Source of the DNA: Lentisphaera profundi
GTDB lineage: Bacteria > Verrucomicrobiota > Lentisphaeria > Lentisphaerales > Lentisphaeraceae
Reading direction: 5' to 3'
Length of the DNA: 64,000 bases
Assembly: GCF_028728065.1 (NCBI RefSeq)
Contig: NZ_CP117811.1
Coordinates: forward strand, 124,001-188,000
The position numbers were made by a program, and so were the translations under genes. Of this stretch, positions 1-64,000 are shown one piece after another. The notes below the pieces were generated by a model that had not been told where the DNA came from, did not search any database, and saw only the letters and a program-made list of their open reading frames with translations. The first letter of the stretch is position 1, and the number at the start of each line of letters is the position of its first letter.

Positions 1-696
1 ATTGATTGGCGGGTGACAGCACGAACGGGCAAAGTTTTTGTGAAAGAATACGAAGCCCCAAAACAAATGCCGATTTATATAGTGATGGATACTTCCGCAT
101 CGATGTGTGTGAGCTCCCTGAAAATGAGTAAATATGCTTGGGCAGTACAAATCGCGACGAGTTTGGCTTTGGTAGCTCAAAATCGCATGAGTCCAGTAGG
201 TTTAATGGGCTGTGGTAGTCGAGAGCGAACGCTGCATTACCAGCCAAGTGTATCGAAAAATATTGTTATGCAATGGGCGAACGATTTACGCTATTATGAT
301 TTAGCAGAAAGGACTTCGCTAGGAGAAACACTTAGGGGGCTATTGCCTTCTTTAAAAAGTAAAAGCGTGGTGGTCGTGATTTCAGACCTACACGACGCAG
401 ATGCTATCTCAGCTCTTAAGTTGGTTCAACAAGGGCATGATTGCATGGTTCTTTTGATGCGTGATCCTGCCGAAGAAGGGCATCTTGGTGGCGGGATTTT
501 TCGAGCGCAAGAAGCAGAGTCAGGCGCGGGCTTTACGAGTCATGGCAAAAAAAACTGGTTTGCAGGGGAGAATTATATAAGTGTTTTAAAGCGGGCGGGC
601 ATAGATAACTTACTCTTGAGAACAGATGAGCCGATGATGTCTAAGTTACGTCATTTCTTAAAGCATCGAGATGCCTTGGGGAAAAGTCGCTTATGA
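1..696 (+). CDS. DUF58 family protein, 3' part (5' end outside window)
   Basis: The reading frame is open from base 1 and begins with I-D-W-R-V-T-A-R-T-G, the conserved segment that precedes the VWA-like half of DUF58 proteins, so the true start lies upstream. The visible part has the MIDAS-like motif MDTSASM and a second acidic strand VVVVISDLHD. DUF58 genes usually sit with a MoxR AAA+ ATPase and Bat-type VWA proteins, and the following genes fit that pattern; the moxR gene would be expected just upstream. The stop overlaps the start of the next gene by 4 bases, so translation is probably coupled. The role is inferred from family: a chaperone-like or envelope-stress complex at the inner membrane. 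Confidence 0.8.
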   Translation: MDWRVTARTGKVFVKEYEAPKQMPIYIVMDTSASMCVSSLKMSKYAWAVQIATSLALVAQNRMSPVGLMGCGSRERTLHYQPSVSKNIVMQWANDLRYYDLAERTSLGETLRGLLPSLKSKSVVVVISDLHDADAISALKLVQQGHDCMVLLMRDPAEEGHLGGGIFRAQEAESGAGFTSHGKKNWFAGENYISVLKRAGIDNLLLRTDEPMMSKLRHFLKHRDALGKSRL

Positions 697-1451
697 AATT
701 GATTCTGCTCTTAAGTTTATTTTTACTCCCTTCATCTTATGCACTTGAAGTGGGGCTAGCTCACCCACAAAAAATTATCTTGCCAAGTGCTGACTGGCAA
801 GTAAAAAGATTTACAGAAGGGAGCGATCTCGAAGTGCGCTTAGTCTCTATCATAGAACTGGGAGGAGAATACGAATATTCTTTAGAGCTTATTGCCAATA
901 AAGAGGGCAAGTATAATCTCTTAGATTTTTTGCGAGATGCGCAAAGCCAAAAAGCGAGTGAAATCAAAGCCTTGTGGCTTAAGTTTGATAGTGAAATTCT
1001 AGCGGACTTTGATGGCGAACTTATCGGCTATGAGCAAAATATAATTGAACTAAAACCTTGGTATCAGTCATTTAATAAAGGACTGATAATTATATGGGCT
1101 CTAGCTTTATGCGGCATTATTTTCATTAGAAAAAGAAAGCCTGAAGTTGAATTAATAGAAGAAACTAAGCTGACCTTAGGAGAATATCTCCTCTCTAAAT
1201 TAGAGCTATTGAATCAAGGGAAATCCAATAAGGAACTTTGGCAAGAAGTGGAATTGGCTTGTATTCAGTTTTGTCGTGAACGTTTAGCGTTAAAGGACCT
1301 ATCTGGAGAGGAGCTTTTCGACGCTTTAAAAAAGGACGCTGAAGTGGCTCCACTGATCCTGACTTTGGAAAAATCTTTACATGGTCAAGAAAAAGTAAAT
1401 CAACAAAGCTTAGTGAATCAAATCCGTCAATTCACGGAGAAAGAGCTGTGA
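693..1451 (+). CDS. Membrane-anchored accessory protein of the Bat operon (DUF4381-like)
   Basis: A 252-aa protein with an N-terminal signal peptide (about residues 1-17), a beta-rich periplasmic stretch, one membrane segment at about 129-146 (IIIWALALCGIIFI) followed by RKRK, and a cytoplasmic helical tail. This size and topology match the small proteins found between DUF58 and BatA genes in Bat operons, but sequence similarity to DUF4381 is only a guess. It overlaps both neighbours by 4 bases, so it is part of one tightly coupled operon. No catalytic motif is visible. Confidence 0.6.
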   Translation: MKLILLLSLFLLPSSYALEVGLAHPQKIILPSADWQVKRFTEGSDLEVRLVSIIELGGEYEYSLELIANKEGKYNLLDFLRDAQSQKASEIKALWLKFDSEILADFDGELIGYEQNIIELKPWYQSFNKGLIIIWALALCGIIFIRKRKPEVELIEETKLTLGEYLLSKLELLNQGKSNKELWQEVELACIQFCRERLALKDLSGEELFDALKKDAEVAPLILTLEKSLHGQEKVNQQSLVNQIRQFTEKEL

Positions 1452-2371
1452 ATTTCGAGGCACTACATTTTTCATTGAGTAGCTGGTTTTTATTAGGTTT
1501 TATTCCCTTATTACTGCTCTTTCATGTGTGCTTAACGAAAGGCCACTCGATTATATTGCCAATGGATGGTAGCCAAGTAAAGAGTCAGAAGTGGCTCCTC
1601 ATTTTATGTAATAGTGCCGGCATGCTACCAGCGCTCGTCTTAGTTATTGCAATCTTTCTCTTAGCAGGCCCCAAAATCAAGGGTAAACCCGAAGATGAAA
1701 AAATAATTTCGAATATTCAAATTTGCTTAGATTCATCGGGTTCAATGCGCGCTAATTTTGGCGAGGAAAATCGTTATGAAGTCGCCATGGGCGCGGTCAA
1801 GAAATTCACGGAATATCGTCGCGGGGATGCTTTTGGTTTGACGGTATTTGGCTCGGAATACATCAATTGGGTACCGGTGACCAAAGATACATCAGCGATT
1901 GCTCTCGCAACGCCTTTTTTATCGCCAGATAAAATGAGCAAGTGGTTTGGAGGAACGAATATTGCCAAGGCTTTGAAGGGTTGTCAACAACAGCTCATGC
2001 AACAAGAGGAGGGAGATCGTATGATTATTCTCGTTTCTGATGGTATCAGTAATAATCCTCAGGCAACGAATGATATGGCTCAAGAGCTGCGCAATAATGA
2101 TATAGTTGTTTACTGCATTCATATCGGCAATGGTATGAGTAGCAATGAAATGACGAGTTTAGCGGGGATAACTGGAGGCCAGGTTTTTGGTGTAGATAAT
2201 CCCAAAGCACTCGAGGAAACATTTCGGTTTATCGATGCTATGGAAAAGGCCAAGTTTATAAAAAAAGAAGCGAAAGAAGAAGATTATTATCAACCTTTTT
2301 CAGTGGCGGGCCTAACTCTCTTGGGCATGTATATCTTAAGTCTCTTTGGATTGAGGTATAACCCATGGTAA
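1448..2371 (+). CDS. BatA-like VWA domain membrane protein
   Basis: A 307-aa protein with two membrane segments near the N-terminus (about 13-30 and 60-74), a von Willebrand factor A domain of about residues 88-265 and a final membrane segment at about 287-303. The metal-binding MIDAS motif is DSSGS at 95-99, with a downstream threonine in the GGTNIAKAL segment. This topology is that of BatA/BatB (Bacteroides aerotolerance) proteins, which act at the inner membrane with MoxR ATPases. It overlaps the previous and next genes. The exact partner is unknown. Confidence 0.8.
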   Translation: MNFEALHFSLSSWFLLGFIPLLLLFHVCLTKGHSIILPMDGSQVKSQKWLLILCNSAGMLPALVLVIAIFLLAGPKIKGKPEDEKIISNIQICLDSSGSMRANFGEENRYEVAMGAVKKFTEYRRGDAFGLTVFGSEYINWVPVTKDTSAIALATPFLSPDKMSKWFGGTNIAKALKGCQQQLMQQEEGDRMIILVSDGISNNPQATNDMAQELRNNDIVVYCIHIGNGMSSNEMTSLAGITGGQVFGVDNPKALEETFRFIDAMEKAKFIKKEAKEEDYYQPFSVAGLTLLGMYILSLFGLRYNPW

Positions 2372-3363
2372 CATTATTTATTGCAGCGATGGCAGGCTGC
2401 CTTTGTTTAATGGCAGAGTTAGTCCATTTAAAGCGGATACAAAAATTATCAGCGATGGCTTTTGGCCCCGAAGGACGGGCGCGAAAGTGGACCCAGTTTG
2501 TGCCATTGATACGCTCAGTAGCAGTGGTCGCTATTTGTTGGGGTTTACTTATCCTGATGAATTATCAAGGGGACAATCAAGGAGAAAATTTACTAGAACA
2601 AGAAATCCCTAAAGATAAAGTTGAGCATGTTTTAATCATTTTAGATGTGTCGCCGAGTATGTATTTAAAAGATGCGGGGCTAGAAGGTGATATTCAGCGC
2701 AAAGTACGAGCGCGTGAGGTTTTAGAATCAATGATGGAGCGCATTCGTAAGCCTTATGTTAAGTATAGTGTGGTGGCGACATTTACCGATGCCTTGCCAG
2801 TGATTATTGATACCAGTGACAATAGTGTGATCAGCAATATTCTCGACCTACCCATGGATCAAGCCTTTACGCCTGGCAAAACCGATTTATTAAAGGGTAT
2901 TCAAAAGGCTTTCGAAATCGCTAAATCCTGGAAAGCAAATTCATGTACCTGTTTATTGATTTCTGATGGTGATTTTACTTCAGAAATAGGAATGCCTGAC
3001 GCTCCACCTGCAATCAAAGAATTTTTAGTGGCAGGAGTGGGGAGCTCCCAAGGTTTGTTTATTGATGGCCATCAATCACGACAGGATACTTTAAGTCTTA
3101 AGCGTTTAGCAAAACGCCTCAGAGGGAATTATCAGGATGTGAATCAAAAGCATTTGTCGTCTCAAGTATTGGGAGATTTAGCCGGTGAATCTGAGCAAGA
3201 AGCCCAAAGTTTTACTTTACGTGAATGGGCTTTGCTAAGTTGTTTCTTAGGGAGTTTTGTCTTGGCCTTTCTGCCCTATTGTTTAGTTCGTTTTTCCATC
3301 GATCACCACGCCCAGCGCAATAAGTTACGAGACTTAAAGGTCTTGGGGCTTGAACAGAAATGA
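2365..3363 (+). CDS. BatB-like VWA domain membrane protein
   Basis: A 332-aa second VWA protein, overlapping the BatA-like gene by 7 bases. Membrane segments lie at about 1-17 and 50-66, the VWA domain follows with MIDAS motif DVSPSM at 94-99 and the GKTDLLKGI loop, and a terminal membrane segment is at about 289-310. A BatA/BatB pair in tandem is the normal arrangement in Bat operons. Its stop overlaps the next start by 4 bases. Confidence 0.8.
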   Translation: MVTLFIAAMAGCLCLMAELVHLKRIQKLSAMAFGPEGRARKWTQFVPLIRSVAVVAICWGLLILMNYQGDNQGENLLEQEIPKDKVEHVLIILDVSPSMYLKDAGLEGDIQRKVRAREVLESMMERIRKPYVKYSVVATFTDALPVIIDTSDNSVISNILDLPMDQAFTPGKTDLLKGIQKAFEIAKSWKANSCTCLLISDGDFTSEIGMPDAPPAIKEFLVAGVGSSQGLFIDGHQSRQDTLSLKRLAKRLRGNYQDVNQKHLSSQVLGDLAGESEQEAQSFTLREWALLSCFLGSFVLAFLPYCLVRFSIDHHAQRNKLRDLKVLGLEQK

Positions 3364-4106
3364 GAAAGTATCTTTTATTTATTTGCTTAAGTTTACCCTT
3401 TATGTGGGCCTATTATTATTTTGGTGCAGGACAGGCTTACCTTATACATGATCAAGTGGCAGAACTGAAAATCAAGGGCGATGCACTAGCGGCCGCGGGG
3501 AGCTGGGAAGAGAGTTTAAAGGTTTACGATGAAGCCTTGAGTGCATTGGGAAAAACGGACTTGGATAAAGCAAAAGCCTCACTTCATTTAGCCAAATCAA
3601 GAGTGTATCTCAATAATCAGCAAATAGTGCAAGCAACGAAAGAACTTGAGTCCTTAATGGCAATGATTCATAACAAGGAATTGACTTTAACGACAAATGA
3701 TCAAGAGAAAGTACGAGCGGCTCTAGCGCATAGCCTTTATTACACAGCATGGCACATGCGTTTAGAGGGTGTGGCTAAACAATTTTGGAAAAAAGATTTA
3801 GAAAGCGCCAGGCAACACTTTCGCCTCTTAGCGGAATCAAAACGAGAGAATCAAAGCTTAAAGTATAATTTACAGGCAAGTATTGCCTTTGGTTTAATGG
3901 ATAGAGAAGCTTTAAAACTAGAGCCCTTACCAGAAACTGATTCGGGCCGTGGCTCACAGGGAGTCGGCGCAGGTCGCGGAGCTGTTGGCCAGCAAGCCGG
4001 ACAAGGGCAAGGCGAAGGCGAAGGAGAGGGTTTAGGTCAAGGCGAAGGTGAGCAAGATGCTCGCGGATCGGGATTAGGTGAAAGACCTGAGGGAACAGGA
4101 TCATAA
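3360..4106 (+). CDS. TPR-type protein with Gly/Gln/Glu-rich tail (BatC-like)
   Basis: A 248-aa protein with an N-terminal membrane anchor or signal segment (about 1-20), then TPR-like helices (for example GDALAAAGSWEESLKVYDEA at about 40-59), and from about residue 195 a low-complexity tail rich in Gly, Gln and Glu. BatC proteins are TPR proteins in this operon position, which supports the call. The low-complexity tail resembles disordered tails of other BatC-like proteins. The role is probably scaffolding of VWA partners at the membrane. Confidence 0.7.
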   Translation: MRKYLLFICLSLPFMWAYYYFGAGQAYLIHDQVAELKIKGDALAAAGSWEESLKVYDEALSALGKTDLDKAKASLHLAKSRVYLNNQQIVQATKELESLMAMIHNKELTLTTNDQEKVRAALAHSLYYTAWHMRLEGVAKQFWKKDLESARQHFRLLAESKRENQSLKYNLQASIAFGLMDREALKLEPLPETDSGRGSQGVGAGRGAVGQQAGQGQGEGEGEGLGQGEGEQDARGSGLGERPEGTGS

Positions 4107-4127
4107 TTTTATTATTAAGGAGTTATT

Positions 4128-7100
4128 ATGCATAAATTATTTTTAGGGATCATATTTTTTAGCTGGCAGTTATTTGCTTCAGAGGCTTTAACTGATGGTG
4201 CGCAAGCAGGACGTTGGACGATGGATTATACGGCGGCGAAGAAGTACGCCAAAGACAATAAGAAGTTTTTGTTTATTAACTTCACTGGTAGTGATTGGTG
4301 TGGTTGGTGCAAATTGATGGATAAATCTGTTTTTTCGGATCCTACTTGGGGAGAATTCGCAAAAAAAGAATTGAGTTTAGTTTATGTTGATTTTCCTAAG
4401 GCAAGTCATTTGGTTCCCGCCAAGTTTTTGACTCAAAATGATGAGCTCAAAAAACAATATCAGGTAAAAGGCTATCCGACTTATATAGTTCTGAGTCCCG
4501 ACGGACAACAGCTTCTTGGCCGTTTAGGAGCCGAGCGAAATGTGACCGCAGCAGGGTTTATTGATAAGCTCAAAACCTTACTCCCTAGTGCGAATACAGA
4601 ATTGCCCAAGTTTGAATTAATCTCTCACCAGAGTGAAGTCATAGAAGATATGAATTTGAAGCTCCGAGAGTTTGCCAAAGGCGATGGCTTTACAAAAAAA
4701 GTGGTCTATGAGGATACCTATAATAAACTGGTGGAGCTCTTGAAAAAAGATCCCGTTTTATTTAGTACTTTAGATCCGGATGGTTTTGTAGAAATCATGT
4801 TTTATCGAGATCTCAGTCAAATGAAAAAATTGATTGATCTAGTTAAGCAAAGTGTCAATGCAGGGACACCAGAAGATAGCCTCTATAGACTCATTGATAA
4901 AAAGGCGAAAGTAGATGGTGAGAACTTAAGTAAAGTCTTTTTATACATGACTTTTTATTCGAATTTTGGTCAGCGTGAGAAGGCAATGCAGCAGCTACCT
5001 GATATGACTTTACTGAAGCAGATTACGAGTTTAGAAAAGGCAAAGCCATGGATTGCACTACTCAAATCAATCAATAGTAAAAGTTACCTAGAGCTTTGTT
5101 TTGCCTTGCAAAAAAAGAAGCTTCCGAGTGCGGATAAAATTTTTCTGGTGAATAGTATTGCCGATCATTGTGTTTCAGCAGACGCAGACTTTATGGATCA
5201 ATGGTTTGAGAATGTATTAGCTCAAGAAGACTTGACCATCGCCTTGAAAAGCAATTTTGATAAAAAGCTTGTGAGTCTCCAAAAATCGAAAAACTTTGTT
5301 CAAAGAGCGATTGATTTAGCGAGTAGTATGAGAGTGATTAATCAGTTGTCTGAAGTTGCAGTTGATACCGGGATTTCGCGAGCTGCTTTGCGTCATTGGC
5401 AATTCGAATATGCCTACACTTTGATTGAGCAAAAGAAAGACAAAACCACAGCAAGCAAGAGTAGATCAAATGCTAAGCGTACACCGAAGTATGTGGCCTT
5501 TCAGCTTCTGGCACGCAATGCTCCTTCTCCAAAAACCTTAAGTGGGCTCAGTTTTGCCGAGCAGGAATTATTTGCATTTCAGCAGGCAGTAGCAGAATTG
5601 AAACAAGGCACCTATTCGGAGTTTTCCTTTGATCGATTATTAAGTTTTAAAGATCAATACCCTCAAACAATTGGGCGCTTCTGTAATGAGATATTCGACC
5701 AATGGGCGCGCTTAGTTAACCCCAATAGAAATTCTTTTTCACGGACAATACAGGCTCGCGGGCAGACCTTTAGGACTGAGCCAAAGAATATTCCTCTAAC
5801 GCGTTTACGCCAAAAGAAAAATCTCCAGAATTGCCAGGCGATGTTTCGTAAAGTTTACGAAGCAGGAATACAGACGGATCCCTCTTCTCAAGTGCGGGCA
5901 TTTATTGCCTGTTTTAGCCAAGCAGAAGTGATTAGTGAAGATGATGTACGATTAGTATTTGGTGATTTAAAGCAATTAAATGACGAAATATTATTAGTGT
6001 TGACCAAGCATTTGATGGCCTTGGTTCAAAGAGATTGGGTCGATGATAAAAACCGTCGCAGGATACAAACTCAGTATCAAACGAATCGCAGTGAAGAAGA
6101 GGCCCAAAAAGAAGCTCTCAGCGCTTATCAAGCAGTGATTAATCTGCTCACGGATCGCTTGAGAATTAGTGATGACAATATTGAATTAACAGTCAACTTA
6201 GCCTCGGCACTCTATGATTTTGCGGAGTACAAAAATAATAATAAGCTATGCACCCTTGAAGAATATGTAGCTCTGCGGAATCAAGCTTTTACACGTTTCA
6301 GAGATTGCGCCAAGCTTTATGAATCCTTGCTCGAATCGCGGAAAGCAGAGTATACAATAAGTCCTTTTAGTAATTGGTTTAGTGTGATTTTAGGCGCGAG
6401 TAATTTACCAAGCTTAGAGATGAGTGCCACAGTTTCGGATGTCTACCTTGATGATTTACGTGAACAATTATACGGCATGGATCCACAATGGCGTGATCGC
6501 CACATTAGTATGCTTGGTGAATGGTTGACAAAAACATGGCCGAATCTACAACCGCACGTAAAACTTCCCTTCATGTCAGCCGCTAAGCGTATTATGGGGG
6601 ATCACTCATCCATTAAAAGTATTGAAGATCAATTGAGTTTATACGAAGATTTACTGAGCGAAGTTAAACTATCGGCGAAGCTAGATGGTTCGAGCTCAGT
6701 GGGACATGTCAATGAATTTGGTGTATTCTTAAGTCTTCAGCATAGTAAAGAACTCAATCGCGAAGCAGGTGGTTTTGATAAATATGCTATGGGTGCAGTC
6801 AATATTAATGGACGACGCGTGATTAATTATCGTCAAAAATTTACCGATCAAATCAATAAAGCTCTGAAAGATAAATTTGATTTGGGAAGTATTACTTGGA
6901 TTACGGATCGTCCTAAGCCAATGGGCTTGGCGCGTAAACATTGGCAAGAAACTCCCTTGGCTTACTTAAGCTTACGAGCCAAAGATGCTGCTATTGATAA
7001 ATTGCCAGAGATTATTATTGAAATGGATTTCAATGATGGTCAAGGGCAAGTCGTGCTCCCCGTAAGATCAAATGTGGTACTGATTTCAAGTCAATCAAAA

Positions 7101-7808
7101 GAATATCAAATACGACCGTATAAGAACGCTAAATTAGAAATGGTTTTAGATAGTCGTGGTGCAAGTGATGGCAAAGTTTCTTTAGATCTACAAATGACGG
7201 GAGAGGGCCTACTGCCTGATCTCAGTAAATTATTAAAAGTTCCAGCGAGCTATAAATTAAAATTAAAAGATGAACAAGCCGAGCCGATAGTAAGTAAATT
7301 TGAGCAAAAGCATGGTGGCGTGCTGGTTTCTTCTGAATTATCTATTGAGGTACCGGTAGAATGGCAAGGTGAATTAGCGAGTTTTGAATTCCCGACCTTA
7401 GAAGTAAAAGATGTACTAGTGGAATATAAAAAATACCAAGATGCAGATATTGTGCCGGCCGATAAAGTCGAATACTTAAAGGCAAAAGCAGCACGATCGC
7501 CGGTATTCTATATTATGACTACACTGTGTGCTCTATTGATTGGCCTAGCCTTAGTGAAACTATTTAAAGCGAGTTCCATTGAAGCCCCTGAAGTTCGTCA
7601 ACTAGACTTTGACCTTCCGAAAAATATAAGTGCCGTCTCAGTAAGCGCCTACCTCAAACAGATTCAAAAATCATCTCATGAATTAGCGAAAGATCCCGAG
7701 TTAGAGCATGATATAAACTTGATTGACGAAAGTTATTTTGCAAAAACCAGTACACAATTAGAGCCTCAACTCGAAACTTTACTAAAGAAATGGGAAGCAC
7801 GACTTTAA
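4128..7808 (+). CDS. Large thioredoxin-fold membrane protein ending the Bat operon
   Basis: A 1226-aa protein with a signal peptide (residues 1-17) and an N-terminal thioredoxin-like domain at about 25-150. The redox motif is WCGWCK, preceded by FTGSD, and the cis-proline segment is KGYPTYIVLSPDG. A long helical repeat-like region fills about 180-800, a beta-rich part follows, one membrane segment lies at 1126-1146 (FYIMTTLCALLIGLALVKLF), and an 80-residue cytoplasmic tail ends it. It sits 21 bases after the TPR gene, with AAGGAG before the ATG. By position and single C-terminal anchor it may replace BatD, but no BatD domain was clearly recognised. The thioredoxin part suggests disulfide chemistry in the periplasm. 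Confidence 0.65.
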   Translation: MHKLFLGIIFFSWQLFASEALTDGAQAGRWTMDYTAAKKYAKDNKKFLFINFTGSDWCGWCKLMDKSVFSDPTWGEFAKKELSLVYVDFPKASHLVPAKFLTQNDELKKQYQVKGYPTYIVLSPDGQQLLGRLGAERNVTAAGFIDKLKTLLPSANTELPKFELISHQSEVIEDMNLKLREFAKGDGFTKKVVYEDTYNKLVELLKKDPVLFSTLDPDGFVEIMFYRDLSQMKKLIDLVKQSVNAGTPEDSLYRLIDKKAKVDGENLSKVFLYMTFYSNFGQREKAMQQLPDMTLLKQITSLEKAKPWIALLKSINSKSYLELCFALQKKKLPSADKIFLVNSIADHCVSADADFMDQWFENVLAQEDLTIALKSNFDKKLVSLQKSKNFVQRAIDLASSMRVINQLSEVAVDTGISRAALRHWQFEYAYTLIEQKKDKTTASKSRSNAKRTPKYVAFQLLARNAPSPKTLSGLSFAEQELFAFQQAVAELKQGTYSEFSFDRLLSFKDQYPQTIGRFCNEIFDQWARLVNPNRNSFSRTIQARGQTFRTEPKNIPLTRLRQKKNLQNCQAMFRKVYEAGIQTDPSSQVRAFIACFSQAEVISEDDVRLVFGDLKQLNDEILLVLTKHLMALVQRDWVDDKNRRRIQTQYQTNRSEEEAQKEALSAYQAVINLLTDRLRISDDNIELTVNLASALYDFAEYKNNNKLCTLEEYVALRNQAFTRFRDCAKLYESLLESRKAEYTISPFSNWFSVILGASNLPSLEMSATVSDVYLDDLREQLYGMDPQWRDRHISMLGEWLTKTWPNLQPHVKLPFMSAAKRIMGDHSSIKSIEDQLSLYEDLLSEVKLSAKLDGSSSVGHVNEFGVFLSLQHSKELNREAGGFDKYAMGAVNINGRRVINYRQKFTDQINKALKDKFDLGSITWITDRPKPMGLARKHWQETPLAYLSLRAKDAAIDKLPEIIIEMDFNDGQGQVVLPVRSNVVLISSQSKEYQIRPYKNAKLEMVLDSRGASDGKVSLDLQMTGEGLLPDLSKLLKVPASYKLKLKDEQAEPIVSKFEQKHGGVLVSSELSIEVPVEWQGELASFEFPTLEVKDVLVEYKKYQDADIVPADKVEYLKAKAARSPVFYIMTTLCALLIGLALVKLFKASSIEAPEVRQLDFDLPKNISAVSVSAYLKQIQKSSHELAKDPELEHDINLIDESYFAKTSTQLEPQLETLLKKWEARL

Positions 7809-7887
7809 AAAGCTATTGAGGAAAACTTTATTTTTGTGTTTTATAGTGTATATATACTAACTTTAAATATAAAAAAATAGTGTTTTT

Positions 7888-9294
7888 ATGAAAATTTATT
7901 TATATCTCCTTATTTTGATGAGCCTCTATCTTTCTGCTCAAGATAAGCCAAATGTTCTTTTTATTATTTCCGATGATTTATGTGCCACTGCAATTGGAGC
8001 CTATGGTAACAAAGTTTGTAAAACTCCCAATATTGATCGCTTGGCCAATGAGGGGACTCTATTTAAAAAAGCTTATTGCCAAGCCACCTATTGTGGTCCT
8101 TCTCGTGCATCATTCATGTCGGGTTACTACCCCGATGCAACAGGAGTATTTGGCTATGTGAGTGGACGCAAAGCAATTGGTGATCGTGAGACCTGGACTG
8201 AGTATTTTAAAAATCAGGGCTACCATACGACGCGGGTGAGTAAGATTTTTCATATGCCAGTACCCAAAGGGATTGAGTTGGGTAATGATGGCTCCGATGA
8301 TGCTCGCTCATGGTCTGAAAAGTATAACAGCCAAGGCCCAGAATGGAAAGCGCCGGGCTTGGGAGAGACATTAGAAGGCAATTCCGATGGCAAACGGCCC
8401 GTAGTGGGTGGCAATACTTTTGTACGTGTCGAAGCAGATGGGGATGATTTGGTACATTCGGATGGACGATCTGCTAAAAAAGCTTGCGAGTTGATAGAGC
8501 AATACAAAAACTTAGATAAGCCTTTCTTCTTGGGAATTGGTTTTGTTCGTCCTCACGTACCTTTTGTTGCCCCTAAAAAGTACTACAAAGACTATCCATG
8601 GCAGGAGATGCAACTTCCCGAAAAAGTGAAAGGCGATTGGGATGATATACCCACGAAAGGCATCAATTATAAAACGAGTAAGAATATGAAGATGTCGGTG
8701 GAGCAACAGAAAAAGGCAATCAGTGCTTATTATGCTTCAGTAACATTTATGGATGCTCAGGTGGGGAAAGTCCTTGATGCTTTGGAGAGATCAGGCCAAA
8801 GAGATAACACAATAGTCATTTTCACTAGTGACCATGGTTATCATTTAGGAGAGCATGATTTTTGGGCAAAAGTAAGCCTGAAAGAAGAGTCAGTAAAAGT
8901 TCCACTGATTATTTCATTGCCGAACAAAAAAAGTCAAAGTAGTGAATCATTAGTGGAACTCATTGATTTGTTCCCAACGACGGCGGCACTTTGTAGTTTA
9001 GATATTCCCGAGCGATTACAGGGCAAGAATATAAGTAAAATTTTGCGTGAACCGCAAGCGCAGCTGCGCAATTATGTATTCTCCGCTAACAATAAAGGCT
9101 GGTTGATCCAGGGTGAGCGTTGGTCATATATTAAATACAAAGGCAAGGCTCCAAACGAAGAACTCTTTGATCTAAAGAAAGATCCTCGGCAATACAAAAA
9201 CCTCGTCAAAAACCCTGAGCACATACAGGCTTTAGAGAAGATGCGTTCTGCCTTTAAAAGCAAAATGGCGGAGATCAAAAAGAACGACCTCTAA
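7888..9294 (+). CDS. Secreted sulfatase, iduronate-2-sulfatase-like
   Basis: A 468-aa S1-type sulfatase with a signal peptide ending near residue 17. The metal-binding start of the domain is NVLFIISDDL (Asp29, Asp30) and the formylglycine signature is C-G-P-S-R with Cys69 as the residue to be oxidised. The distal metal site is TSDHGYHLGEHDFW, a motif of iduronate/choline-sulfatase-like members. It acts on sulfate esters, probably of polysaccharides, outside the cytoplasm. It follows the Bat operon by 80 bases of AT-rich DNA and is likely transcribed on its own; the next gene is convergent, 6 bases away. Confidence 0.88.
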   Translation: MKIYLYLLILMSLYLSAQDKPNVLFIISDDLCATAIGAYGNKVCKTPNIDRLANEGTLFKKAYCQATYCGPSRASFMSGYYPDATGVFGYVSGRKAIGDRETWTEYFKNQGYHTTRVSKIFHMPVPKGIELGNDGSDDARSWSEKYNSQGPEWKAPGLGETLEGNSDGKRPVVGGNTFVRVEADGDDLVHSDGRSAKKACELIEQYKNLDKPFFLGIGFVRPHVPFVAPKKYYKDYPWQEMQLPEKVKGDWDDIPTKGINYKTSKNMKMSVEQQKKAISAYYASVTFMDAQVGKVLDALERSGQRDNTIVIFTSDHGYHLGEHDFWAKVSLKEESVKVPLIISLPNKKSQSSESLVELIDLFPTTAALCSLDIPERLQGKNISKILREPQAQLRNYVFSANNKGWLIQGERWSYIKYKGKAPNEELFDLKKDPRQYKNLVKNPEHIQALEKMRSAFKSKMAEIKKNDL

Positions 9295-9300
9295 GAGTGC

Positions 9301-9690
9301 TTATTTCTTCTTGGGCGCATCGGGTTCACGAAGGATGAACCAAGAGCCGTAGGCGCCTGAAGCAATGAGGATTAGCCGCAAATATATTTGGGGAAGTTGG
9401 GAAAAGCTAATAGTAAGAGCCGTCCACATGCAAACGATCGAAATGATCTTAATTTTTCTGGGGATTCCACGTCCCTCAAGGTAATCGCGAATAGGTGGAC
9501 CAAAGCGCGGATGATTGAGGATTTTATTGTAGCGAGTCTCACAACTTTTTGAGAAGCAGAAAGCCGCTAGAATAAAAAAGGGAGTTGTAGGCAAGCCAGG
9601 TAGTGGAATGCCGATTAAGCCTAAGCCAATGCAAATAAAGCCCGCTCCTTTTAATAAATTGCGTAAGAAGGGACTTTTGACAATCTTCAT
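9301..9690 (-). CDS. YbaN family (DUF454) inner-membrane protein
   Basis: A 129-aa membrane protein. The family signature is seen in GLGLIGIPLPGLPTTPFFIL followed by AAFCFSKSCETRYNKILNHP and a glycine-containing FGPPIRDYLEGRGIP segment, then two more membrane helices. The function of the family is not established. Its start overlaps the stop of the HtrA-type protease gene by 4 bases (ATGA), so it is the last gene of a three-gene operon with the two HtrA-like proteins. Confidence 0.85.
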   Translation of the reverse strand: MKIVKSPFLRNLLKGAGFICIGLGLIGIPLPGLPTTPFFILAAFCFSKSCETRYNKILNHPRFGPPIRDYLEGRGIPRKIKIISIVCMWTALTISFSQLPQIYLRLILIASGAYGSWFILREPDAPKKK

Positions 9691-11453
9691 TTTGCTTGGG
9701 AAGCCATAGCGCGGAAAGTAGCAATGAATTGACGCAGGGATTGGTTATCAAAGCCATTACTAGTGATGAGCTTGCCATCAATTTCATTGTCTTTTCCCGT
9801 ATAAAATAAATCTGCTTTGAGGGCGATCTCAGATTTCTCTTTGTCCATGGTGAATTTTTTAGTTTTATAGAAATCGGGAGCGTAGATGAGCTGCACAGGA
9901 GCATTGCCGACGAGGCCTAGCAGAGTTTTGTCTTTTGCGGCTTTCGCTAAGAGGACTTTGATCCCAGGGATTTCATCTGTTTGTTGAGATGAGATAATGA
10001 TCCCATCCCATTCTTTCTCAGTGATTTTTTGGTCAATCATTGAGGTGGAAGTGAGTTCAGCACCAGAGAGTTGAATGCGTCTCATGAGTTCCTGATGATA
10101 TTCATCCTTATTGTGAATGAGGAGGATATTACGTTTTTTTAATGGGTAATGAACACGGAGGGGGATGGTGTATTTATCGTTGCCACGCTGAACTTTAAAA
10201 ATTAAAAATTTTGTTTGAGCAATGAGTTTTGCATCCACAAGAGTTTTGAAATCTTGATCATCAGTGATTTTTTTACCATTGAGTGCGTAAATGAAATCGT
10301 TAGCATATAAGCCCGCTTTAGCCGCAGTTTTGTTTTTGCTCAAGCCAGCAATGCGGACGCCATTCATATTGGGAAAATTGTAGATGTATTGAACATACTG
10401 AGTGACGCGTTGAACGGCCATGCCTACTTCGGGATAATTAATTTCTAAGAGTTCTCCAATCTGATAGCCACTTGCAGGCATGGGATCATCTTCTAGTAAT
10501 TTACACTTGAGCAAAACTTTTTTATAGGAACCATCTTTTTGGCGTCTTTGCACTGTGAGCTTCGTGGTATCACCCACTTTTTGAGTCACAAATTCCCAGT
10601 TGAAGTCAAAAAAGGCTTCTTCACTAGAGCCGTCAACTTTTTCTCCGTTCATGGCCACAATAATATCGGCAGCTTTAAAGCCCGCTTTTTCAGCAGGAGA
10701 ACCAGGAGCAACAAAATCAATAAAGAGGCCACGTGGTGAATCGAGCACTCGTGCTAGTTCTTCAGTCATTGCTTTAGTGAAAATGAGGGGCGTCTCCGCA
10801 CGTCGGAAATAACCATATTCCTTAAAGTGATTGACAAGAGTTTTGGCAAAGTTGATGGGGATAGAGAAGCCTAAACCCGAGCCACGCTTACCGTAAGTAT
10901 TGATGCCAATGACTTCACCACTAACACTGAAGAGTGGGCCACCGCTATTACCGGGATTAATGGCCGCATCAGTTTGGATAACTTTAGTGAAAGTGCCCAG
11001 GCTTGTTTGAGCCGTATTAGAAATAATACCTTTAGTCAAAGTTCTTTTGAGTCCAAGAGGAGCTCCAAAAGCATAACATTCCTGACCAGTACGCGCCGTA
11101 TTTGAATCGGCTAAAATCGCAGTGCTGAGTTTAGTTTTTGCATCTATTTTGATGAGTGCGACATCGGGATCCAGTGAAAAGCCAATGACCTGAGCTTGGT
11201 ATTTAGATTCATCGTGAAGCACTACCGTAATTCTTTTTGCGACATCCTTGGGATTTTCGCGATCCATTAAAGAGATGACATGACCATTGGTCAAAATATA
11301 GCCATCTTCAGAGATGATAAAGCCACTCCCCCCAGCATTTTCATGTTGGATTGAGACGACACATGCGTCGACTTTATCGAACAGATCTTCGCCCTGGCTA
11401 AGGCCGAAAATGCTTTGTGTGAGAAGCAATAAGCAGAGTAATAATTTTTTCAT
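9687..11453 (-). CDS. HtrA/DegP-like serine protease with PDZ domains and a C-terminal DJ-1/PfpI-like domain
   Basis: A 588-aa protein with a signal peptide (1-20) and a trypsin-like domain whose triad is intact: His58 in LTNGHVIS, Asp97 in DPDVALIKI and Ser170 in NPGNSGGPLF. PDZ-like regions lie at about 225-320 and 340-430. From about residue 439 to the end there is an alpha/beta domain that reads like DJ-1/PfpI (start KKRNILLIHN, middle WDGIIISSQQ, then LLGLVGNAP where the family has its nucleophile elbow, end GKLITSNGF). The usual cysteine of that elbow is absent. It probably degrades or checks damaged periplasmic proteins. It is translationally coupled to genes on both sides. Confidence 0.85.
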   Translation of the reverse strand: MKKLLLCLLLLTQSIFGLSQGEDLFDKVDACVVSIQHENAGGSGFIISEDGYILTNGHVISLMDRENPKDVAKRITVVLHDESKYQAQVIGFSLDPDVALIKIDAKTKLSTAILADSNTARTGQECYAFGAPLGLKRTLTKGIISNTAQTSLGTFTKVIQTDAAINPGNSGGPLFSVSGEVIGINTYGKRGSGLGFSIPINFAKTLVNHFKEYGYFRRAETPLIFTKAMTEELARVLDSPRGLFIDFVAPGSPAEKAGFKAADIIVAMNGEKVDGSSEEAFFDFNWEFVTQKVGDTTKLTVQRRQKDGSYKKVLLKCKLLEDDPMPASGYQIGELLEINYPEVGMAVQRVTQYVQYIYNFPNMNGVRIAGLSKNKTAAKAGLYANDFIYALNGKKITDDQDFKTLVDAKLIAQTKFLIFKVQRGNDKYTIPLRVHYPLKKRNILLIHNKDEYHQELMRRIQLSGAELTSTSMIDQKITEKEWDGIIISSQQTDEIPGIKVLLAKAAKDKTLLGLVGNAPVQLIYAPDFYKTKKFTMDKEKSEIALKADLFYTGKDNEIDGKLITSNGFDNQSLRQFIATFRAMASQAK

Positions 11454-12808
11454 TTGTCAGCCTTTTTAGTTTTTTGACCAATTGCAGTATTGAGTGATAC
11501 AAATTTAGAGACACTGCCATCCAGTAATTTGATGAGGACTTCTTTCTTTTTACTCAAACGTATTTCGTTAATGATAGTACGAAGATCGTGGATGTTGGAT
11601 ATTTTGTTATGGTCAATTTCTAGAATAATATCACCGGGGGAAATCAGTGGGCGACCAAAATAAGTTGAGGTCGCGGCGGGGCTGCCCTTTTCTATAGAAG
11701 AAACTAAGACACCTGCTTTTTTATGTAGACGATAAGCATAAAAATCTAAGGGAGTGATATTATTAATCGTGAGTCCCAATTCATCGACAGAGATACTATC
11801 AGATTTGGGTCGCTTGACAAAGGTAATGGTCCCAGCAAGTTTCTTGCCATTGCGTTCAAAATTAATCTCACAGCTGCGGCCTATTTCAGCATCTAACCAT
11901 TTACGAGCTTGAGATAAAATGGGGCGTCCTTTACGTGTAAAGGGTTTGTTATCAATAGCAGTAATAATATCGCCGGCCTGAAGGCCTGCTTTAGTTGCAG
12001 GCGATTCATCAATAACTCGTGTGACGAGAACTGAGCTCTGGCTTACGTTCATGGCTTCAGAAAAATCTTGATTGATGACTTTATAGGAAAAACCATCCCA
12101 AGGAAGGTCGGAGGGGTCATTGAGATCTTCACCTTTGGAAATTTTCTCTAAGAGATTCCGGCATCCTTTTTCAAAGCTATCAGTCATGATAACTCCATTG
12201 CCCACATAAAGGCCGACAATTTTACCCTCTAGGTTAAGGAGAGGCATGCCAACTGGGGCCATGCCTGCAGCACGGTGTGTGCTTAAGCCGTTTACATAGA
12301 TAAGATCGCGATTACTTTCTAGTGTGCCTGCAACCGAACAAAGGTTGACAAGAGGTATATGGCCAAAATCGGGGTTTGTAGGAGTGAGTGCAATGAGGAA
12401 TTCACCATTCTTTAGCAAAGTGGGGTCACCAAAAACGGCTGGGGAAAGTTTATCTACAGGAGCTTCGCCATCCAGTTTTAAAATAGTGAAGCCCTTTAGC
12501 TTATCAGAGTATAAATAGGAGGCTTTGTATTCTTGTTCATCAATCCAAACGCTACAGCTAACAAAGCGCTTTTGATCGAGATAGAGAGTCGCAAGATGGC
12601 CATTATCATCCATGAGTAAGCCCGTTATGGGGATGGCCTGAGTTTTACCTTTATTAATGTGGGTGATTTCCATATAGAGGAAACCCTTGTTGTTTTTTTC
12701 TGAGATCTCATTCACTGTTTGTTGGAGTTCAGTGAAAATACTGACGTCAATTTTTTTAGCTTGAAGATTAAACAGTAGTAACAAACAAGTTGTTAGGATT
12801 ATTTTCAT
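11450..12808 (-). CDS. Degenerate HtrA-like protein with two PDZ domains, no catalytic triad
   Basis: A secreted protein of 452 aa from the ATG at 12808 (an ATG two codons upstream, at 12814, is only 2 bases from GAGGGG, while 12808 is 8 bases away). The N-terminal half has the outline of a trypsin-like domain, but the serine motif GNSGGP is replaced by APVGMP and the histidine segment reads GHLATLYLD, so no triad is visible. PDZ-like domains lie at about 255-335 and 345-440 (for example SPATKAGLQAGDIITAIDNK). It is encoded just before, and coupled to, the active HtrA gene, which suggests a regulatory or substrate-presenting partner. This role is inferred. Confidence 0.75.
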   Translation of the reverse strand: MKIILTTCLLLLFNLQAKKIDVSIFTELQQTVNEISEKNNKGFLYMEITHINKGKTQAIPITGLLMDDNGHLATLYLDQKRFVSCSVWIDEQEYKASYLYSDKLKGFTILKLDGEAPVDKLSPAVFGDPTLLKNGEFLIALTPTNPDFGHIPLVNLCSVAGTLESNRDLIYVNGLSTHRAAGMAPVGMPLLNLEGKIVGLYVGNGVIMTDSFEKGCRNLLEKISKGEDLNDPSDLPWDGFSYKVINQDFSEAMNVSQSSVLVTRVIDESPATKAGLQAGDIITAIDNKPFTRKGRPILSQARKWLDAEIGRSCEINFERNGKKLAGTITFVKRPKSDSISVDELGLTINNITPLDFYAYRLHKKAGVLVSSIEKGSPAATSTYFGRPLISPGDIILEIDHNKISNIHDLRTIINEIRLSKKKEVLIKLLDGSVSKFVSLNTAIGQKTKKADK

Positions 12809-12886
12809 GTGCATTTCCCCTCATAGATTGAATTCCTTTAAGCTACCTTAACCTTATAAGAATTAAAGGAGAGGGAAAGGAATAAG

Positions 12887-13363
12887 ATGCCATACATATT
12901 AATGATTTTTGCTTTTATCGCAATTTGTTCTGGAGATGAACAAAAACAAATATCTTTTTTAGCGAAGGCAGGATTTATCCCTGATGGGGATAGCATTTTT
13001 GTCAAAGGCGGGGCTTATGATGGTAAAGCATTGCGTCTCAAAGGAATAGATGCGCCAGAGCGTAGCCAGCCCTATTCAACAAAATCCAAGTTAGCACTCT
13101 TGAAGAAAGTGAATAAGCAGAAATTCAGAGTGTTGATACATGATAAAGATAAATACGATCGATTCTTAGTGACGATTTATATTGGAGAACGCAATATAAA
13201 TAAGGAAATGGTTGAAGAGGGCTGGGCCTGGGCCTATCGCTACAAAGGCGTCACGGAGCTGTATGAAGCTGAAATGAAAAAAGCCCAGCAAAGAAAGCTG
13301 GGCTTGTGGAAGGAGCTTGAGCCAGAGGCACCCTGGGATTTTCGTCGAAAGAAAAAGAATTAA
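12887..13363 (+). CDS. Thermonuclease (staphylococcal nuclease family), secreted
   Basis: A 158-aa protein with a short hydrophobic N-terminus (signal peptide) and one SNase domain. The catalytic core is readable: LKGIDAPERSQ contains the Asp-Ala-Pro-Glu element, KYDRFLVTIYIG corresponds to the D-R-Y-G-R-like strand, and the end LGLWKELEPEAPWDFRRK is typical. It cleaves DNA or RNA with calcium outside the cytoplasm. The gene is divergent from the HtrA-like operon and convergent with the next gene, whose stop overlaps by 4 bases. AAAGGAAT precedes the ATG as ribosome-binding site. Confidence 0.85.
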   Translation: MPYILMIFAFIAICSGDEQKQISFLAKAGFIPDGDSIFVKGGAYDGKALRLKGIDAPERSQPYSTKSKLALLKKVNKQKFRVLIHDKDKYDRFLVTIYIGERNINKEMVEEGWAWAYRYKGVTELYEAEMKKAQQRKLGLWKELEPEAPWDFRRKKKN

Positions 13364-13851
13364 CGAACGATTTTTTTAGGAGCTTTGGGTGGGAGGTATT
13401 TAAATTTATCTAAAATCAGGACGTGATCACCGAGTCCTTCACCACGATACATAATTTTTCCTTTGAACAAAACTTTATCCCCTCGTTTAAGTTTTTCAGC
13501 AATTTTCATATGTTCCTTACGACTACGCATGGTCAAATCTGAAATAACCCCTGAACCACCTGGGAGCGTTACTTTAATTTCGGGCTTCACCTCACCACCC
13601 TCGTTTAGAGGCGTAGTGGTAAGACTGAATTCTCCCGTCCAAGTGACAATGGTACCCTGAAAAAGCTTAAAGTTTTCCGCGGCGTTTAGATTTTGCTCAC
13701 CACAGTATTTATGGTAGTTAACCCAACTTAGTCTTCTTTTTAAGGAGTCGGCTTGTCCAGCGCTTAATTTTGGGCTAGAAGCCTTTGTTTTCTTCTCTCC
13801 ACAAGAGCATAAAAGCATCATGGAAATGAGTAAAATGAGTAATTTTTTCAT
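13360..13851 (-). CDS. Putative lipoprotein of unknown function
   Basis: A 163-aa protein with a lipoprotein signal peptide: hydrophobic residues 4-14 followed by L-C-S-C, with Cys17 as the probable lipidated residue. The mature part has beta-strand-like segments (GTIVTWTGEFSL, GDKVLFKGKIMY, GDHVLILDKFKYLPPKAP) and could be an OB-fold-like domain, but I do not recognise the family. It lies downstream of the rRNA methyltransferase gene by 11 bases, on the same strand, so it may be the end of the ndk-lpxK-rsmB run. Confidence 0.6.
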   Translation of the reverse strand: MKKLLILLISMMLLCSCGEKKTKASSPKLSAGQADSLKRRLSWVNYHKYCGEQNLNAAENFKLFQGTIVTWTGEFSLTTTPLNEGGEVKPEIKVTLPGGSGVISDLTMRSRKEHMKIAEKLKRGDKVLFKGKIMYRGEGLGDHVLILDKFKYLPPKAPKKIVR

Positions 13852-13862
13852 AATGAAATCCT

Positions 13863-15167
13863 TTAGATTTTTCGTCTGAAACGTGCCGCAAACATTGCGT
13901 CACAGTCCTCGGGCGACGGAGATATACGTAAGATACCACCTGTGGACTTGAGAGTCAAAGGATGTGGGAAATCCTCGAGAGAAAAATCAGGATGACCCTT
14001 CAGAAATTGTTCAACAATTTCTTCATTTTCCCTAACGCTGAAACTACAGGTTGCATAAACTAGGACACCGCCTGCTTTAACTCCAGGCGCAGATTTTTCT
14101 AAGATATCCGCTTGAATTTGAGCAAGCTCCTCGCAATCATCAGCGGTACTGCTCCAGCGAGCATCAGGGTTACGGCGCCAAGTTCCCGTACAGGAGCAAG
14201 GAGCATCAACTAAGACGCCATCGAAGGGGCGTTTTTTGGAGGCGGAGCGGGTCTTCTTTAAATTCTTGGTAGTGATATTAGAAAAACGAGCACGTTTCGC
14301 GCGTTTTTTGAGGTCATCTAATTTCCATTCACGAATATCAGTGGAGGTAATTCCGCCTTTACTATTCATGTGATCGGCGAGTAAAAGAGTTTTGCCACCG
14401 GCGCCGGCACAAACATCCCACCAGCGTTGTCCTGATTGTGCTTCACAAGCAAAACCTAAACTTTGGCTGGCTAAGTCTTGAACTTCGAATTGGCCATCGC
14501 GGAAACTTTTAAGCTCATAAAGGTTAACCCGTGGGTTCACAATTTTAATGGCTTTTTTCATGATTGAGTGCGGGTAAATATCGAAATCTCTTTCTTTAAG
14601 CTCACTGAGAGTTTTATTTTTCTCTGGCGGCCCCTGTAAACGAATCCACATAGGCGGACGCTTTTGTAAATCAATAATGAGTGCCTCTAAATCGAAATCT
14701 TTGGGAAGCTCATCGACAAACCAATCGGGAACTAAATCTTTGTTGGTGATAGATTTGAGTCCAAAATTACGAGTCATCCATTGGCGCTTTTTATCGAGAT
14801 CTTCACGGGGGACTTTTTCAGTGTTGACACCCGCAAGTTGTGCAATGTATTCCGCGACAGGTTCACGATGAAGATTGTCGAGGCATAAGACTGCGGTGAT
14901 AGCCGTACAGAATTTTTTGTCTTCGCTAGGCTGTGGGGGAGCCGTTTTGGGGACAATACTTTGTACCCAGCCGAACCAGCGGTAGAGACTATAAAGAGAT
15001 TCTGCAATGAAGCGTCGGTCACGAGAACCGTACTTTTTGTTATTGCGGAAAAAACGGCGAAGTTCCTGATCTAGTGGATTGCGAGATGCGCGGACTTCAT
15101 AAAAAATTAGAGCAATGGCTTCGCTGTAACTGCGTGCACGTGCTTGAGTGAGTTTTGGATTATTCAT
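13863..15167 (-). CDS. RsmB/NOP-type 16S rRNA (cytosine-5) methyltransferase
   Basis: A SAM-dependent RNA methyltransferase of 434 aa from the ATG at 15167 (a TTG at 15200 would overlap lpxK and add 11 residues). The N-terminal part is helical and NusB-like. The SAM site is VCAGAGGKTLLLADHM, and the two cysteines of m5C enzymes are in VDAPCSCTGTWRRNPDARW and VLVYATCSF. It would methylate cytosine in 16S rRNA in the cytoplasm. It follows lpxK by about 20 bases. Which exact cytosine is modified cannot be read from the sequence; RsmB or RsmF-like function are both possible. Confidence 0.85.
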   Translation of the reverse strand: MNNPKLTQARARSYSEAIALIFYEVRASRNPLDQELRRFFRNNKKYGSRDRRFIAESLYSLYRWFGWVQSIVPKTAPPQPSEDKKFCTAITAVLCLDNLHREPVAEYIAQLAGVNTEKVPREDLDKKRQWMTRNFGLKSITNKDLVPDWFVDELPKDFDLEALIIDLQKRPPMWIRLQGPPEKNKTLSELKERDFDIYPHSIMKKAIKIVNPRVNLYELKSFRDGQFEVQDLASQSLGFACEAQSGQRWWDVCAGAGGKTLLLADHMNSKGGITSTDIREWKLDDLKKRAKRARFSNITTKNLKKTRSASKKRPFDGVLVDAPCSCTGTWRRNPDARWSSTADDCEELAQIQADILEKSAPGVKAGGVLVYATCSFSVRENEEIVEQFLKGHPDFSLEDFPHPLTLKSTGGILRISPSPEDCDAMFAARFRRKI

Positions 15168-15187
15168 GATCCAAGATGCGAGGGGAT

Positions 15188-16360
15188 TTAAGAAAAGCAA
15201 ATACGACTGATACAGTCATTGAAGCTTTCTTCACCGCTAAGGATATCTATTTCGACTCGAAGGTAGGTAATGTCAATAGTAGATTTTTTGATTTCGGGGA
15301 AGCGGACGGCGTCTTTTTCTGTTGTTACGATGAGTTCGGCTCCGGCTTCTTCGGAGTTTTTAATAAAGGTATCTACTTCGTCTTCGTAGTACATATGATG
15401 ATCGGCATAGCGTTCTTTATAGACGATTTCAGCTCCAAAGCCAATGAGGAAATCTTCGAAACTCTGAGGGACAGCAATAGCTGAAATAGCGGCGATTTTC
15501 ATTCCTTTGAGCTGAGAGAGTAGGGATTGCTTTTGATCAATCAAGCTTTTGAGGAATTTGGGTCTATGAGTACACTCAATGATTTCCGCTTTGGTATTAT
15601 GCTTACGGATAAATTTCTTGAGATGTCTTAAGTGATTGCCACCATTGGCCTTCGTCAAGAAAATGAAGTGCGCTCGACGCATATTTTTTATGGGCTCACG
15701 TAAGAGTCCACGGGGGAGTAAAAAGTGATTGGAAAAGGGATTTGTACTATCAATGAGGAGAATGTTAATTCTTGGCTTGAGGCGCAATTGTTGAAAGCCG
15801 TCATCCATTAATAATGTGTCTGCTTGATAATTGCGTATGGCAAAACGTCCACTTTTGACACGATCGGGATCGGTGAGCACAATCGCTTTCGGGACATTGC
15901 AGGCTAACATGTAGGGCTCGTCACCAGCCATGTGTGGGCCTAGTAAAACTTCGTTATTGCCTTCGGAAACAACGCGCGGAGGACTCACCGTCTTTTTGCC
16001 TCGGAATTTATCGAGGAGCTTTGTTTTGAGGGGTTTGCTCTTACTGCGATAACCGCGCGATAAGATAGCAACGCGACGGCCTTTTTCGGTGAGTGTGCGA
16101 GCAAAAATTTCAGTAACAGGAGTTTTTCCTGTGCCACCAGTAGTGAGATTGCCAATGGAAACCACCAAGCAACCTAAGGTACGATCTCGAAAAATTCGTT
16201 TGTCGTAGAGGAAGTGACGCGTTTTAACGATTGAGCGGAAAACTTTCGAGAGTATGAATAAATTTGATTTTATCAAAGAAGACGAAAAGCCTAGCTTATT
16301 CCCATTAATAATGGAAAGTAAATAGTTTTCGGCCTTCTCTGTGAAATCTCTTAGACTCAT
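15188..16360 (-). CDS. lpxK: Tetraacyldisaccharide 4'-kinase (lipid A synthesis)
   Basis: A 390-aa protein with the LpxK Walker A region GNLTTGGTGKTPVTE (about 71-85), the following RVAILSRGYRSK element, and LLMDDGFQQLRL, all diagnostic of LpxK. It phosphorylates the 4' position of the lipid A disaccharide at the inner membrane, so the organism makes lipid A and has an outer membrane. It lies between ndk and the rsmB-like gene on the same strand, with small gaps, suggesting co-transcription. Confidence 0.93.
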   Translation of the reverse strand: MSLRDFTEKAENYLLSIINGNKLGFSSSLIKSNLFILSKVFRSIVKTRHFLYDKRIFRDRTLGCLVVSIGNLTTGGTGKTPVTEIFARTLTEKGRRVAILSRGYRSKSKPLKTKLLDKFRGKKTVSPPRVVSEGNNEVLLGPHMAGDEPYMLACNVPKAIVLTDPDRVKSGRFAIRNYQADTLLMDDGFQQLRLKPRINILLIDSTNPFSNHFLLPRGLLREPIKNMRRAHFIFLTKANGGNHLRHLKKFIRKHNTKAEIIECTHRPKFLKSLIDQKQSLLSQLKGMKIAAISAIAVPQSFEDFLIGFGAEIVYKERYADHHMYYEDEVDTFIKNSEEAGAELIVTTEKDAVRFPEIKKSTIDITYLRVEIDILSGEESFNDCISRICFS

Positions 16361-16385
16361 AAAATAAGGGCCCTTATGGACCCTT
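16359..16385 (-). terminator. Possible weak hairpin between ndk and lpxK
   Basis: The perfect palindrome TAAGGGCCCTTA together with an upstream AAGGGTCC half-repeat lies between the ndk stop and the lpxK start, followed on the minus strand by ATTTTATG. It could be a weak terminator or attenuator of ndk. It is so close to the lpxK start that it might instead affect lpxK translation. Confidence 0.3.
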
Positions 16386-16391
16386 GCTTAC

Positions 16392-16877
16392 TTAAAGCGC
16401 AAGTAGCTCGTCAGTGATTTTTCCGTATTCAATGATTTCGTCATCAGTGAACCAAAGTTTAACTTCAGTTACAGCTTCTTCAGAAGAACCAGAAGCGTGA
16501 ATCAAGTTGCGAATAGGCTTGTCATCAGGCTCGCCAGGATCAGGGTAAGATTGGTGAGCTAAGTCGCCGCGAATTGTACCAGGTGCAGATGATGCAGGCT
16601 CAGTAGCGCCAACCATCAAACGAATTTTCTTAACCGCATTCATTCCGCCGAGAGCGAAAACCAAGACTGGGCCAGAAAGGATATATTCTTCTACAGTAGG
16701 GTAGAAAGCTTTATCAACGTGCTCAGAGTAATGAGTACGAGCCATTTCTTGTGTAGGCTGAACAAATTTCATGCCGTGGATCTTAAGACCGACATTTTCG
16801 AATCTAGTGATGATATTGCCAACTAAACCGCGTTGAACGCCGTCAGGCTTAATGATAATAAGTGATTTTTCGTACAT
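16392..16877 (-). CDS. ndk: Nucleoside diphosphate kinase
   Basis: A 161-aa protein with the NDK core: N-terminus SLIIIKPDGVQRGLVGNII, the VGATEPASSAPGTIRGDLA segment, and the active-site histidine His127 in NLIHASGSSEEA. It transfers phosphate between nucleoside di- and triphosphates in the cytoplasm. It is about 20 residues longer than the E. coli enzyme, mainly through an insertion after RGD (SYPDPGEPDDKPIR, about 110-123) seen in a subset of bacterial NDKs. ATTAAGGAATAAAA precedes the ATG. Confidence 0.95.
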   Translation of the reverse strand: MYEKSLIIIKPDGVQRGLVGNIITRFENVGLKIHGMKFVQPTQEMARTHYSEHVDKAFYPTVEEYILSGPVLVFALGGMNAVKKIRLMVGATEPASSAPGTIRGDLAHQSYPDPGEPDDKPIRNLIHASGSSEEAVTEVKLWFTDDEIIEYGKITDELLAL

Positions 16878-17009
16878 GTTTTTATTCCTTAATTATAGTG
16901 GAGAATGATTTCGCCTAAGATTAAACATTGTACTTAGAATACAAGTGATGAAAAGCTTAATGATGGCTAAAATTTATGACAGAGAAAATTAAGAGCTCAA
17001 GGATAAATC

Positions 17010-19142
17010 TTAGGGCACAATAATTACGGTACAGCGTTCCTTGAGGGCACGGAGTACGTTTGCCTCATCTTTTATCATGTCTTGACTCAGGATGACGGAT
17101 TTGAGTTGACGACAATTGAGTAAGGGCGCAAGATTTTTGAGGCGTAAGCCCGCTAAGTTTACTGTTTCGAGAGGCATATCTTGGAGGATATTGATGTCAT
17201 TTACCGATGTGTAGGAAATATCGAGGTTTTGCAAAGGGTTTTTTTTCAGTGGCTCAATATTACTAATCTTAGTCCCTTTGAGTTTGAGTTCTGTGAGTTT
17301 CCAGCCAATAAAGAGGTTAATATTTGTGATCACGGTATTTGATAAATCAACTCTTTCTAAGTCGAGTCCTCTGAGTAGAGCACTTTTACGAAACCCCCGT
17401 CCTTCAATCTTTATACTTTTTAATGAGAGATCATAAAGCACAGTGATTGAATTACTGTTACGGTCTATTTGACGAATGATTTTTTTTAAGAACTGAAACT
17501 TCTGATCGGCACTTTTCTCGAGCTGAAAATGAGCCATAACAAGAGCAATTTCACGGTTGAGATTTAAGTCTTGGAAATCAAGGATGAGTTGATGGACAGT
17601 GTCTTCATTGATGGCACGATGGTTCCATTTCTCGATAAGTTTAAAGTAGGCATTGCCTCCAAAACCTTTTTCAAAAGCTTCTTTTGCTTCGGGAAAGCGC
17701 ATTTTTCCCAATAGGTAAAAGGCGTATAGGTTCCATGATTTTTTGGATTGTTTATCGAGTTCAAGCGACATTTTAATGGCATGGTGAAAAGCGGGAAACT
17801 GATAATTATGCCAAGTGAGTTGGGCGCGCCGAAAAAAAGCCGGAGCCGCTTTTCGACTGAGCTCCATGCGTAATTTGTTTTCGATCTCAGCTATGGCTTT
17901 TGCAGATTCGGCAGAGGCTTGTAGTTCTTCGGCAGTTTCCTTCGCCGCTAAAGCTTCTTTTTCTCGTACTGATATTTGGGAAACAAATGCACTGATGAGT
18001 AGGCAAATAATAATAAAAGCAAAAGAAATCAGTGAGCTCGCCATTTTATTGCGTTGAATGAGCAGTTTAATTTGGACTAAAAAATCGGCGTCTTCTGCAC
18101 TAGTCGCAAAACCACTGAGGTAAGCTTCAATATCTTTGATCAGTAACGCTACGCTCTGATAACGATCTTCGGGTTTGACTGCCATTGCTTTGAGTGTTAC
18201 CGCTTCCAATGCCTCGGGGATTTTATGATCTACTCGTTGCGTAGGAGTCAAAATATCACCGTCTATACATTGTTTGAGCGAGCTGCGAACATCGGTGGTA
18301 CTAATGGGGGATTTATGGGTGAGTAGTGAATAAAGGATGGCCCCTAGGCTATAAATGTCAGTGCGTTCACTTTTTTCACGATTGCGTCCCTCTGCTTGTT
18401 CAGGAGCCATGTAGCCCGGGCTTCCTTTGACGATGCCATCGAGTGTCGAGCAAACTTCTAGATCGAGATTAGTGTCCTGTTTAAAGATAGGGAGATCGTT
18501 AAGATTTAATTCACAGGTCTGATTTTGAAGCTTGAGGTCTTTCGCAAGCCCCCAGTCACAAACGAGTACTTCGCCAAAATGACCGACTTGAATATTGGCG
18601 GGTTTGAGATCGAGGTGCAGGATTTTTTTGGAATGAGCAAAAGAAATGGCTTCACAAATTTTAAGGAAAATATAGAGTAGCTGTTGAAGGTCGTATTGGG
18701 GACTTTGATTTTTTTCGAGAGATTTTAGGATAACGCCGAGTTCTTCACCTTCGATGAGCTTCATAGTGAAATAGACTTCATGGTTATCATCGACGCCAAT
18801 GTCGTAAACGGTCATTATATTGGGGTGCTGTAAGCGTGCATTGAGTCGGGCCTCTTTGATGAAAGCACTCAGTTTCTCTTTTTCATCGTGTTTGAGATAG
18901 GCAATGGCGACTTGTCGTGAAGTGAGAGAGTCGCGACTACGGAAGATTTTTTTCATGCCACCTTCGGCAATTTCTTCCGCATCTTCATAACGTTGTTTGA
19001 GTAGCTGATCAATGAGCTCTTGTATCTGGATGTCGTCTTCAGAGGGCTCTTTTGATTTATCGTAAAGATCCCCAAGCCCTTCCTGGAAATCGGAAAAGAA
19101 TTCATCTAAGTTAATTTCTTTTTTACTCATTGGCTTACTCAT
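17010..19142 (-). CDS. Membrane-anchored Ser/Thr protein kinase with leucine-rich C-terminal part, WNK-like lysine placement
   Basis: A 710-aa protein. The kinase domain spans about residues 52-345 with catalytic loop HLDLKPAN (Asp178) and metal motif DWG (Asp196, in place of DFG), and KGSPGYMAPEQAEG as activation and APE segment. The beta-3 strand reads VAIAYL, so the usual ATP-binding lysine is Ala81, while the glycine-rich loop EGGMKKIF has Lys64 at the position used by WNK kinases. A membrane segment lies near 370-388 (SLISFAFIIICLLISAFV), then a coiled-coil-like stretch, and from about 580 a leucine-rich part with motifs such as LQNLDISYTSVNDINIL. It probably senses an envelope signal; its substrates are unknown. 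Confidence 0.85.
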   Translation of the reverse strand: MSKPMSKKEINLDEFFSDFQEGLGDLYDKSKEPSEDDIQIQELIDQLLKQRYEDAEEIAEGGMKKIFRSRDSLTSRQVAIAYLKHDEKEKLSAFIKEARLNARLQHPNIMTVYDIGVDDNHEVYFTMKLIEGEELGVILKSLEKNQSPQYDLQQLLYIFLKICEAISFAHSKKILHLDLKPANIQVGHFGEVLVCDWGLAKDLKLQNQTCELNLNDLPIFKQDTNLDLEVCSTLDGIVKGSPGYMAPEQAEGRNREKSERTDIYSLGAILYSLLTHKSPISTTDVRSSLKQCIDGDILTPTQRVDHKIPEALEAVTLKAMAVKPEDRYQSVALLIKDIEAYLSGFATSAEDADFLVQIKLLIQRNKMASSLISFAFIIICLLISAFVSQISVREKEALAAKETAEELQASAESAKAIAEIENKLRMELSRKAAPAFFRRAQLTWHNYQFPAFHHAIKMSLELDKQSKKSWNLYAFYLLGKMRFPEAKEAFEKGFGGNAYFKLIEKWNHRAINEDTVHQLILDFQDLNLNREIALVMAHFQLEKSADQKFQFLKKIIRQIDRNSNSITVLYDLSLKSIKIEGRGFRKSALLRGLDLERVDLSNTVITNINLFIGWKLTELKLKGTKISNIEPLKKNPLQNLDISYTSVNDINILQDMPLETVNLAGLRLKNLAPLLNCRQLKSVILSQDMIKDEANVLRALKERCTVIIVP

Positions 19143-19290
19143 TAGGGATTGGCCTAAGCTAAACTACTGAGGAAAAGAATTCTATCTAGGATGCGCAGCT
19201 TTTTAAGGTTTTTTATCATGGCAGGGGTTAAATCGGATCTTTTAGCTCTGTATTATTTTATAGTTATATAATTTATAGGAATAATTTTTC

Positions 19291-20745
19291 ATGATAAAGT
19301 TTTTTGTGCTAGCAACTTGTCTATTAATGATCACTGCAAAGGCTGATGATCGGCCTAATATTGTTTTTATCTTAGCTGATGACGTGAGTCCAGATATGTA
19401 TGGCTTTTATGGGAATAAAGAAGCCAAGACACCCAATATAGATAAGATTGCTCAAGAAGGAGTGATGTTTAAGACCGCATGGTCATCGGCCATTTGCGGT
19501 CCCTCACGAGCTTTAATTATGACCGGGGCCTACGCCACGACAACTGGCGCGTATTATAATGGATTTTTCAAAGAAGGAGCCAATGGCAAAGGCTTTTTCG
19601 AGCGTCACCCCAGTTTTGCAAAATTAATGCAGAATAATGGCTACAGAACTGCGGTAGCAGGAAAATGGCACGTGGGCCCTGCGGAGTTGCCAGATAATCC
19701 CATTGCAGGTTTTGATGAATACTGTCTTTGGGAGAGTGTTAGGGAGCTGGCTAAGTTGCCAGGGAAGCCCAAGCATACGGGACTTTGGGAAGATGAATCG
19801 ACAACATCGCGCTTTTGGGGTCCCTGTATTATAAAAAATCATCACCAGCTACCCACGAAGAAATCTGATTTTGGTCCTGATATCTTCACCAGTTTTATCT
19901 GTGATTTTATAGAAAAAAGCGTTAAAGAAAATAAACCCTTCCTCGCGTATTACCCGATGGTGGGCCCCCATGGTGCTCGAGCAGGCTACCCCACTTGTCC
20001 GATATATGGAGAAGTAGGTGATTTGGGTGCTAAAACAAATAAGGGAGAGGAGTCCGATCGACGTTTCCGTGCACTGAATGATTATGTAGATATTCTCCTT
20101 GGACGTATAGAGCAAAAAGTCGAAGACCTAGGAATTGCCGATAATACTATTTTCATCTTTGCCTCTGATAACGGAACCGCAGTGACAGCCAAAAGCCGTG
20201 GAGTTGAACGTGGTGGCCATGTAATTTTCACTCTTAAGGGTCCGGGGATTAAACAACGTGGAGGCACCGACGAAATCATGGATTTTTCAGATATTCTTCC
20301 CACCTTTGTTGATTTAGCTGGTGGCAGCTTACCCGCGGGTATAAAAGTCGATGGCAAAAGTTTGAAACCATTTTTGAGTGGTGAAAGCAATAGTCATCGC
20401 GAATGGATTTACGGCTGTACCGCCACTTCACAACTCTTGAGAACGCGTAGTCATTTGATTGAGGTAGTGAACCCCGTGCTTGATGTCCCCAATGGACGAT
20501 TCTATTACTGTGGAGAAAATCGTCAGGGAAAAGGCTATGTACGAGCGGAGAAAAATCCCGAGCATCAAGAAGCCCAAAAAATGATGAGAAAAACTTTACA
20601 AAAGTTTTCAGCGCTACAGAAAGATGATGCTTGGTTTCAAACAAAAAAAGGTAAGCAATGGTTGAAGACCTGCTCCAGCCCAAGAGCGAGAGAAAAACAT
20701 CTGCATAATCATAGTGATTATCAGCATTATGATGAAACGCTGTAA
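19291..20745 (+). CDS. Secreted sulfatase (arylsulfatase family S1)
   Basis: A 484-aa sulfatase with signal peptide (about 1-18), start of the catalytic core at PNIVFILADD (Asp30, Asp31) and formylglycine signature C-G-P-S-R with Cys69. The second metal and sulfate site is seen in IFASDNGTAVTAKSRG. It would cleave sulfate esters of a glycan outside the cytoplasm. It is transcribed divergently from the kinase gene, with 148 bases between them, and a terminator-like hairpin follows it. Confidence 0.87.
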   Translation: MIKFFVLATCLLMITAKADDRPNIVFILADDVSPDMYGFYGNKEAKTPNIDKIAQEGVMFKTAWSSAICGPSRALIMTGAYATTTGAYYNGFFKEGANGKGFFERHPSFAKLMQNNGYRTAVAGKWHVGPAELPDNPIAGFDEYCLWESVRELAKLPGKPKHTGLWEDESTTSRFWGPCIIKNHHQLPTKKSDFGPDIFTSFICDFIEKSVKENKPFLAYYPMVGPHGARAGYPTCPIYGEVGDLGAKTNKGEESDRRFRALNDYVDILLGRIEQKVEDLGIADNTIFIFASDNGTAVTAKSRGVERGGHVIFTLKGPGIKQRGGTDEIMDFSDILPTFVDLAGGSLPAGIKVDGKSLKPFLSGESNSHREWIYGCTATSQLLRTRSHLIEVVNPVLDVPNGRFYYCGENRQGKGYVRAEKNPEHQEAQKMMRKTLQKFSALQKDDAWFQTKKGKQWLKTCSSPRAREKHLHNHSDYQHYDETL

Positions 20746-20763
20746 ATAGCTTTTGTTTTTATT

Positions 20764-20788
20764 GGGGCTCGCCGTCACCGCGGGCCCC
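20764..20788 (+). terminator. Hairpin after the sulfatase gene
   Basis: A 9-bp stem (GGGGCTCGC with CGCGGGCCCC region, one G-T pair) and a 7-base loop, followed by a T-rich stretch (ATGTTTTAATTTT). It lies 19 bases after the sulfatase stop and before the next gene on the same strand. It fits an intrinsic terminator, though the T tract is imperfect. Confidence 0.55.
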
Positions 20789-20816
20789 ATGTTTTAATTT
20801 TAATTATGGATCGAGT

Positions 20817-21686
20817 ATGAAGCGGTATTTAGTTTCTCTAATATTTTTAATGAGTGTTGCCTCAGCGCAAAATATCAAAATTATTTCTTATAATGTTCTC
20901 TACGGTTTTAATCATGGCAAAAGTATAGATTTGGGCAAGCAGTGCTTGAAAGAGCAACAGGCAGATATGATTGCCCTACAAGAAATGAAGGGCTTTGACC
21001 AAGAAAAATTTGCGATACTCGCTAAAAGCTGGGGCCATGAGCACAGCTATTTTTATAAACGTCAGCCTGGCATGCCCTTGGCTTTTAGTTCTCGCTATCC
21101 CATTAGTGAAGTAAAGGAATTAGGCGAGGGAGTTAAGCGCGGTTTTTTAATGCTCAAATGTAAAGGTATTCATTTTATTGTCGGCCACATGACTTCGCAA
21201 AAACTTAAGTCTCGTCAACAAGAAACTCAGTATATTTCTACTTATATTAAAACCTTAATGGAGGCGGGAGAGAAAGTGGTTATTCTAGGAGATTTTAATG
21301 CGCTCAGCCCGCTAGATAATGAACGCCTTGCTAGCATGCATGAACTGATCAATGAAATGCGGAACAATCCTAAAAAGAAAGCGAATTTAAATAAAAATAA
21401 TTTTGATACATCAATTATGCAATCTTATTACGACTTGGGTTTGAGTGATGTTTGTCATCAAGTCCTTAAAGGCAAAGCCTCTTTGAAAGGTAGTTTTCCC
21501 AGTACAATTCTGGAGAAGATTCCTTCTGTGGAAGTACAAGAGCAACATCTTCGGCGTATAGATTTTATCCTAGCGGATCCCGCAACGGCAAAGCAGGCGA
21601 TACAAGCGGATATTCCAAAGGGTGGGGCCCTCGAACAGATTTCAGATCATTATCCCTTGATTGTAGAATTTTATTTAAATTTATAA
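20817..21686 (+). CDS. Secreted endonuclease/exonuclease/phosphatase family hydrolase
   Basis: A 289-aa protein with a signal peptide (about 1-17) and a full EEP fold: SYNVLYGF (first metal-site Asn), MIALQEMKGF (catalytic Glu), VVILGDFNALSP (Asp-Asn pair), RRIDFILADP and the terminal SDHYPLIVEF (catalytic Asp-His). EEP enzymes cut phosphodiester or phosphomonoester bonds in nucleic acids, lipids or inositol phosphates; the substrate here cannot be told. It lies between two sulfatase genes on the same strand. Confidence 0.85.
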   Translation: MKRYLVSLIFLMSVASAQNIKIISYNVLYGFNHGKSIDLGKQCLKEQQADMIALQEMKGFDQEKFAILAKSWGHEHSYFYKRQPGMPLAFSSRYPISEVKELGEGVKRGFLMLKCKGIHFIVGHMTSQKLKSRQQETQYISTYIKTLMEAGEKVVILGDFNALSPLDNERLASMHELINEMRNNPKKKANLNKNNFDTSIMQSYYDLGLSDVCHQVLKGKASLKGSFPSTILEKIPSVEVQEQHLRRIDFILADPATAKQAIQADIPKGGALEQISDHYPLIVEFYLNL

Positions 21687-21770
21687 TTAAAGATATATGA
21701 GCAAAGATTTAGTTAGTTTTTTTGTTCTCTGATGTATTAATATTGACGTAATTCCCAAGGACAAGATTCT

Positions 21771-23321
21771 ATGTTTAATAATTTCATTTATTTGATACTC
21801 TTTACTCTGAGTACGGTGGTCGCCAGTGAGCGCCCTAATATTCTTTTTATCATGACTGATGATCAATGGCGTCGTGAGTTTAATTTTCTGCCAGAGGGCC
21901 GAGATGAACAAGGAAAGCCGCGCAACTTAACTCCGACCATTGATCGCCTTGCAAGCGAAGGCATTATCCTCGATAGAATGTATGCCACCTCAACTGTCTG
22001 TACTCCGAGTCGCTATAGCGTTTTGACGGGAGAGTATCCGAGTCGCAGTTTAGACAAGGGCTTTCTCAATGATATGAAAGAATATGGCAATCAGCCAAAC
22101 CCACATTTCAATGTCCATATTACCCCTGGTAAAGCACACATGGGCAGTGTTTTAAAAGCCAATGGTTATTTTACGGGTTTCGTGGGCAAGAATCATGTGA
22201 TTCACGATGAATCTATCAAAGTACCGAGTATCAAAGCTTTTAGAAAAGCCGATCCTTTCGATAGTAAAACCCAAGAATTTTTAGAGCAGAAGCAAGCTGC
22301 GGAAGTTCAAAGCGTACTCAATAATGACTTTGATTTTGCGAGTAGTATTTATGCGGGCAATGTTCCAGGACATATGCCCATTGAAATGGAAGCTCATAAT
22401 ATGGATTGGGTAACGAAAGGCGGACTCGATTTCCTTGATTTAGCCGAAAAACAAGAAAAGCCCTTTTACCTTCATTTTTGTACCACACTCAATCATGGAC
22501 CAGGGCCAGCAGGGGAAAAATATTCCGCCGATCCTCGCTTCACGGCTGCGGGTGTACTGAAAGAAGGACTCAATGTTCAGCCCTCACGTGCCTCAATCAT
22601 TGAACGCCTAAAAAAAGCCGGAATCCCTTACAAAGGAGATCATTCAGATCCACTATGGCTGGATGATGGGATCAGTGCAATTATCAACAAAATTCAGAAA
22701 ATGGGTAAATTGGATAATACCATAATCTTTTTCTTTAATGATAATGGCATGGGTGCCAAAGGAGCCTTATACGAAGGTGGTGCCTTATCACCTGCATTTG
22801 TTTGGGGAAAGAACTTAAAAGGGAATCGTCGAATCAATCAGTTGCTTGCCAATATTGATTTTGCGCCCACCGTTTTTGAGCTTTGCGGAATCAGCAAAGA
22901 TCAGCAAGCCAAGATGGATGGCAAGAGTTTTGTGAGTCTCCTTAAAGGTGATGATAAAGCCATTAACGAAGCCGTGTTTTTACAAATTGGCTCAACACGT
23001 GCAGTCTTGCAGGATGAGTTTAAATATATTGCTTGGAGAGTTCACCCTGAGCGTGAAAAGAATTTTGATGTGGCAACAAAAGGCGAAACTCAGAAACTTT
23101 ATCACATTGCCTCCACTCGTGGTGGCCGTGGCTTAGAAAAGAAAATCCCCAAGCACTATAAAGCCTATTGGGATACAGATCAGCTTTACGACCTTAGAAA
23201 GGATCGTAAGGAACAGCAGAACTTAGCCAGCAATCCAGAGTATGCACAGAAGCTTAAAAACCTTCAAAAACTCTTGAGTGAGCACATTAAAAATCAGCCA
23301 GGCGAATTCGGCGAATTTTAA
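21771..23321 (+). CDS. Secreted sulfatase
   Basis: A 516-aa sulfatase with signal peptide (1-18), PNILFIMTDDQWRREF as metal-binding start (Asp30, Asp31) and formylglycine signature C-T-P-S-R with Cys77 followed by YSVLTG. The distal site is FFFNDNGMGAKGALYEGG, where the usual TSDHG/SDNG is FNDNG. CCAAGGAC lies before the ATG. The substrate is probably a sulfated polysaccharide. It is the last gene before a repeat-rich accessory stretch. Confidence 0.87.
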   Translation: MFNNFIYLILFTLSTVVASERPNILFIMTDDQWRREFNFLPEGRDEQGKPRNLTPTIDRLASEGIILDRMYATSTVCTPSRYSVLTGEYPSRSLDKGFLNDMKEYGNQPNPHFNVHITPGKAHMGSVLKANGYFTGFVGKNHVIHDESIKVPSIKAFRKADPFDSKTQEFLEQKQAAEVQSVLNNDFDFASSIYAGNVPGHMPIEMEAHNMDWVTKGGLDFLDLAEKQEKPFYLHFCTTLNHGPGPAGEKYSADPRFTAAGVLKEGLNVQPSRASIIERLKKAGIPYKGDHSDPLWLDDGISAIINKIQKMGKLDNTIIFFFNDNGMGAKGALYEGGALSPAFVWGKNLKGNRRINQLLANIDFAPTVFELCGISKDQQAKMDGKSFVSLLKGDDKAINEAVFLQIGSTRAVLQDEFKYIAWRVHPEREKNFDVATKGETQKLYHIASTRGGRGLEKKIPKHYKAYWDTDQLYDLRKDRKEQQNLASNPEYAQKLKNLQKLLSEHIKNQPGEFGEF

Positions 23322-23335
23322 TCTCATATATACAT

Positions 23336-23510
23336 TTTTTAGTATGGCTCCGAGGGCTCCTCGGCCGCCGGAGGCATTTATACATGGGGCTCCGCCCCAC
23401 ACCCCGCTCAAGATACTGCCGTATGGGCCAATAGTTTTTATCCGCCTGTGTGGCAACACCCCTTGATAATCCCAACACTCGGAGCTTCGCTCCAGCGCTT
23501 ACCTGAACAA
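23336..23510 (-). repeat. Dispersed GC-rich intergenic repeat, family C (copy 1, inverted)
   Basis: This stretch contains GGGGCTCCGCCCCA, GGCCGCCGGAGGCATTTATA and TCCGCCTGTGTGGCAACACC. It matches the opposite strand of the repeat at 30568-30745 over most of its length and is related to 39408-39560 and 45700-45960. It carries several short inverted repeats (for example GGGGCTCCGCCCC) and no gene. The rest of the gap up to 23760 holds no recognisable feature. Confidence 0.75.
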
Positions 23511-23766
23511 TCAGATAATGCGTATTGAGCATGAATTTCATCTTAGATGCTCTTAAGTTCCCTACCATTAGAGGTGGAGGTGCCCCTCTCGTACGGGTCG
23601 CATCATGCCCTCTATTCTACCTAATCGAGTAAAACTAAGCCCATTTATGCGCCCTCTTTCATAGTAATTACGCTCCTTTTACATAGAGGCTTACTAGCAG
23701 AATATTTCTGATCAAGCAGGTGGGATATCCCTCCAGCTGGATCATTTTTTTTGTCTTCTGAAATTC

Positions 23767-23816
23767 ATTAATAATCTTTTAAAAGATTTTATAAAATATT
23801 TTAAAAGATTATTAAT
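23767..23816. promoter_or_regulatory. Perfect 18-bp inverted repeat upstream of the toxin-antitoxin pair
   Basis: Two perfectly complementary 18-base arms (23767-23784 and 23799-23816, each containing AATCTTTTAAAA or its complement) are separated by a 14-base AT-rich loop. It lies about 115 bases before the antitoxin start. It could be an operator for autoregulation by the antitoxin, or a bidirectional terminator. The arms are almost pure A/T except one G/C. Confidence 0.5.
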
Positions 23817-23827
23817 ACTTGAATTAG

Positions 23828-23935
23828 ATGTCCATGGGTACTACTTTAAGTGATAATAATGAACAGCGCATGAAAGCTTTGTATGCGAACATAATAAGGG
23901 AGTGGGATCTTAACGATTCCATAGAAACACAATGA
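23828..23935 (+). CDS. Possible 35-aa ORF coupled to the antitoxin gene
   Basis: An ATG at 23828 opens a 35-codon frame (start MSMGTTLSDNNEQRMKALYA) whose TGA overlaps the antitoxin ATG (ATGA, 4 bases). The coupling suggests it could be translated as a leader of the toxin-antitoxin operon. It may equally be the remnant of another gene. No family is recognised and no strong ribosome-binding site is seen. Confidence 0.3.
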   Translation: MSMGTTLSDNNEQRMKALYANIIREWDLNDSIETQ

Positions 23936-24189
23936 ATAATATGTTAACAGAAAAGTGGACGTCGATTAGTCAGTTTAAAACTTCGCCGACTCAAGCCATT
24001 GAAGACTCTGAAGGAAGGCCATTTGCCATTTTAAACAGAGATAAAGTTCTAGGCTATATGGTTTCTCCTGAAAGAATGTCAGAACTATTAGAAGCAGAAG
24101 AGAATAATTATCTTCGTCCTTTAATAGAAGAACGATCCAATGACAAATCTCAGATACGGGAAACAAGTCTTGAAGACTTATTCGCTTGA
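23932..24189 (+). CDS. Type II antitoxin, Phd/YefM (StbD-like) family
   Basis: An 85-aa protein with the Phd/YefM outline: N-terminal TSISQFKTSPTQAIEDSEGR, then PFAILNRDKVLGYMVSPERM, which is the DNA-binding and dimerisation part, and an acidic C-terminal tail likely to wrap the toxin. It would neutralise the RelE-type toxin encoded by the overlapping next gene and repress the operon. A second ATG is at 23941. The overlap with the toxin frame is typical of such pairs. Confidence 0.8.
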   Translation: MNNMLTEKWTSISQFKTSPTQAIEDSEGRPFAILNRDKVLGYMVSPERMSELLEAEENNYLRPLIEERSNDKSQIRETSLEDLFA

Positions 24190-24472
24190 GCGTCACGATT
24201 TAGCAAAAAAAGAAATTGAGAAATTAAGTCCCGATTTAAAAAGAATATTCAAAAAGAAAGTTGCGAGTATTCTTACTAATCCACATCGACCTAACTCTCG
24301 TCTAAGTGGTTTTAAAATACCTACCTATAAAATCAAAAGTGGAAGCTATAGGCTCGTTTATGAAGTTCATGATCACAGAGTAGTTATTACCGTTTTATGT
24401 GTGGGGCTTAGAGCTAGAAACAAAGCTTATAAACTTGCGAGACAAAGAAGCTCTCGTGATGAAAATGGCTGA
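24140..24472 (+). CDS. RelE/StbE-type toxin (mRNA interferase)
   Basis: A protein of up to 110 aa with the RelE/StbE pattern: LAKKEIEKLSPDLKRIFKKK, then NPHRPNSRLSGFKIPTYKIK, SGSYRLVYEVHDHRVVITVL and the C-terminal VGLRARNKAYKLA. RelE toxins cleave mRNA in the ribosomal A site. Alignment with the family suggests that the real start may be the TTG at 24170, which gives a 100-aa protein starting just before TYSLERHD; the ATG at 24140 overlaps the antitoxin by 50 bases. The pair lies in repeat-rich accessory DNA. Confidence 0.8.
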   Translation: MTNLRYGKQVLKTYSLERHDLAKKEIEKLSPDLKRIFKKKVASILTNPHRPNSRLSGFKIPTYKIKSGSYRLVYEVHDHRVVITVLCVGLRARNKAYKLARQRSSRDENG

Positions 24473-24503
24473 GAAGCACCATCCACCATCCACCTGCAGG
24501 CAC

Positions 24504-24533
24504 AAAAAAGCGGATGACCCATAGGTCATCCGC
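24504..24533 (-). terminator. Intrinsic terminator of the beta-helix gene
   Basis: A perfect 10-bp stem (GCGGATGACC / GGTCATCCGC, 24510-24533) with a 4-base loop is followed, on the minus strand, by a run of six T. It is 32 bases beyond the stop of the minus-strand beta-helix gene and is a textbook rho-independent terminator. It may also stop read-through from the toxin gene. Confidence 0.85.
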
Positions 24534-24564
24534 GTTAATAGTATTTTAAGCTGAATCCGCGAGC

Positions 24565-26844
24565 TTACTTGTGCTTGAGGTCAGTTGGCTTGTGTGGATT
24601 CTTGGTTTGAATCATTTTACCTGCCGGATCGTGAATGACGTTGAGATCCTTTTTGGAGTCTAAAGCCATAAGGCGAGCGGGGTACTTGTCTTTGCGGATA
24701 CCGAAACTCTCTTTACGCGTATCAAAGGGTTTGAAACCGAGCTTGAGTGCAGGAGAATCAGGACTGAGGGTGAAGTCACCATTTGCGGGATCCGCAAAGA
24801 GTGGGTCAGCAATAGTACTGGTATCATCAGCGCCTTTTTTCTTGTGACGTAAAATTCCCTTTTCCGCATCGGCAAAGAAGTAGATATTATCTTTGAAAGT
24901 CGATTGCTTGAGGATACCACCATACTTTGTGGCATTGACGACAATATTTCCAATGAATTGTGAATTGACAAAGCCCTCTTGTTTAGGGTAAGGGCGGTTG
25001 GTGATCATTTGGCCAACATTATAAACAATGTTATTGATAAAAATATTGCGGTCCTTTAATACAAAAGCGCGTCCATGGGGGTTATTCATGACGATATTAT
25101 TAATGATGAGTGTGTCGCGCTGCCAGTCATCGGTACGAATACCGACGAGATTATGACGAACGAGGTCACGTACCATGTTATGGCGTACAATATTGCCTTT
25201 GCCTGCACCGGAAACATTGAGTGCGGCACCATCATTAAGACGGCGAAGGGCATTACTGATGAGGTTGTTTTCAACGATGTTGTTACGAGCATGAAGGAAG
25301 GGGGCACATCTTTCGGCATAAACACGACCATCATTTAATGAGAGCTCATCACCAAGGAAATCTTTGATTTCATGCCAGCGAATAGTTTTGCAGCCTTCGT
25401 CCCACCATTTGTCGGGAGCCATGAACATTTGGCAACGTACACCACAGAGGCCAATTCCCTTACGTGGTACATCGTGAATCGTATTGTTAATGATTTTATT
25501 AGAACCAGACTGCCAAGCAAAGATGCCATGACCATTCCAAATAATCTCACCTACATGGTGAATGATATTGTTGCTAATGATATTGTTGCGATTGACGTCT
25601 TTGGTACCAGGACCGTATCCACAGAGCAGGATGCCCATGTGACCAGTATAGGAAATGAGATTATTATTGATATCAATATTTTGGGCATGAAGATCGAGGC
25701 GCATTCCGGTGCCACCAGTCGCAGTAAATTGACAGGCAGTGACTTCGCAATTTTCGGCGCCACGAAAACGCAGCAGAGCATTATCAAAATCAAAAGTATC
25801 CCAATCGTGCTGAATACCCCAGCCCTTGCGATCCTTGTACCAATCGCCGCGTTTTGCGTGCTTAAAGGTGAGGCCTTTAAAGACAATATTGCGTACGGGA
25901 GTATCGACTGGACCTTCATAATCAATATCACCTTCAACTTTAACTAAAACGTCGAGCGCAGGGAAAGACATTTCAGGACTCGGTTGATCGCCTTTTGGCC
26001 AATAGTAAACCTTGCCTGATTTTGTATTGCTGGCCCAGTTACCGGGTTCAGAGATGAAGTCAACACTATTTTGCAACCAGTTCGTACAGAAATTCTTTTT
26101 TCCGTAGGCGGCGGCATTGGCGTGGAAAGCCATCGTTACATAACGCTCTTTGAGATTAATTTCTTTGAGCTGAATCAGTGACATCGTCCAGGGCACAGGA
26201 ACAACGGCACATTCGATGTCTTGGATATTATCCCAGTTGCGGAATATGTAATCAAACTTGGGATCCCAAGGGACTTTTTTACAGGTCCAAAGATCTTTTT
26301 CGTAGAGGGGACCCATTGAATCGGCACGTTCATGATCATAGGGTTTGCCTAAGAAGCTATCAGAACTTGAGCGCGGTTGCCAGGTATCACCATCGAAAAG
26401 AACTCTAGGATTCTTAATGCTAGTAGGGATATCTGCTTCCCATACTTGGCCGTGAGCTTTTTCATTGAGATGAGAAATAGCGCTAGACTTTTTCCAGCCA
26501 GTGATTTTGACTGCTGAGCTGAGTACAGGGACTTCGTTTTTATAAGCACTATAAGTGATTTTGAAACCATCTAAGGCACTATCTTGAGTATTCAGTAAAA
26601 AGGTTTTTTTGAGTTGATAAGTTCCCCCTCTTAAATAGACGGTGATATCCTCCTGTTTTTCTTTGAGGGAGAGTCCACGTATAGCATCGCGAGCCTGCTC
26701 AAGATTCGCGAAAGGTTTTTCTAGTGTTCCTGGCTGAGACTCGGAGCCCTGAGGTGAGATGAAGTAATCTTTTGCCTGCAAACCTAGGGAAAGACCTAGG
26801 CCTAAAAGGCCAAAAGTTAGCTGTTGAAGTTTTTTCTTATGCAT
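24565..26844 (-). CDS. Secreted right-handed parallel beta-helix protein, probable polysaccharide-active enzyme
   Basis: A 759-aa protein with a signal peptide (about 1-24). It starts with DYFISPQGSESQPGTLEKPF, the common N-terminal element of DUF1565-like beta-helix proteins, followed by DITVYLRGGTYQL. The middle (about 370-640) is a ladder of Asn-rich helix coils such as NNLISYTGHMGILLCGYG, NNIISNNIIHHVGEI and NNIVMNNPHGRAFVLKDRN. Such proteins are often polysaccharide lyases or glycoside hydrolases acting outside the cell; which one is not clear. AAAGGAC precedes the ATG, and a strong terminator follows. It is a single-gene unit in accessory DNA. Confidence 0.8.
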   Translation of the reverse strand: MHKKKLQQLTFGLLGLGLSLGLQAKDYFISPQGSESQPGTLEKPFANLEQARDAIRGLSLKEKQEDITVYLRGGTYQLKKTFLLNTQDSALDGFKITYSAYKNEVPVLSSAVKITGWKKSSAISHLNEKAHGQVWEADIPTSIKNPRVLFDGDTWQPRSSSDSFLGKPYDHERADSMGPLYEKDLWTCKKVPWDPKFDYIFRNWDNIQDIECAVVPVPWTMSLIQLKEINLKERYVTMAFHANAAAYGKKNFCTNWLQNSVDFISEPGNWASNTKSGKVYYWPKGDQPSPEMSFPALDVLVKVEGDIDYEGPVDTPVRNIVFKGLTFKHAKRGDWYKDRKGWGIQHDWDTFDFDNALLRFRGAENCEVTACQFTATGGTGMRLDLHAQNIDINNNLISYTGHMGILLCGYGPGTKDVNRNNIISNNIIHHVGEIIWNGHGIFAWQSGSNKIINNTIHDVPRKGIGLCGVRCQMFMAPDKWWDEGCKTIRWHEIKDFLGDELSLNDGRVYAERCAPFLHARNNIVENNLISNALRRLNDGAALNVSGAGKGNIVRHNMVRDLVRHNLVGIRTDDWQRDTLIINNIVMNNPHGRAFVLKDRNIFINNIVYNVGQMITNRPYPKQEGFVNSQFIGNIVVNATKYGGILKQSTFKDNIYFFADAEKGILRHKKKGADDTSTIADPLFADPANGDFTLSPDSPALKLGFKPFDTRKESFGIRKDKYPARLMALDSKKDLNVIHDPAGKMIQTKNPHKPTDLKHK

Positions 26845-26969
26845 AATCGTCCTTTGATTTTTATCGATCTAAAATTAATACATATCAAAGACGGAGCTTT
26901 TAACTGCAAACAGACAAGGAAGTAGTTTTTATCTGAAGTTTGTTTAAGGTCGCTCATTTCATTCGCTGA

Positions 26970-27099
<130 letters not shown>

Positions 27100-28693
27100 G
27101 ATGCACTCCGACAGATCATTCTCAAGTGCTATTAAAAAATAGCTTAAAGTTATAATTTCCAATAAAAAATCCCACTTAATCGCCTATATTGTAGTAGCTT
27201 ACACCGACAATAACAGCAAGTGGGACTTTCAATGTACGATACTCTTTTTCCCGAATATTTCATCGAGGAATTACGGCAAACTATAGGAATTTTATGCGGA
27301 CCATTGAAGATTGCGGGGCAAATCATACTTCGTCCTGAATTTCAAGAGATCAAAAAGGCAATTGAAGATGATCAACTTCAGTTGAGTAAAGATAGAGCCG
27401 CCACTAGAAACCGCGAGTTTAAAAACAGCTCTACCCAAAAACACCCCCCAGCTGAATTGGTGGTGGCGTTGTTCATAGCCCGTCACTTTTATGATAATTG
27501 TTACGGTGAACGAGGCTATAGTATGCTATGTGAGAATAGTTCCTTGCAGCAGTTTATTGGGCGCTTGGGCATAGGAAGCTTCCCTTCACGCAATACGATT
27601 CATGAACAAGTCTCTGCTCTTTCTGAGAAGACCCTTAATCTTTTTCATCAAGCTATTTTGAACTGCGTTAAGGAGTGTGGCCTGGATGATTTTTCAGCAG
27701 TGATTATTGATTCTACAGCCATTAAGGCCGATTCAGCGTGGCCTGTCGATAGTCAATTACTAAAGAACCTTAGTTGTAAAATGATGAAAAATATCAGTGA
27801 CGTTCATGATCAGCTTCCCTGTGTTGAGCGCAGAAAGATCCCTCTCAAACGCCTGCAAAATTACTGTGATTATATGAGTAAACTGGATTTCGAGATCTCT
27901 ATGCTTAAAGGAAAAAAAGGAGCAAGAAAAATGAGGCAAAAGTTTTATACGCAAGAACTTTTACCGAGGTGCCGAAAATTTATTATTCGCCTGGAGAAGA
28001 CTCTTCCTCAAATTAAACAACACTGTGAAAGTGCCAAAGTTCTGATGATTGACGAATGTCTATCTCGCTTCATAGATAAAGTTTTGATGGTTGAACATCG
28101 CTTCAACATGGCTCCTAAGGACTACGATACGAAGACGGCACGGAAAATTTACAGCATGAGTGATAATGATGCAGCATTTATTAAAAAGGGTGGTCGAGAA
28201 ACCGTATTTGGCTACCGACCAAATTTCGCCTTTAGTGCCAATGGTTTTCTGACATCATTCACCCTAGAATCTGGAAATACTAGTGACAGCAAGGCCTTCA
28301 GTAATTGCCTTGATGAAAATAAAAAGATGACGGGCGAGACCGCAATGATGATCAGTGTGGATGACGGATATAGCTCTGCCGCCAATTTAGATGATGCCAT
28401 CGAAAAAGGGGCGACATTAGTCAGTGTTAGTGGCTCAAAGGGAAAGAAGCTCTTAGGAGAAGATATTTATGAGAGTGAAAACTACCAACTTGCGAGAAAT
28501 ATCCGATCAATTTCCGAAGCAGGTATTTCAAAGCTGAAGAACTATCACAACCTTGAGCGATTTACCGTTTGTGGCTTAAAGAGGGTTCGTCAAGAAACTC
28601 TCATAAGCGCCATAGGATTCAACTTGGAAAGGATCTGCCAGTTATTATGTCAAATAGAGATTGAGGTCGCCGCATAGAATGTCGGAGTGCATC
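27100..28693 (+). mobile_element. Complete insertion sequence with 14-bp terminal inverted repeats and 6-bp target duplication
   Basis: The 1594-bp element has perfect ends GATGCACTCCGACA (27100-27113) and its complement at 28680-28693. The flanks are TGGCAA on both sides (27094-27099 and 28694-28699). Two neighbouring uninterrupted copies of the same dispersed repeat (around 28803-28850 and 29018-29065) show TGGCAA only once, followed directly by GCCTCGCAGGG. This gives the empty site and proves the 6-base duplication. The element has one transposase gene. An inverted repeat TCCCACTT (27170-27177) / AAGTGGGA (27218-27225) lies just before the start codon and may limit translation. The intact structure suggests recent insertion. 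Confidence 0.9.
27232..28677 (+). CDS. DDE-type transposase of the insertion sequence
   Basis: A 481-aa protein from the ATG at 27232 (a GTG at 27220 is four codons upstream). Candidate catalytic acidic residues are Asp160 in AVIIDSTAIKADSAW and Asp377/378 in MMISVDDGYSSAANLD, with a later ATLVSVSGSKGKKLLGED strand. The N-terminal part (HPPAELVVALFIARHFYDNC, then GERGYSMLCENSSLQQFIGR) looks like the dimerisation and DNA-binding region of IS1182/IS5-like transposases. The family assignment is not certain. It fills almost the whole IS and is uninterrupted, so the element may be active. Confidence 0.85.
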   Translation: MYDTLFPEYFIEELRQTIGILCGPLKIAGQIILRPEFQEIKKAIEDDQLQLSKDRAATRNREFKNSSTQKHPPAELVVALFIARHFYDNCYGERGYSMLCENSSLQQFIGRLGIGSFPSRNTIHEQVSALSEKTLNLFHQAILNCVKECGLDDFSAVIIDSTAIKADSAWPVDSQLLKNLSCKMMKNISDVHDQLPCVERRKIPLKRLQNYCDYMSKLDFEISMLKGKKGARKMRQKFYTQELLPRCRKFIIRLEKTLPQIKQHCESAKVLMIDECLSRFIDKVLMVEHRFNMAPKDYDTKTARKIYSMSDNDAAFIKKGGRETVFGYRPNFAFSANGFLTSFTLESGNTSDSKAFSNCLDENKKMTGETAMMISVDDGYSSAANLDDAIEKGATLVSVSGSKGKKLLGEDIYESENYQLARNIRSISEAGISKLKNYHNLERFTVCGLKRVRQETLISAIGFNLERICQLLCQIEIEVAA

Positions 28694-29080
<387 letters not shown>

Positions 29081-29211
29081 GGAAAAGCTGTCCCCGACAG
29101 GGTGAAAAGCTGTCCCAGACAGGGTGAAAAGCTGTCCCAGACAGGGTGAAAAGCTGTCCCAGACAGTGGTGAAAAGCTGTCCCAGACAGGGTGAAAAGCT
29201 GTCCCAGACAG
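29081..29211 (+). repeat. 22-bp tandem repeat, six copies, each with a CTGTC-CCA-GACAG palindrome
   Basis: The unit GGTGAAAAGCTG followed by TCCCAGACAG is repeated six times, nearly exactly. The first copy is TCCCCGACAG and the fifth has one extra T, so the period is 22 (one of 23). Each unit contains the small hairpin CTGTC-CCA-GACAG. There are no spacers, so it is not a CRISPR. The rest of the gap up to the esterase gene shows no feature. Confidence 0.85.
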
Positions 29212-29397
29212 CGAAAAAAGGATTGTAAGTTATTCATCAAAAATAGTTTATGTAAAAAGATCTAGCGCCATTTTAGTTGATAAAATCATGGGGATAGCGT
29301 TTTAAGTGAAGCGGGTGGAGAGCATCGTGGCTCCGAGCACAGTGCCAGGGGCTGAGGAAAAATTCGAGATCAAATAATTAATGAAGTTTTGTTTTAC

Positions 29398-30135
29398 TTA
29401 CTTGAGTTCAATTTCCCAGTGCTTAAAGAGGAAGCGTTTTATTGCGGTTCTATGGTGAGTTTCGGGTGGGAGTTCTTGAATATCGTTTTTACTTGAGCCA
29501 AAGAGCTCACAAGTCGCCTGATTTTGATCACAGACTTTCTTGAGTCCCTTGGCGAAATCGGGGTGATGAATTTTATCGCTGATGGATGAGGCTTGATAGA
29601 TCATCAAGGGGGGAGAAGTTTTTTGAACAAGTTGCGGCTTTATGAAATAATGAGTTCCCATGGGTTGCATGTAGACCGCCATCGCACAGATATCCGTAGT
29701 CGTGTAGCCAAGCCACTCAGTGATAAGGGCACCCGCGGAACTTCCCGATGCGGCTATTTTTTTAGGATCGATATTCCATTTCTCGGAATTTGTCTTTATG
29801 AATTCTATGGAATCTTGGCAATGCTTCATGATCGCCATGTAATCCATGTTAGTGTGTTTTAGGAAGGGGTAATTCACGCTGACACAAGAGACGCCGGCTT
29901 TTAAGTAATCATCAATTTTGAAGCGTTTGTGAATACTATTTTTATCACCATTTTTAAAGCCACCACCATGAAAAAAGACTAAGACGGGAGTGGGATTTGA
30001 GGATTCGGCTTGCCAAAAATCCATTTTATTTCTTGCGTGTTTTCCATAGGCAAGATCTGCCTTGCTTGGAATTGGTGCAGCGCTGGTATTGAGTAGTACG
30101 GTGAAAGAAATGAGTAATAATGAAATGAACTTCAT
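29398..30135 (-). CDS. Secreted alpha/beta-hydrolase (BD-FAE/carboxylesterase-like)
   Basis: A 245-aa protein from the ATG at 30135 (an upstream in-frame start at 30183 would put 16 residues before the signal peptide). The signal peptide is about MKFISLLLISFTVLLNTSAA. The oxyanion-hole motif HGGG is in VFFHGGGFKNGD and the nucleophile elbow is ASGSSAGA (Ser as G-x-S-x-G variant). A C-terminal THHRTAIKRF provides a candidate catalytic histidine. Such enzymes remove acyl or feruloyl groups from polysaccharides; the substrate is not known. AGGA lies 7 bases before the ATG. Confidence 0.8.
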   Translation of the reverse strand: MKFISLLLISFTVLLNTSAAPIPSKADLAYGKHARNKMDFWQAESSNPTPVLVFFHGGGFKNGDKNSIHKRFKIDDYLKAGVSCVSVNYPFLKHTNMDYMAIMKHCQDSIEFIKTNSEKWNIDPKKIAASGSSAGALITEWLGYTTTDICAMAVYMQPMGTHYFIKPQLVQKTSPPLMIYQASSISDKIHHPDFAKGLKKVCDQNQATCELFGSSKNDIQELPPETHHRTAIKRFLFKHWEIELK

Positions 30136-30477
30136 AGGGCAATCCTGATTGAATTTGAGACACTTAAAATTAAACCCTGCCAATCTATGGCAGGAAATTG
30201 TTGCTGGGGTACTCGCCGTACGGACAGATATAAAGCATCCGCTTGTGTGGCAACACCCACCCTCAACTGGCGACTAAAAAACTTATGGTTCCGGCTTTGC
30301 AAGTTTAGGATATGTAAAAGCGCTTAAGAAGCCATCAGAAGACAGCAATTTTCATGTTTCGCAGTCAGCTTACGGCGTGATGTAGTTAATCGTAAATCTA
30401 GCGGTGTTAGGGCTCCACGTCTAGTCGAGCGGCAGAGTTTTGAATATAGCTATAGCCCTAATGGTTGGGAATTTAAG

Positions 30478-30562
30478 CACATGCCGAAGGTATGTAGTAG
30501 GGTAGCCACCGGATTTATCCGGTGGGTATTGTTAAAAAATGATATTCATGCCGAAGGTATGA
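30478..30562 (+). repeat. 85-bp repeat, family D (copy 1, identical to 45502-45586)
   Basis: The 85 bases are identical to 45502-45586. Each copy has CATGCCGAAGGTATG at both ends and a perfect palindrome CCACCGGA-TTTA-TCCGGTGG in the middle. There is no sign of coding. It lies directly before a family C repeat here, and close to one at the second site too. Confidence 0.9.
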
Positions 30563-30567
30563 CGGTA

Positions 30568-30840
30568 AAACGCTGGAGCAAGCTCCGAGTGTTTGGATTA
30601 TCAAGGGGTGTTGCCACACAGGCGGGTAAAAATCATTGGTCCGTACGACAGAACCTTGAGCGGGGTGTGGGGCGGAGCCCCAGGTATAAATGCCTCCGGC
30701 GGCCGAGGAGCCCTCGGAGCCCTACTAAAAAAGTTAACCGCAGGTATAAATACCCTTAAGTTTCCACTCATTAGGCAGAGCCCCATATGTCAATGCCTTC
30801 GGCGAGCGGGAAGCCCCGCGGGCGGATAAAAAAGTTGTCT
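30568..30840 (+). repeat. Dispersed GC-rich intergenic repeat, family C (copy 2)
   Basis: The stretch contains TGTTGCCACACAGGCGG, GGTGTGGGGCGGAGCCCCAG and GCCTCCGGCGGCCGAGGAGC. It is the inverted counterpart of 23336-23510. It continues with a shorter tail (CCCACTCATTAGGC-like, then GCGAGCGGGAAGCCCCGCGG) that also occurs near 34913, 39233 and 45915. The gap 30184-30477 shows no recognisable gene. Confidence 0.75.
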
Positions 30841-30904
30841 GTACGGCAGTAGCTCTATTCAGTCAAAAAAAATCTCAGGCTAAGCAAGAAGCTAAGAGCG
30901 TGAA

Positions 30905-31510
30905 TTAATTCAGTTCGTCGTTGAGTCTGCGGATCTCGGCGAAGAGTTTTTTGTTGAGACGCTTTTTGTAGACGTAGACAGTATTGCGCTTAATATCGAG
31001 CTTTTCGGCAATATCATCGGGGCTGACTTCATTTAGCAGCAGGGGATAAATTTCTTGTATATTGCTTTCGAAGCTCTCCTTAATATTATTCCAGGCGAGC
31101 TCACAGATATAGATGCCCCATTCCCTTTCGGCAATCTTATCGAGTTCAGATTCCGATATCATTTCTTCAAAATTTGAAATGGGAACGTGAGATTCTTCCA
31201 AATTATTGAGCGAACTCTGTTTATAGGCTTTTGAGTTCACGTAATTGCGTACGGCATTGTAGGTGATGGTGGTGAGCCAACCTCTAAAGTTACCTACTTG
31301 AGGATCATAATTAAACTTAGGCAAGCTTTTCCAAAGGCGAATCATCACTAGCTGGACCACTTCAGAAATGTCATGACTACGCAATTTACAGCTAGCCACA
31401 ATCATCGAGATGAAGGGCCTGTAATAGCTATTGAACTCATCCCACGAATCATCATCGTGTTGATTTTTCACGCGTTGCAACAAGGTCTGATTGGTTGGAT
31501 AGTGACTCAT
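30905..31510 (-). CDS. ECF-type RNA polymerase sigma factor
   Basis: A 201-aa protein from the ATG at 31510 (an upstream in-frame start at 31609 would add 33 residues and run into the neighbour's promoter). It has a sigma-2 region (WDEFNSYYRPFISMI, then DISEVVQLVMIRLWKSLPKF and GNFRGWLTTITYNAVRNYVN) and a sigma-4 region with the helix-turn-helix VSPDDIAEKLDIKRNTVYVY. No sigma-3 domain and no anti-sigma gene are seen nearby. It is divergent from a heparinase-like gene whose promoter carries the motif TGTCACTT-N15-GGTAA, shared with three other genes in 39-45 kb. It is therefore the likely regulator of this polysaccharide locus. Confidence 0.88.
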   Translation of the reverse strand: MSHYPTNQTLLQRVKNQHDDDSWDEFNSYYRPFISMIVASCKLRSHDISEVVQLVMIRLWKSLPKFNYDPQVGNFRGWLTTITYNAVRNYVNSKAYKQSSLNNLEESHVPISNFEEMISESELDKIAEREWGIYICELAWNNIKESFESNIQEIYPLLLNEVSPDDIAEKLDIKRNTVYVYKKRLNKKLFAEIRRLNDELN

Positions 31511-31629
31511 TGAGGAAAGTTTCGGTTTAAAATCATTAATAGGATATAGAATCGGCTTATTTAATTTTAAGATCTGAAAGCAATAAAATCCAGTTCTGAG
31601 TAGAGACATTTAAAAGAATTTAATTTAGC

Positions 31630-31660
31630 TGTCACTTATGACTAGGGCCACTGGTAATTG
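31630..31660 (+). promoter_or_regulatory. ECF-type promoter P1 upstream of the first heparinase-like gene
   Basis: TGTCACTT (31630-31637), 15 bases, then GGTAATTG (31653-31660). It lies 28 bases before the ATG of the DUF4962/heparinase-like gene, on its strand. The same two elements with exactly the same spacing precede three other genes (39091-39121, 42085-42115, 45296-45326). Confidence 0.7.
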
Positions 31661-31687
31661 CCTTATTCAAATAAAAAAGAGGTCAAA

Positions 31688-34270
31688 ATGAAGGTTCAAG
31701 TACGGATTAAAATAGGTATTTCACTATTTTTACTACTGATATTTTCCTGCACTAAAACTAATTCGGAGCTATCATCCGCAATTGCACAAAACATAAGCCT
31801 TTCAGCAAGTGAAAATGATGAGGCTATAGAAGTATTGAAAGGGGGTGAATTAAAGTCAAAACCCGGGCGGCCACTCTACGATATCTGGCGATTGAGTTCC
31901 GCTCCTAAAGAGGGCAAAATCGTAGCAATAAATCCACCAAAATTTCAGTGGAAAAAGAGCGATCAGCAAGCCGTGACTTATATTCATGAAATGAGCCGTG
32001 ATGCAGAGTTCAAAACTGAGCTGATTAGTTCTGGTTTCCTGCCTTATTGTTTTTATATGCCTAGAAAAGTTCTTGTGCCCGGACAGTGGTTTTGGCGTAT
32101 CAATACACTGATAGATGGTGAAGAGACTATTGGAGCAAGCCACACTTTTACGATAAAAGAGGGGGCAGCCGTTCGCCTTTATCCCGATGTGGATACGCTG
32201 ATCCAGAATATACCTCAGACGAGACCATTTATTTTGAACTATGGTCAAGCGCTCGCGACGGTCCTCAAAAATGCTAAATCGTTGCCCAAGAAAAAGGCTG
32301 TGGTGGTCAATGCCGGAATAGAGTCTTTGGCTAAGCCCATCATTGATTTCGAAGTTTTTGATACGTCAAAACTAAGTAGTCGTCAATTAAAGAAAGTGAA
32401 GCATATTGAGCTTGCGCACCTAAATAACCTGATGAAGGCTTATTTATTGACTCAGGATAAGTCTTTTGAAGTAGGCGCCACAAAGCGCCTCAAGAACTTG
32501 CTGAACTGGAAGGATACGGAGGGTATGATGCTATCAAATATTATGCGCGTCATGGCAAATTATTACGATTGCTTTCACAATACTTCACCAGCAACTTTAA
32601 AAGCACAAATACTACTGGAAATTCAGCCCTACCTAGAGCATCATTACCTGCGTTGGTGCGGGCATATAGAAAATAGGCAGATTGAAAATCATTTTTGGCA
32701 AATGGAGTTATCGGCATTTTTTCAGGTGGCCTTAGCGACAGTTCAGGATGTTCCCGAGAATAGGAAGTATTTAGATTATGCCTATAATGTATTCCTCGTG
32801 CGTTCCCCCGTTTTAGGTGGAAATGATGGTGGATGGGCTAATGGACACGGTTATTTTGCGGTTAATAACTCCACTATTATAAATATGGCTTATATGCTGC
32901 AGTCGATTGCCAAAGTCCCTATTTTTGATATGCCTTGGTACAAAAAACTTTCTGAATACTTTGTTTATACCGCACCCGTGGGCGGCCCCATCGATGGCTT
33001 TGGTGATATGCATGATCGCCGCGATAAGAGCGGCAGTGGTTTCGCTCATTGCAGTCTGCTTGCACTGGAAAATAATGATGATGCTTTAGCCAGACTTCAA
33101 ACTTTGAAATCACTGGAGTATAATAATGGTAAATCTGAGTCGAGTGCCTGGTGGGAGTTGCTCAAGGGAAAGAGTCTAAAAGATTTATCGATGCCAGTGA
33201 TAGAGAACTTAAAGCAGGCTGCGGTTTATAAAGAAGCCGGGCTCGTTGCGATGCATACCGACGTCACGAATCAAGATAATGACCTAGCGCTATATTTTCG
33301 ATCCAGCCCCTATGGTAGCAATGGTCACATGCACGCCAATAACAATAGTTTTAACCTGAGCTTTAAGGGCAATAAGATTTTTTATCCCACGGGTTATTAC
33401 ACCAGCTTTGCGGATAAGCACTCCATTAGTTCTTATAAACATACCCGAGCCTCGAATAGCCTGCTCATCGATGGCAAGGGTCAGTCCTTTGGTCACGAGG
33501 GCTATGGTTGGATCAAACGTTATTTACACGGTGAAAAAATCACTTATAGCTGTGGCGATGCCTCTTTGGCTTATGGTGATTTAGTGAATGAGCAGTGGTC
33601 GGACTTAGTTAATCAACACCTCGTGGAACCTGGTCGCAGTATAAAGGAAAATTTTGGTGATGTTAAACTCAAAAAATTTGACCGTCATATTGCCTACATA
33701 AGACCAAACATAATCGTCATCTACGATGAACTTGAGGCAGAAGAAGCAGTCGATTGGGACTTCCTGCTTCACACCATGAAAGAACCGCAGCTCACGGGGA
33801 ATAAAATGACTTATGAGCATGATGGCGCGGTGGTAGAGGCCCGCTTCTTTAGCTCAAATAAGGCCCAGCTTTCAATGACGGATGAATTTTATCAAAAGCC
33901 GGTGGATTTCTTAAAGAAATATAGGGCGATGCCCAAGCAGTTTCACCTCAGCTTCAAGGCTGCAGAGAAATCCAAGAAGCAACGCTTTCTTTGTGTGATT
34001 CAATGTGGTGATAGTGATGAGAAAAAATACAAAATTGACTTTAAAAATGATTCGAAGATGATAATAGGTCCATGGCAAATCCAATCTGAATTAGATTGTG
34101 TGAAGCCCGCAAAAATGACTATCCAGGGAGCGCATGCCAAACTTTTTGTCAACGCCTTTCCCGCTGAGTACTCAGCTAGCAAGTCCCCCGCAAGCTTATT
34201 AGTGGAGCAAATTGATGGACGAATCCACCGCGCCATCTGCACCGATAAATCACCTGCAATTAACGAGTGA
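31688..34270 (+). CDS. DUF4962/heparinase II/III-like protein, putative lipoprotein
   Basis: An 860-aa protein from the ATG at 31688 (GAGGT lies 7 bases before; an ORF start at 31658 is not supported). The signal peptide ends in LLLIFSC, a lipobox-like site. An N-terminal beta-rich part (with FQWKKSD) comes first, then an alpha/alpha-toroid (for example NRQIENHFWQMELSAFFQVA), then the heparinase II/III-type beta domain with GHMHANNNSFNLSFKGNKIF and FYPTGYY. Heparinase II/III-like proteins cleave uronic-acid-containing polysaccharides by beta-elimination. The gene is divergent from the ECF sigma gene and has an upstream motif of its promoter type. A paralogue is at 39669-42041. Confidence 0.8.
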   Translation: MKVQVRIKIGISLFLLLIFSCTKTNSELSSAIAQNISLSASENDEAIEVLKGGELKSKPGRPLYDIWRLSSAPKEGKIVAINPPKFQWKKSDQQAVTYIHEMSRDAEFKTELISSGFLPYCFYMPRKVLVPGQWFWRINTLIDGEETIGASHTFTIKEGAAVRLYPDVDTLIQNIPQTRPFILNYGQALATVLKNAKSLPKKKAVVVNAGIESLAKPIIDFEVFDTSKLSSRQLKKVKHIELAHLNNLMKAYLLTQDKSFEVGATKRLKNLLNWKDTEGMMLSNIMRVMANYYDCFHNTSPATLKAQILLEIQPYLEHHYLRWCGHIENRQIENHFWQMELSAFFQVALATVQDVPENRKYLDYAYNVFLVRSPVLGGNDGGWANGHGYFAVNNSTIINMAYMLQSIAKVPIFDMPWYKKLSEYFVYTAPVGGPIDGFGDMHDRRDKSGSGFAHCSLLALENNDDALARLQTLKSLEYNNGKSESSAWWELLKGKSLKDLSMPVIENLKQAAVYKEAGLVAMHTDVTNQDNDLALYFRSSPYGSNGHMHANNNSFNLSFKGNKIFYPTGYYTSFADKHSISSYKHTRASNSLLIDGKGQSFGHEGYGWIKRYLHGEKITYSCGDASLAYGDLVNEQWSDLVNQHLVEPGRSIKENFGDVKLKKFDRHIAYIRPNIIVIYDELEAEEAVDWDFLLHTMKEPQLTGNKMTYEHDGAVVEARFFSSNKAQLSMTDEFYQKPVDFLKKYRAMPKQFHLSFKAAEKSKKQRFLCVIQCGDSDEKKYKIDFKNDSKMIIGPWQIQSELDCVKPAKMTIQGAHAKLFVNAFPAEYSASKSPASLLVEQIDGRIHRAICTDKSPAINE

Positions 34271-34564
34271 TGGGAATCGTAGGAGGGTGCTGCCACACAG
34301 GCCACTATTTTTCACCCTGCCCGCCGAAGGCATTTATAGGTTTTAATATATAGGAGCTCTGCACCATATATAATTAAATAAAAAAAGCACAGCCATCCCA
34401 TAAAGCTAAAAATGGAACTTTTCCTTAACTTACTTAAGCACAAGTATTGATCATTTCCTAGTGGAGAATCTGACGGTTTTTATATTCCTGAAGGCAACTA
34501 TCAAGATGCTGTCCCATAGTAAACTTCTTCAAACTTGGGGAGATAATCTTGATTGAATAAATAA

Positions 34565-34601
34565 TCGGACTCTAAGGTCTAGGTTTGAACTTAGAGTCCG
34601 A
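34565..34601. terminator. Perfect 12-bp hairpin, probable terminator
   Basis: TCGGACTCTAAG (34565-34576) and its exact complement (34590-34601) are separated by 13 bases. It lies between a plus-strand heparinase-like gene and the end of a minus-strand small ORF, 39 bases beyond the latter's stop. The flanks are A/T-rich but lack a clear T run, so it may act as a bidirectional terminator. Confidence 0.5.
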
Positions 34602-34639
34602 CTAAAATATGTGTCCTTAGGGTTTCTTATTTTGAACGT

Positions 34640-34840
34640 CTAGACGGATTGAAATATAGCCATCATCAATAAGCCCGTAAGCACAGCACATATAATAATT
34701 AATAGCCCGATCATAATTTTTGCTTTTTGAAAAGAGTTTTCAAATGACTCGATTTCTCGATATAACTTTTTAATATGTGTACGAAATACATTGATCCTTG
34801 CCTTTCCAATGGGACAACTATCGTATTCATGTGACTTCAT
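34640..34840 (-). CDS. Small membrane protein of unknown function
   Basis: A 66-aa ORF with a helical N-terminal half (about HIKKLYREIESFENSFQKAK) and a C-terminal membrane segment at about 43-63 (IMIGLLIIICAVLTGLLMMA). The layout of a short coiled coil plus one membrane helix is common in small bacterial membrane proteins. It stands alone, with a hairpin after the stop. The GC content and codon use do not stand out. The family is not recognised; it could be chance, but the regular composition argues for a real gene. Confidence 0.45.
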   Translation of the reverse strand: MKSHEYDSCPIGKARINVFRTHIKKLYREIESFENSFQKAKIMIGLLIIICAVLTGLLMMAIFQSV

Positions 34841-34912
34841 ATTCTTACATCCATATTATATATTTAGTTGAATGATTCATAGCGATTGCTTATGGGATGA
34901 CTGTGAAAAAAA

Positions 34913-34950
34913 AGCTTAAGTTCCCACCCATTAGGCGCCCCCGCGGGCGG
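34913..34950 (+). repeat. Short copy of the family C tail repeat
   Basis: TTAAGTTCCCACCCATTAGG followed by CGCCCCCGCGGGCGGCTTATA-like bases. Related tails occur at 30765-30840, 39233-39275 and 45910-45960. The rest of 34271-34639 contains only fragments of such repeats (for example CACACAGGCCACTATTTTTC). Confidence 0.55.
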
Positions 34951-34968
34951 CTTATAAAAATGAAAATA

Positions 34969-37404
34969 TTATTTGTATTTCAGTTTCCATTTAAGCTCTG
35001 TGGTATTAGCAGAGGAAAGTATAAGGCAGTTCAGACCTGCGGCTGAGTGAGCTTTGATATCGCTCTTGCCTCCCGTAGTGGCGGCCTTAAGTAGCTTGTG
35101 CCCGTTATTGGCGATGACGATTTTAAATGGCTCGCCGCCAATTACTTTGGCGGTACCGCTTAAGGTTTTACTTGCCGGATCCCAGTTAAGATCAGCGAGA
35201 TCAACCCAGCCTTGAAGGATGTGGCGATCAGTGCTGATTACCTGCGGGCAAGGCGTTGCTTTGCGGATCGAGATCATCGCGCTGCAGTTAGCTTTTAGCT
35301 TTTGCTCAATACGAGCGGTGCCGGGGAGTTTACCGAGGTATTTATCTGACCAAAAATCATAGGCGTGATAAGTCCCTTTCGGATCCAAGCCGAGAGCATT
35401 ATCAACGCGCTCACCACTAAGTGATGTAGAAACAACTGATGCTCTCTTTTCCGTGTTATAGAGCACTAGTTGATGCCAGTCAGGAGTTAGTTCAAGGTCA
35501 TAAACTTGGGGGTCTTTTCCTCCGGTGAAGGCATCTAGTGGACGCGCGGTTTTAGGCTCTTTGTAATGAGGGTAGGTACGGGAGACCGTGTGCGTAATTT
35601 TCGGAGTGAAAAGCGAGTATGATGAGGATAAGTCTAATCTTCCACTGCTTAGGAAATTCATCGTAAGCATTGATTCTAGTATATCTTGGGAATGACCGTG
35701 TACGGTTTTTGTGTCGGAGTAGTAGTTGAAAACAGTTCTATTTTTGTACCAACGAAGGCCACTTTTTGACACCATTTGTGGCACAAACTTATTGGAGTCA
35801 GCCCAAGTTCGTTGGGTATCCACAAGCCCTGCTGTTACATCTAGGCAGGGGCGTCCAGAGACACCGAGGTTTCTTTCGTCAATAAATCCATCCTTCCCGA
35901 AAGCTTCGCGCAGTAATTTGAACGCACGGCGGTAGGCGGCATTGCAGGTCGAATAGCGGTCGTCAAAACCTCCTTCGGGACGCCAGCCAGTGGCAGCGTA
36001 ATCTACCTTTACACCACGGATACCATCGTCGCTCAGTTTTTTCCAGGCTTTGACAAAGTGTTTTGAAAATTCCTTGTCTGTGTAGTCGTAGGTGGCATAG
36101 GGCTGGTGATGAGGGTGTTTAACTCTGCCAGTCCATCCCTTGCCGGGTGTTCTTTTATCAACTTTCGAAGCATCATTAAAAAGTAAATACTGAGGGAATT
36201 TCCTGGAGAAATCATCCGAAGGCATTCCGAGTTGCATGTAGATATAAGGAATACCCTTTCTGGCCCTCATCGCCTTGCTCCACTTAGCGATAGTTTCATA
36301 AGGCGGGACCAGATGTTTGAAGGTCTGCATGTGCGCATCATCCCACCAGCCTTGCTCGGTATTGAGGTTGTATTTATCTGGCTCGAGGCGCAGTGAAACA
36401 TCAGTGTAGCGGGTCAATCCTGATTTGTTTGCAAGCTCAAGCTCCTCGATCAATTTTGCGGAGTTATTGATATTTGGTAGCTTGCTCACATGAGAAACAC
36501 TCCAGCCGCAAGTAATGGGAAAATCATAGATATTGGGTCGGGCCTTGTTAGCGGCTCTCATGGCGAGTCCGTAGCGTTCTAGTGCCTCAAAGGGCTCGCT
36601 CGTATGAACATCTAGATAAAATGTATCTTTCGCAAAGTAGGTTTGTCCCTCCTCGATCAGACGGCCCACGGGATCCTCCGCATAGAAGCCGATGGAACTG
36701 TGGTCCAATGTATTAACGGCGGCAAACTCATTGTAGCGCAGTCCACCCCACACGGCAGTTTTGCGCGTGCCGCCTACAAGGCCCGTAAGCATGAGGTTAT
36801 TAACGCAAATACGAGAGTTTTTTGAACTGACTAGGGTGCTTTGGGCGCCGGCTGAACCATTAAGTGTTTTTAGGTTTTTGATAGTTTTCCCTCCGAAAAG
36901 CTGAGCTCCTTTAAGCAAGTCGCTTTTCATCAGTCTCATACTGAGGTAGTCGGGGGTCTTGAGGCCAAAACCAAATACCAGGGCAGGGTTATTCCGATAC
37001 AATGTGTATGAGAATAGATGTTGTGCGGGTAGGTGTCCGTATGTATCATCGCTATAGCGCAGTAGGTTCGAGTCAGATACCATGAGAATCACTTTCTTCC
37101 CGAGCCCTAGGACATCCTTCACATCTTCAACTTTGAGAAACTTTACGCTTGTGGGGCGTCTTCCTGATGGCAAGCCGAATTTGGCTTCCGAAAGCAAGAT
37201 CTCCTTGCTCTGTGAATCAAGGATGGAGAAATCCCCCTCTTTTAAATTAAAGACAATCGAAATGATGCCATTCTCAAGTTTGCCATTAGCGTAAGTCACA
37301 GGCTTACTTGTTTCGTCAGCCTGAAGCTGCGTATTTACCAGTGATAATATAAGGCTAACTATGATTAGGCTTAAATTATTCATGTATCTTTTTGGGTCTT
37401 TCAT
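34969..37404 (-). CDS. Secreted alpha-galactosidase-like (clan GH-D) protein
   Basis: An 811-aa protein with a signal peptide (to about residue 30). The N-terminal half is beta-rich. The (beta/alpha)8 part includes ITCGWSVSHVSKLPN, RKGIPYIYMQLGMP and DGIRGVKVDYAATGWRPEGG, where the VKVD aspartate matches the nucleophile strand of GH27/GH36-type enzymes. A beta-sandwich C-terminal domain follows. It may cleave alpha-galactose or a related sugar from a polysaccharide, or be an inactive relative. The exact GH family is unclear. It follows the fucosidase remnant on the same strand, separated by 155 bases without a recognisable gene, and GAGGT precedes the ATG. Confidence 0.65.
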   Translation of the reverse strand: MKDPKRYMNNLSLIIVSLILSLVNTQLQADETSKPVTYANGKLENGIISIVFNLKEGDFSILDSQSKEILLSEAKFGLPSGRRPTSVKFLKVEDVKDVLGLGKKVILMVSDSNLLRYSDDTYGHLPAQHLFSYTLYRNNPALVFGFGLKTPDYLSMRLMKSDLLKGAQLFGGKTIKNLKTLNGSAGAQSTLVSSKNSRICVNNLMLTGLVGGTRKTAVWGGLRYNEFAAVNTLDHSSIGFYAEDPVGRLIEEGQTYFAKDTFYLDVHTSEPFEALERYGLAMRAANKARPNIYDFPITCGWSVSHVSKLPNINNSAKLIEELELANKSGLTRYTDVSLRLEPDKYNLNTEQGWWDDAHMQTFKHLVPPYETIAKWSKAMRARKGIPYIYMQLGMPSDDFSRKFPQYLLFNDASKVDKRTPGKGWTGRVKHPHHQPYATYDYTDKEFSKHFVKAWKKLSDDGIRGVKVDYAATGWRPEGGFDDRYSTCNAAYRRAFKLLREAFGKDGFIDERNLGVSGRPCLDVTAGLVDTQRTWADSNKFVPQMVSKSGLRWYKNRTVFNYYSDTKTVHGHSQDILESMLTMNFLSSGRLDLSSSYSLFTPKITHTVSRTYPHYKEPKTARPLDAFTGGKDPQVYDLELTPDWHQLVLYNTEKRASVVSTSLSGERVDNALGLDPKGTYHAYDFWSDKYLGKLPGTARIEQKLKANCSAMISIRKATPCPQVISTDRHILQGWVDLADLNWDPASKTLSGTAKVIGGEPFKIVIANNGHKLLKAATTGGKSDIKAHSAAGLNCLILSSANTTELKWKLKYK

Positions 37405-37559
37405 CTTACCTCATTGTGTATTTTAATTTAGTTAATAAGTGTGGCTTGCTAATTGTAGCGAGGAGATTCGTTTCCATCCCCCGTCGGGCACCCCCTGCAA
37501 AGACTTGCCAGCCTTTGATTTGGCGAATGAAGATAGCGCGTTACTTGCAGCGAGGAGCT

Positions 37560-38297
37560 TCAGTCACGGCTAAAATTGTAGGTGGTGGTGGTACTCGCGC
37601 GGGGACCTACGAATAGATTAGCTACGTGACCATCAAGAAAAGCAAGACCGTATTTACTCTTGCCGTGCCAGGCATAATCATATTTATGATAAGCCCATGA
37701 GTCGTTCATGGTGGCGGAGGTTTCCCAGGGCTGCTTGATAAGGCGTTTTGGGAAGTGATTATCCATCATGGATTCAAAATCGACTTTCTCTAAGGCTTCT
37801 TTATCATTGGTTAAAATGCGGCTATTGATAAGGCAGTCAGGGTCATTTTTTCGCACGAGTGATATGAGTTCACCGAGAATATCGCGCTTTAAGGGTGTGG
37901 CATCACGTACGTTATATTTGGATACCTTGCTGGGCCAAAGCGCAAATCCATCATGATGTTTTGCGGTGATCAAGATGTATTTCATGCCGGCATTCTTAGC
38001 TTCAAGAACCCATTCGTCGGCATTGAACTTTACGGGATTAAATTCTTTTGTGAGGGCCTGATACTTTTCATTGGAGATACCAGAGGGCCAGTTTCCCTGT
38101 TTCTGAATCCATTCAGCATACATATTGCGCCCCATGATTTCACCCTCCCATTCGCCGGAAGGTATACTATAGAGTCCGAAGTGTATAAACATGCCAAAGC
38201 GGCTATCGGTGAACCATTTTGTTTTATCATGGCTTGCGGCCATGGGGGTGAATATAAGGGTAAAGAAAATCAGGATATTGAATAGAGCTTTTTTCAT
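37560..38297 (-). pseudogene. Chimeric remnant: alpha-L-fucosidase (GH29) 5' part, internal deletion, pseudopilin C-terminal tail
   Basis: A 245-aa open frame with a signal peptide. Residues about 25-149 are a good GH29 N-terminus (WFTDSRFGMFIHFGLYSIPS, TAKHHDGFALWPSKVSKYNV). They continue directly into residues 151-203, which normally lie much later in GH29 (NDPDCLINSR, PWETSATMND), so the central part with the catalytic nucleophile region is missing. From about 207 the sequence is KSKYGLAFLDGHVANLFVG, the C-terminal signature of pseudopilin-like proteins such as the ones at 38335, 44539 and 52245. The frame is open throughout, so it could still be expressed, but a fucosidase activity is not expected. 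It shares an operon with the pseudopilin upstream. Confidence 0.7.
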
Positions 38298-38334
38298 AAA
38301 GAACTTCCTTGCTTAACAATAATGAGCAGATTGT

Positions 38335-39045
38335 TTATTCTACCGGAACAAAAAAGTGATTAGCACCCGAAGTATTTCCGGCCCAGCGCATTTTTTTGCA
38401 CCATGAAACATGCCCGTCAGCATATAAACCATTCGCCCCCTCAGGAAATCCGTTTGCAAAGGATGTCAGAGAGGGATTATTAGGATAAGGAGTCCATGAA
38501 GTGCCCCCTATAGAATGATTCGCGCGCCATTTGTTGTTCCATTGGTAAGCCAGATCACTCATTAAGATGTCCGCTGATCCGTTCGCAGTTATTTTCACGG
38601 ACGTGTCTTCCACTTTGTTGTGGCCAGGATAGTAGTTATAATTACCGCGGGGCTTATTCCCAGTATTTCTCGGATCATCAATGGGGAGAGAGGTCGGTAC
38701 GGACGGGCACATCCATACGGAAAAACTGTCACTTAAATAGGGTCCTAATAAGGTTCGAAGGTCACTATAGTTTTTATAATAATCCGGGGAATAGTCTTGG
38801 ATGGCCTTGGGCATTGTACCCTTGTGGTCGTTAGCATATGAAATTACGGCTATTCCGCACTGTTTAAAGTTACTAGTGCAGACAGCACGCCTGGCTGTTT
38901 TTCTGGCTTTTCCTAAAAGCGGCAAGAGGAAGCTCGCCAGAATGGCGATGATGGCAATCGCTACCATGAGTTCGATCAGAGTAAAACCTTGTTTGATCCC
39001 TACTTTAGAGTTCCCTAAAGTACTCGGCGATGATTTTTTCTTCAT
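38335..39045 (-). CDS. Type II pseudopilin-like protein (prepilin cleavage/methylation motif)
   Basis: A 236-aa protein from the ATG at 39045 (an ORF start at 39093 would add 16 residues inside the leader). It has a basic leader, then the prepilin peptidase signature G-F-T-L-I-E-L followed by the hydrophobic helix MVAIAIIAILASFLLPLL, and a C-terminal FPEGANGLYADGHVSWCKK, the DGHV motif common to such proteins in Lentisphaerota. It sits in front of glycan-degradation genes rather than a secretion operon, as is common in this phylum. A shared ECF-type promoter is upstream. Its role is unknown; it may be a surface or glycan-binding filament subunit. Confidence 0.85.
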   Translation of the reverse strand: MKKKSSPSTLGNSKVGIKQGFTLIELMVAIAIIAILASFLLPLLGKARKTARRAVCTSNFKQCGIAVISYANDHKGTMPKAIQDYSPDYYKNYSDLRTLLGPYLSDSFSVWMCPSVPTSLPIDDPRNTGNKPRGNYNYYPGHNKVEDTSVKITANGSADILMSDLAYQWNNKWRANHSIGGTSWTPYPNNPSLTSFANGFPEGANGLYADGHVSWCKKMRWAGNTSGANHFFVPVE

Positions 39046-39090
39046 AAGACATTCCTTGATTAAGTATAGTTTTTCAGAATCTTTCTGAAG

Positions 39091-39121
39091 CATTTACCAA
39101 GTAGCCCGAGTGGAAGTGACA
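39091..39121 (-). promoter_or_regulatory. ECF-type promoter P2 upstream of the pseudopilin operon
   Basis: On the minus strand: TGTCACTT, 15 bases, GGTAAATG. It is 46 bases before the pseudopilin ATG. It has the same two elements and spacing as P1, P3 and P4. Confidence 0.7.
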
Positions 39122-39232
39122 GCCAACTTAATTAAATGACAAAATTTTAACTAAATAATACAATTTTTTTTCGCGTGGCTAAAATTAAGCATGGGTGATC
39201 GGTAGGGATTATTCATAATTTTGAATCTAAAA

Positions 39233-39275
39233 ACCTATAAATACCTTCGGTGAGCGGAGAGCCTCCGCGGGCGGA
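39233..39275 (+). repeat. Short family C tail repeat
   Basis: ATAAATACCTTCGGTGAGCGGAGAGCC and then TCCGCGGGCGG. The same kind of tail is seen near 30790 and 45940. Confidence 0.5.
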
Positions 39276-39407
39276 ATGAAAATATTTGCGATGGGCGCAA
39301 GAATCTGCACAAGGCCTGAAATTTTCTTGCAAATTTTTCAAGGGTGATTATCGTATCAATTACGGATAGTTAGCGGATATAGTAGGTATTATCATATCAA
39401 CTGCGGA

Positions 39408-39660
39408 TAAAAATTATTGGCCCGTACGGTAGTATCTCGAGCGAGGTTTGGGGCGGAGCCCCAGATATTTTTATCGCCTGTGTGGCAGCACCCCTCCGGT
39501 GGCCGAGGGGCCCTACTGAAAAAGGTAGCAGCAGGTATAAAACCCCTTAGGTTCTCTCGCATTAGGGCCAGCCCCGAACCCTGTGAGGGATGCCTCCATC
39601 AACGGGTAATTAAAAACCTTATTGTGGCAGTTTTGCTTAATGCCAAGCAGGAGCTCGGCG
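39408..39660 (+). repeat. Dispersed GC-rich intergenic repeat, family C (copy 3)
   Basis: The stretch has GGCCCGTACGGTAGTATCTC, GGTTTGGGGCGGAGCCCC, CGCCTGTGTGGCAGCACCCC and GGTGGCCGAGGGGCCCTAC. The order differs from the other copies: the TGTGTGGCAGCACC part lies after, not before, the GGCGGAGCCCC part, so the copy is rearranged. No gene is present in 39122-39668. Confidence 0.65.
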
Positions 39661-39668
39661 TTCCCCGC

Positions 39669-42041
39669 TTAATAAATGGGCTTTAGGTATTCGGCGACTT
39701 TCCTTGACTTGATTTTGTCTACTGTGCCGATAAGAACGGGATTCTGTTTGTCCGATACTTTGAGCAGGGCGTCCTTGCTTTTTACACTGAATTGAACGGG
39801 TTTTGAACTATCCAATTCTGCTTTAATCGTGAATCCTAAGGCTTCGAGCTCGCCATTTTTCATGCTGAGTACCTTTGGAGCCGTGGCCGCATCACCCATC
39901 TGAATAATAGTGAGAAAGCGGGTCTGTTTTGATTTATTTACAGTATCATAGCGTGCTCTGGAAGGCTGCTCTTTCCAAAAAGGCGTCACATATTTGTCGC
40001 TGAATGAATGCTCCAATTTGGAGTCAGAGAAAACCTGCAAGTCACCTCTACTTTTTGTGCTCATCACGCTGAATACACCATCTTTCGATAAGGAGCTTGT
40101 TTTAAGACGACTATTGAAAGTAAGTGCGAAGTCAGCTTTTTCTTTAGCTTCAACTACATCATAGACCACAAGCAGATTAGGGCGACAGAGCGCGACGTGA
40201 CGGTCGTATTTGCTCAGTGGTGACTCAGGAAGATAACCATAGCCGAATTTCCCCCTGAGGTGTTCATCGGCTGTTTCATCAATCTTACCATAAGCCTGAG
40301 CGGCATCACCACAAGCGTAGGCGATCTGATCATTATCCGCAAAGTGCTTGATCCAAGCAAAATAATGCATTCCAAAGCCCTGACTCCGGCCGTTTACCAG
40401 CATCCCGTTATGGGCACGGGTATGACGATAATCAGTGTAAATATGTGGACTTGAGAAACCGGCTTTGTAGTTGCCGGTATTATAGAATAATTTCAGACCC
40501 TTATAGGAGATATTAAAGCAATTCTGACTGCTGGTCATGTGTCCGACACCACCGCCATAGGGGCTTGATTTTAAGTATACAACGGTGTTTTCCTTAGGAT
40601 TATTTATATCAGAATGAAGCGCTGCGATTCCGACACCTCTGAAAACGGCTGCGCCCGGTATATATTGGGGCCTAGGAGCGTCCATCCAGTCTTCGCGAAC
40701 TTTATTTTGTTGTATGTAGTCCATCTCCGAAATCCATATATTATTAAATTTCTGCTGCTCTCTAAGGGTCCAGGCGGCGAGGGGATTATCTTTGATTTGA
40801 CGGAAAAGTAAGTTGTGTTCCATGCCGTACATCGTTCTATTTCTCTTTTCTGCCTTATCACCAAAACCGGGAACAACTCCTCCGAATCCGGAACAGTAGC
40901 TCAGGTAATCTGACGTGCTTTTGTACCAGGGCAGACTTTCATAGAGATTGATACCGCCAAGTAGCAAGTCCTTGGGGACATTCATGAGTGTGACGCCGTT
41001 TACATGAAAATACCCTTGACCATTCGCCCAGCCGCCATCACTTGGACCGACAATCGGGAATTTTGACATGGCTAGATTATAGGCGTATTCCAAATGTTCG
41101 TGAGTTTCAGGATGATCATGAGCCATCACCATAGCGGTGCGCAGGTAGCCAAACATCGACATCTGCCAGAAATGATTATCCAAGGCACGCGCCTCCAAGT
41201 CACCTCTCATTCGTGTGTGGAAATCCAAGACTAACATGGCTTTCTCTTTAAACATTTTGTGTGTATCAGCATCGTGGTAGTGATAAAAGGCATCGTACAT
41301 GCCTGCAAGTTGGCCCATCACCCTTACGGCAAGGAATTTGTGACCCGGCTTAAGTTTTTCTAAAGCAATTTTAAAAAATTCGGCTCCTTTTTTAGCAAAT
41401 TCTTCATCACCCGTCAGGTAATACCCTTCTTGCATCAAGTTAATTAAGGGATTTTTTCTTCTAATCAATGATACGTAATTGGCCGTGTAGGGATGCTTTG
41501 CAGCTCTTACCCTGAATTCTTCGACACTCTCCCCTGCGAGGTTGATACGTGGATGTGCTTTCGGGATTGCCTCGAGAAAATTTTTAAAGGATTTTATCTG
41601 TTTAGTATATGAGCTATCATCTACTTTGAATGAATGGGTTTCAGACCATTCGCCCCAGCTAGAGTTATCCTTTTGTTTTTGATGGCGCCAGTACCAGCGA
41701 CCATTATTCAATGGCTCATGATGATTGTATATAGCCCAGGGCTTGGCTTCTGATAAGGTGGTTTTTCCGGGGGGAAAGGTACTATCTGAACTCAACTCTA
41801 TGCGGTAAGTCTTGCCTCGCTCTGCAGGCCAATAGAGTGGTTGTGGGTTGCAGTAAACAAGTTCACCTTGTGATGGTCGAGCTTCTTGCAAGCGTCCCGT
41901 ATGAAGAGCTTTTTGCTTATAGGTGCTTAGCATTTCGGGGGCTGTTTTTTTTATTTGAGATGAATTAGCTAGATCTTTGGACTGACTATATCCAGACAGC
42001 AGTACTAAGTAAAAAAGTGGAGCTAGAAGGTAGTGGCGCAT
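39669..42041 (-). CDS. DUF4962/heparinase II/III-like protein, second copy
   Basis: A 790-aa protein from the ATG at 42041 (a TTG at 42047 is two codons upstream; AAGGAA lies before). It has a signal peptide and the same architecture as 31688-34270: an N-terminal domain with PLYWPAERGKTYRIELSSDS, the toroid (RALDNHFWQMSMFGYLRTAM) and the beta domain with GHMTSSQNCFNISYKGLKLF. In the second copy the expected second His of GHMHANNN is absent (GHMTSSQN). It is likely a secreted polysaccharide lyase or a relative that has lost activity. An ECF-type promoter motif precedes it. It is a paralogue, not a recent duplicate: identity is moderate. Confidence 0.8.
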   Translation of the reverse strand: MRHYLLAPLFYLVLLSGYSQSKDLANSSQIKKTAPEMLSTYKQKALHTGRLQEARPSQGELVYCNPQPLYWPAERGKTYRIELSSDSTFPPGKTTLSEAKPWAIYNHHEPLNNGRWYWRHQKQKDNSSWGEWSETHSFKVDDSSYTKQIKSFKNFLEAIPKAHPRINLAGESVEEFRVRAAKHPYTANYVSLIRRKNPLINLMQEGYYLTGDEEFAKKGAEFFKIALEKLKPGHKFLAVRVMGQLAGMYDAFYHYHDADTHKMFKEKAMLVLDFHTRMRGDLEARALDNHFWQMSMFGYLRTAMVMAHDHPETHEHLEYAYNLAMSKFPIVGPSDGGWANGQGYFHVNGVTLMNVPKDLLLGGINLYESLPWYKSTSDYLSYCSGFGGVVPGFGDKAEKRNRTMYGMEHNLLFRQIKDNPLAAWTLREQQKFNNIWISEMDYIQQNKVREDWMDAPRPQYIPGAAVFRGVGIAALHSDINNPKENTVVYLKSSPYGGGVGHMTSSQNCFNISYKGLKLFYNTGNYKAGFSSPHIYTDYRHTRAHNGMLVNGRSQGFGMHYFAWIKHFADNDQIAYACGDAAQAYGKIDETADEHLRGKFGYGYLPESPLSKYDRHVALCRPNLLVVYDVVEAKEKADFALTFNSRLKTSSLSKDGVFSVMSTKSRGDLQVFSDSKLEHSFSDKYVTPFWKEQPSRARYDTVNKSKQTRFLTIIQMGDAATAPKVLSMKNGELEALGFTIKAELDSSKPVQFSVKSKDALLKVSDKQNPVLIGTVDKIKSRKVAEYLKPIY

Positions 42042-42084
42042 AAGCAATTCCTTAAAAGGGGGCTGAGATTAATGATTTCTGCGT

Positions 42085-42115
42085 CATTTACCAAAGCCAG
42101 CAAGTGGAAGTGACA
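42085..42115 (-). promoter_or_regulatory. ECF-type promoter P3 upstream of the second heparinase-like gene
   Basis: On the minus strand: TGTCACTT, 15 bases, GGTAAATG, 44 bases before the ATG at 42041. P2 and P3 share the -10-like and -35-like elements exactly, but the spacer differs. Confidence 0.7.
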
Positions 42116-42247
42116 TGGAAAGAAAAAAAATCATAAAAATAAGAAGAGGATTTCAAGAAAGGAAGAGCGAGATACCGCCGCATGGATCAGTGCTTTTTAT
42201 CTGCCTATCGAGCAAGATTCCTAACCACGGGATGAGGGCTTTGCTGA

Positions 42248-44194
42248 TTATTGGATGATGCCTGAAGCTTTGAATTTCCTCAGCAGGCGAATGTCCTTAG
42301 TCGTCGGGTACAGTTCTTCAGATAGCTCTAAGGATTCTAAGCTAGGATAATCATCCAAAGTACTTAAATGGATGAGCTTTAAATCATTCATAATGAGATT
42401 TTTTACTTTGAAATCTTGAAGAGACCTAAGATCATAAATGATTGTTTTAGATATATTGAGCGTCTCAATTTCAAGGCCCTTTAAAGGCATTAGACCTCGG
42501 ACTAGGGTATCGGAGATATCTAAGACTTTGATTTTTTTCATGCCCCTCAAAGCATCTAAACCTCTTAAGAAACTGCCGTGTAAGTGAAGTTCTTCAATCG
42601 GCAGATTGATAAAGGGGGATAAGCGAGCGAAGTCCTTACCAGCTGAAAAAATTATTTTATTATTGACGACGCGAAGCTCGTAGTCTGTTATATTGGGGTT
42701 GAGGACTTTAATTGATTTCTCTAGAAAGCTGCGATAGTTTTCAATATTGGTGTAGTTCCGATTTTTCAAGGAAAAAACTTTGTCAATGATTCCTGGGTAA
42801 TGCGCCTTATCAAGAGCTTGGATTTTTTGAAAAAAATACTCTTCAGTACTTGCTTGGTTCAAACTCTGAAGATGTTTTATGAGCTCAATGAATCGCTGCT
42901 CGCGTGCGGGTGCTTGTTGGCAGTGCAGGAGCGCCAGAGGCAAATTATTCTCCAAAAAATAAAGTTGGGCCAAAAGCCAATGAGTATTAGCATTGCCACC
43001 ATAGGACAAGGCAAGATCTGTATTTAGTTTTGTATTGGTAAAATCAAAGTGTTTATAAGCCTTTAGAGCTAGATCGTTATGGTAAGGAACCGCCTTCTCC
43101 GCAATAGCTTTATTTTTAATTTTGACTAATTCAATTTTATGTGAATAGACTAAGCTGACAATAGAGATGACAAATAGTGCAGATATCAGTATTGAACAGA
43201 TCTTCCTATTTCTTTTGAAGTAGAGTTTAGCAATTTCTATAGGGCTGGGCTGGTCGGCTTTGGGCGAGCGATCATCTAGAAAAAGGTCAATGTCATGAAT
43301 GAGTTCGTCTACGGATTGGTAGCGTTCAGAAAGCTCGAGTTGCATGGCTTTTTGGCAGATCGCCATCAAAGGTTTTTGAAAACGAGCGCGAGTCATTATG
43401 CTTCCCGTGGCAAGCTTATCGAGAACTTCCTTGGTAGCTTTCCCTTCAAAAGGGGCTTTTAAAGCCATGGCATGGAAGAGCGTGGCACCCAAAGAATAGA
43501 TATCGGAACTCAAACTTAGACTTTCATTACGTAAACGCTCTGGCGCGATGTAGCCGATGGTGCCCAGGACTTTGTTTTGATAGAATTCTGAAATATTATC
43601 AAGCTCTTGAGCAATGCCCCAATCACAGACTTGCACGGAGCCATACTCACCAATGATGATATTATCTGGCTTTATATCTAAATGGATAACTCCTTTTGAA
43701 TGAGCGTAGGAAATGGCATGGCAGACCATTTTGAAAATATTTAATAAGCTACGGTAATCATATTTTTTTACAGAGTCGTCATTAGCTTCATCTAAGTGAT
43801 GTAAAATACTTCCTAGGCTCTCGCCTTTTACATATTTCATACTGCAAAATGGGAGCTCGTTTTCATCTAGGGCAAGTTCATAAACGGGAACGATATTGGG
43901 GTGTGCGACGAGCGCTAAAATTCTAATTTCTTTTAAAAAGGCACACAAAAATTCATCGCTAGATTTTTCTGTTAGGGGTTTGGCGATGGCCACATCTCGA
44001 TCAATAACTTTATCATAATGTAGAGTAATGTTTTTCATCGCTCCTTGGCCAATGGAGCTTAGGAATTTATATCTCTGCTTAAAATCCATCGGAGCAATAG
44101 ACTGCAAGTCTTGCTTATTATCTGAAGTACGCTCATCCAAGGCTTCTTGGAAAATGTTGTACATACTCTGGCTGATTTTATTTTTCTCAGGCAT
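42248..44194 (-). CDS. Membrane-anchored Ser/Thr protein kinase with leucine-rich C-terminus, WNK-like lysine placement (second copy)
   Basis: A 648-aa paralogue of the kinase at 17010-19142. The kinase domain is at about 42-315 with catalytic loop HLDIKPDN (Asp173), DWG (Asp191) and GTIGYIAPERLR. The glycine loop is SIGQGAMKNI with Lys54, and the beta-3 strand is VAIAKPL, so the normal lysine position is Ala71. Lys72 is next to it and could also take the role. A membrane segment lies at about 338-353 (ICSILISALFVISIVSLV), then a TPR-like part and leucine-rich repeats (for example LPIEELHLHGSFLRGLDALR). It lies in the polysaccharide locus and may be a regulator of it, which is only inferred. 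Confidence 0.85.
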   Translation of the reverse strand: MPEKNKISQSMYNIFQEALDERTSDNKQDLQSIAPMDFKQRYKFLSSIGQGAMKNITLHYDKVIDRDVAIAKPLTEKSSDEFLCAFLKEIRILALVAHPNIVPVYELALDENELPFCSMKYVKGESLGSILHHLDEANDDSVKKYDYRSLLNIFKMVCHAISYAHSKGVIHLDIKPDNIIIGEYGSVQVCDWGIAQELDNISEFYQNKVLGTIGYIAPERLRNESLSLSSDIYSLGATLFHAMALKAPFEGKATKEVLDKLATGSIMTRARFQKPLMAICQKAMQLELSERYQSVDELIHDIDLFLDDRSPKADQPSPIEIAKLYFKRNRKICSILISALFVISIVSLVYSHKIELVKIKNKAIAEKAVPYHNDLALKAYKHFDFTNTKLNTDLALSYGGNANTHWLLAQLYFLENNLPLALLHCQQAPAREQRFIELIKHLQSLNQASTEEYFFQKIQALDKAHYPGIIDKVFSLKNRNYTNIENYRSFLEKSIKVLNPNITDYELRVVNNKIIFSAGKDFARLSPFINLPIEELHLHGSFLRGLDALRGMKKIKVLDISDTLVRGLMPLKGLEIETLNISKTIIYDLRSLQDFKVKNLIMNDLKLIHLSTLDDYPSLESLELSEELYPTTKDIRLLRKFKASGIIQ

Positions 44195-44538
44195 TTATAT
44201 TCTCATTAAAAGCTCGTATTAGCATAAAATTCAAGAACTTGATCGAGTGTGTTTTATCAATAGAAGGGCAATTAGCGGAGTGACAAAAAATTTATTATGA
44301 AAAAATGATTTATTGTATAAAAAGCAAAATAAATATCTGAACTAGAACATGTTTTAATTATACGAGCTCGTATAAGCCGTCTTTTTAGAAAGTCTATTCA
44401 GATGAGCATCAACTAAAAGATACTGAAAATAGTCTCATTTCTCATCGGATGATTTACAGTCCTACAGGCGACTAAAGAAGAATCGTAGCAATACGCTCTA
44501 TGCAGTCAAAAAAACCGAAAGTGGATTGGTGAAGTAAA

Positions 44539-45233
44539 TTATTGATCCTGCATAGTGTGAGCGATACCTTTATGCAGGTAGGCCACATGGCCATCGACAA
44601 AACTATACTGAAAGTAATCCAGGTATTTATGCTGTGATGCACCCGAATAACTAGTGATTCTTCTGAGCACTGAGTAGCTAAATTGACTGCGTCGATTATC
44701 ATTACTGAATCGCTCACCGAGTAGGATGACACTGGCGGGATCAGAGAAAGTACTGACCTGATGACTAACACCTGGATTAGTGTATTGATCTCCGCTACTA
44801 CCCGCACCAGTTAAGTTATTGATATCACTTGTACGGTAACTACTATCACTACTGCCGCCGTTAAGGGCATAAGAACGTCCGACGTAAATACCGTAGTCGC
44901 TAGTATCGGAAGGACAGAGCATGGTTCTATCACCAAGAATGGAAGCTGGAGCTTCTGCGACTTTAAATTTTTTCTGATTTTTTGTGTATCAGTTAAATCA
45001 TAATTGATTTGATCGTCCCAGGTGACCTTTTTTTCAGCAGCAGGAGGGAAATGCGAGTCATTATCATCGGTAAAAATCCAAGCGCGCATGGATAGCTGCT
45101 TTAAATTACTCGTGCAGACGGCTTGTTTAGCTGTTTTTCGGGCTTTGCCTAAAACTGGGAGTAAGAAACTAGCCAAAATTGCAATAATGGCAATGACTAC
45201 TAAAAGTTCAATTAAGGTAAACTTATTTTTCAT
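44539..45233 (-). pseudogene. Frameshifted pseudopilin-like gene
   Basis: The 5' part (from the ATG at 45233) codes for the prepilin signature [20 protein letters not shown] and KQAVCTSNLKQLSMRA. Near 44968-44983 the frame shifts. In the next frame the protein continues with KVAEAPASILGDRTMLCPSD and ends with the typical YSFVDGHVAYLHKG. Two runs of six A (minus strand) lie at the break; one more A in either run would restore a single frame of about 230 aa. It is thus one inactivated gene, or a sequencing error, or a slippage-controlled gene. It has an ECF-type promoter upstream. GAGGCCAG precedes the ATG. Confidence 0.8.
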
Positions 45234-45295
45234 TCTGGCCTCACTTTATAAATTGGGACTGATAGATTTATTCGATAATGTATATCCGTATATTG

Positions 45296-45326
45296 CTATT
45301 ACCGAAGGATTTCTTTAGATGTGACA
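45296..45326 (-). promoter_or_regulatory. ECF-type promoter P4 upstream of the frameshifted pseudopilin gene
   Basis: On the minus strand: TGTCACAT, 15 bases, GGTAATAG, 63 bases before the ATG at 45233. The -35-like element differs from the other three in one base (TGTCACAT for TGTCACTT), and the spacing is identical. Confidence 0.65.
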
Positions 45327-45501
45327 TCAAAAAGTTTTTTAATTCGTAGAAAGCTGAATCCGTGAACTACATTTAGTTAATCAGCTTGCTCTTTCATACC
45401 TCGTTGATTGACAGCTTTTTCAAAAAATCTAGGTGTGCTACCACACAGGCAACTCTATTTTCTTTCACCCGCGAGGGTCTCCTAATGGGTGAGAACTTAA
45501 A

Positions 45502-45586
45502 CACATGCCGAAGGTATGTAGTAGGGTAGCCACCGGATTTATCCGGTGGGTATTGTTAAAAAATGATATTCATGCCGAAGGTATGA
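45502..45586 (+). repeat. 85-bp repeat, family D (copy 2, identical to 30478-30562)
   Basis: Identical over 85 bases to the copy at 30478-30562, including the CCACCGGA-TTTA-TCCGGTGG palindrome and the two CATGCCGAAGGTATG ends. The following bases differ. It is intergenic. Confidence 0.9.
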
Positions 45587-45699
45587 AGGAAACGCTCTGC
45601 AGCGTACCTTCGGCACGCACGATTCTGTTATTCAAACACCACGGACTTAGGTCCATGGCTACTTTCCTAAGCTCTTCGAGCTCAAATAATTAATGAAGT

Positions 45700-45960
45700 G
45701 ATAAAATATATGGGGCTCCGCACCAGTCGCCGGGTCAAGGGGTGCTGCCACACAGGCGGATAAAAAGCATTTGCCCATACGGCAGTATCTTGGTGGGAGT
45801 GTGAGGGACTCGTCCCTCATTTAGTCAAACTTGGGGCTCCGCCCCAGTATAAATACCTCCGGTGGCCGAGGAGCCCTCGGGGCCTTACTAAAAAAGCTAT
45901 GCAGCACGTATAAATACTCTTAAGTTCCCACTCATTAGGAGAGCCTCCGCGGGCGGGCTA
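45700..45960 (+). repeat. Dispersed GC-rich intergenic repeat, family C (copy 4, extended)
   Basis: The stretch has GGTGCTGCCACACAGGCGG, CCCATACGGCAGTATCTTGG, CTTGGGGCTCCGCCCCAG, GGTGGCCGAGGAGCCCTCGG and the tail TTCCCACTCATTAGGAGAG. It is the longest copy, with an inserted GTGAGGGACTCGTCCCTCAT hairpin. The rest of the 45240-46144 gap has no recognisable gene. Confidence 0.7.
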
Positions 45961-46144
45961 GCTTCGCAAAATTCCTTAAAAATCCCAAGGCTAGTCGCTG
46001 CGCTCCTATGCTTAATTTTAGTTGAACAGAGTAATCGTGAATCTTTAAACATAGAGGAATTTGAGTGCAGAGGACAAAGATTGACTGCTCTGACTTGTTT
46101 TTATGGGTGAAATAAGTTTTAATTTAAGAACAAGAGGATTTTTT

Positions 46145-47788
46145 ATGAAGAATTTTTATGGCCTAGTTATTTATTTGTGTGCATGCTTTAGCATTCTCGG
46201 AGCGGAAAAACCCAATATCATTGTTTTGCTGACGGATGATCAGCGTTATGATACGCTGGGCTGCATGGGCAATGATCAGGTGAAAACTCCACATATTGAT
46301 AAACTCAGTGCGCGCGGGATCACGTTTGATGCTCACTACACAAATACGCCCATTTGTTTGGGGAGTCGGGCAAGTCTGATGACGGGCATGTATGAGTATA
46401 CCAATGGCTGTAATTTTTCTCATGGTAATTTAAGTAAAGAATTATGGAATGAAGTGGCTTATCCTGTGATCTTAAGACGCAATGGATATTTCACTGGCTT
46501 CATAGGAAAATTTGGTTTTCCTGTAGATGCAAAAAATTACCACGAGTATGAATCACTGCCGATTGAAGACTTTGATCGTTGGTATGGTTGGACGGGCCAA
46601 GGTTATTTTGAAACGGCCAAGAATAAGTATATGGAGAAATTTGCGGCTGATTATCCACACGTCACCATGGCGACTGCCGTGGCAGCTTGTGAGTTTATTG
46701 ATGAAGCCCAAAAGCAGGAGAAGCCCTTCTGCCTTTCACTAAGTTTCAAAGCTTCACATAAACCTTTCTCACCAGATCCGACTTACGATGATGTCTACAA
46801 AGATACCGTTTGGAACAAGCGAGCCAATTACGATGAAGCAGGTGCGCGCAAGCTGCCTCCACAAGCTAAATTGGGACGTCAATATTTGACCATAAGGGAT
46901 TTTAAGCCAGAAAATTATCAAGAATCAATGCGTAAATACAATCAACTGATTTACGGAATCGATCAGGCAGTGGGGCGCATCACGGCGAAGTTGGAAGCTA
47001 GCGGTCTCAGTAAAAATACGGTAATCATTTATGCGACGGATAATGGCTATAGCTGTGGATCGCACGGTTTTAGTGGAAAAGTTCTTCCCTATGAAGGGCC
47101 CTCACGTGGCCCAATGATCATCATGGATCCACGTAGTGATCAAGCGGGGAATCGCGCACCGGGTGTGACGGGTAATATTGATATACACCCCACGGTTTGT
47201 GAACTTGCAGGGATTGCGATTCCCGCAAAAATTAATGGTAAGAGCCTGGTTCCAGTACTCGGAAATAGTGAAGCCCGAGTACGTGAAGCGATGCCAGTAT
47301 TTAATTTTTGGGGTTCGGCGGCCACTCATGAGATGACCATGATTACCGAGAAGTTTAAGTATATTTACTGGTACCACGAGGGTGATGGTATGCTAGCGGC
47401 CGAAGAACTCTACGATAGGCAGAATGATGCGGTGGAGATGAATAACCTAGTGACGAATCCGGAAATGGAACCCCAATTGGAGAAAATGCGTGAGCTCTTT
47501 GATGCACAGGTACAGCACCTACGCGATCATGCGATGCCCGATCGTAATTATACTGAGTACGGCAAGTTACTCGATCGTAGCCTGGCTTGGGAGGAAAAAA
47601 AGAATCACGTTCAAAAAACTTTCGCCAAAGGCTATGAGCAAATGAAAGATATTGCCGCTAATGGTCAAACGAAAAAGCCTAAAAAAGACAAGGCTGAAAA
47701 GTCAAAGAAAAGTAAAGACGGCAAGCCGCGCGTTCGCAAGCCCAAAGATCAGCGTAAGCCAAAGGAGGAAAAGGCTAAAGAGGCTTAA
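46145..47788 (+). CDS. Secreted sulfatase with lysine-rich tail, CLGSR active-site variant
   Basis: A 547-aa sulfatase from the ATG at 46145 (an ORF start at 46103 adds 14 residues and has no signal-peptide fit). Signal peptide about 1-20, metal-binding start PNIIVLLTDDQRYDTLG (Asp31, Asp32), formylglycine motif C-L-G-S-R with Cys71 (the usual proline is Gly), and distal site YATDNGYSCGSHGFSGK. The C-terminal about 40 residues are very rich in Lys, Pro and Glu. The enzyme may act on sulfated polysaccharide; the tail may bind polyanions. It is a single-gene unit after a repeat-rich gap. Confidence 0.87.
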   Translation: MKNFYGLVIYLCACFSILGAEKPNIIVLLTDDQRYDTLGCMGNDQVKTPHIDKLSARGITFDAHYTNTPICLGSRASLMTGMYEYTNGCNFSHGNLSKELWNEVAYPVILRRNGYFTGFIGKFGFPVDAKNYHEYESLPIEDFDRWYGWTGQGYFETAKNKYMEKFAADYPHVTMATAVAACEFIDEAQKQEKPFCLSLSFKASHKPFSPDPTYDDVYKDTVWNKRANYDEAGARKLPPQAKLGRQYLTIRDFKPENYQESMRKYNQLIYGIDQAVGRITAKLEASGLSKNTVIIYATDNGYSCGSHGFSGKVLPYEGPSRGPMIIMDPRSDQAGNRAPGVTGNIDIHPTVCELAGIAIPAKINGKSLVPVLGNSEARVREAMPVFNFWGSAATHEMTMITEKFKYIYWYHEGDGMLAAEELYDRQNDAVEMNNLVTNPEMEPQLEKMRELFDAQVQHLRDHAMPDRNYTEYGKLLDRSLAWEEKKNHVQKTFAKGYEQMKDIAANGQTKKPKKDKAEKSKKSKDGKPRVRKPKDQRKPKEEKAKEA

Positions 47789-47839
47789 TACCCTTCTTCG
47801 AGAATCAAAATCAGCTGCAAGTGAATTTAAGCCAGAGAT

Positions 47840-48700
47840 TTATTTACGGATGGGTAAAGTGCGATTGCCCTCACGTCCAAAACCCTGAACTGCAATATTT
47901 TGTGAGTCCAGTTTGATTGTTGCGTAGGAGCTTTCATCAGTATCCACCATGCCTTTGAGTGTGAGGTAGTGAATTCCTTTTTTAAGCGCATAATTTCCTT
48001 TGTGATTATGGCCATTGATGTAGGCTTTAACGCAAGAATACTTTTCAAGTAGGGTGATGACTTCTGCTGCATTCCATAAATTGTGGGGGTCTTGAGGGAA
48101 AATGGGGAAATGGCAAAAGAGAATGACTTTTTCATCATTATTCTGAGCTTCTTTTAAAAGCGACTCAATCCAGCTTATTTGTGGAGTACCAATAGCGCCA
48201 TTCCACTTGGGAGACTTAATTTTATTTGTCTCGTAATAGACTTCAGCTGCTTTGTAGGGCTCACTTCCTTTTGGATAGGCATGGAAACTGACATCATTGC
48301 CATCGAGGATAATAAAGCGCCAATTATGTTTTTTGAAATCATAGTATTTGGCCGGCATGCCCATTTTATTTGGGACGTCTTTTTTGTACTTGTCAGCGAC
48401 ATCAAAATCATGATTTCCCAGGACTTGATGATGGGGACTTTTGAGCTTGTTATAGATCGGCAGGACGTCATCAAAACTTTTGAAATCACGATCAATAAAA
48501 TCACCTAAATGAACGACAAATTCTAAATCCATGGTGTTGAGATGATCGACACATTTCGATAACTTTTGCTTAGATAAAGCGTATTTTCTGACGCCTTTCG
48601 ATTTTTGATTACAGTATTGACAATCAGCAATGGCGCCAAAGTTAACTGCATTGTCTTTCATACTAGAGCATGAAGAAAAAATGACTATGAGCAAAGTCAA
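47840..48700 (-). CDS. Metallophosphoesterase (ADP-ribose/CDP-alcohol diphosphatase-like), lipoprotein
   Basis: A 286-aa protein with a lipoprotein signal (IVIFSSCSS, Cys11 of the TTG start at 48700). The calcineurin-like motifs are FGAIADCQYC, VVHLGDFIDRD, QVLGNHDFD, ILFCHFPIFP and YINGHNHKGN. The D-x-Q form of the first motif and the pattern match Mn-dependent ADP-ribose/CDP-alcohol diphosphatases. The start codon is uncertain: TTG at 48700 is the only candidate seen before the lipobox. It acts at the membrane on phosphodiester or pyrophosphate bonds. Confidence 0.78.
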   Translation of the reverse strand: MTLLIVIFSSCSSMKDNAVNFGAIADCQYCNQKSKGVRKYALSKQKLSKCVDHLNTMDLEFVVHLGDFIDRDFKSFDDVLPIYNKLKSPHHQVLGNHDFDVADKYKKDVPNKMGMPAKYYDFKKHNWRFIILDGNDVSFHAYPKGSEPYKAAEVYYETNKIKSPKWNGAIGTPQISWIESLLKEAQNNDEKVILFCHFPIFPQDPHNLWNAAEVITLLEKYSCVKAYINGHNHKGNYALKKGIHYLTLKGMVDTDESSYATIKLDSQNIAVQGFGREGNRTLPIRK

Positions 48701-49123
48701 TTTTATGATATTGAAGATGGTGTTGATGATGTGACCTCAGTTTTAATTTTAATTTCAAAAGATTTATATAAAGAACACGCCTAATCGAAGCTTGAAACAC
48801 TTATTTATAAGTTTTTATCTTTATAAGTCAAAGTTTTCTCTAATTATCTGGTGCTCATTTCTATGAAGATAATTATAAAAGATAATGCATGAATATAAAA
48901 TTTGCTTATCAGCATTGCTTAAAAAATTCTTACAACACAAAGATCTGATTAAGTTATTTGATGAAGATTTTTCTTGGTCATGAACTTACCTAAATGATTG
49001 GATTTATGTGTGATATGCGACTGTCTTTGCCTAGTGAAAAGCTATCACGTATCTACTCATCGGTATATAAGGGATCTTAACATCTTAGATGTAAAAATCG
49101 TCTTATTATTTAATGTTTAAGGA
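48701..49123. other. AT-rich intergenic stretch without recognised gene
   Basis: No clear gene, terminator or repeat is seen. A 32-codon frame (48885-48983, MHEYKICLSALLKKFLQHKD and onward) is the longest with a plausible start and may be chance or a remnant. Confidence 0.4.
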
Positions 49124-50674
49124 TTAGTGATTTTTATTAGATGCTGAAGAAGATTTTTTTCTGAGTCTCTTTTGCAATTGAGCGGAATGGATATCTGCGG
49201 GTATGAGTTTCTGGGGCTGAATATCTTCATGTTTAAACATGGAGGGCGCTAGATCTTTTTTGAAATTAAGACCAATAAAATTGAGTGATGGTGGGCCGAA
49301 ATCGTCTTTGGGAAATTTAATTTTTTTCTCAGTTCGAATATTCCAAAAAGTCCCCCTAGCACCACAATGCTTACCCAAGCCTTTGCCACCTCCGCAACGC
49401 CACAAATCGCTACCGATACCAGCATCTAAATTTGAAAAAAGGTTTTCGTAGGGAGCCTGACGATGGTGATCGAGACTGAGGTTGAGTCCTCGGCCATTTT
49501 TGAATACATTGCCGCGATTGGCGTGACTGAGTCCTAAATCGTGAATAAAATGGGTTTGGAAATCAAAGTTTTCGAAAAGACAATCAAGTCCTGCGGAAAG
49601 ACCATGGTGCCCTGTATAGCCCATATGATTATTTTTTAATTTGAGTCGATCGGATTTAAAGACGAGATCCATCGCCGTACAAAACTGTCCATGCATATAG
49701 AGGCCGCTATCGCAGTTTTGAAAATGAACATTGCGAACCCAGCAATTAGCCACAGAATTTAAAGCAATTCCATTTTTGCCACGTTCGCTAAAATGACCTT
49801 GGTAGGCGGTGTTGGGAAAAGTTATACTTAAGTCTTCAACTCCGCTTTCACTTACAGATGGATTAAAAGTTTTAATGAAAGGATTCCAAGTTAATTTGAT
49901 ATCAAAAGGAAGGGGGCGTTCAATCAGAATTTCTTGTGTATTTACGGCGGTGATCTTTGTGGTGAATTTTGTTTTTACCGTTTTTTTCAAATTAGTGATG
50001 TCTCCGCTATCACCGGAATAGAGGTATTTGATTAGAGATTTGTTTTTGTCTTCCCTTAATTCGATGGTGATATACTGACCAACCTTGAGTTTTGCGGGAT
50101 TCGCAACAGAAATTGAATAAGAACCTCGCTCAGCTTCTTGGGTGATTTTTGAAATGAATTTTTCACGGTAGGATCCTTTTATCCAGATGAAACCACCTGA
50201 CCATGAGTAGTTGGAAGTGGCCTTGCCTGATGTGGTTTTCCCCATATTAGGGCGAACATCCTCAAGGTCGGGACGAAATTCGAGTATGGTTTTTTCTGGG
50301 CCAGCACCACGCAGTGCAATATTTGATTTTTTTATCCACAGAATATCACTTAAAATGTAGTGGCCAGCGGGAATGAAGATGACTCCACTTTCAGTTTGTT
50401 CGATAGCTTTTATGAAGGCCTGGGTGCCATCTTTACCCGAATTGGGGATGGCGCCATAATCGGTCACGTTTGTAGTAATGGGGACACGAGGAATCGCTTT
50501 TTCACCTGAATGATAGCCGGCAAAAGAGAAATCGGGGAGCTGACTCTTAGGCGTCCAAAGTTCACCTTCTTTGCCCCATAAAGAGGAATGTTGACCAACG
50601 CCCAAAAGCAATGATGATAGCTGGATACAAATAATAAAAAACTGTAATTTCAGGTTCAAGGGCGACTCCGGCAA
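49124..50674 (-). CDS. Secreted pectate-lyase-like right-handed beta-helix protein
   Basis: A 516-aa protein with a hydrophobic N-terminal segment (about 10-27). The start of the domain, VTDYGAIPNSGKDGTQAFIK then GVIFIPAGHYILSDILWI, is the classic Pectate_lyase_3 (beta-helix) signature. The coils continue (for example GVEDLSITFPNT, NGIALNSVANCWVRNVHFQN, DSGLYMHGQFCTAMDLVFKS). It probably acts on a polysaccharide outside the cell, as a lyase or hydrolase. It is divergent from the FG-GAP protein gene, with about 160 bases between them. Confidence 0.8.
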   Translation of the reverse strand: MPESPLNLKLQFFIICIQLSSLLLGVGQHSSLWGKEGELWTPKSQLPDFSFAGYHSGEKAIPRVPITTNVTDYGAIPNSGKDGTQAFIKAIEQTESGVIFIPAGHYILSDILWIKKSNIALRGAGPEKTILEFRPDLEDVRPNMGKTTSGKATSNYSWSGGFIWIKGSYREKFISKITQEAERGSYSISVANPAKLKVGQYITIELREDKNKSLIKYLYSGDSGDITNLKKTVKTKFTTKITAVNTQEILIERPLPFDIKLTWNPFIKTFNPSVSESGVEDLSITFPNTAYQGHFSERGKNGIALNSVANCWVRNVHFQNCDSGLYMHGQFCTAMDLVFKSDRLKLKNNHMGYTGHHGLSAGLDCLFENFDFQTHFIHDLGLSHANRGNVFKNGRGLNLSLDHHRQAPYENLFSNLDAGIGSDLWRCGGGKGLGKHCGARGTFWNIRTEKKIKFPKDDFGPPSLNFIGLNFKKDLAPSMFKHEDIQPQKLIPADIHSAQLQKRLRKKSSSASNKNH

Positions 50675-50834
50675 ATAAATGTTTTCATGATTTTGAATAA
50701 AAAGATACAGTATGAGTACAAATTTTTGTCTGTCTCTGTCTATTTAAGTGTAAACATAACATCTTTTCTTCGTATATGAATAATAAGAGATAAAAGTATT
50801 CTATAGAATTTGCTAAATTAAAAGGTTTTTAAAG

Positions 50835-51977
50835 ATGAATAAAATTTTATGCTTAGTGATATTTCTCGTATTAAGTACTCAGGCAAAATTGAAGTTTGAG
50901 ATGCGAGAGCTGTTTTCAGGAGCCAATGTGAATTCAGCTCAAGTGTGGGATTACGATGGTAATGGTCATGGAGATGTGATTTTTACAGCCAAGAATCAAT
51001 TAAATATTGCGATGGGTCCTGAATACAAAGTAAAAGTCGTACTCGAGATGCCAGCCGGTTTTCGCAAGCAGGCCATTCATTCGCGCTTGATGGATGTGGA
51101 TGGCGATGGCGATATGGATTTTGTGGGAACAGGCCAAGGGATTTATTGGCTTGAATGTCCAGACAATCCTAGAGATACTTGGTCCTTTCATCAGATCACT
51201 TTGGATTTCTCGGGCAGCCACTGCGTTTTAATTGCTGACGCCGATGAAGATGGCCAATTAGATATAGTAGTGAATAACTTTCAGCCGGCTGAATTTAAGC
51301 GTCACAAGGGACCCACAAAGAATCTTTATCCATCTTCAATTATTTGTTATCCTATACCGAATAAGCCAAAAAATCAGCATGAATGGAAGGCTTACCCCTT
51401 GGCAGATGGCGATGCTCCAGGCGGATCCCATTACATGTCAATGGCAGATATTGATGGCGATGGCCAACAAGAAATGTTTACGGGTGCGAAGGGAGAAAAG
51501 TTTAAAAATGGCAATTATTTCGCGATTTGGAAAGCCGGAAAAGATCGCTTAAAGCCCTGGGATAAAATTAAAGTTTTCAAGGACCAAATGGGTGCCACTC
51601 ACCTGTATGGAGCAGATCTAAATGTTGATGGCTTAAACGACTTAGTGGCCTCTCGCGGTCATGGCAAGGGACTCTTATGGTTTAAGGCGCCTGACTTCAA
51701 AGCGATAGAAATTGATGTGCAACTCGAGCGTCCGCATACGATGGATATTGCCGATCTCGACAATGACGGAGATATAGATATTTTGGCATGTGGCAATGAT
51801 TCAAAACGGCTCGAATGGTATGAGAATGATGGCAAGGGAAACTTTACGCGGCATATCATTAGTGAAAATCAGCAGGCTTATGATGTCAGTATTCGCGATA
51901 TAAATGGCGATGGAAAATTGGATTTTGTGATCGCCGGATGGCAGCAGCAGAGTGTGAGGATTTACTTTCAAAAGTAA
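50835..51977 (+). CDS. Secreted FG-GAP/VCBS repeat protein
   Basis: A 380-aa protein with a signal peptide (1-17) and about seven calcium-loop repeats: DYDGNGHGDVIF, DVDGDGDMDFVG, DADEDGQLDIVV, DIDGDGQQEMFT, DLNVDGLNDLVA, DLDNDGDIDILA and DINGDGKLDFVI. They would form a beta-propeller. Such proteins often bind carbohydrates or surfaces. It is the only plus-strand gene in a minus-strand region; a terminator-like hairpin follows the stop. Confidence 0.8.
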   Translation: MNKILCLVIFLVLSTQAKLKFEMRELFSGANVNSAQVWDYDGNGHGDVIFTAKNQLNIAMGPEYKVKVVLEMPAGFRKQAIHSRLMDVDGDGDMDFVGTGQGIYWLECPDNPRDTWSFHQITLDFSGSHCVLIADADEDGQLDIVVNNFQPAEFKRHKGPTKNLYPSSIICYPIPNKPKNQHEWKAYPLADGDAPGGSHYMSMADIDGDGQQEMFTGAKGEKFKNGNYFAIWKAGKDRLKPWDKIKVFKDQMGATHLYGADLNVDGLNDLVASRGHGKGLLWFKAPDFKAIEIDVQLERPHTMDIADLDNDGDIDILACGNDSKRLEWYENDGKGNFTRHIISENQQAYDVSIRDINGDGKLDFVIAGWQQQSVRIYFQK

Positions 51978-51995
51978 GATTCAAAAAGCCAGGCC

Positions 51996-52015
51996 AGTAC
52001 TCGGGGTACTTTTTT
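51996..52015 (+). terminator. Short hairpin followed by T run after the FG-GAP gene
   Basis: AGTAC, TCGGG loop, GTACT, then TTTTT. The stem is only 5 bp, but position and T run fit an intrinsic terminator. The rest of 51978-52244 has no gene. Confidence 0.4.
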
Positions 52016-52244
52016 GTAGTGAGTAATCTCATCAGCTTTAAAGTCACCCCCCCTTTTGAGGCGTCGTAGAGACATTTTTGTTCGTATCTTTCCCCATGAG
52101 CAATGACGGAAGCATGATTAGGCATATCAATAAACTTTTAATTAAACTAAGATTCACCTTCTTCCCTTTATTTTAAGTCAAGTATACAGGACTCAATTGC
52201 CTATATGGATGGGAAGAGGATAAAGAAATGGGAATTTTTAGTGG

Positions 52245-52952
52245 TCAATTAGGCTCGTGAAGAAGTGCATTGTAAACATTAGCTTCGTGAAGAAGCCTTA
52301 CACTACCATCGGCAAATCCCGTATTGTAGCGGGTGTAGAGTTCGTGGGTGTTTTCAGGTTCTAGGGTGGTGGCCCATTGGGTTCCCATGTGTGAATCGCC
52401 ATTAGCACCTAAAGATTTTTCTGCGTGATCATCGTTTTGCATAAAAGTTAAGACTTCACTACTCTTTCCAAGTGATGACATTTTGATGCTTTCACCCCAA
52501 GTTGTCCCTAGACCACTGAAAGCAAAACGTCCACTGGTGTTAGCGGTATTATATACATAGGAACGAGGATTGCGATCACCATTTCTGACTATGTCATCTG
52601 CGGGGCATTTAAAGGGGTTTTTCTTGGTGAATTGGGGGTAATTTGTTCGGGTAAGTTTAACTCCATCCTTTTGAGAGTCTGTTAAGGACACACTGAGGTA
52701 GTCAAAGAGCTGATCATCCCAGATGATTAAACTACTAGAGTGTTTGCGCTGAGGAACGAAATATTGGTCATTATCGTCCGTATAATTGTAGAGAGCATAG
52801 TTAAGTTGCTTGATTTGGCTTTTACATGAAGCAAGTAAAGCTTTTTTACGAGCATTGCTTAAGGAAGGTAAGAGTAAGCTACCGAGAATACCAATGATCG
52901 CTATGACCACCAGCAGTTCGATAAGAGTGAATGATTTGCGTGTAAAATACAT
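52245..52952 (-). CDS. Type II pseudopilin-like protein
   Basis: A 235-aa protein with the prepilin signature K-S-F-T-L-I-E-L then [38 protein letters not shown], and the C-terminal [18 protein letters not shown]. It has the same architecture as the proteins at 38335 and 44539 and lies next to sulfatase genes, not a secretion operon. Its function is unknown. No ECF-type motif of the GGTAA kind is seen upstream. Confidence 0.85.
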
Positions 52953-53055
52953 AATGAGTTCCTGTCGCTAATATATGTTGATATTAGCTAATACAGAAAC
53001 AAAAAGATATTTTAAACTGGAAAAGTTAAATAACTTGGATATTTACTTTTCTACA

Positions 53056-53326
53056 GCTATTAATTTGACGACAATATAGATTGAATCTATGAGTCAAATT
53101 AAAGGTCGTCATCTCAATCTAATTCATTGTCGGATTAATAGCTTAAAGGTCTAAAGATTATTATTTTTGAAAAAAGGGGGCATGATTTACACCCTCGAAG
53201 AGGGCGAATTAATTGACCGTCTTCGATGATCTAATGATGGATAATCAATTCCTTGGGAGTGGGCTTTGCCTTCCCCCCAAGGCTAAAAACATAGCGCATC
53301 TTCGATGCTATTAATTTGACGACAAT
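53056..53326. repeat. 20-bp direct repeat flanking an intergenic segment
   Basis: GCTATTAATTTGACGACAAT occurs at 53056-53075 and 53307-53326, with about 230 bases between. The segment contains a CTTCGAAG-like small hairpin region (CCCTCGAAGAGGGCG) and no gene. It could be the trace of a small element or of a deletion or duplication. Confidence 0.5.
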
Positions 53327-53334
53327 CATGGATT

Positions 53335-54837
53335 TCAGATCTTTGTCGTGTTCTTATTTTTCTTACTTTTTTTCCCACTCTTTGATTTTTTATTCTTTTT
53401 TTGACTTTTTCCTTTGAGGCCACCATTGCTGCGATAGGAGCCATCAGCATATTTTTGTCCGGCTTCGCCAAATTCCTTGCCTAAGTAACTGTTTTGTAAG
53501 CTTTTATCCCATAGTTCGAAAATTTTGCTGGATTTACTGAGTACTTCAGGGTGGGCGGAAGCAATGTTTTTATTTTCGCCTTCATCATTACTACGATCAA
53601 AGAGCCCCCATTCACCTAGGATGAGGCCGGCTTCTTGAGCGTGTTGTTGGGAGAAGGCTCCTTCATAAACTCTCATGGCTTTAAATTTTTCTGTGAGTAC
53701 GACTTGGGAGCCATGGCTCTGGAATAAAAGAGGTTTTTCACGAGTGTTTTCCTTTTGAGTGAGGATGGGAAGCAAGCTCTGGCCATCCATGGCGTGGGGT
53801 GAGTGATAATCGATTCCCGCGGCTTCGAGTGCGGTGAGAAAGTAATCGGTGGTGCAGGCAATGGCATCCGTTTTTGAACCCTTGGCAACTCTGGCGGGCC
53901 ATTCGATGATGCCTGGCACGTGAATCCCACCATCAAAGAGGTGGCGTTTTGAAGCTCTAAAAGGGCCAGCGCTACCGTGTGAAACGGGTCCATTATCAGA
54001 AGTGAAGCAGAGCATTGTGTTATCGGCGATACCCATTTTTTTGAGTTCCGCACGTAGGCGTCCGACTTGTTTGTCCATATCGGCTAAATTGGAGTAATAC
54101 TGCCAAGCTTTACCGACAGAGGGTTCATAAGTAGATTGCCATTCAGGATTGCCAGATACTGGTGCGTGGGGGGTATTAAACCAGATATAAGTTGAGAAAG
54201 GAATTTGCTCATTTACTGCCTTTTTTATGAAGGGAAGGGCACGGTCCATAATAATGCGAGATGAATCACCCGCCATATTCTCAGTCACTCTCACGCCATT
54301 TTGGTAATAAGCATTATCGGATTCTGCAGCTTCTTTGCTTTCGGGGCCATAAGGGTTGAAAGTAGGGACACAGCTATGAACGGCAAACCAATCATCGACG
54401 CCATTATTTTGGGGAGCGGCCATGGGCATGCGAGTGCCTTTGCCGAGTTTGGGATCATCGACCATTTGTCCCAAATGCCACTTGCCAAAATGACCGGTTC
54501 GATAGCCATGTTTTTTGAGGACTTCGGGTAGGGTGATTTCCTCATCGCGAAGTGAGCCCTGATTCGCTTCCCAGATACCCGTGCGGAAGGGGTGGCGCCC
54601 GGTATAACAACTGAAGCGTGTGGGCGAACACACGGGGGCCTGAGAATAGAAGTTATTAAATAACATTCCATTTGTGGCCATGGCATTGAGATGGGGAGTT
54701 TTGAGATTTGTATTGTGGCCATAGGCCTCCAAATCGCCGAAGCCCATATCATCCGCCATAATAAAAATAAAATTGGGCTTTTGTTCTGCTAGAACTATGG
54801 TCGATAATATTATAAGTAAAGTAAATAATGGTTTCAT
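53335..54837 (-). CDS. Secreted sulfatase with lysine-rich tail
   Basis: A 500-aa sulfatase from the ATG at 54837 (AGGAG 10 bases before; the ORF start at 54876 would put 13 residues in front of the signal peptide). Signal peptide about 1-18, PNFIFIMADDMGFGD (Asp29, Asp30), formylglycine signature C-S-P-T-R with Cys70 and FSCYTGR, distal site FTSDNGPVSHGSAGPF. The C-terminal about 30 residues are Lys/Ser-rich. It is the last gene of a run of four minus-strand sulfatases (59964 to 53335), probably one transcription unit or a few. Confidence 0.88.
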   Translation of the reverse strand: MKPLFTLLIILSTIVLAEQKPNFIFIMADDMGFGDLEAYGHNTNLKTPHLNAMATNGMLFNNFYSQAPVCSPTRFSCYTGRHPFRTGIWEANQGSLRDEEITLPEVLKKHGYRTGHFGKWHLGQMVDDPKLGKGTRMPMAAPQNNGVDDWFAVHSCVPTFNPYGPESKEAAESDNAYYQNGVRVTENMAGDSSRIIMDRALPFIKKAVNEQIPFSTYIWFNTPHAPVSGNPEWQSTYEPSVGKAWQYYSNLADMDKQVGRLRAELKKMGIADNTMLCFTSDNGPVSHGSAGPFRASKRHLFDGGIHVPGIIEWPARVAKGSKTDAIACTTDYFLTALEAAGIDYHSPHAMDGQSLLPILTQKENTREKPLLFQSHGSQVVLTEKFKAMRVYEGAFSQQHAQEAGLILGEWGLFDRSNDEGENKNIASAHPEVLSKSSKIFELWDKSLQNSYLGKEFGEAGQKYADGSYRSNGGLKGKSQKKNKKSKSGKKSKKNKNTTKI

Positions 54838-54939
54838 GATTGTTTGCTCCTGTGTATAATATTTATACAAAATCATAAAGGTGATTTAGATGTACTATGA
54901 ATAAATATCAATTGAATATTGTTAAATAGAAATTGAAGA

Positions 54940-56478
54940 TCAATTAATTTTCTCAATCAGTTCGTCGTAGTGAGCCCAGCCCTTTTTACCAGGGTCATTT
55001 TTCTGGGCTTGCCCGGGCGTGCTACGACCATTATCAATAATACTCATGAGCTGTTTTTTCATGCGTGAGACAATCTCGGGGTTTTGATGCTGAAGGTTGA
55101 TAGTTTGGCTAGGGTCTTGATCGAGGTCAAAGAGCTGGATTGCAGCGGGGTTTTTGACGGGAGTAGAGAAGCCATCTTTGCGTTTGGAGCCGGCATGAGG
55201 ATCCATAACGAGTACCCATTTATTTTGGCGAATTGCAAACTTACCCTGATCGGAGTGATGGATGATAGCAGTCCTTTGAGTAGTATCAATATTTTGGCCC
55301 ATGAGTGCTGGATAAAAACTGACGCTATCTTCGCCCTGATTATCCTTGAGTTCTAGATTATTCATGTCGGCTAAAGTGGCAAGGAAATCGGTGGTGCAAA
55401 TAGTTTGATCAGAGACGCTGCCCGCTTTGATTGCCTTGGGCCATTGAACGAGAAAGGGGACGCGATGACCGCCTTCATAGAGGTTGCCTTTGATACCGCG
55501 GAAATGAGCGCTCGGATTATGGCCTACGGCTAAGAGTTGATCAATTTTTGCCGTGCCTGAGCAGCCGTTATCGGTGGTAAAAATGATAAGGGTATTATCA
55601 AAGATATTTTGTTCTTTCAGTGACTTAATAATTTGTCCGACGCGCCAATCGACTTCCATGCAGAAGTCGGCGTAGGCGTTGATATTGCTCTTGGCCTGGA
55701 AATCTTTGTGGGGGGTGACGGGTGCGTGGGGCGCATTCAAGGGGAAGTAGAGAAAGAAGGGCTTTTCTTTTTTGGCGTTTTTTTCGATATAATCGACGGC
55801 TTTATCAGTGACTTGATTGAGGACTTGGAAAACATCGAAATCACTACTAGCAAATCCGGGACGACAGGAGTGAAGTTTTTTGTTAGTTCCCTTTTTATCC
55901 TTGTGTATCACATCGAGTTCGGAAATGAGATTGCGGTTTTCAATGAAGCAGTGGGGAGGCATTCCCAAGGAACCCGCTAAGCCGAAATAATAATCGAAGC
56001 CGACATCAACGGGACCATTTTTTATGGGGGTGGTATGATCGACGTTATCACCCTTGGCCTTGGCTGAGCTACCGCTCGTTAAAGCCCAGTCCATGCCAAT
56101 ATGCCATTTACCAATGCAGGCGGTATTATAGCCTTGGCTTTTAAGTAGTGATGCCAGTGTCATGCGGTCGGGCTCAATAAGGGAGGCACCATAACCATTC
56201 TGGACGCCGTCTTTTAAACGTGTACGCCAGGCGTAACGACCCGTCATGATTCCATAGCGGGTGGGGGTACAAACGGATGAGTTTGTGTGAGAGTCGGTGA
56301 ACATCATCCCATTCTGGGCTAATGAGTCCAAATGGGGCGTCGGAAATTTACAATCAGGATTATAGGCTTTTACATCGCCGTAGCCCATGTCATCGGCAAG
56401 GATGTAAATGATGTTGGGTTTAGACTCAGCAAGGATCAGTGAGCTGAATATAGTGAGTAGGGTGAATAGTTTCTTCAT
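54940..56478 (-). CDS. Secreted sulfatase
   Basis: A 512-aa sulfatase from the ATG at 56478 (AGGAAAA before; the longer frame to 56625 runs through a REP palindrome and has no signal peptide). Signal peptide about 1-18, PNIIYILADDMGYGD (Asp29, Asp30), formylglycine signature C-T-P-T-R with Cys70 and YGIMTGR, distal site FTTDNGCSGTAKIDQL. No Lys-rich tail. It belongs to the run of four sulfatase genes. A REP pair lies between it and the previous gene. Confidence 0.88.
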   Translation of the reverse strand: MKKLFTLLTIFSSLILAESKPNIIYILADDMGYGDVKAYNPDCKFPTPHLDSLAQNGMMFTDSHTNSSVCTPTRYGIMTGRYAWRTRLKDGVQNGYGASLIEPDRMTLASLLKSQGYNTACIGKWHIGMDWALTSGSSAKAKGDNVDHTTPIKNGPVDVGFDYYFGLAGSLGMPPHCFIENRNLISELDVIHKDKKGTNKKLHSCRPGFASSDFDVFQVLNQVTDKAVDYIEKNAKKEKPFFLYFPLNAPHAPVTPHKDFQAKSNINAYADFCMEVDWRVGQIIKSLKEQNIFDNTLIIFTTDNGCSGTAKIDQLLAVGHNPSAHFRGIKGNLYEGGHRVPFLVQWPKAIKAGSVSDQTICTTDFLATLADMNNLELKDNQGEDSVSFYPALMGQNIDTTQRTAIIHHSDQGKFAIRQNKWVLVMDPHAGSKRKDGFSTPVKNPAAIQLFDLDQDPSQTINLQHQNPEIVSRMKKQLMSIIDNGRSTPGQAQKNDPGKKGWAHYDELIEKIN

Positions 56479-56546
56479 GTAAGTTTTCCTGTTTTGAGGT
56501 ATCCACAGATTATTCAGATGAACACAGATTGATTTTTTCTGGGTAC

Positions 56547-56617
56547 GCCAAGCACTAGCTTGGCATAAAAAAAGGGCGGGTTGTTTATCTAGAGCTTCGG
56601 CCAAGCTGGTGCTTGGC
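56547..56617. repeat. Inverted REP pair (BIME-like) between two sulfatase genes
   Basis: Forward REP GCCAAGC-ACTA-GCTTGGC (56547-56564, preceded by GGGTAC) and reverse REP GCCAAGC-TGGT-GCTTGGC (56600-56617, followed by GTACCC) face each other. The pair separates the 56628-58223 gene from the 54940-56478 gene and may act in transcript processing or termination. Confidence 0.75.
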
Positions 56618-56627
56618 GTACCCATAC

Positions 56628-58223
56628 TTAACTCTTGTTTTTATCGGCGGCTTTTTTATCCTTTTTAGCTTTCTTATCTTTTTTTGCCTTTTTATCCTGC
56701 TTAGTTTTGCCGGCTTTATCATCGCTATACATGCTAGCAATCATTTCCTGGCTATGTTGAGAGAAAGGGATCGTACGATCGGCGAGTTGAACATATTTTT
56801 CGTAGCCCGCCCCAGCGACGCTTTCCTCTTTCCATTGGGCTAAAAATTTATCATAGAGCTGGCGCATCGCTTCGAGCTGAGGCTTAGCTTCTGGATTCAT
56901 TGCGAGGCTATCTTGTTCAAAGGCATCTTTCTTGAGATTAAAGAGTTCTTCTGTGGGGGTGAAGTCGTCGGCACCATAAAACCAGTTGATATATTTATAG
57001 TCATCGGTAACGACGCCTAGGCTTTGTGCAGAAGCAATACCCCAGACATTGATGAGCAAGAGTGAATCGTGAAGTTTTTGTTTTTCGCCTTTGATTAATG
57101 AGACCATGCTCTTGCCATGGTTAGGAGCAGCTTTTGCGATTCCCGCATAATCGAGAATGGTGGGATGAAAATCGATATTGCCAGAGAGGGCCTCATTAGT
57201 TTTAAATTTTTGACAGGTATCATGGCGTGGATCATAGATGATTGCAGGAGCGAGAGAGCCGACTTCGTAAGCGTAAAGTTTGCCGCCCAGGCCTTTGCTA
57301 CCATTATGGTGACCATTATCTGAAGTAAAGATAATGATAGTATTGTCTTCGACTTGCTGCTCTTTGACTTCTTCGAGGATCATCGCGATGGCCTTATCCA
57401 TACCGTAGATCATGGTGTGATATTTTTTCATGGTATCATCATAACTTCTGACCCAGCCCTTGCCCTTGGATAGCGGACGGCCGCTCTTAGCTTGTGCGGG
57501 AAGTTTATCGACTTCATTGAAATCGGCGGGCTTGGTGAATTTCACGCCTTCGTAGAGTGAGTCATAGCGCGGATCAGTAGCGAGCGGCGTGTGGGGCGCT
57601 TTAAAGCTGATTGAGAGGCAGAAGGGTTTGCCACTAGCCTTGGCTTTTTTGACAAAATCGCGACCCATGAGACCGAGTGCGTAGGTGGTGTGCTCGGCTT
57701 TATCACCATAGACGTTTTTATATTCGTGAGCTTCGCGGTTTTCATTCATTTGGTAACTGCCCTGACCCATCCAGCCCGACCACCAATCAAAACTTTTGAT
57801 GACGCGTTCGGTAGTGCCGCCCTTGAGTGGCTTGCCAGTTTCATCATTGAGGTGAAAACCAAATTTGCCTGCAAAGCCAGTGAAGTAACCATTCTTGCGC
57901 AGTAACATGGGGTAGGATTTTTCCCATTTCTGCCAAGCCAAATTACCATGTAGAAAGTTGGAGCCAGTAGAGAATTCATAGAGCCCGGTCATGATCTGAG
58001 CACGGCTCGCCATGCAGATTGCGGTGGTATTATAATTGCGGGTAAAGCGGGTGCCTTTTTCAGCGAGCTTATCCAGCGTGGGGGTTTTAACTTCGAAGAT
58101 GCCAAGGTGACCCATGGAATCCCAGCGCATATCATCTGCTAAAAGAAAAATAATATTGGGCCGTTCAGAAGCATATAAAGTCGATGAGAGTAAGCCTAGA
58201 ATGAGGTAAGTGAATTTTTTCAT
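56628..58223 (-). CDS. Secreted sulfatase with lysine-rich tail, CMASR active-site variant
   Basis: A 531-aa sulfatase from the ATG at 58223 (a 74-residue upstream extension to 58445 overlaps the previous gene and is not a signal peptide). Signal peptide about 1-18, PNIIFLLADDMRWDSMG (Asp30, Asp31), formylglycine motif C-M-A-S-R with Cys70 (proline replaced by Ala), distal site FTSDNGHHNGSKGLGGK. The last about 28 residues are mostly Lys, Ala and Asp. It follows the stop of the previous gene by 13 bases, so they are probably one operon. Confidence 0.88.
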   Translation of the reverse strand: MKKFTYLILGLLSSTLYASERPNIIFLLADDMRWDSMGHLGIFEVKTPTLDKLAEKGTRFTRNYNTTAICMASRAQIMTGLYEFSTGSNFLHGNLAWQKWEKSYPMLLRKNGYFTGFAGKFGFHLNDETGKPLKGGTTERVIKSFDWWSGWMGQGSYQMNENREAHEYKNVYGDKAEHTTYALGLMGRDFVKKAKASGKPFCLSISFKAPHTPLATDPRYDSLYEGVKFTKPADFNEVDKLPAQAKSGRPLSKGKGWVRSYDDTMKKYHTMIYGMDKAIAMILEEVKEQQVEDNTIIIFTSDNGHHNGSKGLGGKLYAYEVGSLAPAIIYDPRHDTCQKFKTNEALSGNIDFHPTILDYAGIAKAAPNHGKSMVSLIKGEKQKLHDSLLLINVWGIASAQSLGVVTDDYKYINWFYGADDFTPTEELFNLKKDAFEQDSLAMNPEAKPQLEAMRQLYDKFLAQWKEESVAGAGYEKYVQLADRTIPFSQHSQEMIASMYSDDKAGKTKQDKKAKKDKKAKKDKKAADKNKS

Positions 58224-58236
58224 GAGGGAGAAGTCC

Positions 58237-59964
58237 TTAGAGTTTTTGAATATAGACGTAATAAGCGCTGAAAGCTTTGCCCTTAGCATCAATGAATTCA
58301 GCTTGGAGTTTTTGTGATCCTGCGGCAAGATCAACTTGAAAATCAGCTTGTTCAGATTGTGGATTGAGCTTTGTTGTGAGTGTTTTTCCTGCATAGGTAA
58401 GTGTCGCACTCTTGATGCTGAGGGCTTTGGTTTTACTATCGCCATCAGTCGTGAGTGAAGCCTTTAGGTAATGAGGCCAGCGGCGTAAGCTAATTTTGTA
58501 TTGGCCAGTTTCTTTTATATCTAAGGCCCAAAAGCCACGATATTGCTCGCCTTTACTGACGCCTTTTTGATTCCAAACAACTTTGCCCTTTTCGGCAGTA
58601 GTTTCATTGGGATAGAGGTCCATGGAGTAGAGTTCAACTTCTTCTGAGCTGATTTCAATAGGCGTGAGTTCGTCAAAGCGACCTTTGATTTCTTGGTACC
58701 ATGCAGAATAGCTATCGCGCATCATTTTCACTGTCTCGCTATGATCTTTGGCGACGTTTTCTTTTTGGGGAAAATCACTTTGAATATCAAAGAGTTGCTC
58801 ACCCTCGATGAGGCGCCAGTCATCGTGCAAGATAACGCCATGTTGGAATTTCTGGTCACGCTTGTTGGCTTTATTCTCGGTGATAAGTGTGCGTGAAAGT
58901 TTCTTTGCGGGGTTCGCAATGATCTGCTGAAGGTCGATGCCATCAAATTTAACGCCGAGAGAGTCTTTGATAGCACAAGCAGCGAGCAGAGTGGGGAGAA
59001 GGTCAATATGAGCCGTGAGTTGATCCAATTGCTTGCCGCCTACCCAGCCGCCCTTTGGCCAGTAGAGGAAGCAAGGCACGCGGTGGCCACCATCATAGAG
59101 GCTACCCTTTTTGCCATTCATGCCGCCGTTAAAGGAATCGCCCTTTTTATCGCAGGCAGAACCATTATCACTACAGAAGATGACTATGGTATTTTCTTCG
59201 AGTTTGAGCTCGCGCAGCTTATTGCGTAGGCGACCGATATTATCGTCGATATTGGTGACCATGCCGTAGAAGGCGCAAATGCCTTTATCGAGACCCGCTT
59301 TTTCATAGGGTTCTAGGTACTTTTTGTCGGCGCCAGTGGGGCTATGTGGTGCCGTGGTGGAAACAAAAAGGAAGAAGGATTTTTGCTGATTTTTTTCAAT
59401 GAAATCAATCGCGTAATCGAATTGTACATCAGTGCAGAAGCCCTTGGTTTTGACCCATTGATCATTATGCCAGTAATGACCATCCCAGAGATTGTTTTTC
59501 CAGTAATCAGGGAGCTGACCAATACTGCCTCCGCCAATGCGGAAGACATCTTGGAACCCGCGATCCTCGGGGCGGTAGGGCGCATTATCACCTAGGTGCC
59601 ATTTACCGACCATGCCAGTGGTATAACCAGCCGTGGAAAAATGATCGGCCATGGTTTTTTCATCTTTGCGAATGATATTGCGTCCACCTAGGGTATGCCA
59701 GACGCCGACGCGACTCGCGTAACGACCAGTGACGAGAGCTGCACGACTTGGGGAGCAAATGGAATTGACGTGATAGTTATCCAGACGTACACCCTCATGG
59801 TAGAGTTTATCCATCTCGGGAGTCTGAATAATTTCATTGCCATGGGCGGCGACTTCGCCATAGCCCTGATCATCGGTGAGGATGAGGACTATATTGGGGC
59901 GTTCAGCCGCAAAGGAACTCAGTGAGGCAATGAATAAAAGGGAAGTGATGAGTGGCTTTAGCAT
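58237..59964 (-). CDS. Secreted sulfatase with C-terminal beta-rich extension
   Basis: A 575-aa sulfatase with signal peptide (1-20), PNIVLILTDDQGYGEV (Asp31, Asp32), formylglycine signature C-S-P-S-R with Cys70 and AALVTGR, distal site FCSDNGSACDKKGDSFNGG. After the catalytic domain, about residues 440-575 form an extra beta-rich domain (EQYRGFWALDIKETGQYKIS, then GSQKLQAEFIDAKGKAFSAY), which may bind sugar. It is the first gene of the four-sulfatase run, 13 bases before the next. Confidence 0.88.
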   Translation of the reverse strand: MLKPLITSLLFIASLSSFAAERPNIVLILTDDQGYGEVAAHGNEIIQTPEMDKLYHEGVRLDNYHVNSICSPSRAALVTGRYASRVGVWHTLGGRNIIRKDEKTMADHFSTAGYTTGMVGKWHLGDNAPYRPEDRGFQDVFRIGGGSIGQLPDYWKNNLWDGHYWHNDQWVKTKGFCTDVQFDYAIDFIEKNQQKSFFLFVSTTAPHSPTGADKKYLEPYEKAGLDKGICAFYGMVTNIDDNIGRLRNKLRELKLEENTIVIFCSDNGSACDKKGDSFNGGMNGKKGSLYDGGHRVPCFLYWPKGGWVGGKQLDQLTAHIDLLPTLLAACAIKDSLGVKFDGIDLQQIIANPAKKLSRTLITENKANKRDQKFQHGVILHDDWRLIEGEQLFDIQSDFPQKENVAKDHSETVKMMRDSYSAWYQEIKGRFDELTPIEISSEEVELYSMDLYPNETTAEKGKVVWNQKGVSKGEQYRGFWALDIKETGQYKISLRRWPHYLKASLTTDGDSKTKALSIKSATLTYAGKTLTTKLNPQSEQADFQVDLAAGSQKLQAEFIDAKGKAFSAYYVYIQKL

Positions 59965-60059
59965 GAATGAATACCTGAATTTGTTTCTCTAAATTTACAG
60001 TTCTAAATCAAGTAATTGGACCAAAGCTAGAATTTTTCGAACTTATTTCTTCTGGGTAC

Positions 60060-60660
60060 GCCAAGCACCAGCTTGGCAATTGCGGACAAAAAAATCACCT
60101 ATGGGTGCGCCAAGTACCAGCTTGGCAATTGCGGACAAAATTAACTATCGTGAGTGCTTTCCTGAAGATAACAAAATCATCTATGGGTACGCCAAGCACC
60201 AGCTTGGCAAAAGTCCGGCTCCACCAAACCCCAACGTGCCCAAAACATGGGTACGCCAAGCACCAACGTGGCAAAAGTCCGGCTCCATCAAACCCCAACG
60301 TGCCCAAAACATAGGTCCGCCAAGCACCAGCGTGGCAAAAGTCCGGCTCCATCAAACCCCAACGTGCCCAAAACATAGGTACGCCAAGCACCAACGTGGC
60401 AAAAGTCCGGCTCCATCAAACCCCAACGTGCCCAAAACATAGGTCCGCCAAGCACCAGCGTGGCAAAAGTCCGGCTCCATCAAACCCCAACGTGCCCAAA
60501 ACATAGGTCCGCCAAGCACCAGCGTGGCAAAAGTCCGGCTCCATCAAACCCCAACGTGCCCAAAACATAGGTCCGCCAAGCACCAGCGTGGCAAAAGTCC
60601 GGCTCCATCAAACCCCCGCTTACCCAAAACATGGGTACGCCAAGCACCAGCGTGGCAAAA
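60060..60660 (+). repeat. REP palindromes and 64-bp tandem array upstream of the RAYT gene
   Basis: Three REP copies (60060-60077, 60109-60126, 60191-60208; GCCAAGC-ACCA-GCTTGGC with GGGTAC or GGGTGC before) lead into a tandem array. From 60191 the unit start recurs at exactly 64 bases (60191, 60255, 60319, 60383, 60447, 60511, 60575, 60639), so about 7.4 units. In the array the palindrome 3' arm has changed to GCGTGGC or ACGTGGC, and the rest of each unit (GTCCGGCTCCATCAAACCCC and onward) is nearly constant. There are no variable spacers, so it is not a CRISPR. A frame crosses the array, but 64 is not a multiple of 3, so the repeats are not coding. Confidence 0.92.
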
Positions 60661-60763
60661 GTCCGATATGACTATCTATCTAATTCCCACTTTATAATCC
60701 ATAAAAATCTTGCATGGCTTAATCTGAAATTTTATCTTATGCAACTATGAATGGAGATTTAGT

Positions 60764-61360
60764 ATGGAAATGAACTCAGTAAATTGGCATAGTCGTGGTT
60801 ATTTACCGCACTATGATTCTATGGAGCTTTATCAATCAATTACCTTTCGATTGGCAGATAGTTTACCTCAAAGAATACTAAAAAACTTAGAAGAAGATCT
60901 GAAGATTTTAGGAGTGGATAAACTCGATTATCAGCGTCGAAATTTAATTGATAAATATTTAGATATGGGCTGTGGTTGTTGTGCACTGAAGAATCAGCAG
61001 ATGGCAAAAGTAATGAAAGAGTCCTTAATAAGATTTGATAATGAACGTTATCAATTGATTGCCTGGTGCATTATGCCCAATCATGTTCATGCCTTACTAA
61101 AACCGAAAATTGGCCTCGCCAAAATCATTCAATCTTGGCGGTCATATACTGGAAGGTGGGCTTTTCGAAATAATGCTAAATACGAATTGGGGATCACTGC
61201 AGATTCAAAAAGATTTTGGATGCGTGATTATTGGGATCGCTATATTCGTAGTGAAAAGCATTTTTATAGTGTGCTTGACTATATTCATGAAAACCCAGTG
61301 AAAGCGGGCTTGTGTAAAGCCCCTGAAAATTGGAAGTGGTCAAGTGCTTTTGAGGAATGA
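60764..61360 (+). CDS. REP-associated tyrosine transposase (RAYT, Y1 HUH family)
   Basis: A 198-aa protein with the RAYT N-terminal signature RGYLPHYDSMELYQSITFRL, ADSLP at about 31-35, the HUH motif in CIMPNHVHALLKP (His107, His109) and the C-terminal DYWDRYIRSEKHFYSVLDYI followed by HENPVKAGLCKAPENWKWSS. The catalytic tyrosine is probably in the last block. RAYTs process REP single strands. The gene is flanked by its own REP palindromes: left in forward orientation plus the 64-bp array, right in reverse orientation (61370-61526). GGAGATTTAGT precedes the ATG. Confidence 0.92.
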   Translation: MEMNSVNWHSRGYLPHYDSMELYQSITFRLADSLPQRILKNLEEDLKILGVDKLDYQRRNLIDKYLDMGCGCCALKNQQMAKVMKESLIRFDNERYQLIAWCIMPNHVHALLKPKIGLAKIIQSWRSYTGRWAFRNNAKYELGITADSKRFWMRDYWDRYIRSEKHFYSVLDYIHENPVKAGLCKAPENWKWSSAFEE

Positions 61361-61369
61361 AGTGGATAT

Positions 61370-61526
61370 GCCAAGCAGGTACTTGGCGTACGTGCGCCTG
61401 AGAGCGCAGAGGATGAATTGAGTATCGTGTATGTAAAAGCCAAGCTGGTGCTTGGCGTACCCAGATTCATTTTACCAAGCTGGTGCTTGGCGTACCCAGA
61501 TTCATTTTACCAAGCTGGTGCTTGGC
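61370..61526 (+). repeat. REP copies downstream of the RAYT gene (mostly inverted)
   Basis: A variant GCCAAGC-AGGT-ACTTGGC (61370-61387) is followed by CGTACGTGCGCCTGAGAGCG-type bases (shared with the group II intron 5' end). Three reverse REPs follow at 61439-61456, 61475-61491 and 61510-61526, with period about 35 (GTACCCAGATTCATTTTACC between). Together with 60060-60660 they bracket the transposase. Confidence 0.88.
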
Positions 61527-61534
61527 GGACCTAG

Positions 61535-63082
61535 TTATTTAGCTGCTTTTTTGTCTTTCTTCACTTTCTTCACTTTTTTCACTTTGGGCTTGCCCGCAGT
61601 TGGGTTGAATCGACCGGGAAGGTGATCATCTGTCATGGAAATGGACTTCATTTCATCTTTGAGTGATTGCTCGAGCTTGGCAATAATAGCTTTATACTCA
61701 GGGTTTTTTGCGAGGCTATTAGTTTCATTTGGATCGGCATGGCGATCAAAGAGGTCCATGCCTATGGTGTTGCCAGCTTTGTCGAGGTACTTGAGCATTT
61801 TATAATCTTTGGTGGTGAGTCCGTAGTGCTTAGGAGTACCGTTGGAGTAAAAGGTGTAAATAGTCTGTTGACGCGGCCAGTTCGTTTCTTTGCCTTGAGC
61901 GAGATCCCAAAAGCTGAAGCCCTGCATGGATGAAGGTATTTCCCCTCCGCCCATGGCAATGAGGCTCTCGGCGTAATCGACGTTATTGACCATCTCGGTA
62001 ATCTTGGTTCCTGCCTTAATAGTCTTTGGGTAACGAATGATGAGGGGCATTTTTACGGCCGGATTGAGTCCGAGGCGTTTATCAAAGAAGCCGTGCTCGC
62101 CGATATACATACCTTGATCTGAGGTGTAGATAATGATGGTATTATCGAGCTCGCCTTCGGCTTCTAAGTAATCGAGTAGACGGCCAATACCTTCGTCAAT
62201 TCCTTTGACACAACGCATGTAATCTTTGATATACTTTTGGTAAGTCTGCTTCGCGATTTCCACTTTTGTACCGGTGAATTTTTCGGTACCGGTGGGCCAT
62301 TCGCCACTTTGGCCCTTCTTGCCATTTCCAAACCAAAAGGAGAGCGACATCTTGCTGCCTTCATTATGGATACGTGATTGTTTCTTGGGAACGCCGTTGG
62401 GATCGCGGGTCGCGTAGTCATCAAAGAGGGTGGTGGGCTCAGGGATTGTTACATCTTTGAATAAATCCTTGTGCCGGGGAGCAAATTCCCAGGGACCATG
62501 AGCGGCTTTGTAATGAGTCATCAGTATGAAAGGCTTGGTTTTATCGCGCTGCTTGAGCCAATCAAGTGATATATCAGTGTAAACATCGCTGGAGTAACCC
62601 TTATAAGATTTTTTGCCTTCGGAAGTACCTAAGCCGGGGTTAAAATAACTGCCTTGAGAAGTTGTGATCTCGTAGTGATCGAAGCCGTACATATTATCAC
62701 CATGAATATGCCATTTACCAATGACTGAAGTAGCATAACCCGCTTTTTTGAGTTGGCCGGGAACGGTGGGCATATCTTTGGTATTGAGATCTTCGCGCAG
62801 GGTGACGACGCCGTTTTTGTGGCCGTACATGCCGGTGAGGATTGCGGAACGACTAGGCGCGCAGAGTGAGTTGGTGCAATGAACGTTGGTGAATAAGGCT
62901 CCTTCATTTGCGAGCCTATCCATGTTGGGAGTATCAATAAATCCCTTCAGAGTCGTGGAGTAGGCACCGATTGCGGCCGCACTATGGTCATCCGACATAA
63001 TATAGAGGATGTTGGGCTTTTTGTTCTGAGCCATGAGTGAGCCGATTCCGAGACAGAGAGTGAGAGCAAATTTCTTATACAT
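61535..63082 (-). CDS. Secreted sulfatase with lysine-rich tail
   Basis: A 515-aa sulfatase with signal peptide (about 1-19), PNILYIMSDDHSAAAIG (Asp31, Asp32), formylglycine signature C-A-P-S-R with Cys74 and SAILTG, distal site YTSDQGMYIGEHGFFDKR (choline-sulfatase-like). The last 18 residues are mostly Lys and Val. It would act on sulfated glycans outside the cytoplasm. REP elements flank it on both sides. Confidence 0.88.
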   Translation of the reverse strand: MYKKFALTLCLGIGSLMAQNKKPNILYIMSDDHSAAAIGAYSTTLKGFIDTPNMDRLANEGALFTNVHCTNSLCAPSRSAILTGMYGHKNGVVTLREDLNTKDMPTVPGQLKKAGYATSVIGKWHIHGDNMYGFDHYEITTSQGSYFNPGLGTSEGKKSYKGYSSDVYTDISLDWLKQRDKTKPFILMTHYKAAHGPWEFAPRHKDLFKDVTIPEPTTLFDDYATRDPNGVPKKQSRIHNEGSKMSLSFWFGNGKKGQSGEWPTGTEKFTGTKVEIAKQTYQKYIKDYMRCVKGIDEGIGRLLDYLEAEGELDNTIIIYTSDQGMYIGEHGFFDKRLGLNPAVKMPLIIRYPKTIKAGTKITEMVNNVDYAESLIAMGGGEIPSSMQGFSFWDLAQGKETNWPRQQTIYTFYSNGTPKHYGLTTKDYKMLKYLDKAGNTIGMDLFDRHADPNETNSLAKNPEYKAIIAKLEQSLKDEMKSISMTDDHLPGRFNPTAGKPKVKKVKKVKKDKKAAK

Positions 63083-63225
63083 AAATAGTTTTTCCTAAAG
63101 TAAAATTAAGATGAATTCTTATTTATCTATTACAGAACTAAAGGGCCTGATTAGACTAGAAACTAATCTTTTATGGTTTAAAAACAGGAAGTGGGGCGCG
63201 GTCGTAGGAGTGATATTTTGGGTAC

Positions 63226-63390
63226 GCCAAGCACTAGCTTGGCCGAAGTGTCGAAAAATTTAATACTATCATTATCTAATGCCGAGTAAGCCCTTGGCGG
63301 GAGTGATATAGATACTCGGGGTCGGCCCCGAAGCCCGTGAGGTTTGCCACCCTCAATGGTCGGTAAAAAAAAGCCAAGCTGGTGCTTGGC
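63226..63390. repeat. REP copies before the group II intron
   Basis: A forward REP GCCAAGC-ACTA-GCTTGGC lies at 63226-63243 (preceded by GGGTAC), and a reverse REP GCCAAGC-TGGT-GCTTGGC at 63373-63390, followed by GTAC and directly by the intron start. The sequence between has a degenerate family C-like stretch (GGGGTCGGCCCCGAAGCCC) and no gene. Confidence 0.8.
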
Positions 63391-63394
63391 GTAC

Positions 63395-64000
63395 GTGCGC
63401 CTGAGAGCGCACACAATCAGTGAGGTGAAAGTCCTCATCAACAAAGGCTGATTATGTTGTAGTCGAACCAAACTGCGTTGTCGTGAGGCGGGGTGGGGAG
63501 CAAGGTAAGGCGAAACAGCAGTCCGTAGGATGACGAACTCGATTCGGCTTTATAGTACTGGCGAGCCTGCGTACGCTTGGCGAAGCTTGGAACAGAATGA
63601 AAAAAAAAAAAGTAGTTCTGAAAATCCTCTATGCTGAATATCAGCGAGTAGCAAAGCAGTAGAGGAAGTCTATAGGGTGGTTGGAGACGGAATGCCGTGA
63701 AGGTTGTGTGACGTTAATCAGGGAGATCTGCATGTGCAGTGCAATAAGGCATGCAGAAGTCAGAGCTCTCATAGTAGCGTAGAAGGCGGTGAAAGCCGTT
63801 AGAGCGAAGGGGAGTAGGAAGATGAAACTGAAAAGGAAAGACTGAAGGAATGAAACAACTGTCAGAGACGACTAAACATTTATGGGAGCAGTTAGGGCGT
63901 GCCGAAGAAATTCGTGCGTGGGCCTCGACTTCAGTCTGGACGGATCAGATGCTGGGAACTCTTGAAACAAGAGTTGAAGGTAGAAAATGGTATAGCTTAA
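63395..64000 (+). ncRNA. Group II intron, 5' part (cut by the window end)
   Basis: The 5' boundary candidate is GTGCGCC at 63395 (consensus GUGYG). Conserved intron segments follow: GAGGTGAAAGTCCTC, GCAGTCCGTAGGATGACGAA, ACTGGCGAGCCTGCG, GGCGGTGAAAGCC and GAGCGAAGGGGAGTAGGAAG. The reverse transcriptase ORF begins at 63850. The intron starts 4 bases after a REP hairpin. Domains V and VI lie outside the window. A 27-base identical copy of this boundary (61382-61408) exists without an intron. Confidence 0.85.
63850..64000 (+). CDS. ltrA: Group II intron reverse transcriptase/maturase, N-terminus only
   Basis: The frame from the ATG at 63850 is open to the window end (50 codons). It reads MKQLSETTKHLWEQLGRAEE and then VWTDQMLGTLETRVEGRKWY, which matches the N-terminal region of group II intron-encoded proteins (W-T-x-x-M-L-x-x-L-E...G-x-K-W-Y/H). 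AAGGA lies before the ATG. The reverse transcriptase domain itself is outside the window. Confidence 0.85.
   Translation, partial: MKQLSETTKHLWEQLGRAEEIRAWASTSVWTDQMLGTLETRVEGRKWYSL

Follow-up and report, generated by a model that had tools for sequence, protein, structure and literature searches.

The window analysed here, a stretch of 64,000 nucleotides of the Lentisphaera profundi genome, carries near its right end a gene for a REP-associated tyrosine transposase (RAYT, or TnpAREP) of 198 residues (60764..61360, forward strand). The product matches the NCBIfam family NF047646 (REP_Tyr_transpos) with 88.2 bits against a cut-off of 80 and the Y1_Tnp profile with 35.9 bits, and it retains the invariant columns. 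The sole weighty match in a sequence search of the PDB was E. coli TnpAREP (4ER8, 1.2e-7). We modeled the protein with AlphaFold2 using 35 related sequences (mean pLDDT 87.8), and a structure search with this model returned 4ER8 at rank 1 (E 7e-8), followed by the ISDra2 and IS608 transposases. The HUH motif is H107-V-H109 (NHVH), and the Y motif, YIHENP, bears the catalytic Y173. A preliminary description made from the letters of the window had called the gene a RAYT. The score above the NF047646 cut-off, the two motifs, and the 4ER8 fold bear out this call: the product is a REP-associated tyrosine transposase with a Y1 HUH domain and Y---NP.

Besides being the best structural match, E. coli TnpAREP (group 2, subclass 2.2) shares with the L. 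profundi protein the HUH motif and single tyrosine with Y---NP, the guide-loop tryptophan and arginine, and the REPs bracketing the gene. In the alignment, the guide-contact residues W94, Q95, E100, H101, and R104 of 4ER8 correspond to W152, M153, D158, R159, and R162 of the guide loop (W152-M153...D158-R159..R162). The two proteins differ in the replacement of Q95 by methionine, found at this position in 68 of the 72 RAYTs of the clade, in two additional helices that the model places between its first strand and the core helix, and in the absence of the C-terminal tail with which the E. coli enzyme touches the last two guide bases.

The catalytic fold is also that of the IS200/IS605 family, with IS608 and ISDra2 as the next structural matches, so that one could think of a classical insertion sequence with coincidentally repeated ends. 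This explanation is extremely improbable, since the IS200 transposase model reached 24.6 bits, below its cut-off of 55, whereas the RAYT model scored above its own, and since dozens of REPs occur without the gene. Neither the Y---Q motif nor the multiple near-identical copies of IS200/IS605 elements were found: the Y motif ends in NP, not Q, and the best paralogue in the genome, at C2:575859, is 74% identical. The gene is flanked by REPs with 7-bp stems and not by the long TIRs with GGGGWSAS that replace REPs in the RAYT-like genes known as TIRYTs. The search for plasmid relatives yielded none above 37%. Taken together, the paralogue, synteny (see below), and plasmid checks describe a chromosomal, low-copy gene that is inherited vertically; the RAYT gene is a single-copy, domesticated transposase.

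The REPs around the gene belong to a family that we term REP-A, GCCAAGC-ACC[AT]-GCTTGGC, which also flanks the paralogue at C2:575859. Both of these 74%-identical RAYTs are paired with REP-A, whose loops end in A or T. To the left of the gene, forward copies lie at 60054..60077 (foot CTGGGTAC) and 60103..60126 (foot ATGGGTGC), the foot being the flank on the 5' side of the stem; to the right, a reverse copy at 61370..61391 has its foot cut by the relic of a group II intron 5' end. The REPs thereby bracket the gene, forward on the left and reverse on the right, as first reported, and their feet point outward. Further REP-A copies are found at 63220..63243 (forward), at 63373..63394 (reverse, its foot holding a full group II intron), at 28873..28896 (forward, in a mosaic with REP-B), and in an inverted pair (REPIN) with its left half at 56541..56564 (forward) and its right half at 56600..56623 (reverse), where the sister species keeps a REP at the syntenic site. 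The sites listed in the preliminary description (28879, 56547, 56600, 63226, and 63373) each match GCCAAGC-N4-GCTTGGC exactly; a variant, GGGAAC-GCCGAGCTCCTGCTTGGC, at 39642..39665 (reverse) had been missed. The window contains 20 palindrome copies at ≤2 mismatches, whereas shuffles average 0.36 and never exceed 3. Genome-wide there are 69 palindrome places at ≤1 mismatch, and none for the reversed control pattern. The proposed genome-wide count of REPs with inspection of their 5' flanks gave 81 oriented, foot-containing REP-A copies against 0 in the control, with a conserved foot.

REP-A is one of at least three RAYT/REP families in this genome, which differ in their hairpins and agree in the type of foot. 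The second, REP-B (GC[AG]GGCGTCTCGCC[CT]GC with its near variants; 58 perfect matches to the pattern genome-wide, control 0), flanks a RAYT fragment at C1:1847808 and lies inside a paralogue at C1:1563901, while a third hairpin, CCGCATTCCAATGCGG, flanks a RAYT at C2:503632. Within the window, REP-B occurs at 28970..28992 (GGGAGC-GCAGGCATCCTGCCTGC) and 27035..27057, both forward. REP-A, REP-B, and the third hairpin are thus paired with different RAYTs of the genome, as expected if each RAYT has its own REP family. Over 72 loci, the distance between RAYTs correlates with the distance between REP cores (Mantel r 0.45, p 0.0002), a correlation that fits co-evolution and shared ancestry alike.

REP-B is likewise seen in head-to-tail arrays with periods of 32, 53, and 54, interleaved with REP-A; its array regions are G000:C1:2106-2288, 1848463-1848647, 1888933-1889401, and 2681159-2681287. 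The REP/repeat mosaic of the window also contains an apparent insertion sequence at 27090-28695, with a transposase-like open frame, inverted ends ATGCACTCCGACA...TGTCGGAGTGCAT, and CTGGCAAG on both flanks. Beside the mosaic, a 22-bp palindromic repeat (GAAAAGCTGTCCCAGACAGGGT) stands in tandem in about 6 copies (29082-29211); none was found beside the genome's other genes for Y1 transposases. Several RAYT paralogues carry REP hairpins in their coding sequence (G000:C1:1563901-1564545, G117:C15, G117:C38, G115:C82, and G116:C118), as likewise reported for subclass 2.4. In many relatives, L030, L037, L045, L078, and L084 among them, the open frame runs through the upstream REPs, giving N-termini like MNPGNAKPQLG...KAELGLG, which are either REP-encoded peptides or the product of wrong start sites.

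The distribution of REPs follows that of the RAYTs. The strict REP pattern, which misses diverged REPs and thereby weakens the genome counts, was found in ten of 115 phylum genomes, all with an NF047646 match (71/115 overall; Fisher p 0.006), which exceeds the cut-off in eight of them (p 0.0007). The L. profundi genome has 81 REPs and two close RAYTs. The sister species (G117) has 104 REPs and RAYT relatives of 68, 54, and 49% identity, the 54% one with an internal stop; G116 has 20 REPs and a relative of 53%; G118 has 5 REPs and a single, more distant RAYT match over residues 55-197 only; G115 has 0 REPs and a relative of 45%. In G086, of the same family, a loose REP pattern is as frequent reversed as forward, so that it gives no meaningful count. 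The contrary expectation, that REPs are no commoner with the RAYT than without it, is contradicted by these numbers, with 104 REPs in the sister species, whose close RAYTs are intact, against 5 in G118. That the RAYT sits within its own REP system, as originally proposed, is thus upheld by the family match, the structure, the abundance and flanking position of the REPs, the pairing of families, and a REP number that tracks the RAYTs.

The RAYT region is syntenic, in inverted orientation, with that of the sister species, where neighbour proteins are mostly 75-88% identical and a RAYT orthologue of 68% identity lies between the same sulfatases. In G118, the best match of the RAYT-neighbouring sulfatase is only 42%. 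The two intergenic sites that hold a REPIN and a two-unit array in L. profundi are occupied in the sister species by a REP and a single decayed REP, respectively; in the array, each unit is surrounded by a direct repeat of 10 bp. The aligned syntenic intergenic regions of the sister species contained decayed REPs and no clean empty REP site. Synteny and the persistence of REPs mark the system as an old one in the genus, with slow turnover.

Next to the hairpin, the REPs carry a strongly conserved foot. In 74 oriented copies with full flanks, it reads C-[C/A]-T-G-G-G-[T/A]-N-C, then the stem, with GGG conserved at 81-96% per base, T at position -7 at 91%, and C at -1 at 96%; position -3 admits T or A, and -2 almost any base. 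We extended the comparison to 80 RAYT relatives from Verrucomicrobia, Lentisphaeria, Chlorobi, Methylobacter, Pseudomonas and allies, Microbulbifer, Planctomycetes, and others, which were retrieved with peptides of the window RAYT, so that the search sets the boundary of the clade. Seven-bp hairpins number 267 within 1 kb of these genes, and 219 of them have GGG at -6..-4 on one strand, against a background of 1.6% per strand, and the consensus foot is CYGGGARC. The hairpin loop is N-C-C-N, with CC at positions 2-3 in 97-99%. The conserved foot is CYGGG[AT]NC before the 7-bp stem, and GTAC is the local form of its last four bases.

The conserved foot bears on the view that the REPs are mainly terminators or mRNA 3' stabilisers of sulfatase genes, kept under selection with the RAYT as an incidental neighbour. 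The REPs are extragenic hairpins, the sister species keeps one in a syntenic position, and two window copies have T-rich tails matching the terminator pattern. However, terminator-like sites are not enriched over shuffles (6 vs 4.2), the 3' flank is little conserved whereas the 5' foot is strongly so, and REP families track RAYT families. We consider this view quite unlikely as the main explanation, while termination or stabilisation could be a secondary role of the REPs.

The preliminary description had assigned the GTAC next to the stem the part played by the GTAG guide of enterobacterial REPs. The location remains plausible for a guide, but the four letters are not conserved: GTAC is present in 12 of the 20 window copies, the others having GTCC, GAGC, GAAC, or GTGC, its T is replaced by A in one third of copies, its A is nearly free, and the foot as a whole is CYGGG[AT]NC. 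GTAC as a fixed tag is therefore rejected. The foot consensus of the 74 own copies and of the relatives is not the GT[AG]G of the GTAG REP superfamily (Di Nocera et al. 2013), GTAG/GTGG being the tag used in published REP surveys (PMC3733652, PMC6006769). In a group 3 REP, mutation of the guide to GTAC redirects cutting to GA and GT, the cleavage dinucleotide being chosen by guide positions 2 and 4, or 3 and 4 (PMC8266576). The conservation of G-W-N-C, in which positions 1, 2, and 4 are kept and 3 is free, fits the published mode of positions 2 and 4. For the CYGG half of the foot, the guide model offers no account, which counts against our best explanation. The guide-loop methionine was considered as the cause of the new foot and discarded, as the RAYT of L095 combines glutamine with a GGG foot. 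More distant RAYTs of the phylum (L136 and L146, from G050 and G032) have flanking hairpins GCAGGCG-TCC-CGCCTGC with a different, GTAC-containing foot, GTACC.

As judged from sequence comparison, the foot class lies outside the GTAG and CGTC schemes, and it may have been noticed earlier. A literature search by the REP letters returned no relevant paper among the matches listed; the RAYT groups are reportedly the subject of a 2017 study by Bertels and coworkers. The claim of the preliminary description that RAYT/REP pairs are little described in this phylum holds for Lentisphaera, for which none appeared in the literature searched, but not for Verrucomicrobia and Planctomycetes, whose REPs are known. 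E. coli REPs have GTAG adjoining the stem and bulged long stems, unlike the CYGGGWNC and perfect 7-bp stems found here. The group 3 TnpAREPs (Stenotrophomonas, Marinomonas, and Pseudomonas; subclass 2.5) are similar in their short perfect palindromes, important loop bases, and guide-loop aspartate and arginine, and in lacking the E. coli C-terminal tail (PMC8266576), and the P. putida REP TGTGGGAGCGGGC.. resembles the foot described here. Group 3 REPs, however, have a GT[AG]G foot, in contrast to the CYGG found here with its 4-nt spacer before the stem, and the 45-60% identical relatives of the L. profundi RAYT make a cross-phylum clade. A likeness of motifs only, NH[LIV]H and YIH[QN]NP, links the protein to the atypical-REP subclass 2.6 of Quentin et al. 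2018, which, like class 3, has no GT[AG]G feet but keeps WQ in place of WM and is mostly from Bacteroidetes. Class 3 of the same scheme differs by Y---Q and a CnGA foot. We regard the locus as an ordinary REP/RAYT system of an under-described lineage, set off by its foot class, its head-to-tail clustering, and a putatively REP-homing intron.

Between the left REPs and the gene lies a head-to-tail array of seven 64-bp units and a terminal REP (60185..60656, forward), with unit starts at 60185+64n and neighbours 94-100% identical. The array noticed in the preliminary description is real: Tandem Repeats Finder gave 60186-60665, period 64, 7.5 copies, and 96% match with no indels. Its degraded palindrome arm was likewise confirmed: it is the right arm, in which GCTTGGC has become GCGTGGC or ACGTGGC in all units but the first. 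Most hairpins of the array are weakened by 1-2 stem mismatches, and predicted DNA folding gave -5.8 and -2.8 kcal/mol for array hairpins compared with -8.4 kcal/mol for the canonical one. To the right of the gene, a 35-bp head-to-tail array of three REP-A (61439..61532, reverse), with feet away from the gene, had gone unnoticed; as a direct repeat it spans 61440-61531. Across the genome, 37 of 39 REP-A neighbours within 200 bp are head-to-tail and 2 are inverted, so that the inverted REP pair as a mobile unit (REPIN) does not describe them; 16 of 18 clusters are head-to-tail. Among the relatives, 44 of 79 neighbour pairs are inverted with feet outward. Clusters have private linkers and periods of 35, 48, 51, 57, 59, 64, 67, 74, about 92 bp, and longer, and some mix REP-A and REP-B. 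Readable array boundaries coincide with short direct repeats (TTCAA at C2:575664, ATTTATAGAG at C1:191010).

These arrays look like local tandem duplications. The amplification of damaged units, the private linkers, and the short direct repeats at the edges point to slippage or unequal exchange. Alternatively, the RAYT itself might build the arrays by cutting neighbouring REP feet, freeing single-stranded circles of REP and flank, and re-inserting them beside a REP. The dominance of head-to-tail order in pairs and clusters, the presence of arrays at both close RAYT loci and elsewhere, and the CT next to GGG that starts most units would agree with such a process, which we nevertheless hold to be unlikely: unit ends show no fixed dinucleotide, their readable boundaries being short direct repeats, the window array consists mainly of damaged stems and feet, predicted by homology to be poor substrates, and in relatives that share the foot, inverted pairs predominate. 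The earlier suggestion that the array reflects amplification of REP units thus stands in the sense of local tandem duplication, of which the genome has many examples, but nothing shows the RAYT to be the maker.

The REP feet are also the site of a group II intron. A copy of 1882 nt (RF00029, 54.7 bits) begins at 63395 on the forward strand, runs to the window end at 64000, and continues to contig position 189276 (C1:187395-189276); it has an RT with YADD. An Rfam scan of the window gave no match at the gathering threshold, the Rfam-matched end of the intron lying outside the window. The intron begins inside the foot (hairpin-GTAC^intron^CCAG), and a relic of its first 16 nt lies in the foot of the REP next to the RAYT gene (GTAC^; 61392..61407, forward). 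Both starts had escaped the first reading. Its 5' end also occurs as a relic at C1:2086014 and is found in the genomes G117 and G118. Among 13 copies with read 5' flanks, from three genomes of the genus, 12 have the intron starting at the same foot base, after hairpin and G-N-[T/A]-C, and beside several REP families; the exception, L209, lacks the hairpin and four-base foot. The 3' side is CC or CT in all but one, and CCAG in most. Two of nine group II introns of P. putida lie in REPs (Tobes and Pareja 2006, PMC1525189), a likeness in that group II introns occupy REPs, whereas here 12 of 13 copies share one exact foot base beside several REP families.

Our preferred reading, to which we assign a probability of about 0.75, is a REPtron, in which cognate REPs accompany a Y1 HUH RAYT that is kept at low copy and passed on vertically; single-strand recognition, cleavage, the role of the guide, and the duplication mechanism are inferred. 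By homology to E. coli TnpAREP, the RAYT would recognise the REP only as single-stranded DNA and on one strand, through three features: the 7-bp stem, the C-rich loop, which is NCCN in the relatives and for the most part ACC in this genome, and the 5' foot CYGGG[AT]NC. The foot would occupy the place of GTAG in enterobacterial REPs, with CYGG as an additional recognition element. Y173 would cut the single strand near the hairpin, at GA for GTAC and at GT for GANC as predicted, and the enzyme may spread or rejoin REPs at a low rate, probably during replication. Rather than by transposition, the arrays would arise when direct REPs, or short repeats flanking them, undergo slippage or unequal exchange. 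More tentatively, and a little short of an even chance in our estimate, CYGGGWNC could form a third class of REP tag in addition to GTAG and CGTC, served by a separate RAYT clade that spans phyla, its G-W-N-C guide directing cuts at GA or GT and not CT. The same foot and hairpin would then be a general address for another, unrelated mobile element, the group II intron, homing to several REP families by hairpin and GNWC^CCAG.

Automatic searches for REPs near RAYTs require GT[AG]G, and a class with another foot would escape them in whole phyla and groups, such as Lentisphaeria, Verrucomicrobia, Chlorobi, Methylococcaceae, and others. That the guide bases choose the RAYT cleavage site was shown, in the literature searched, only via mutation of GTAG, and a natural G-W-N-C guide would put it to a direct test. 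The head-to-tail bias and the intron in the foot illustrate how REPs diversify and by what else they are exploited.
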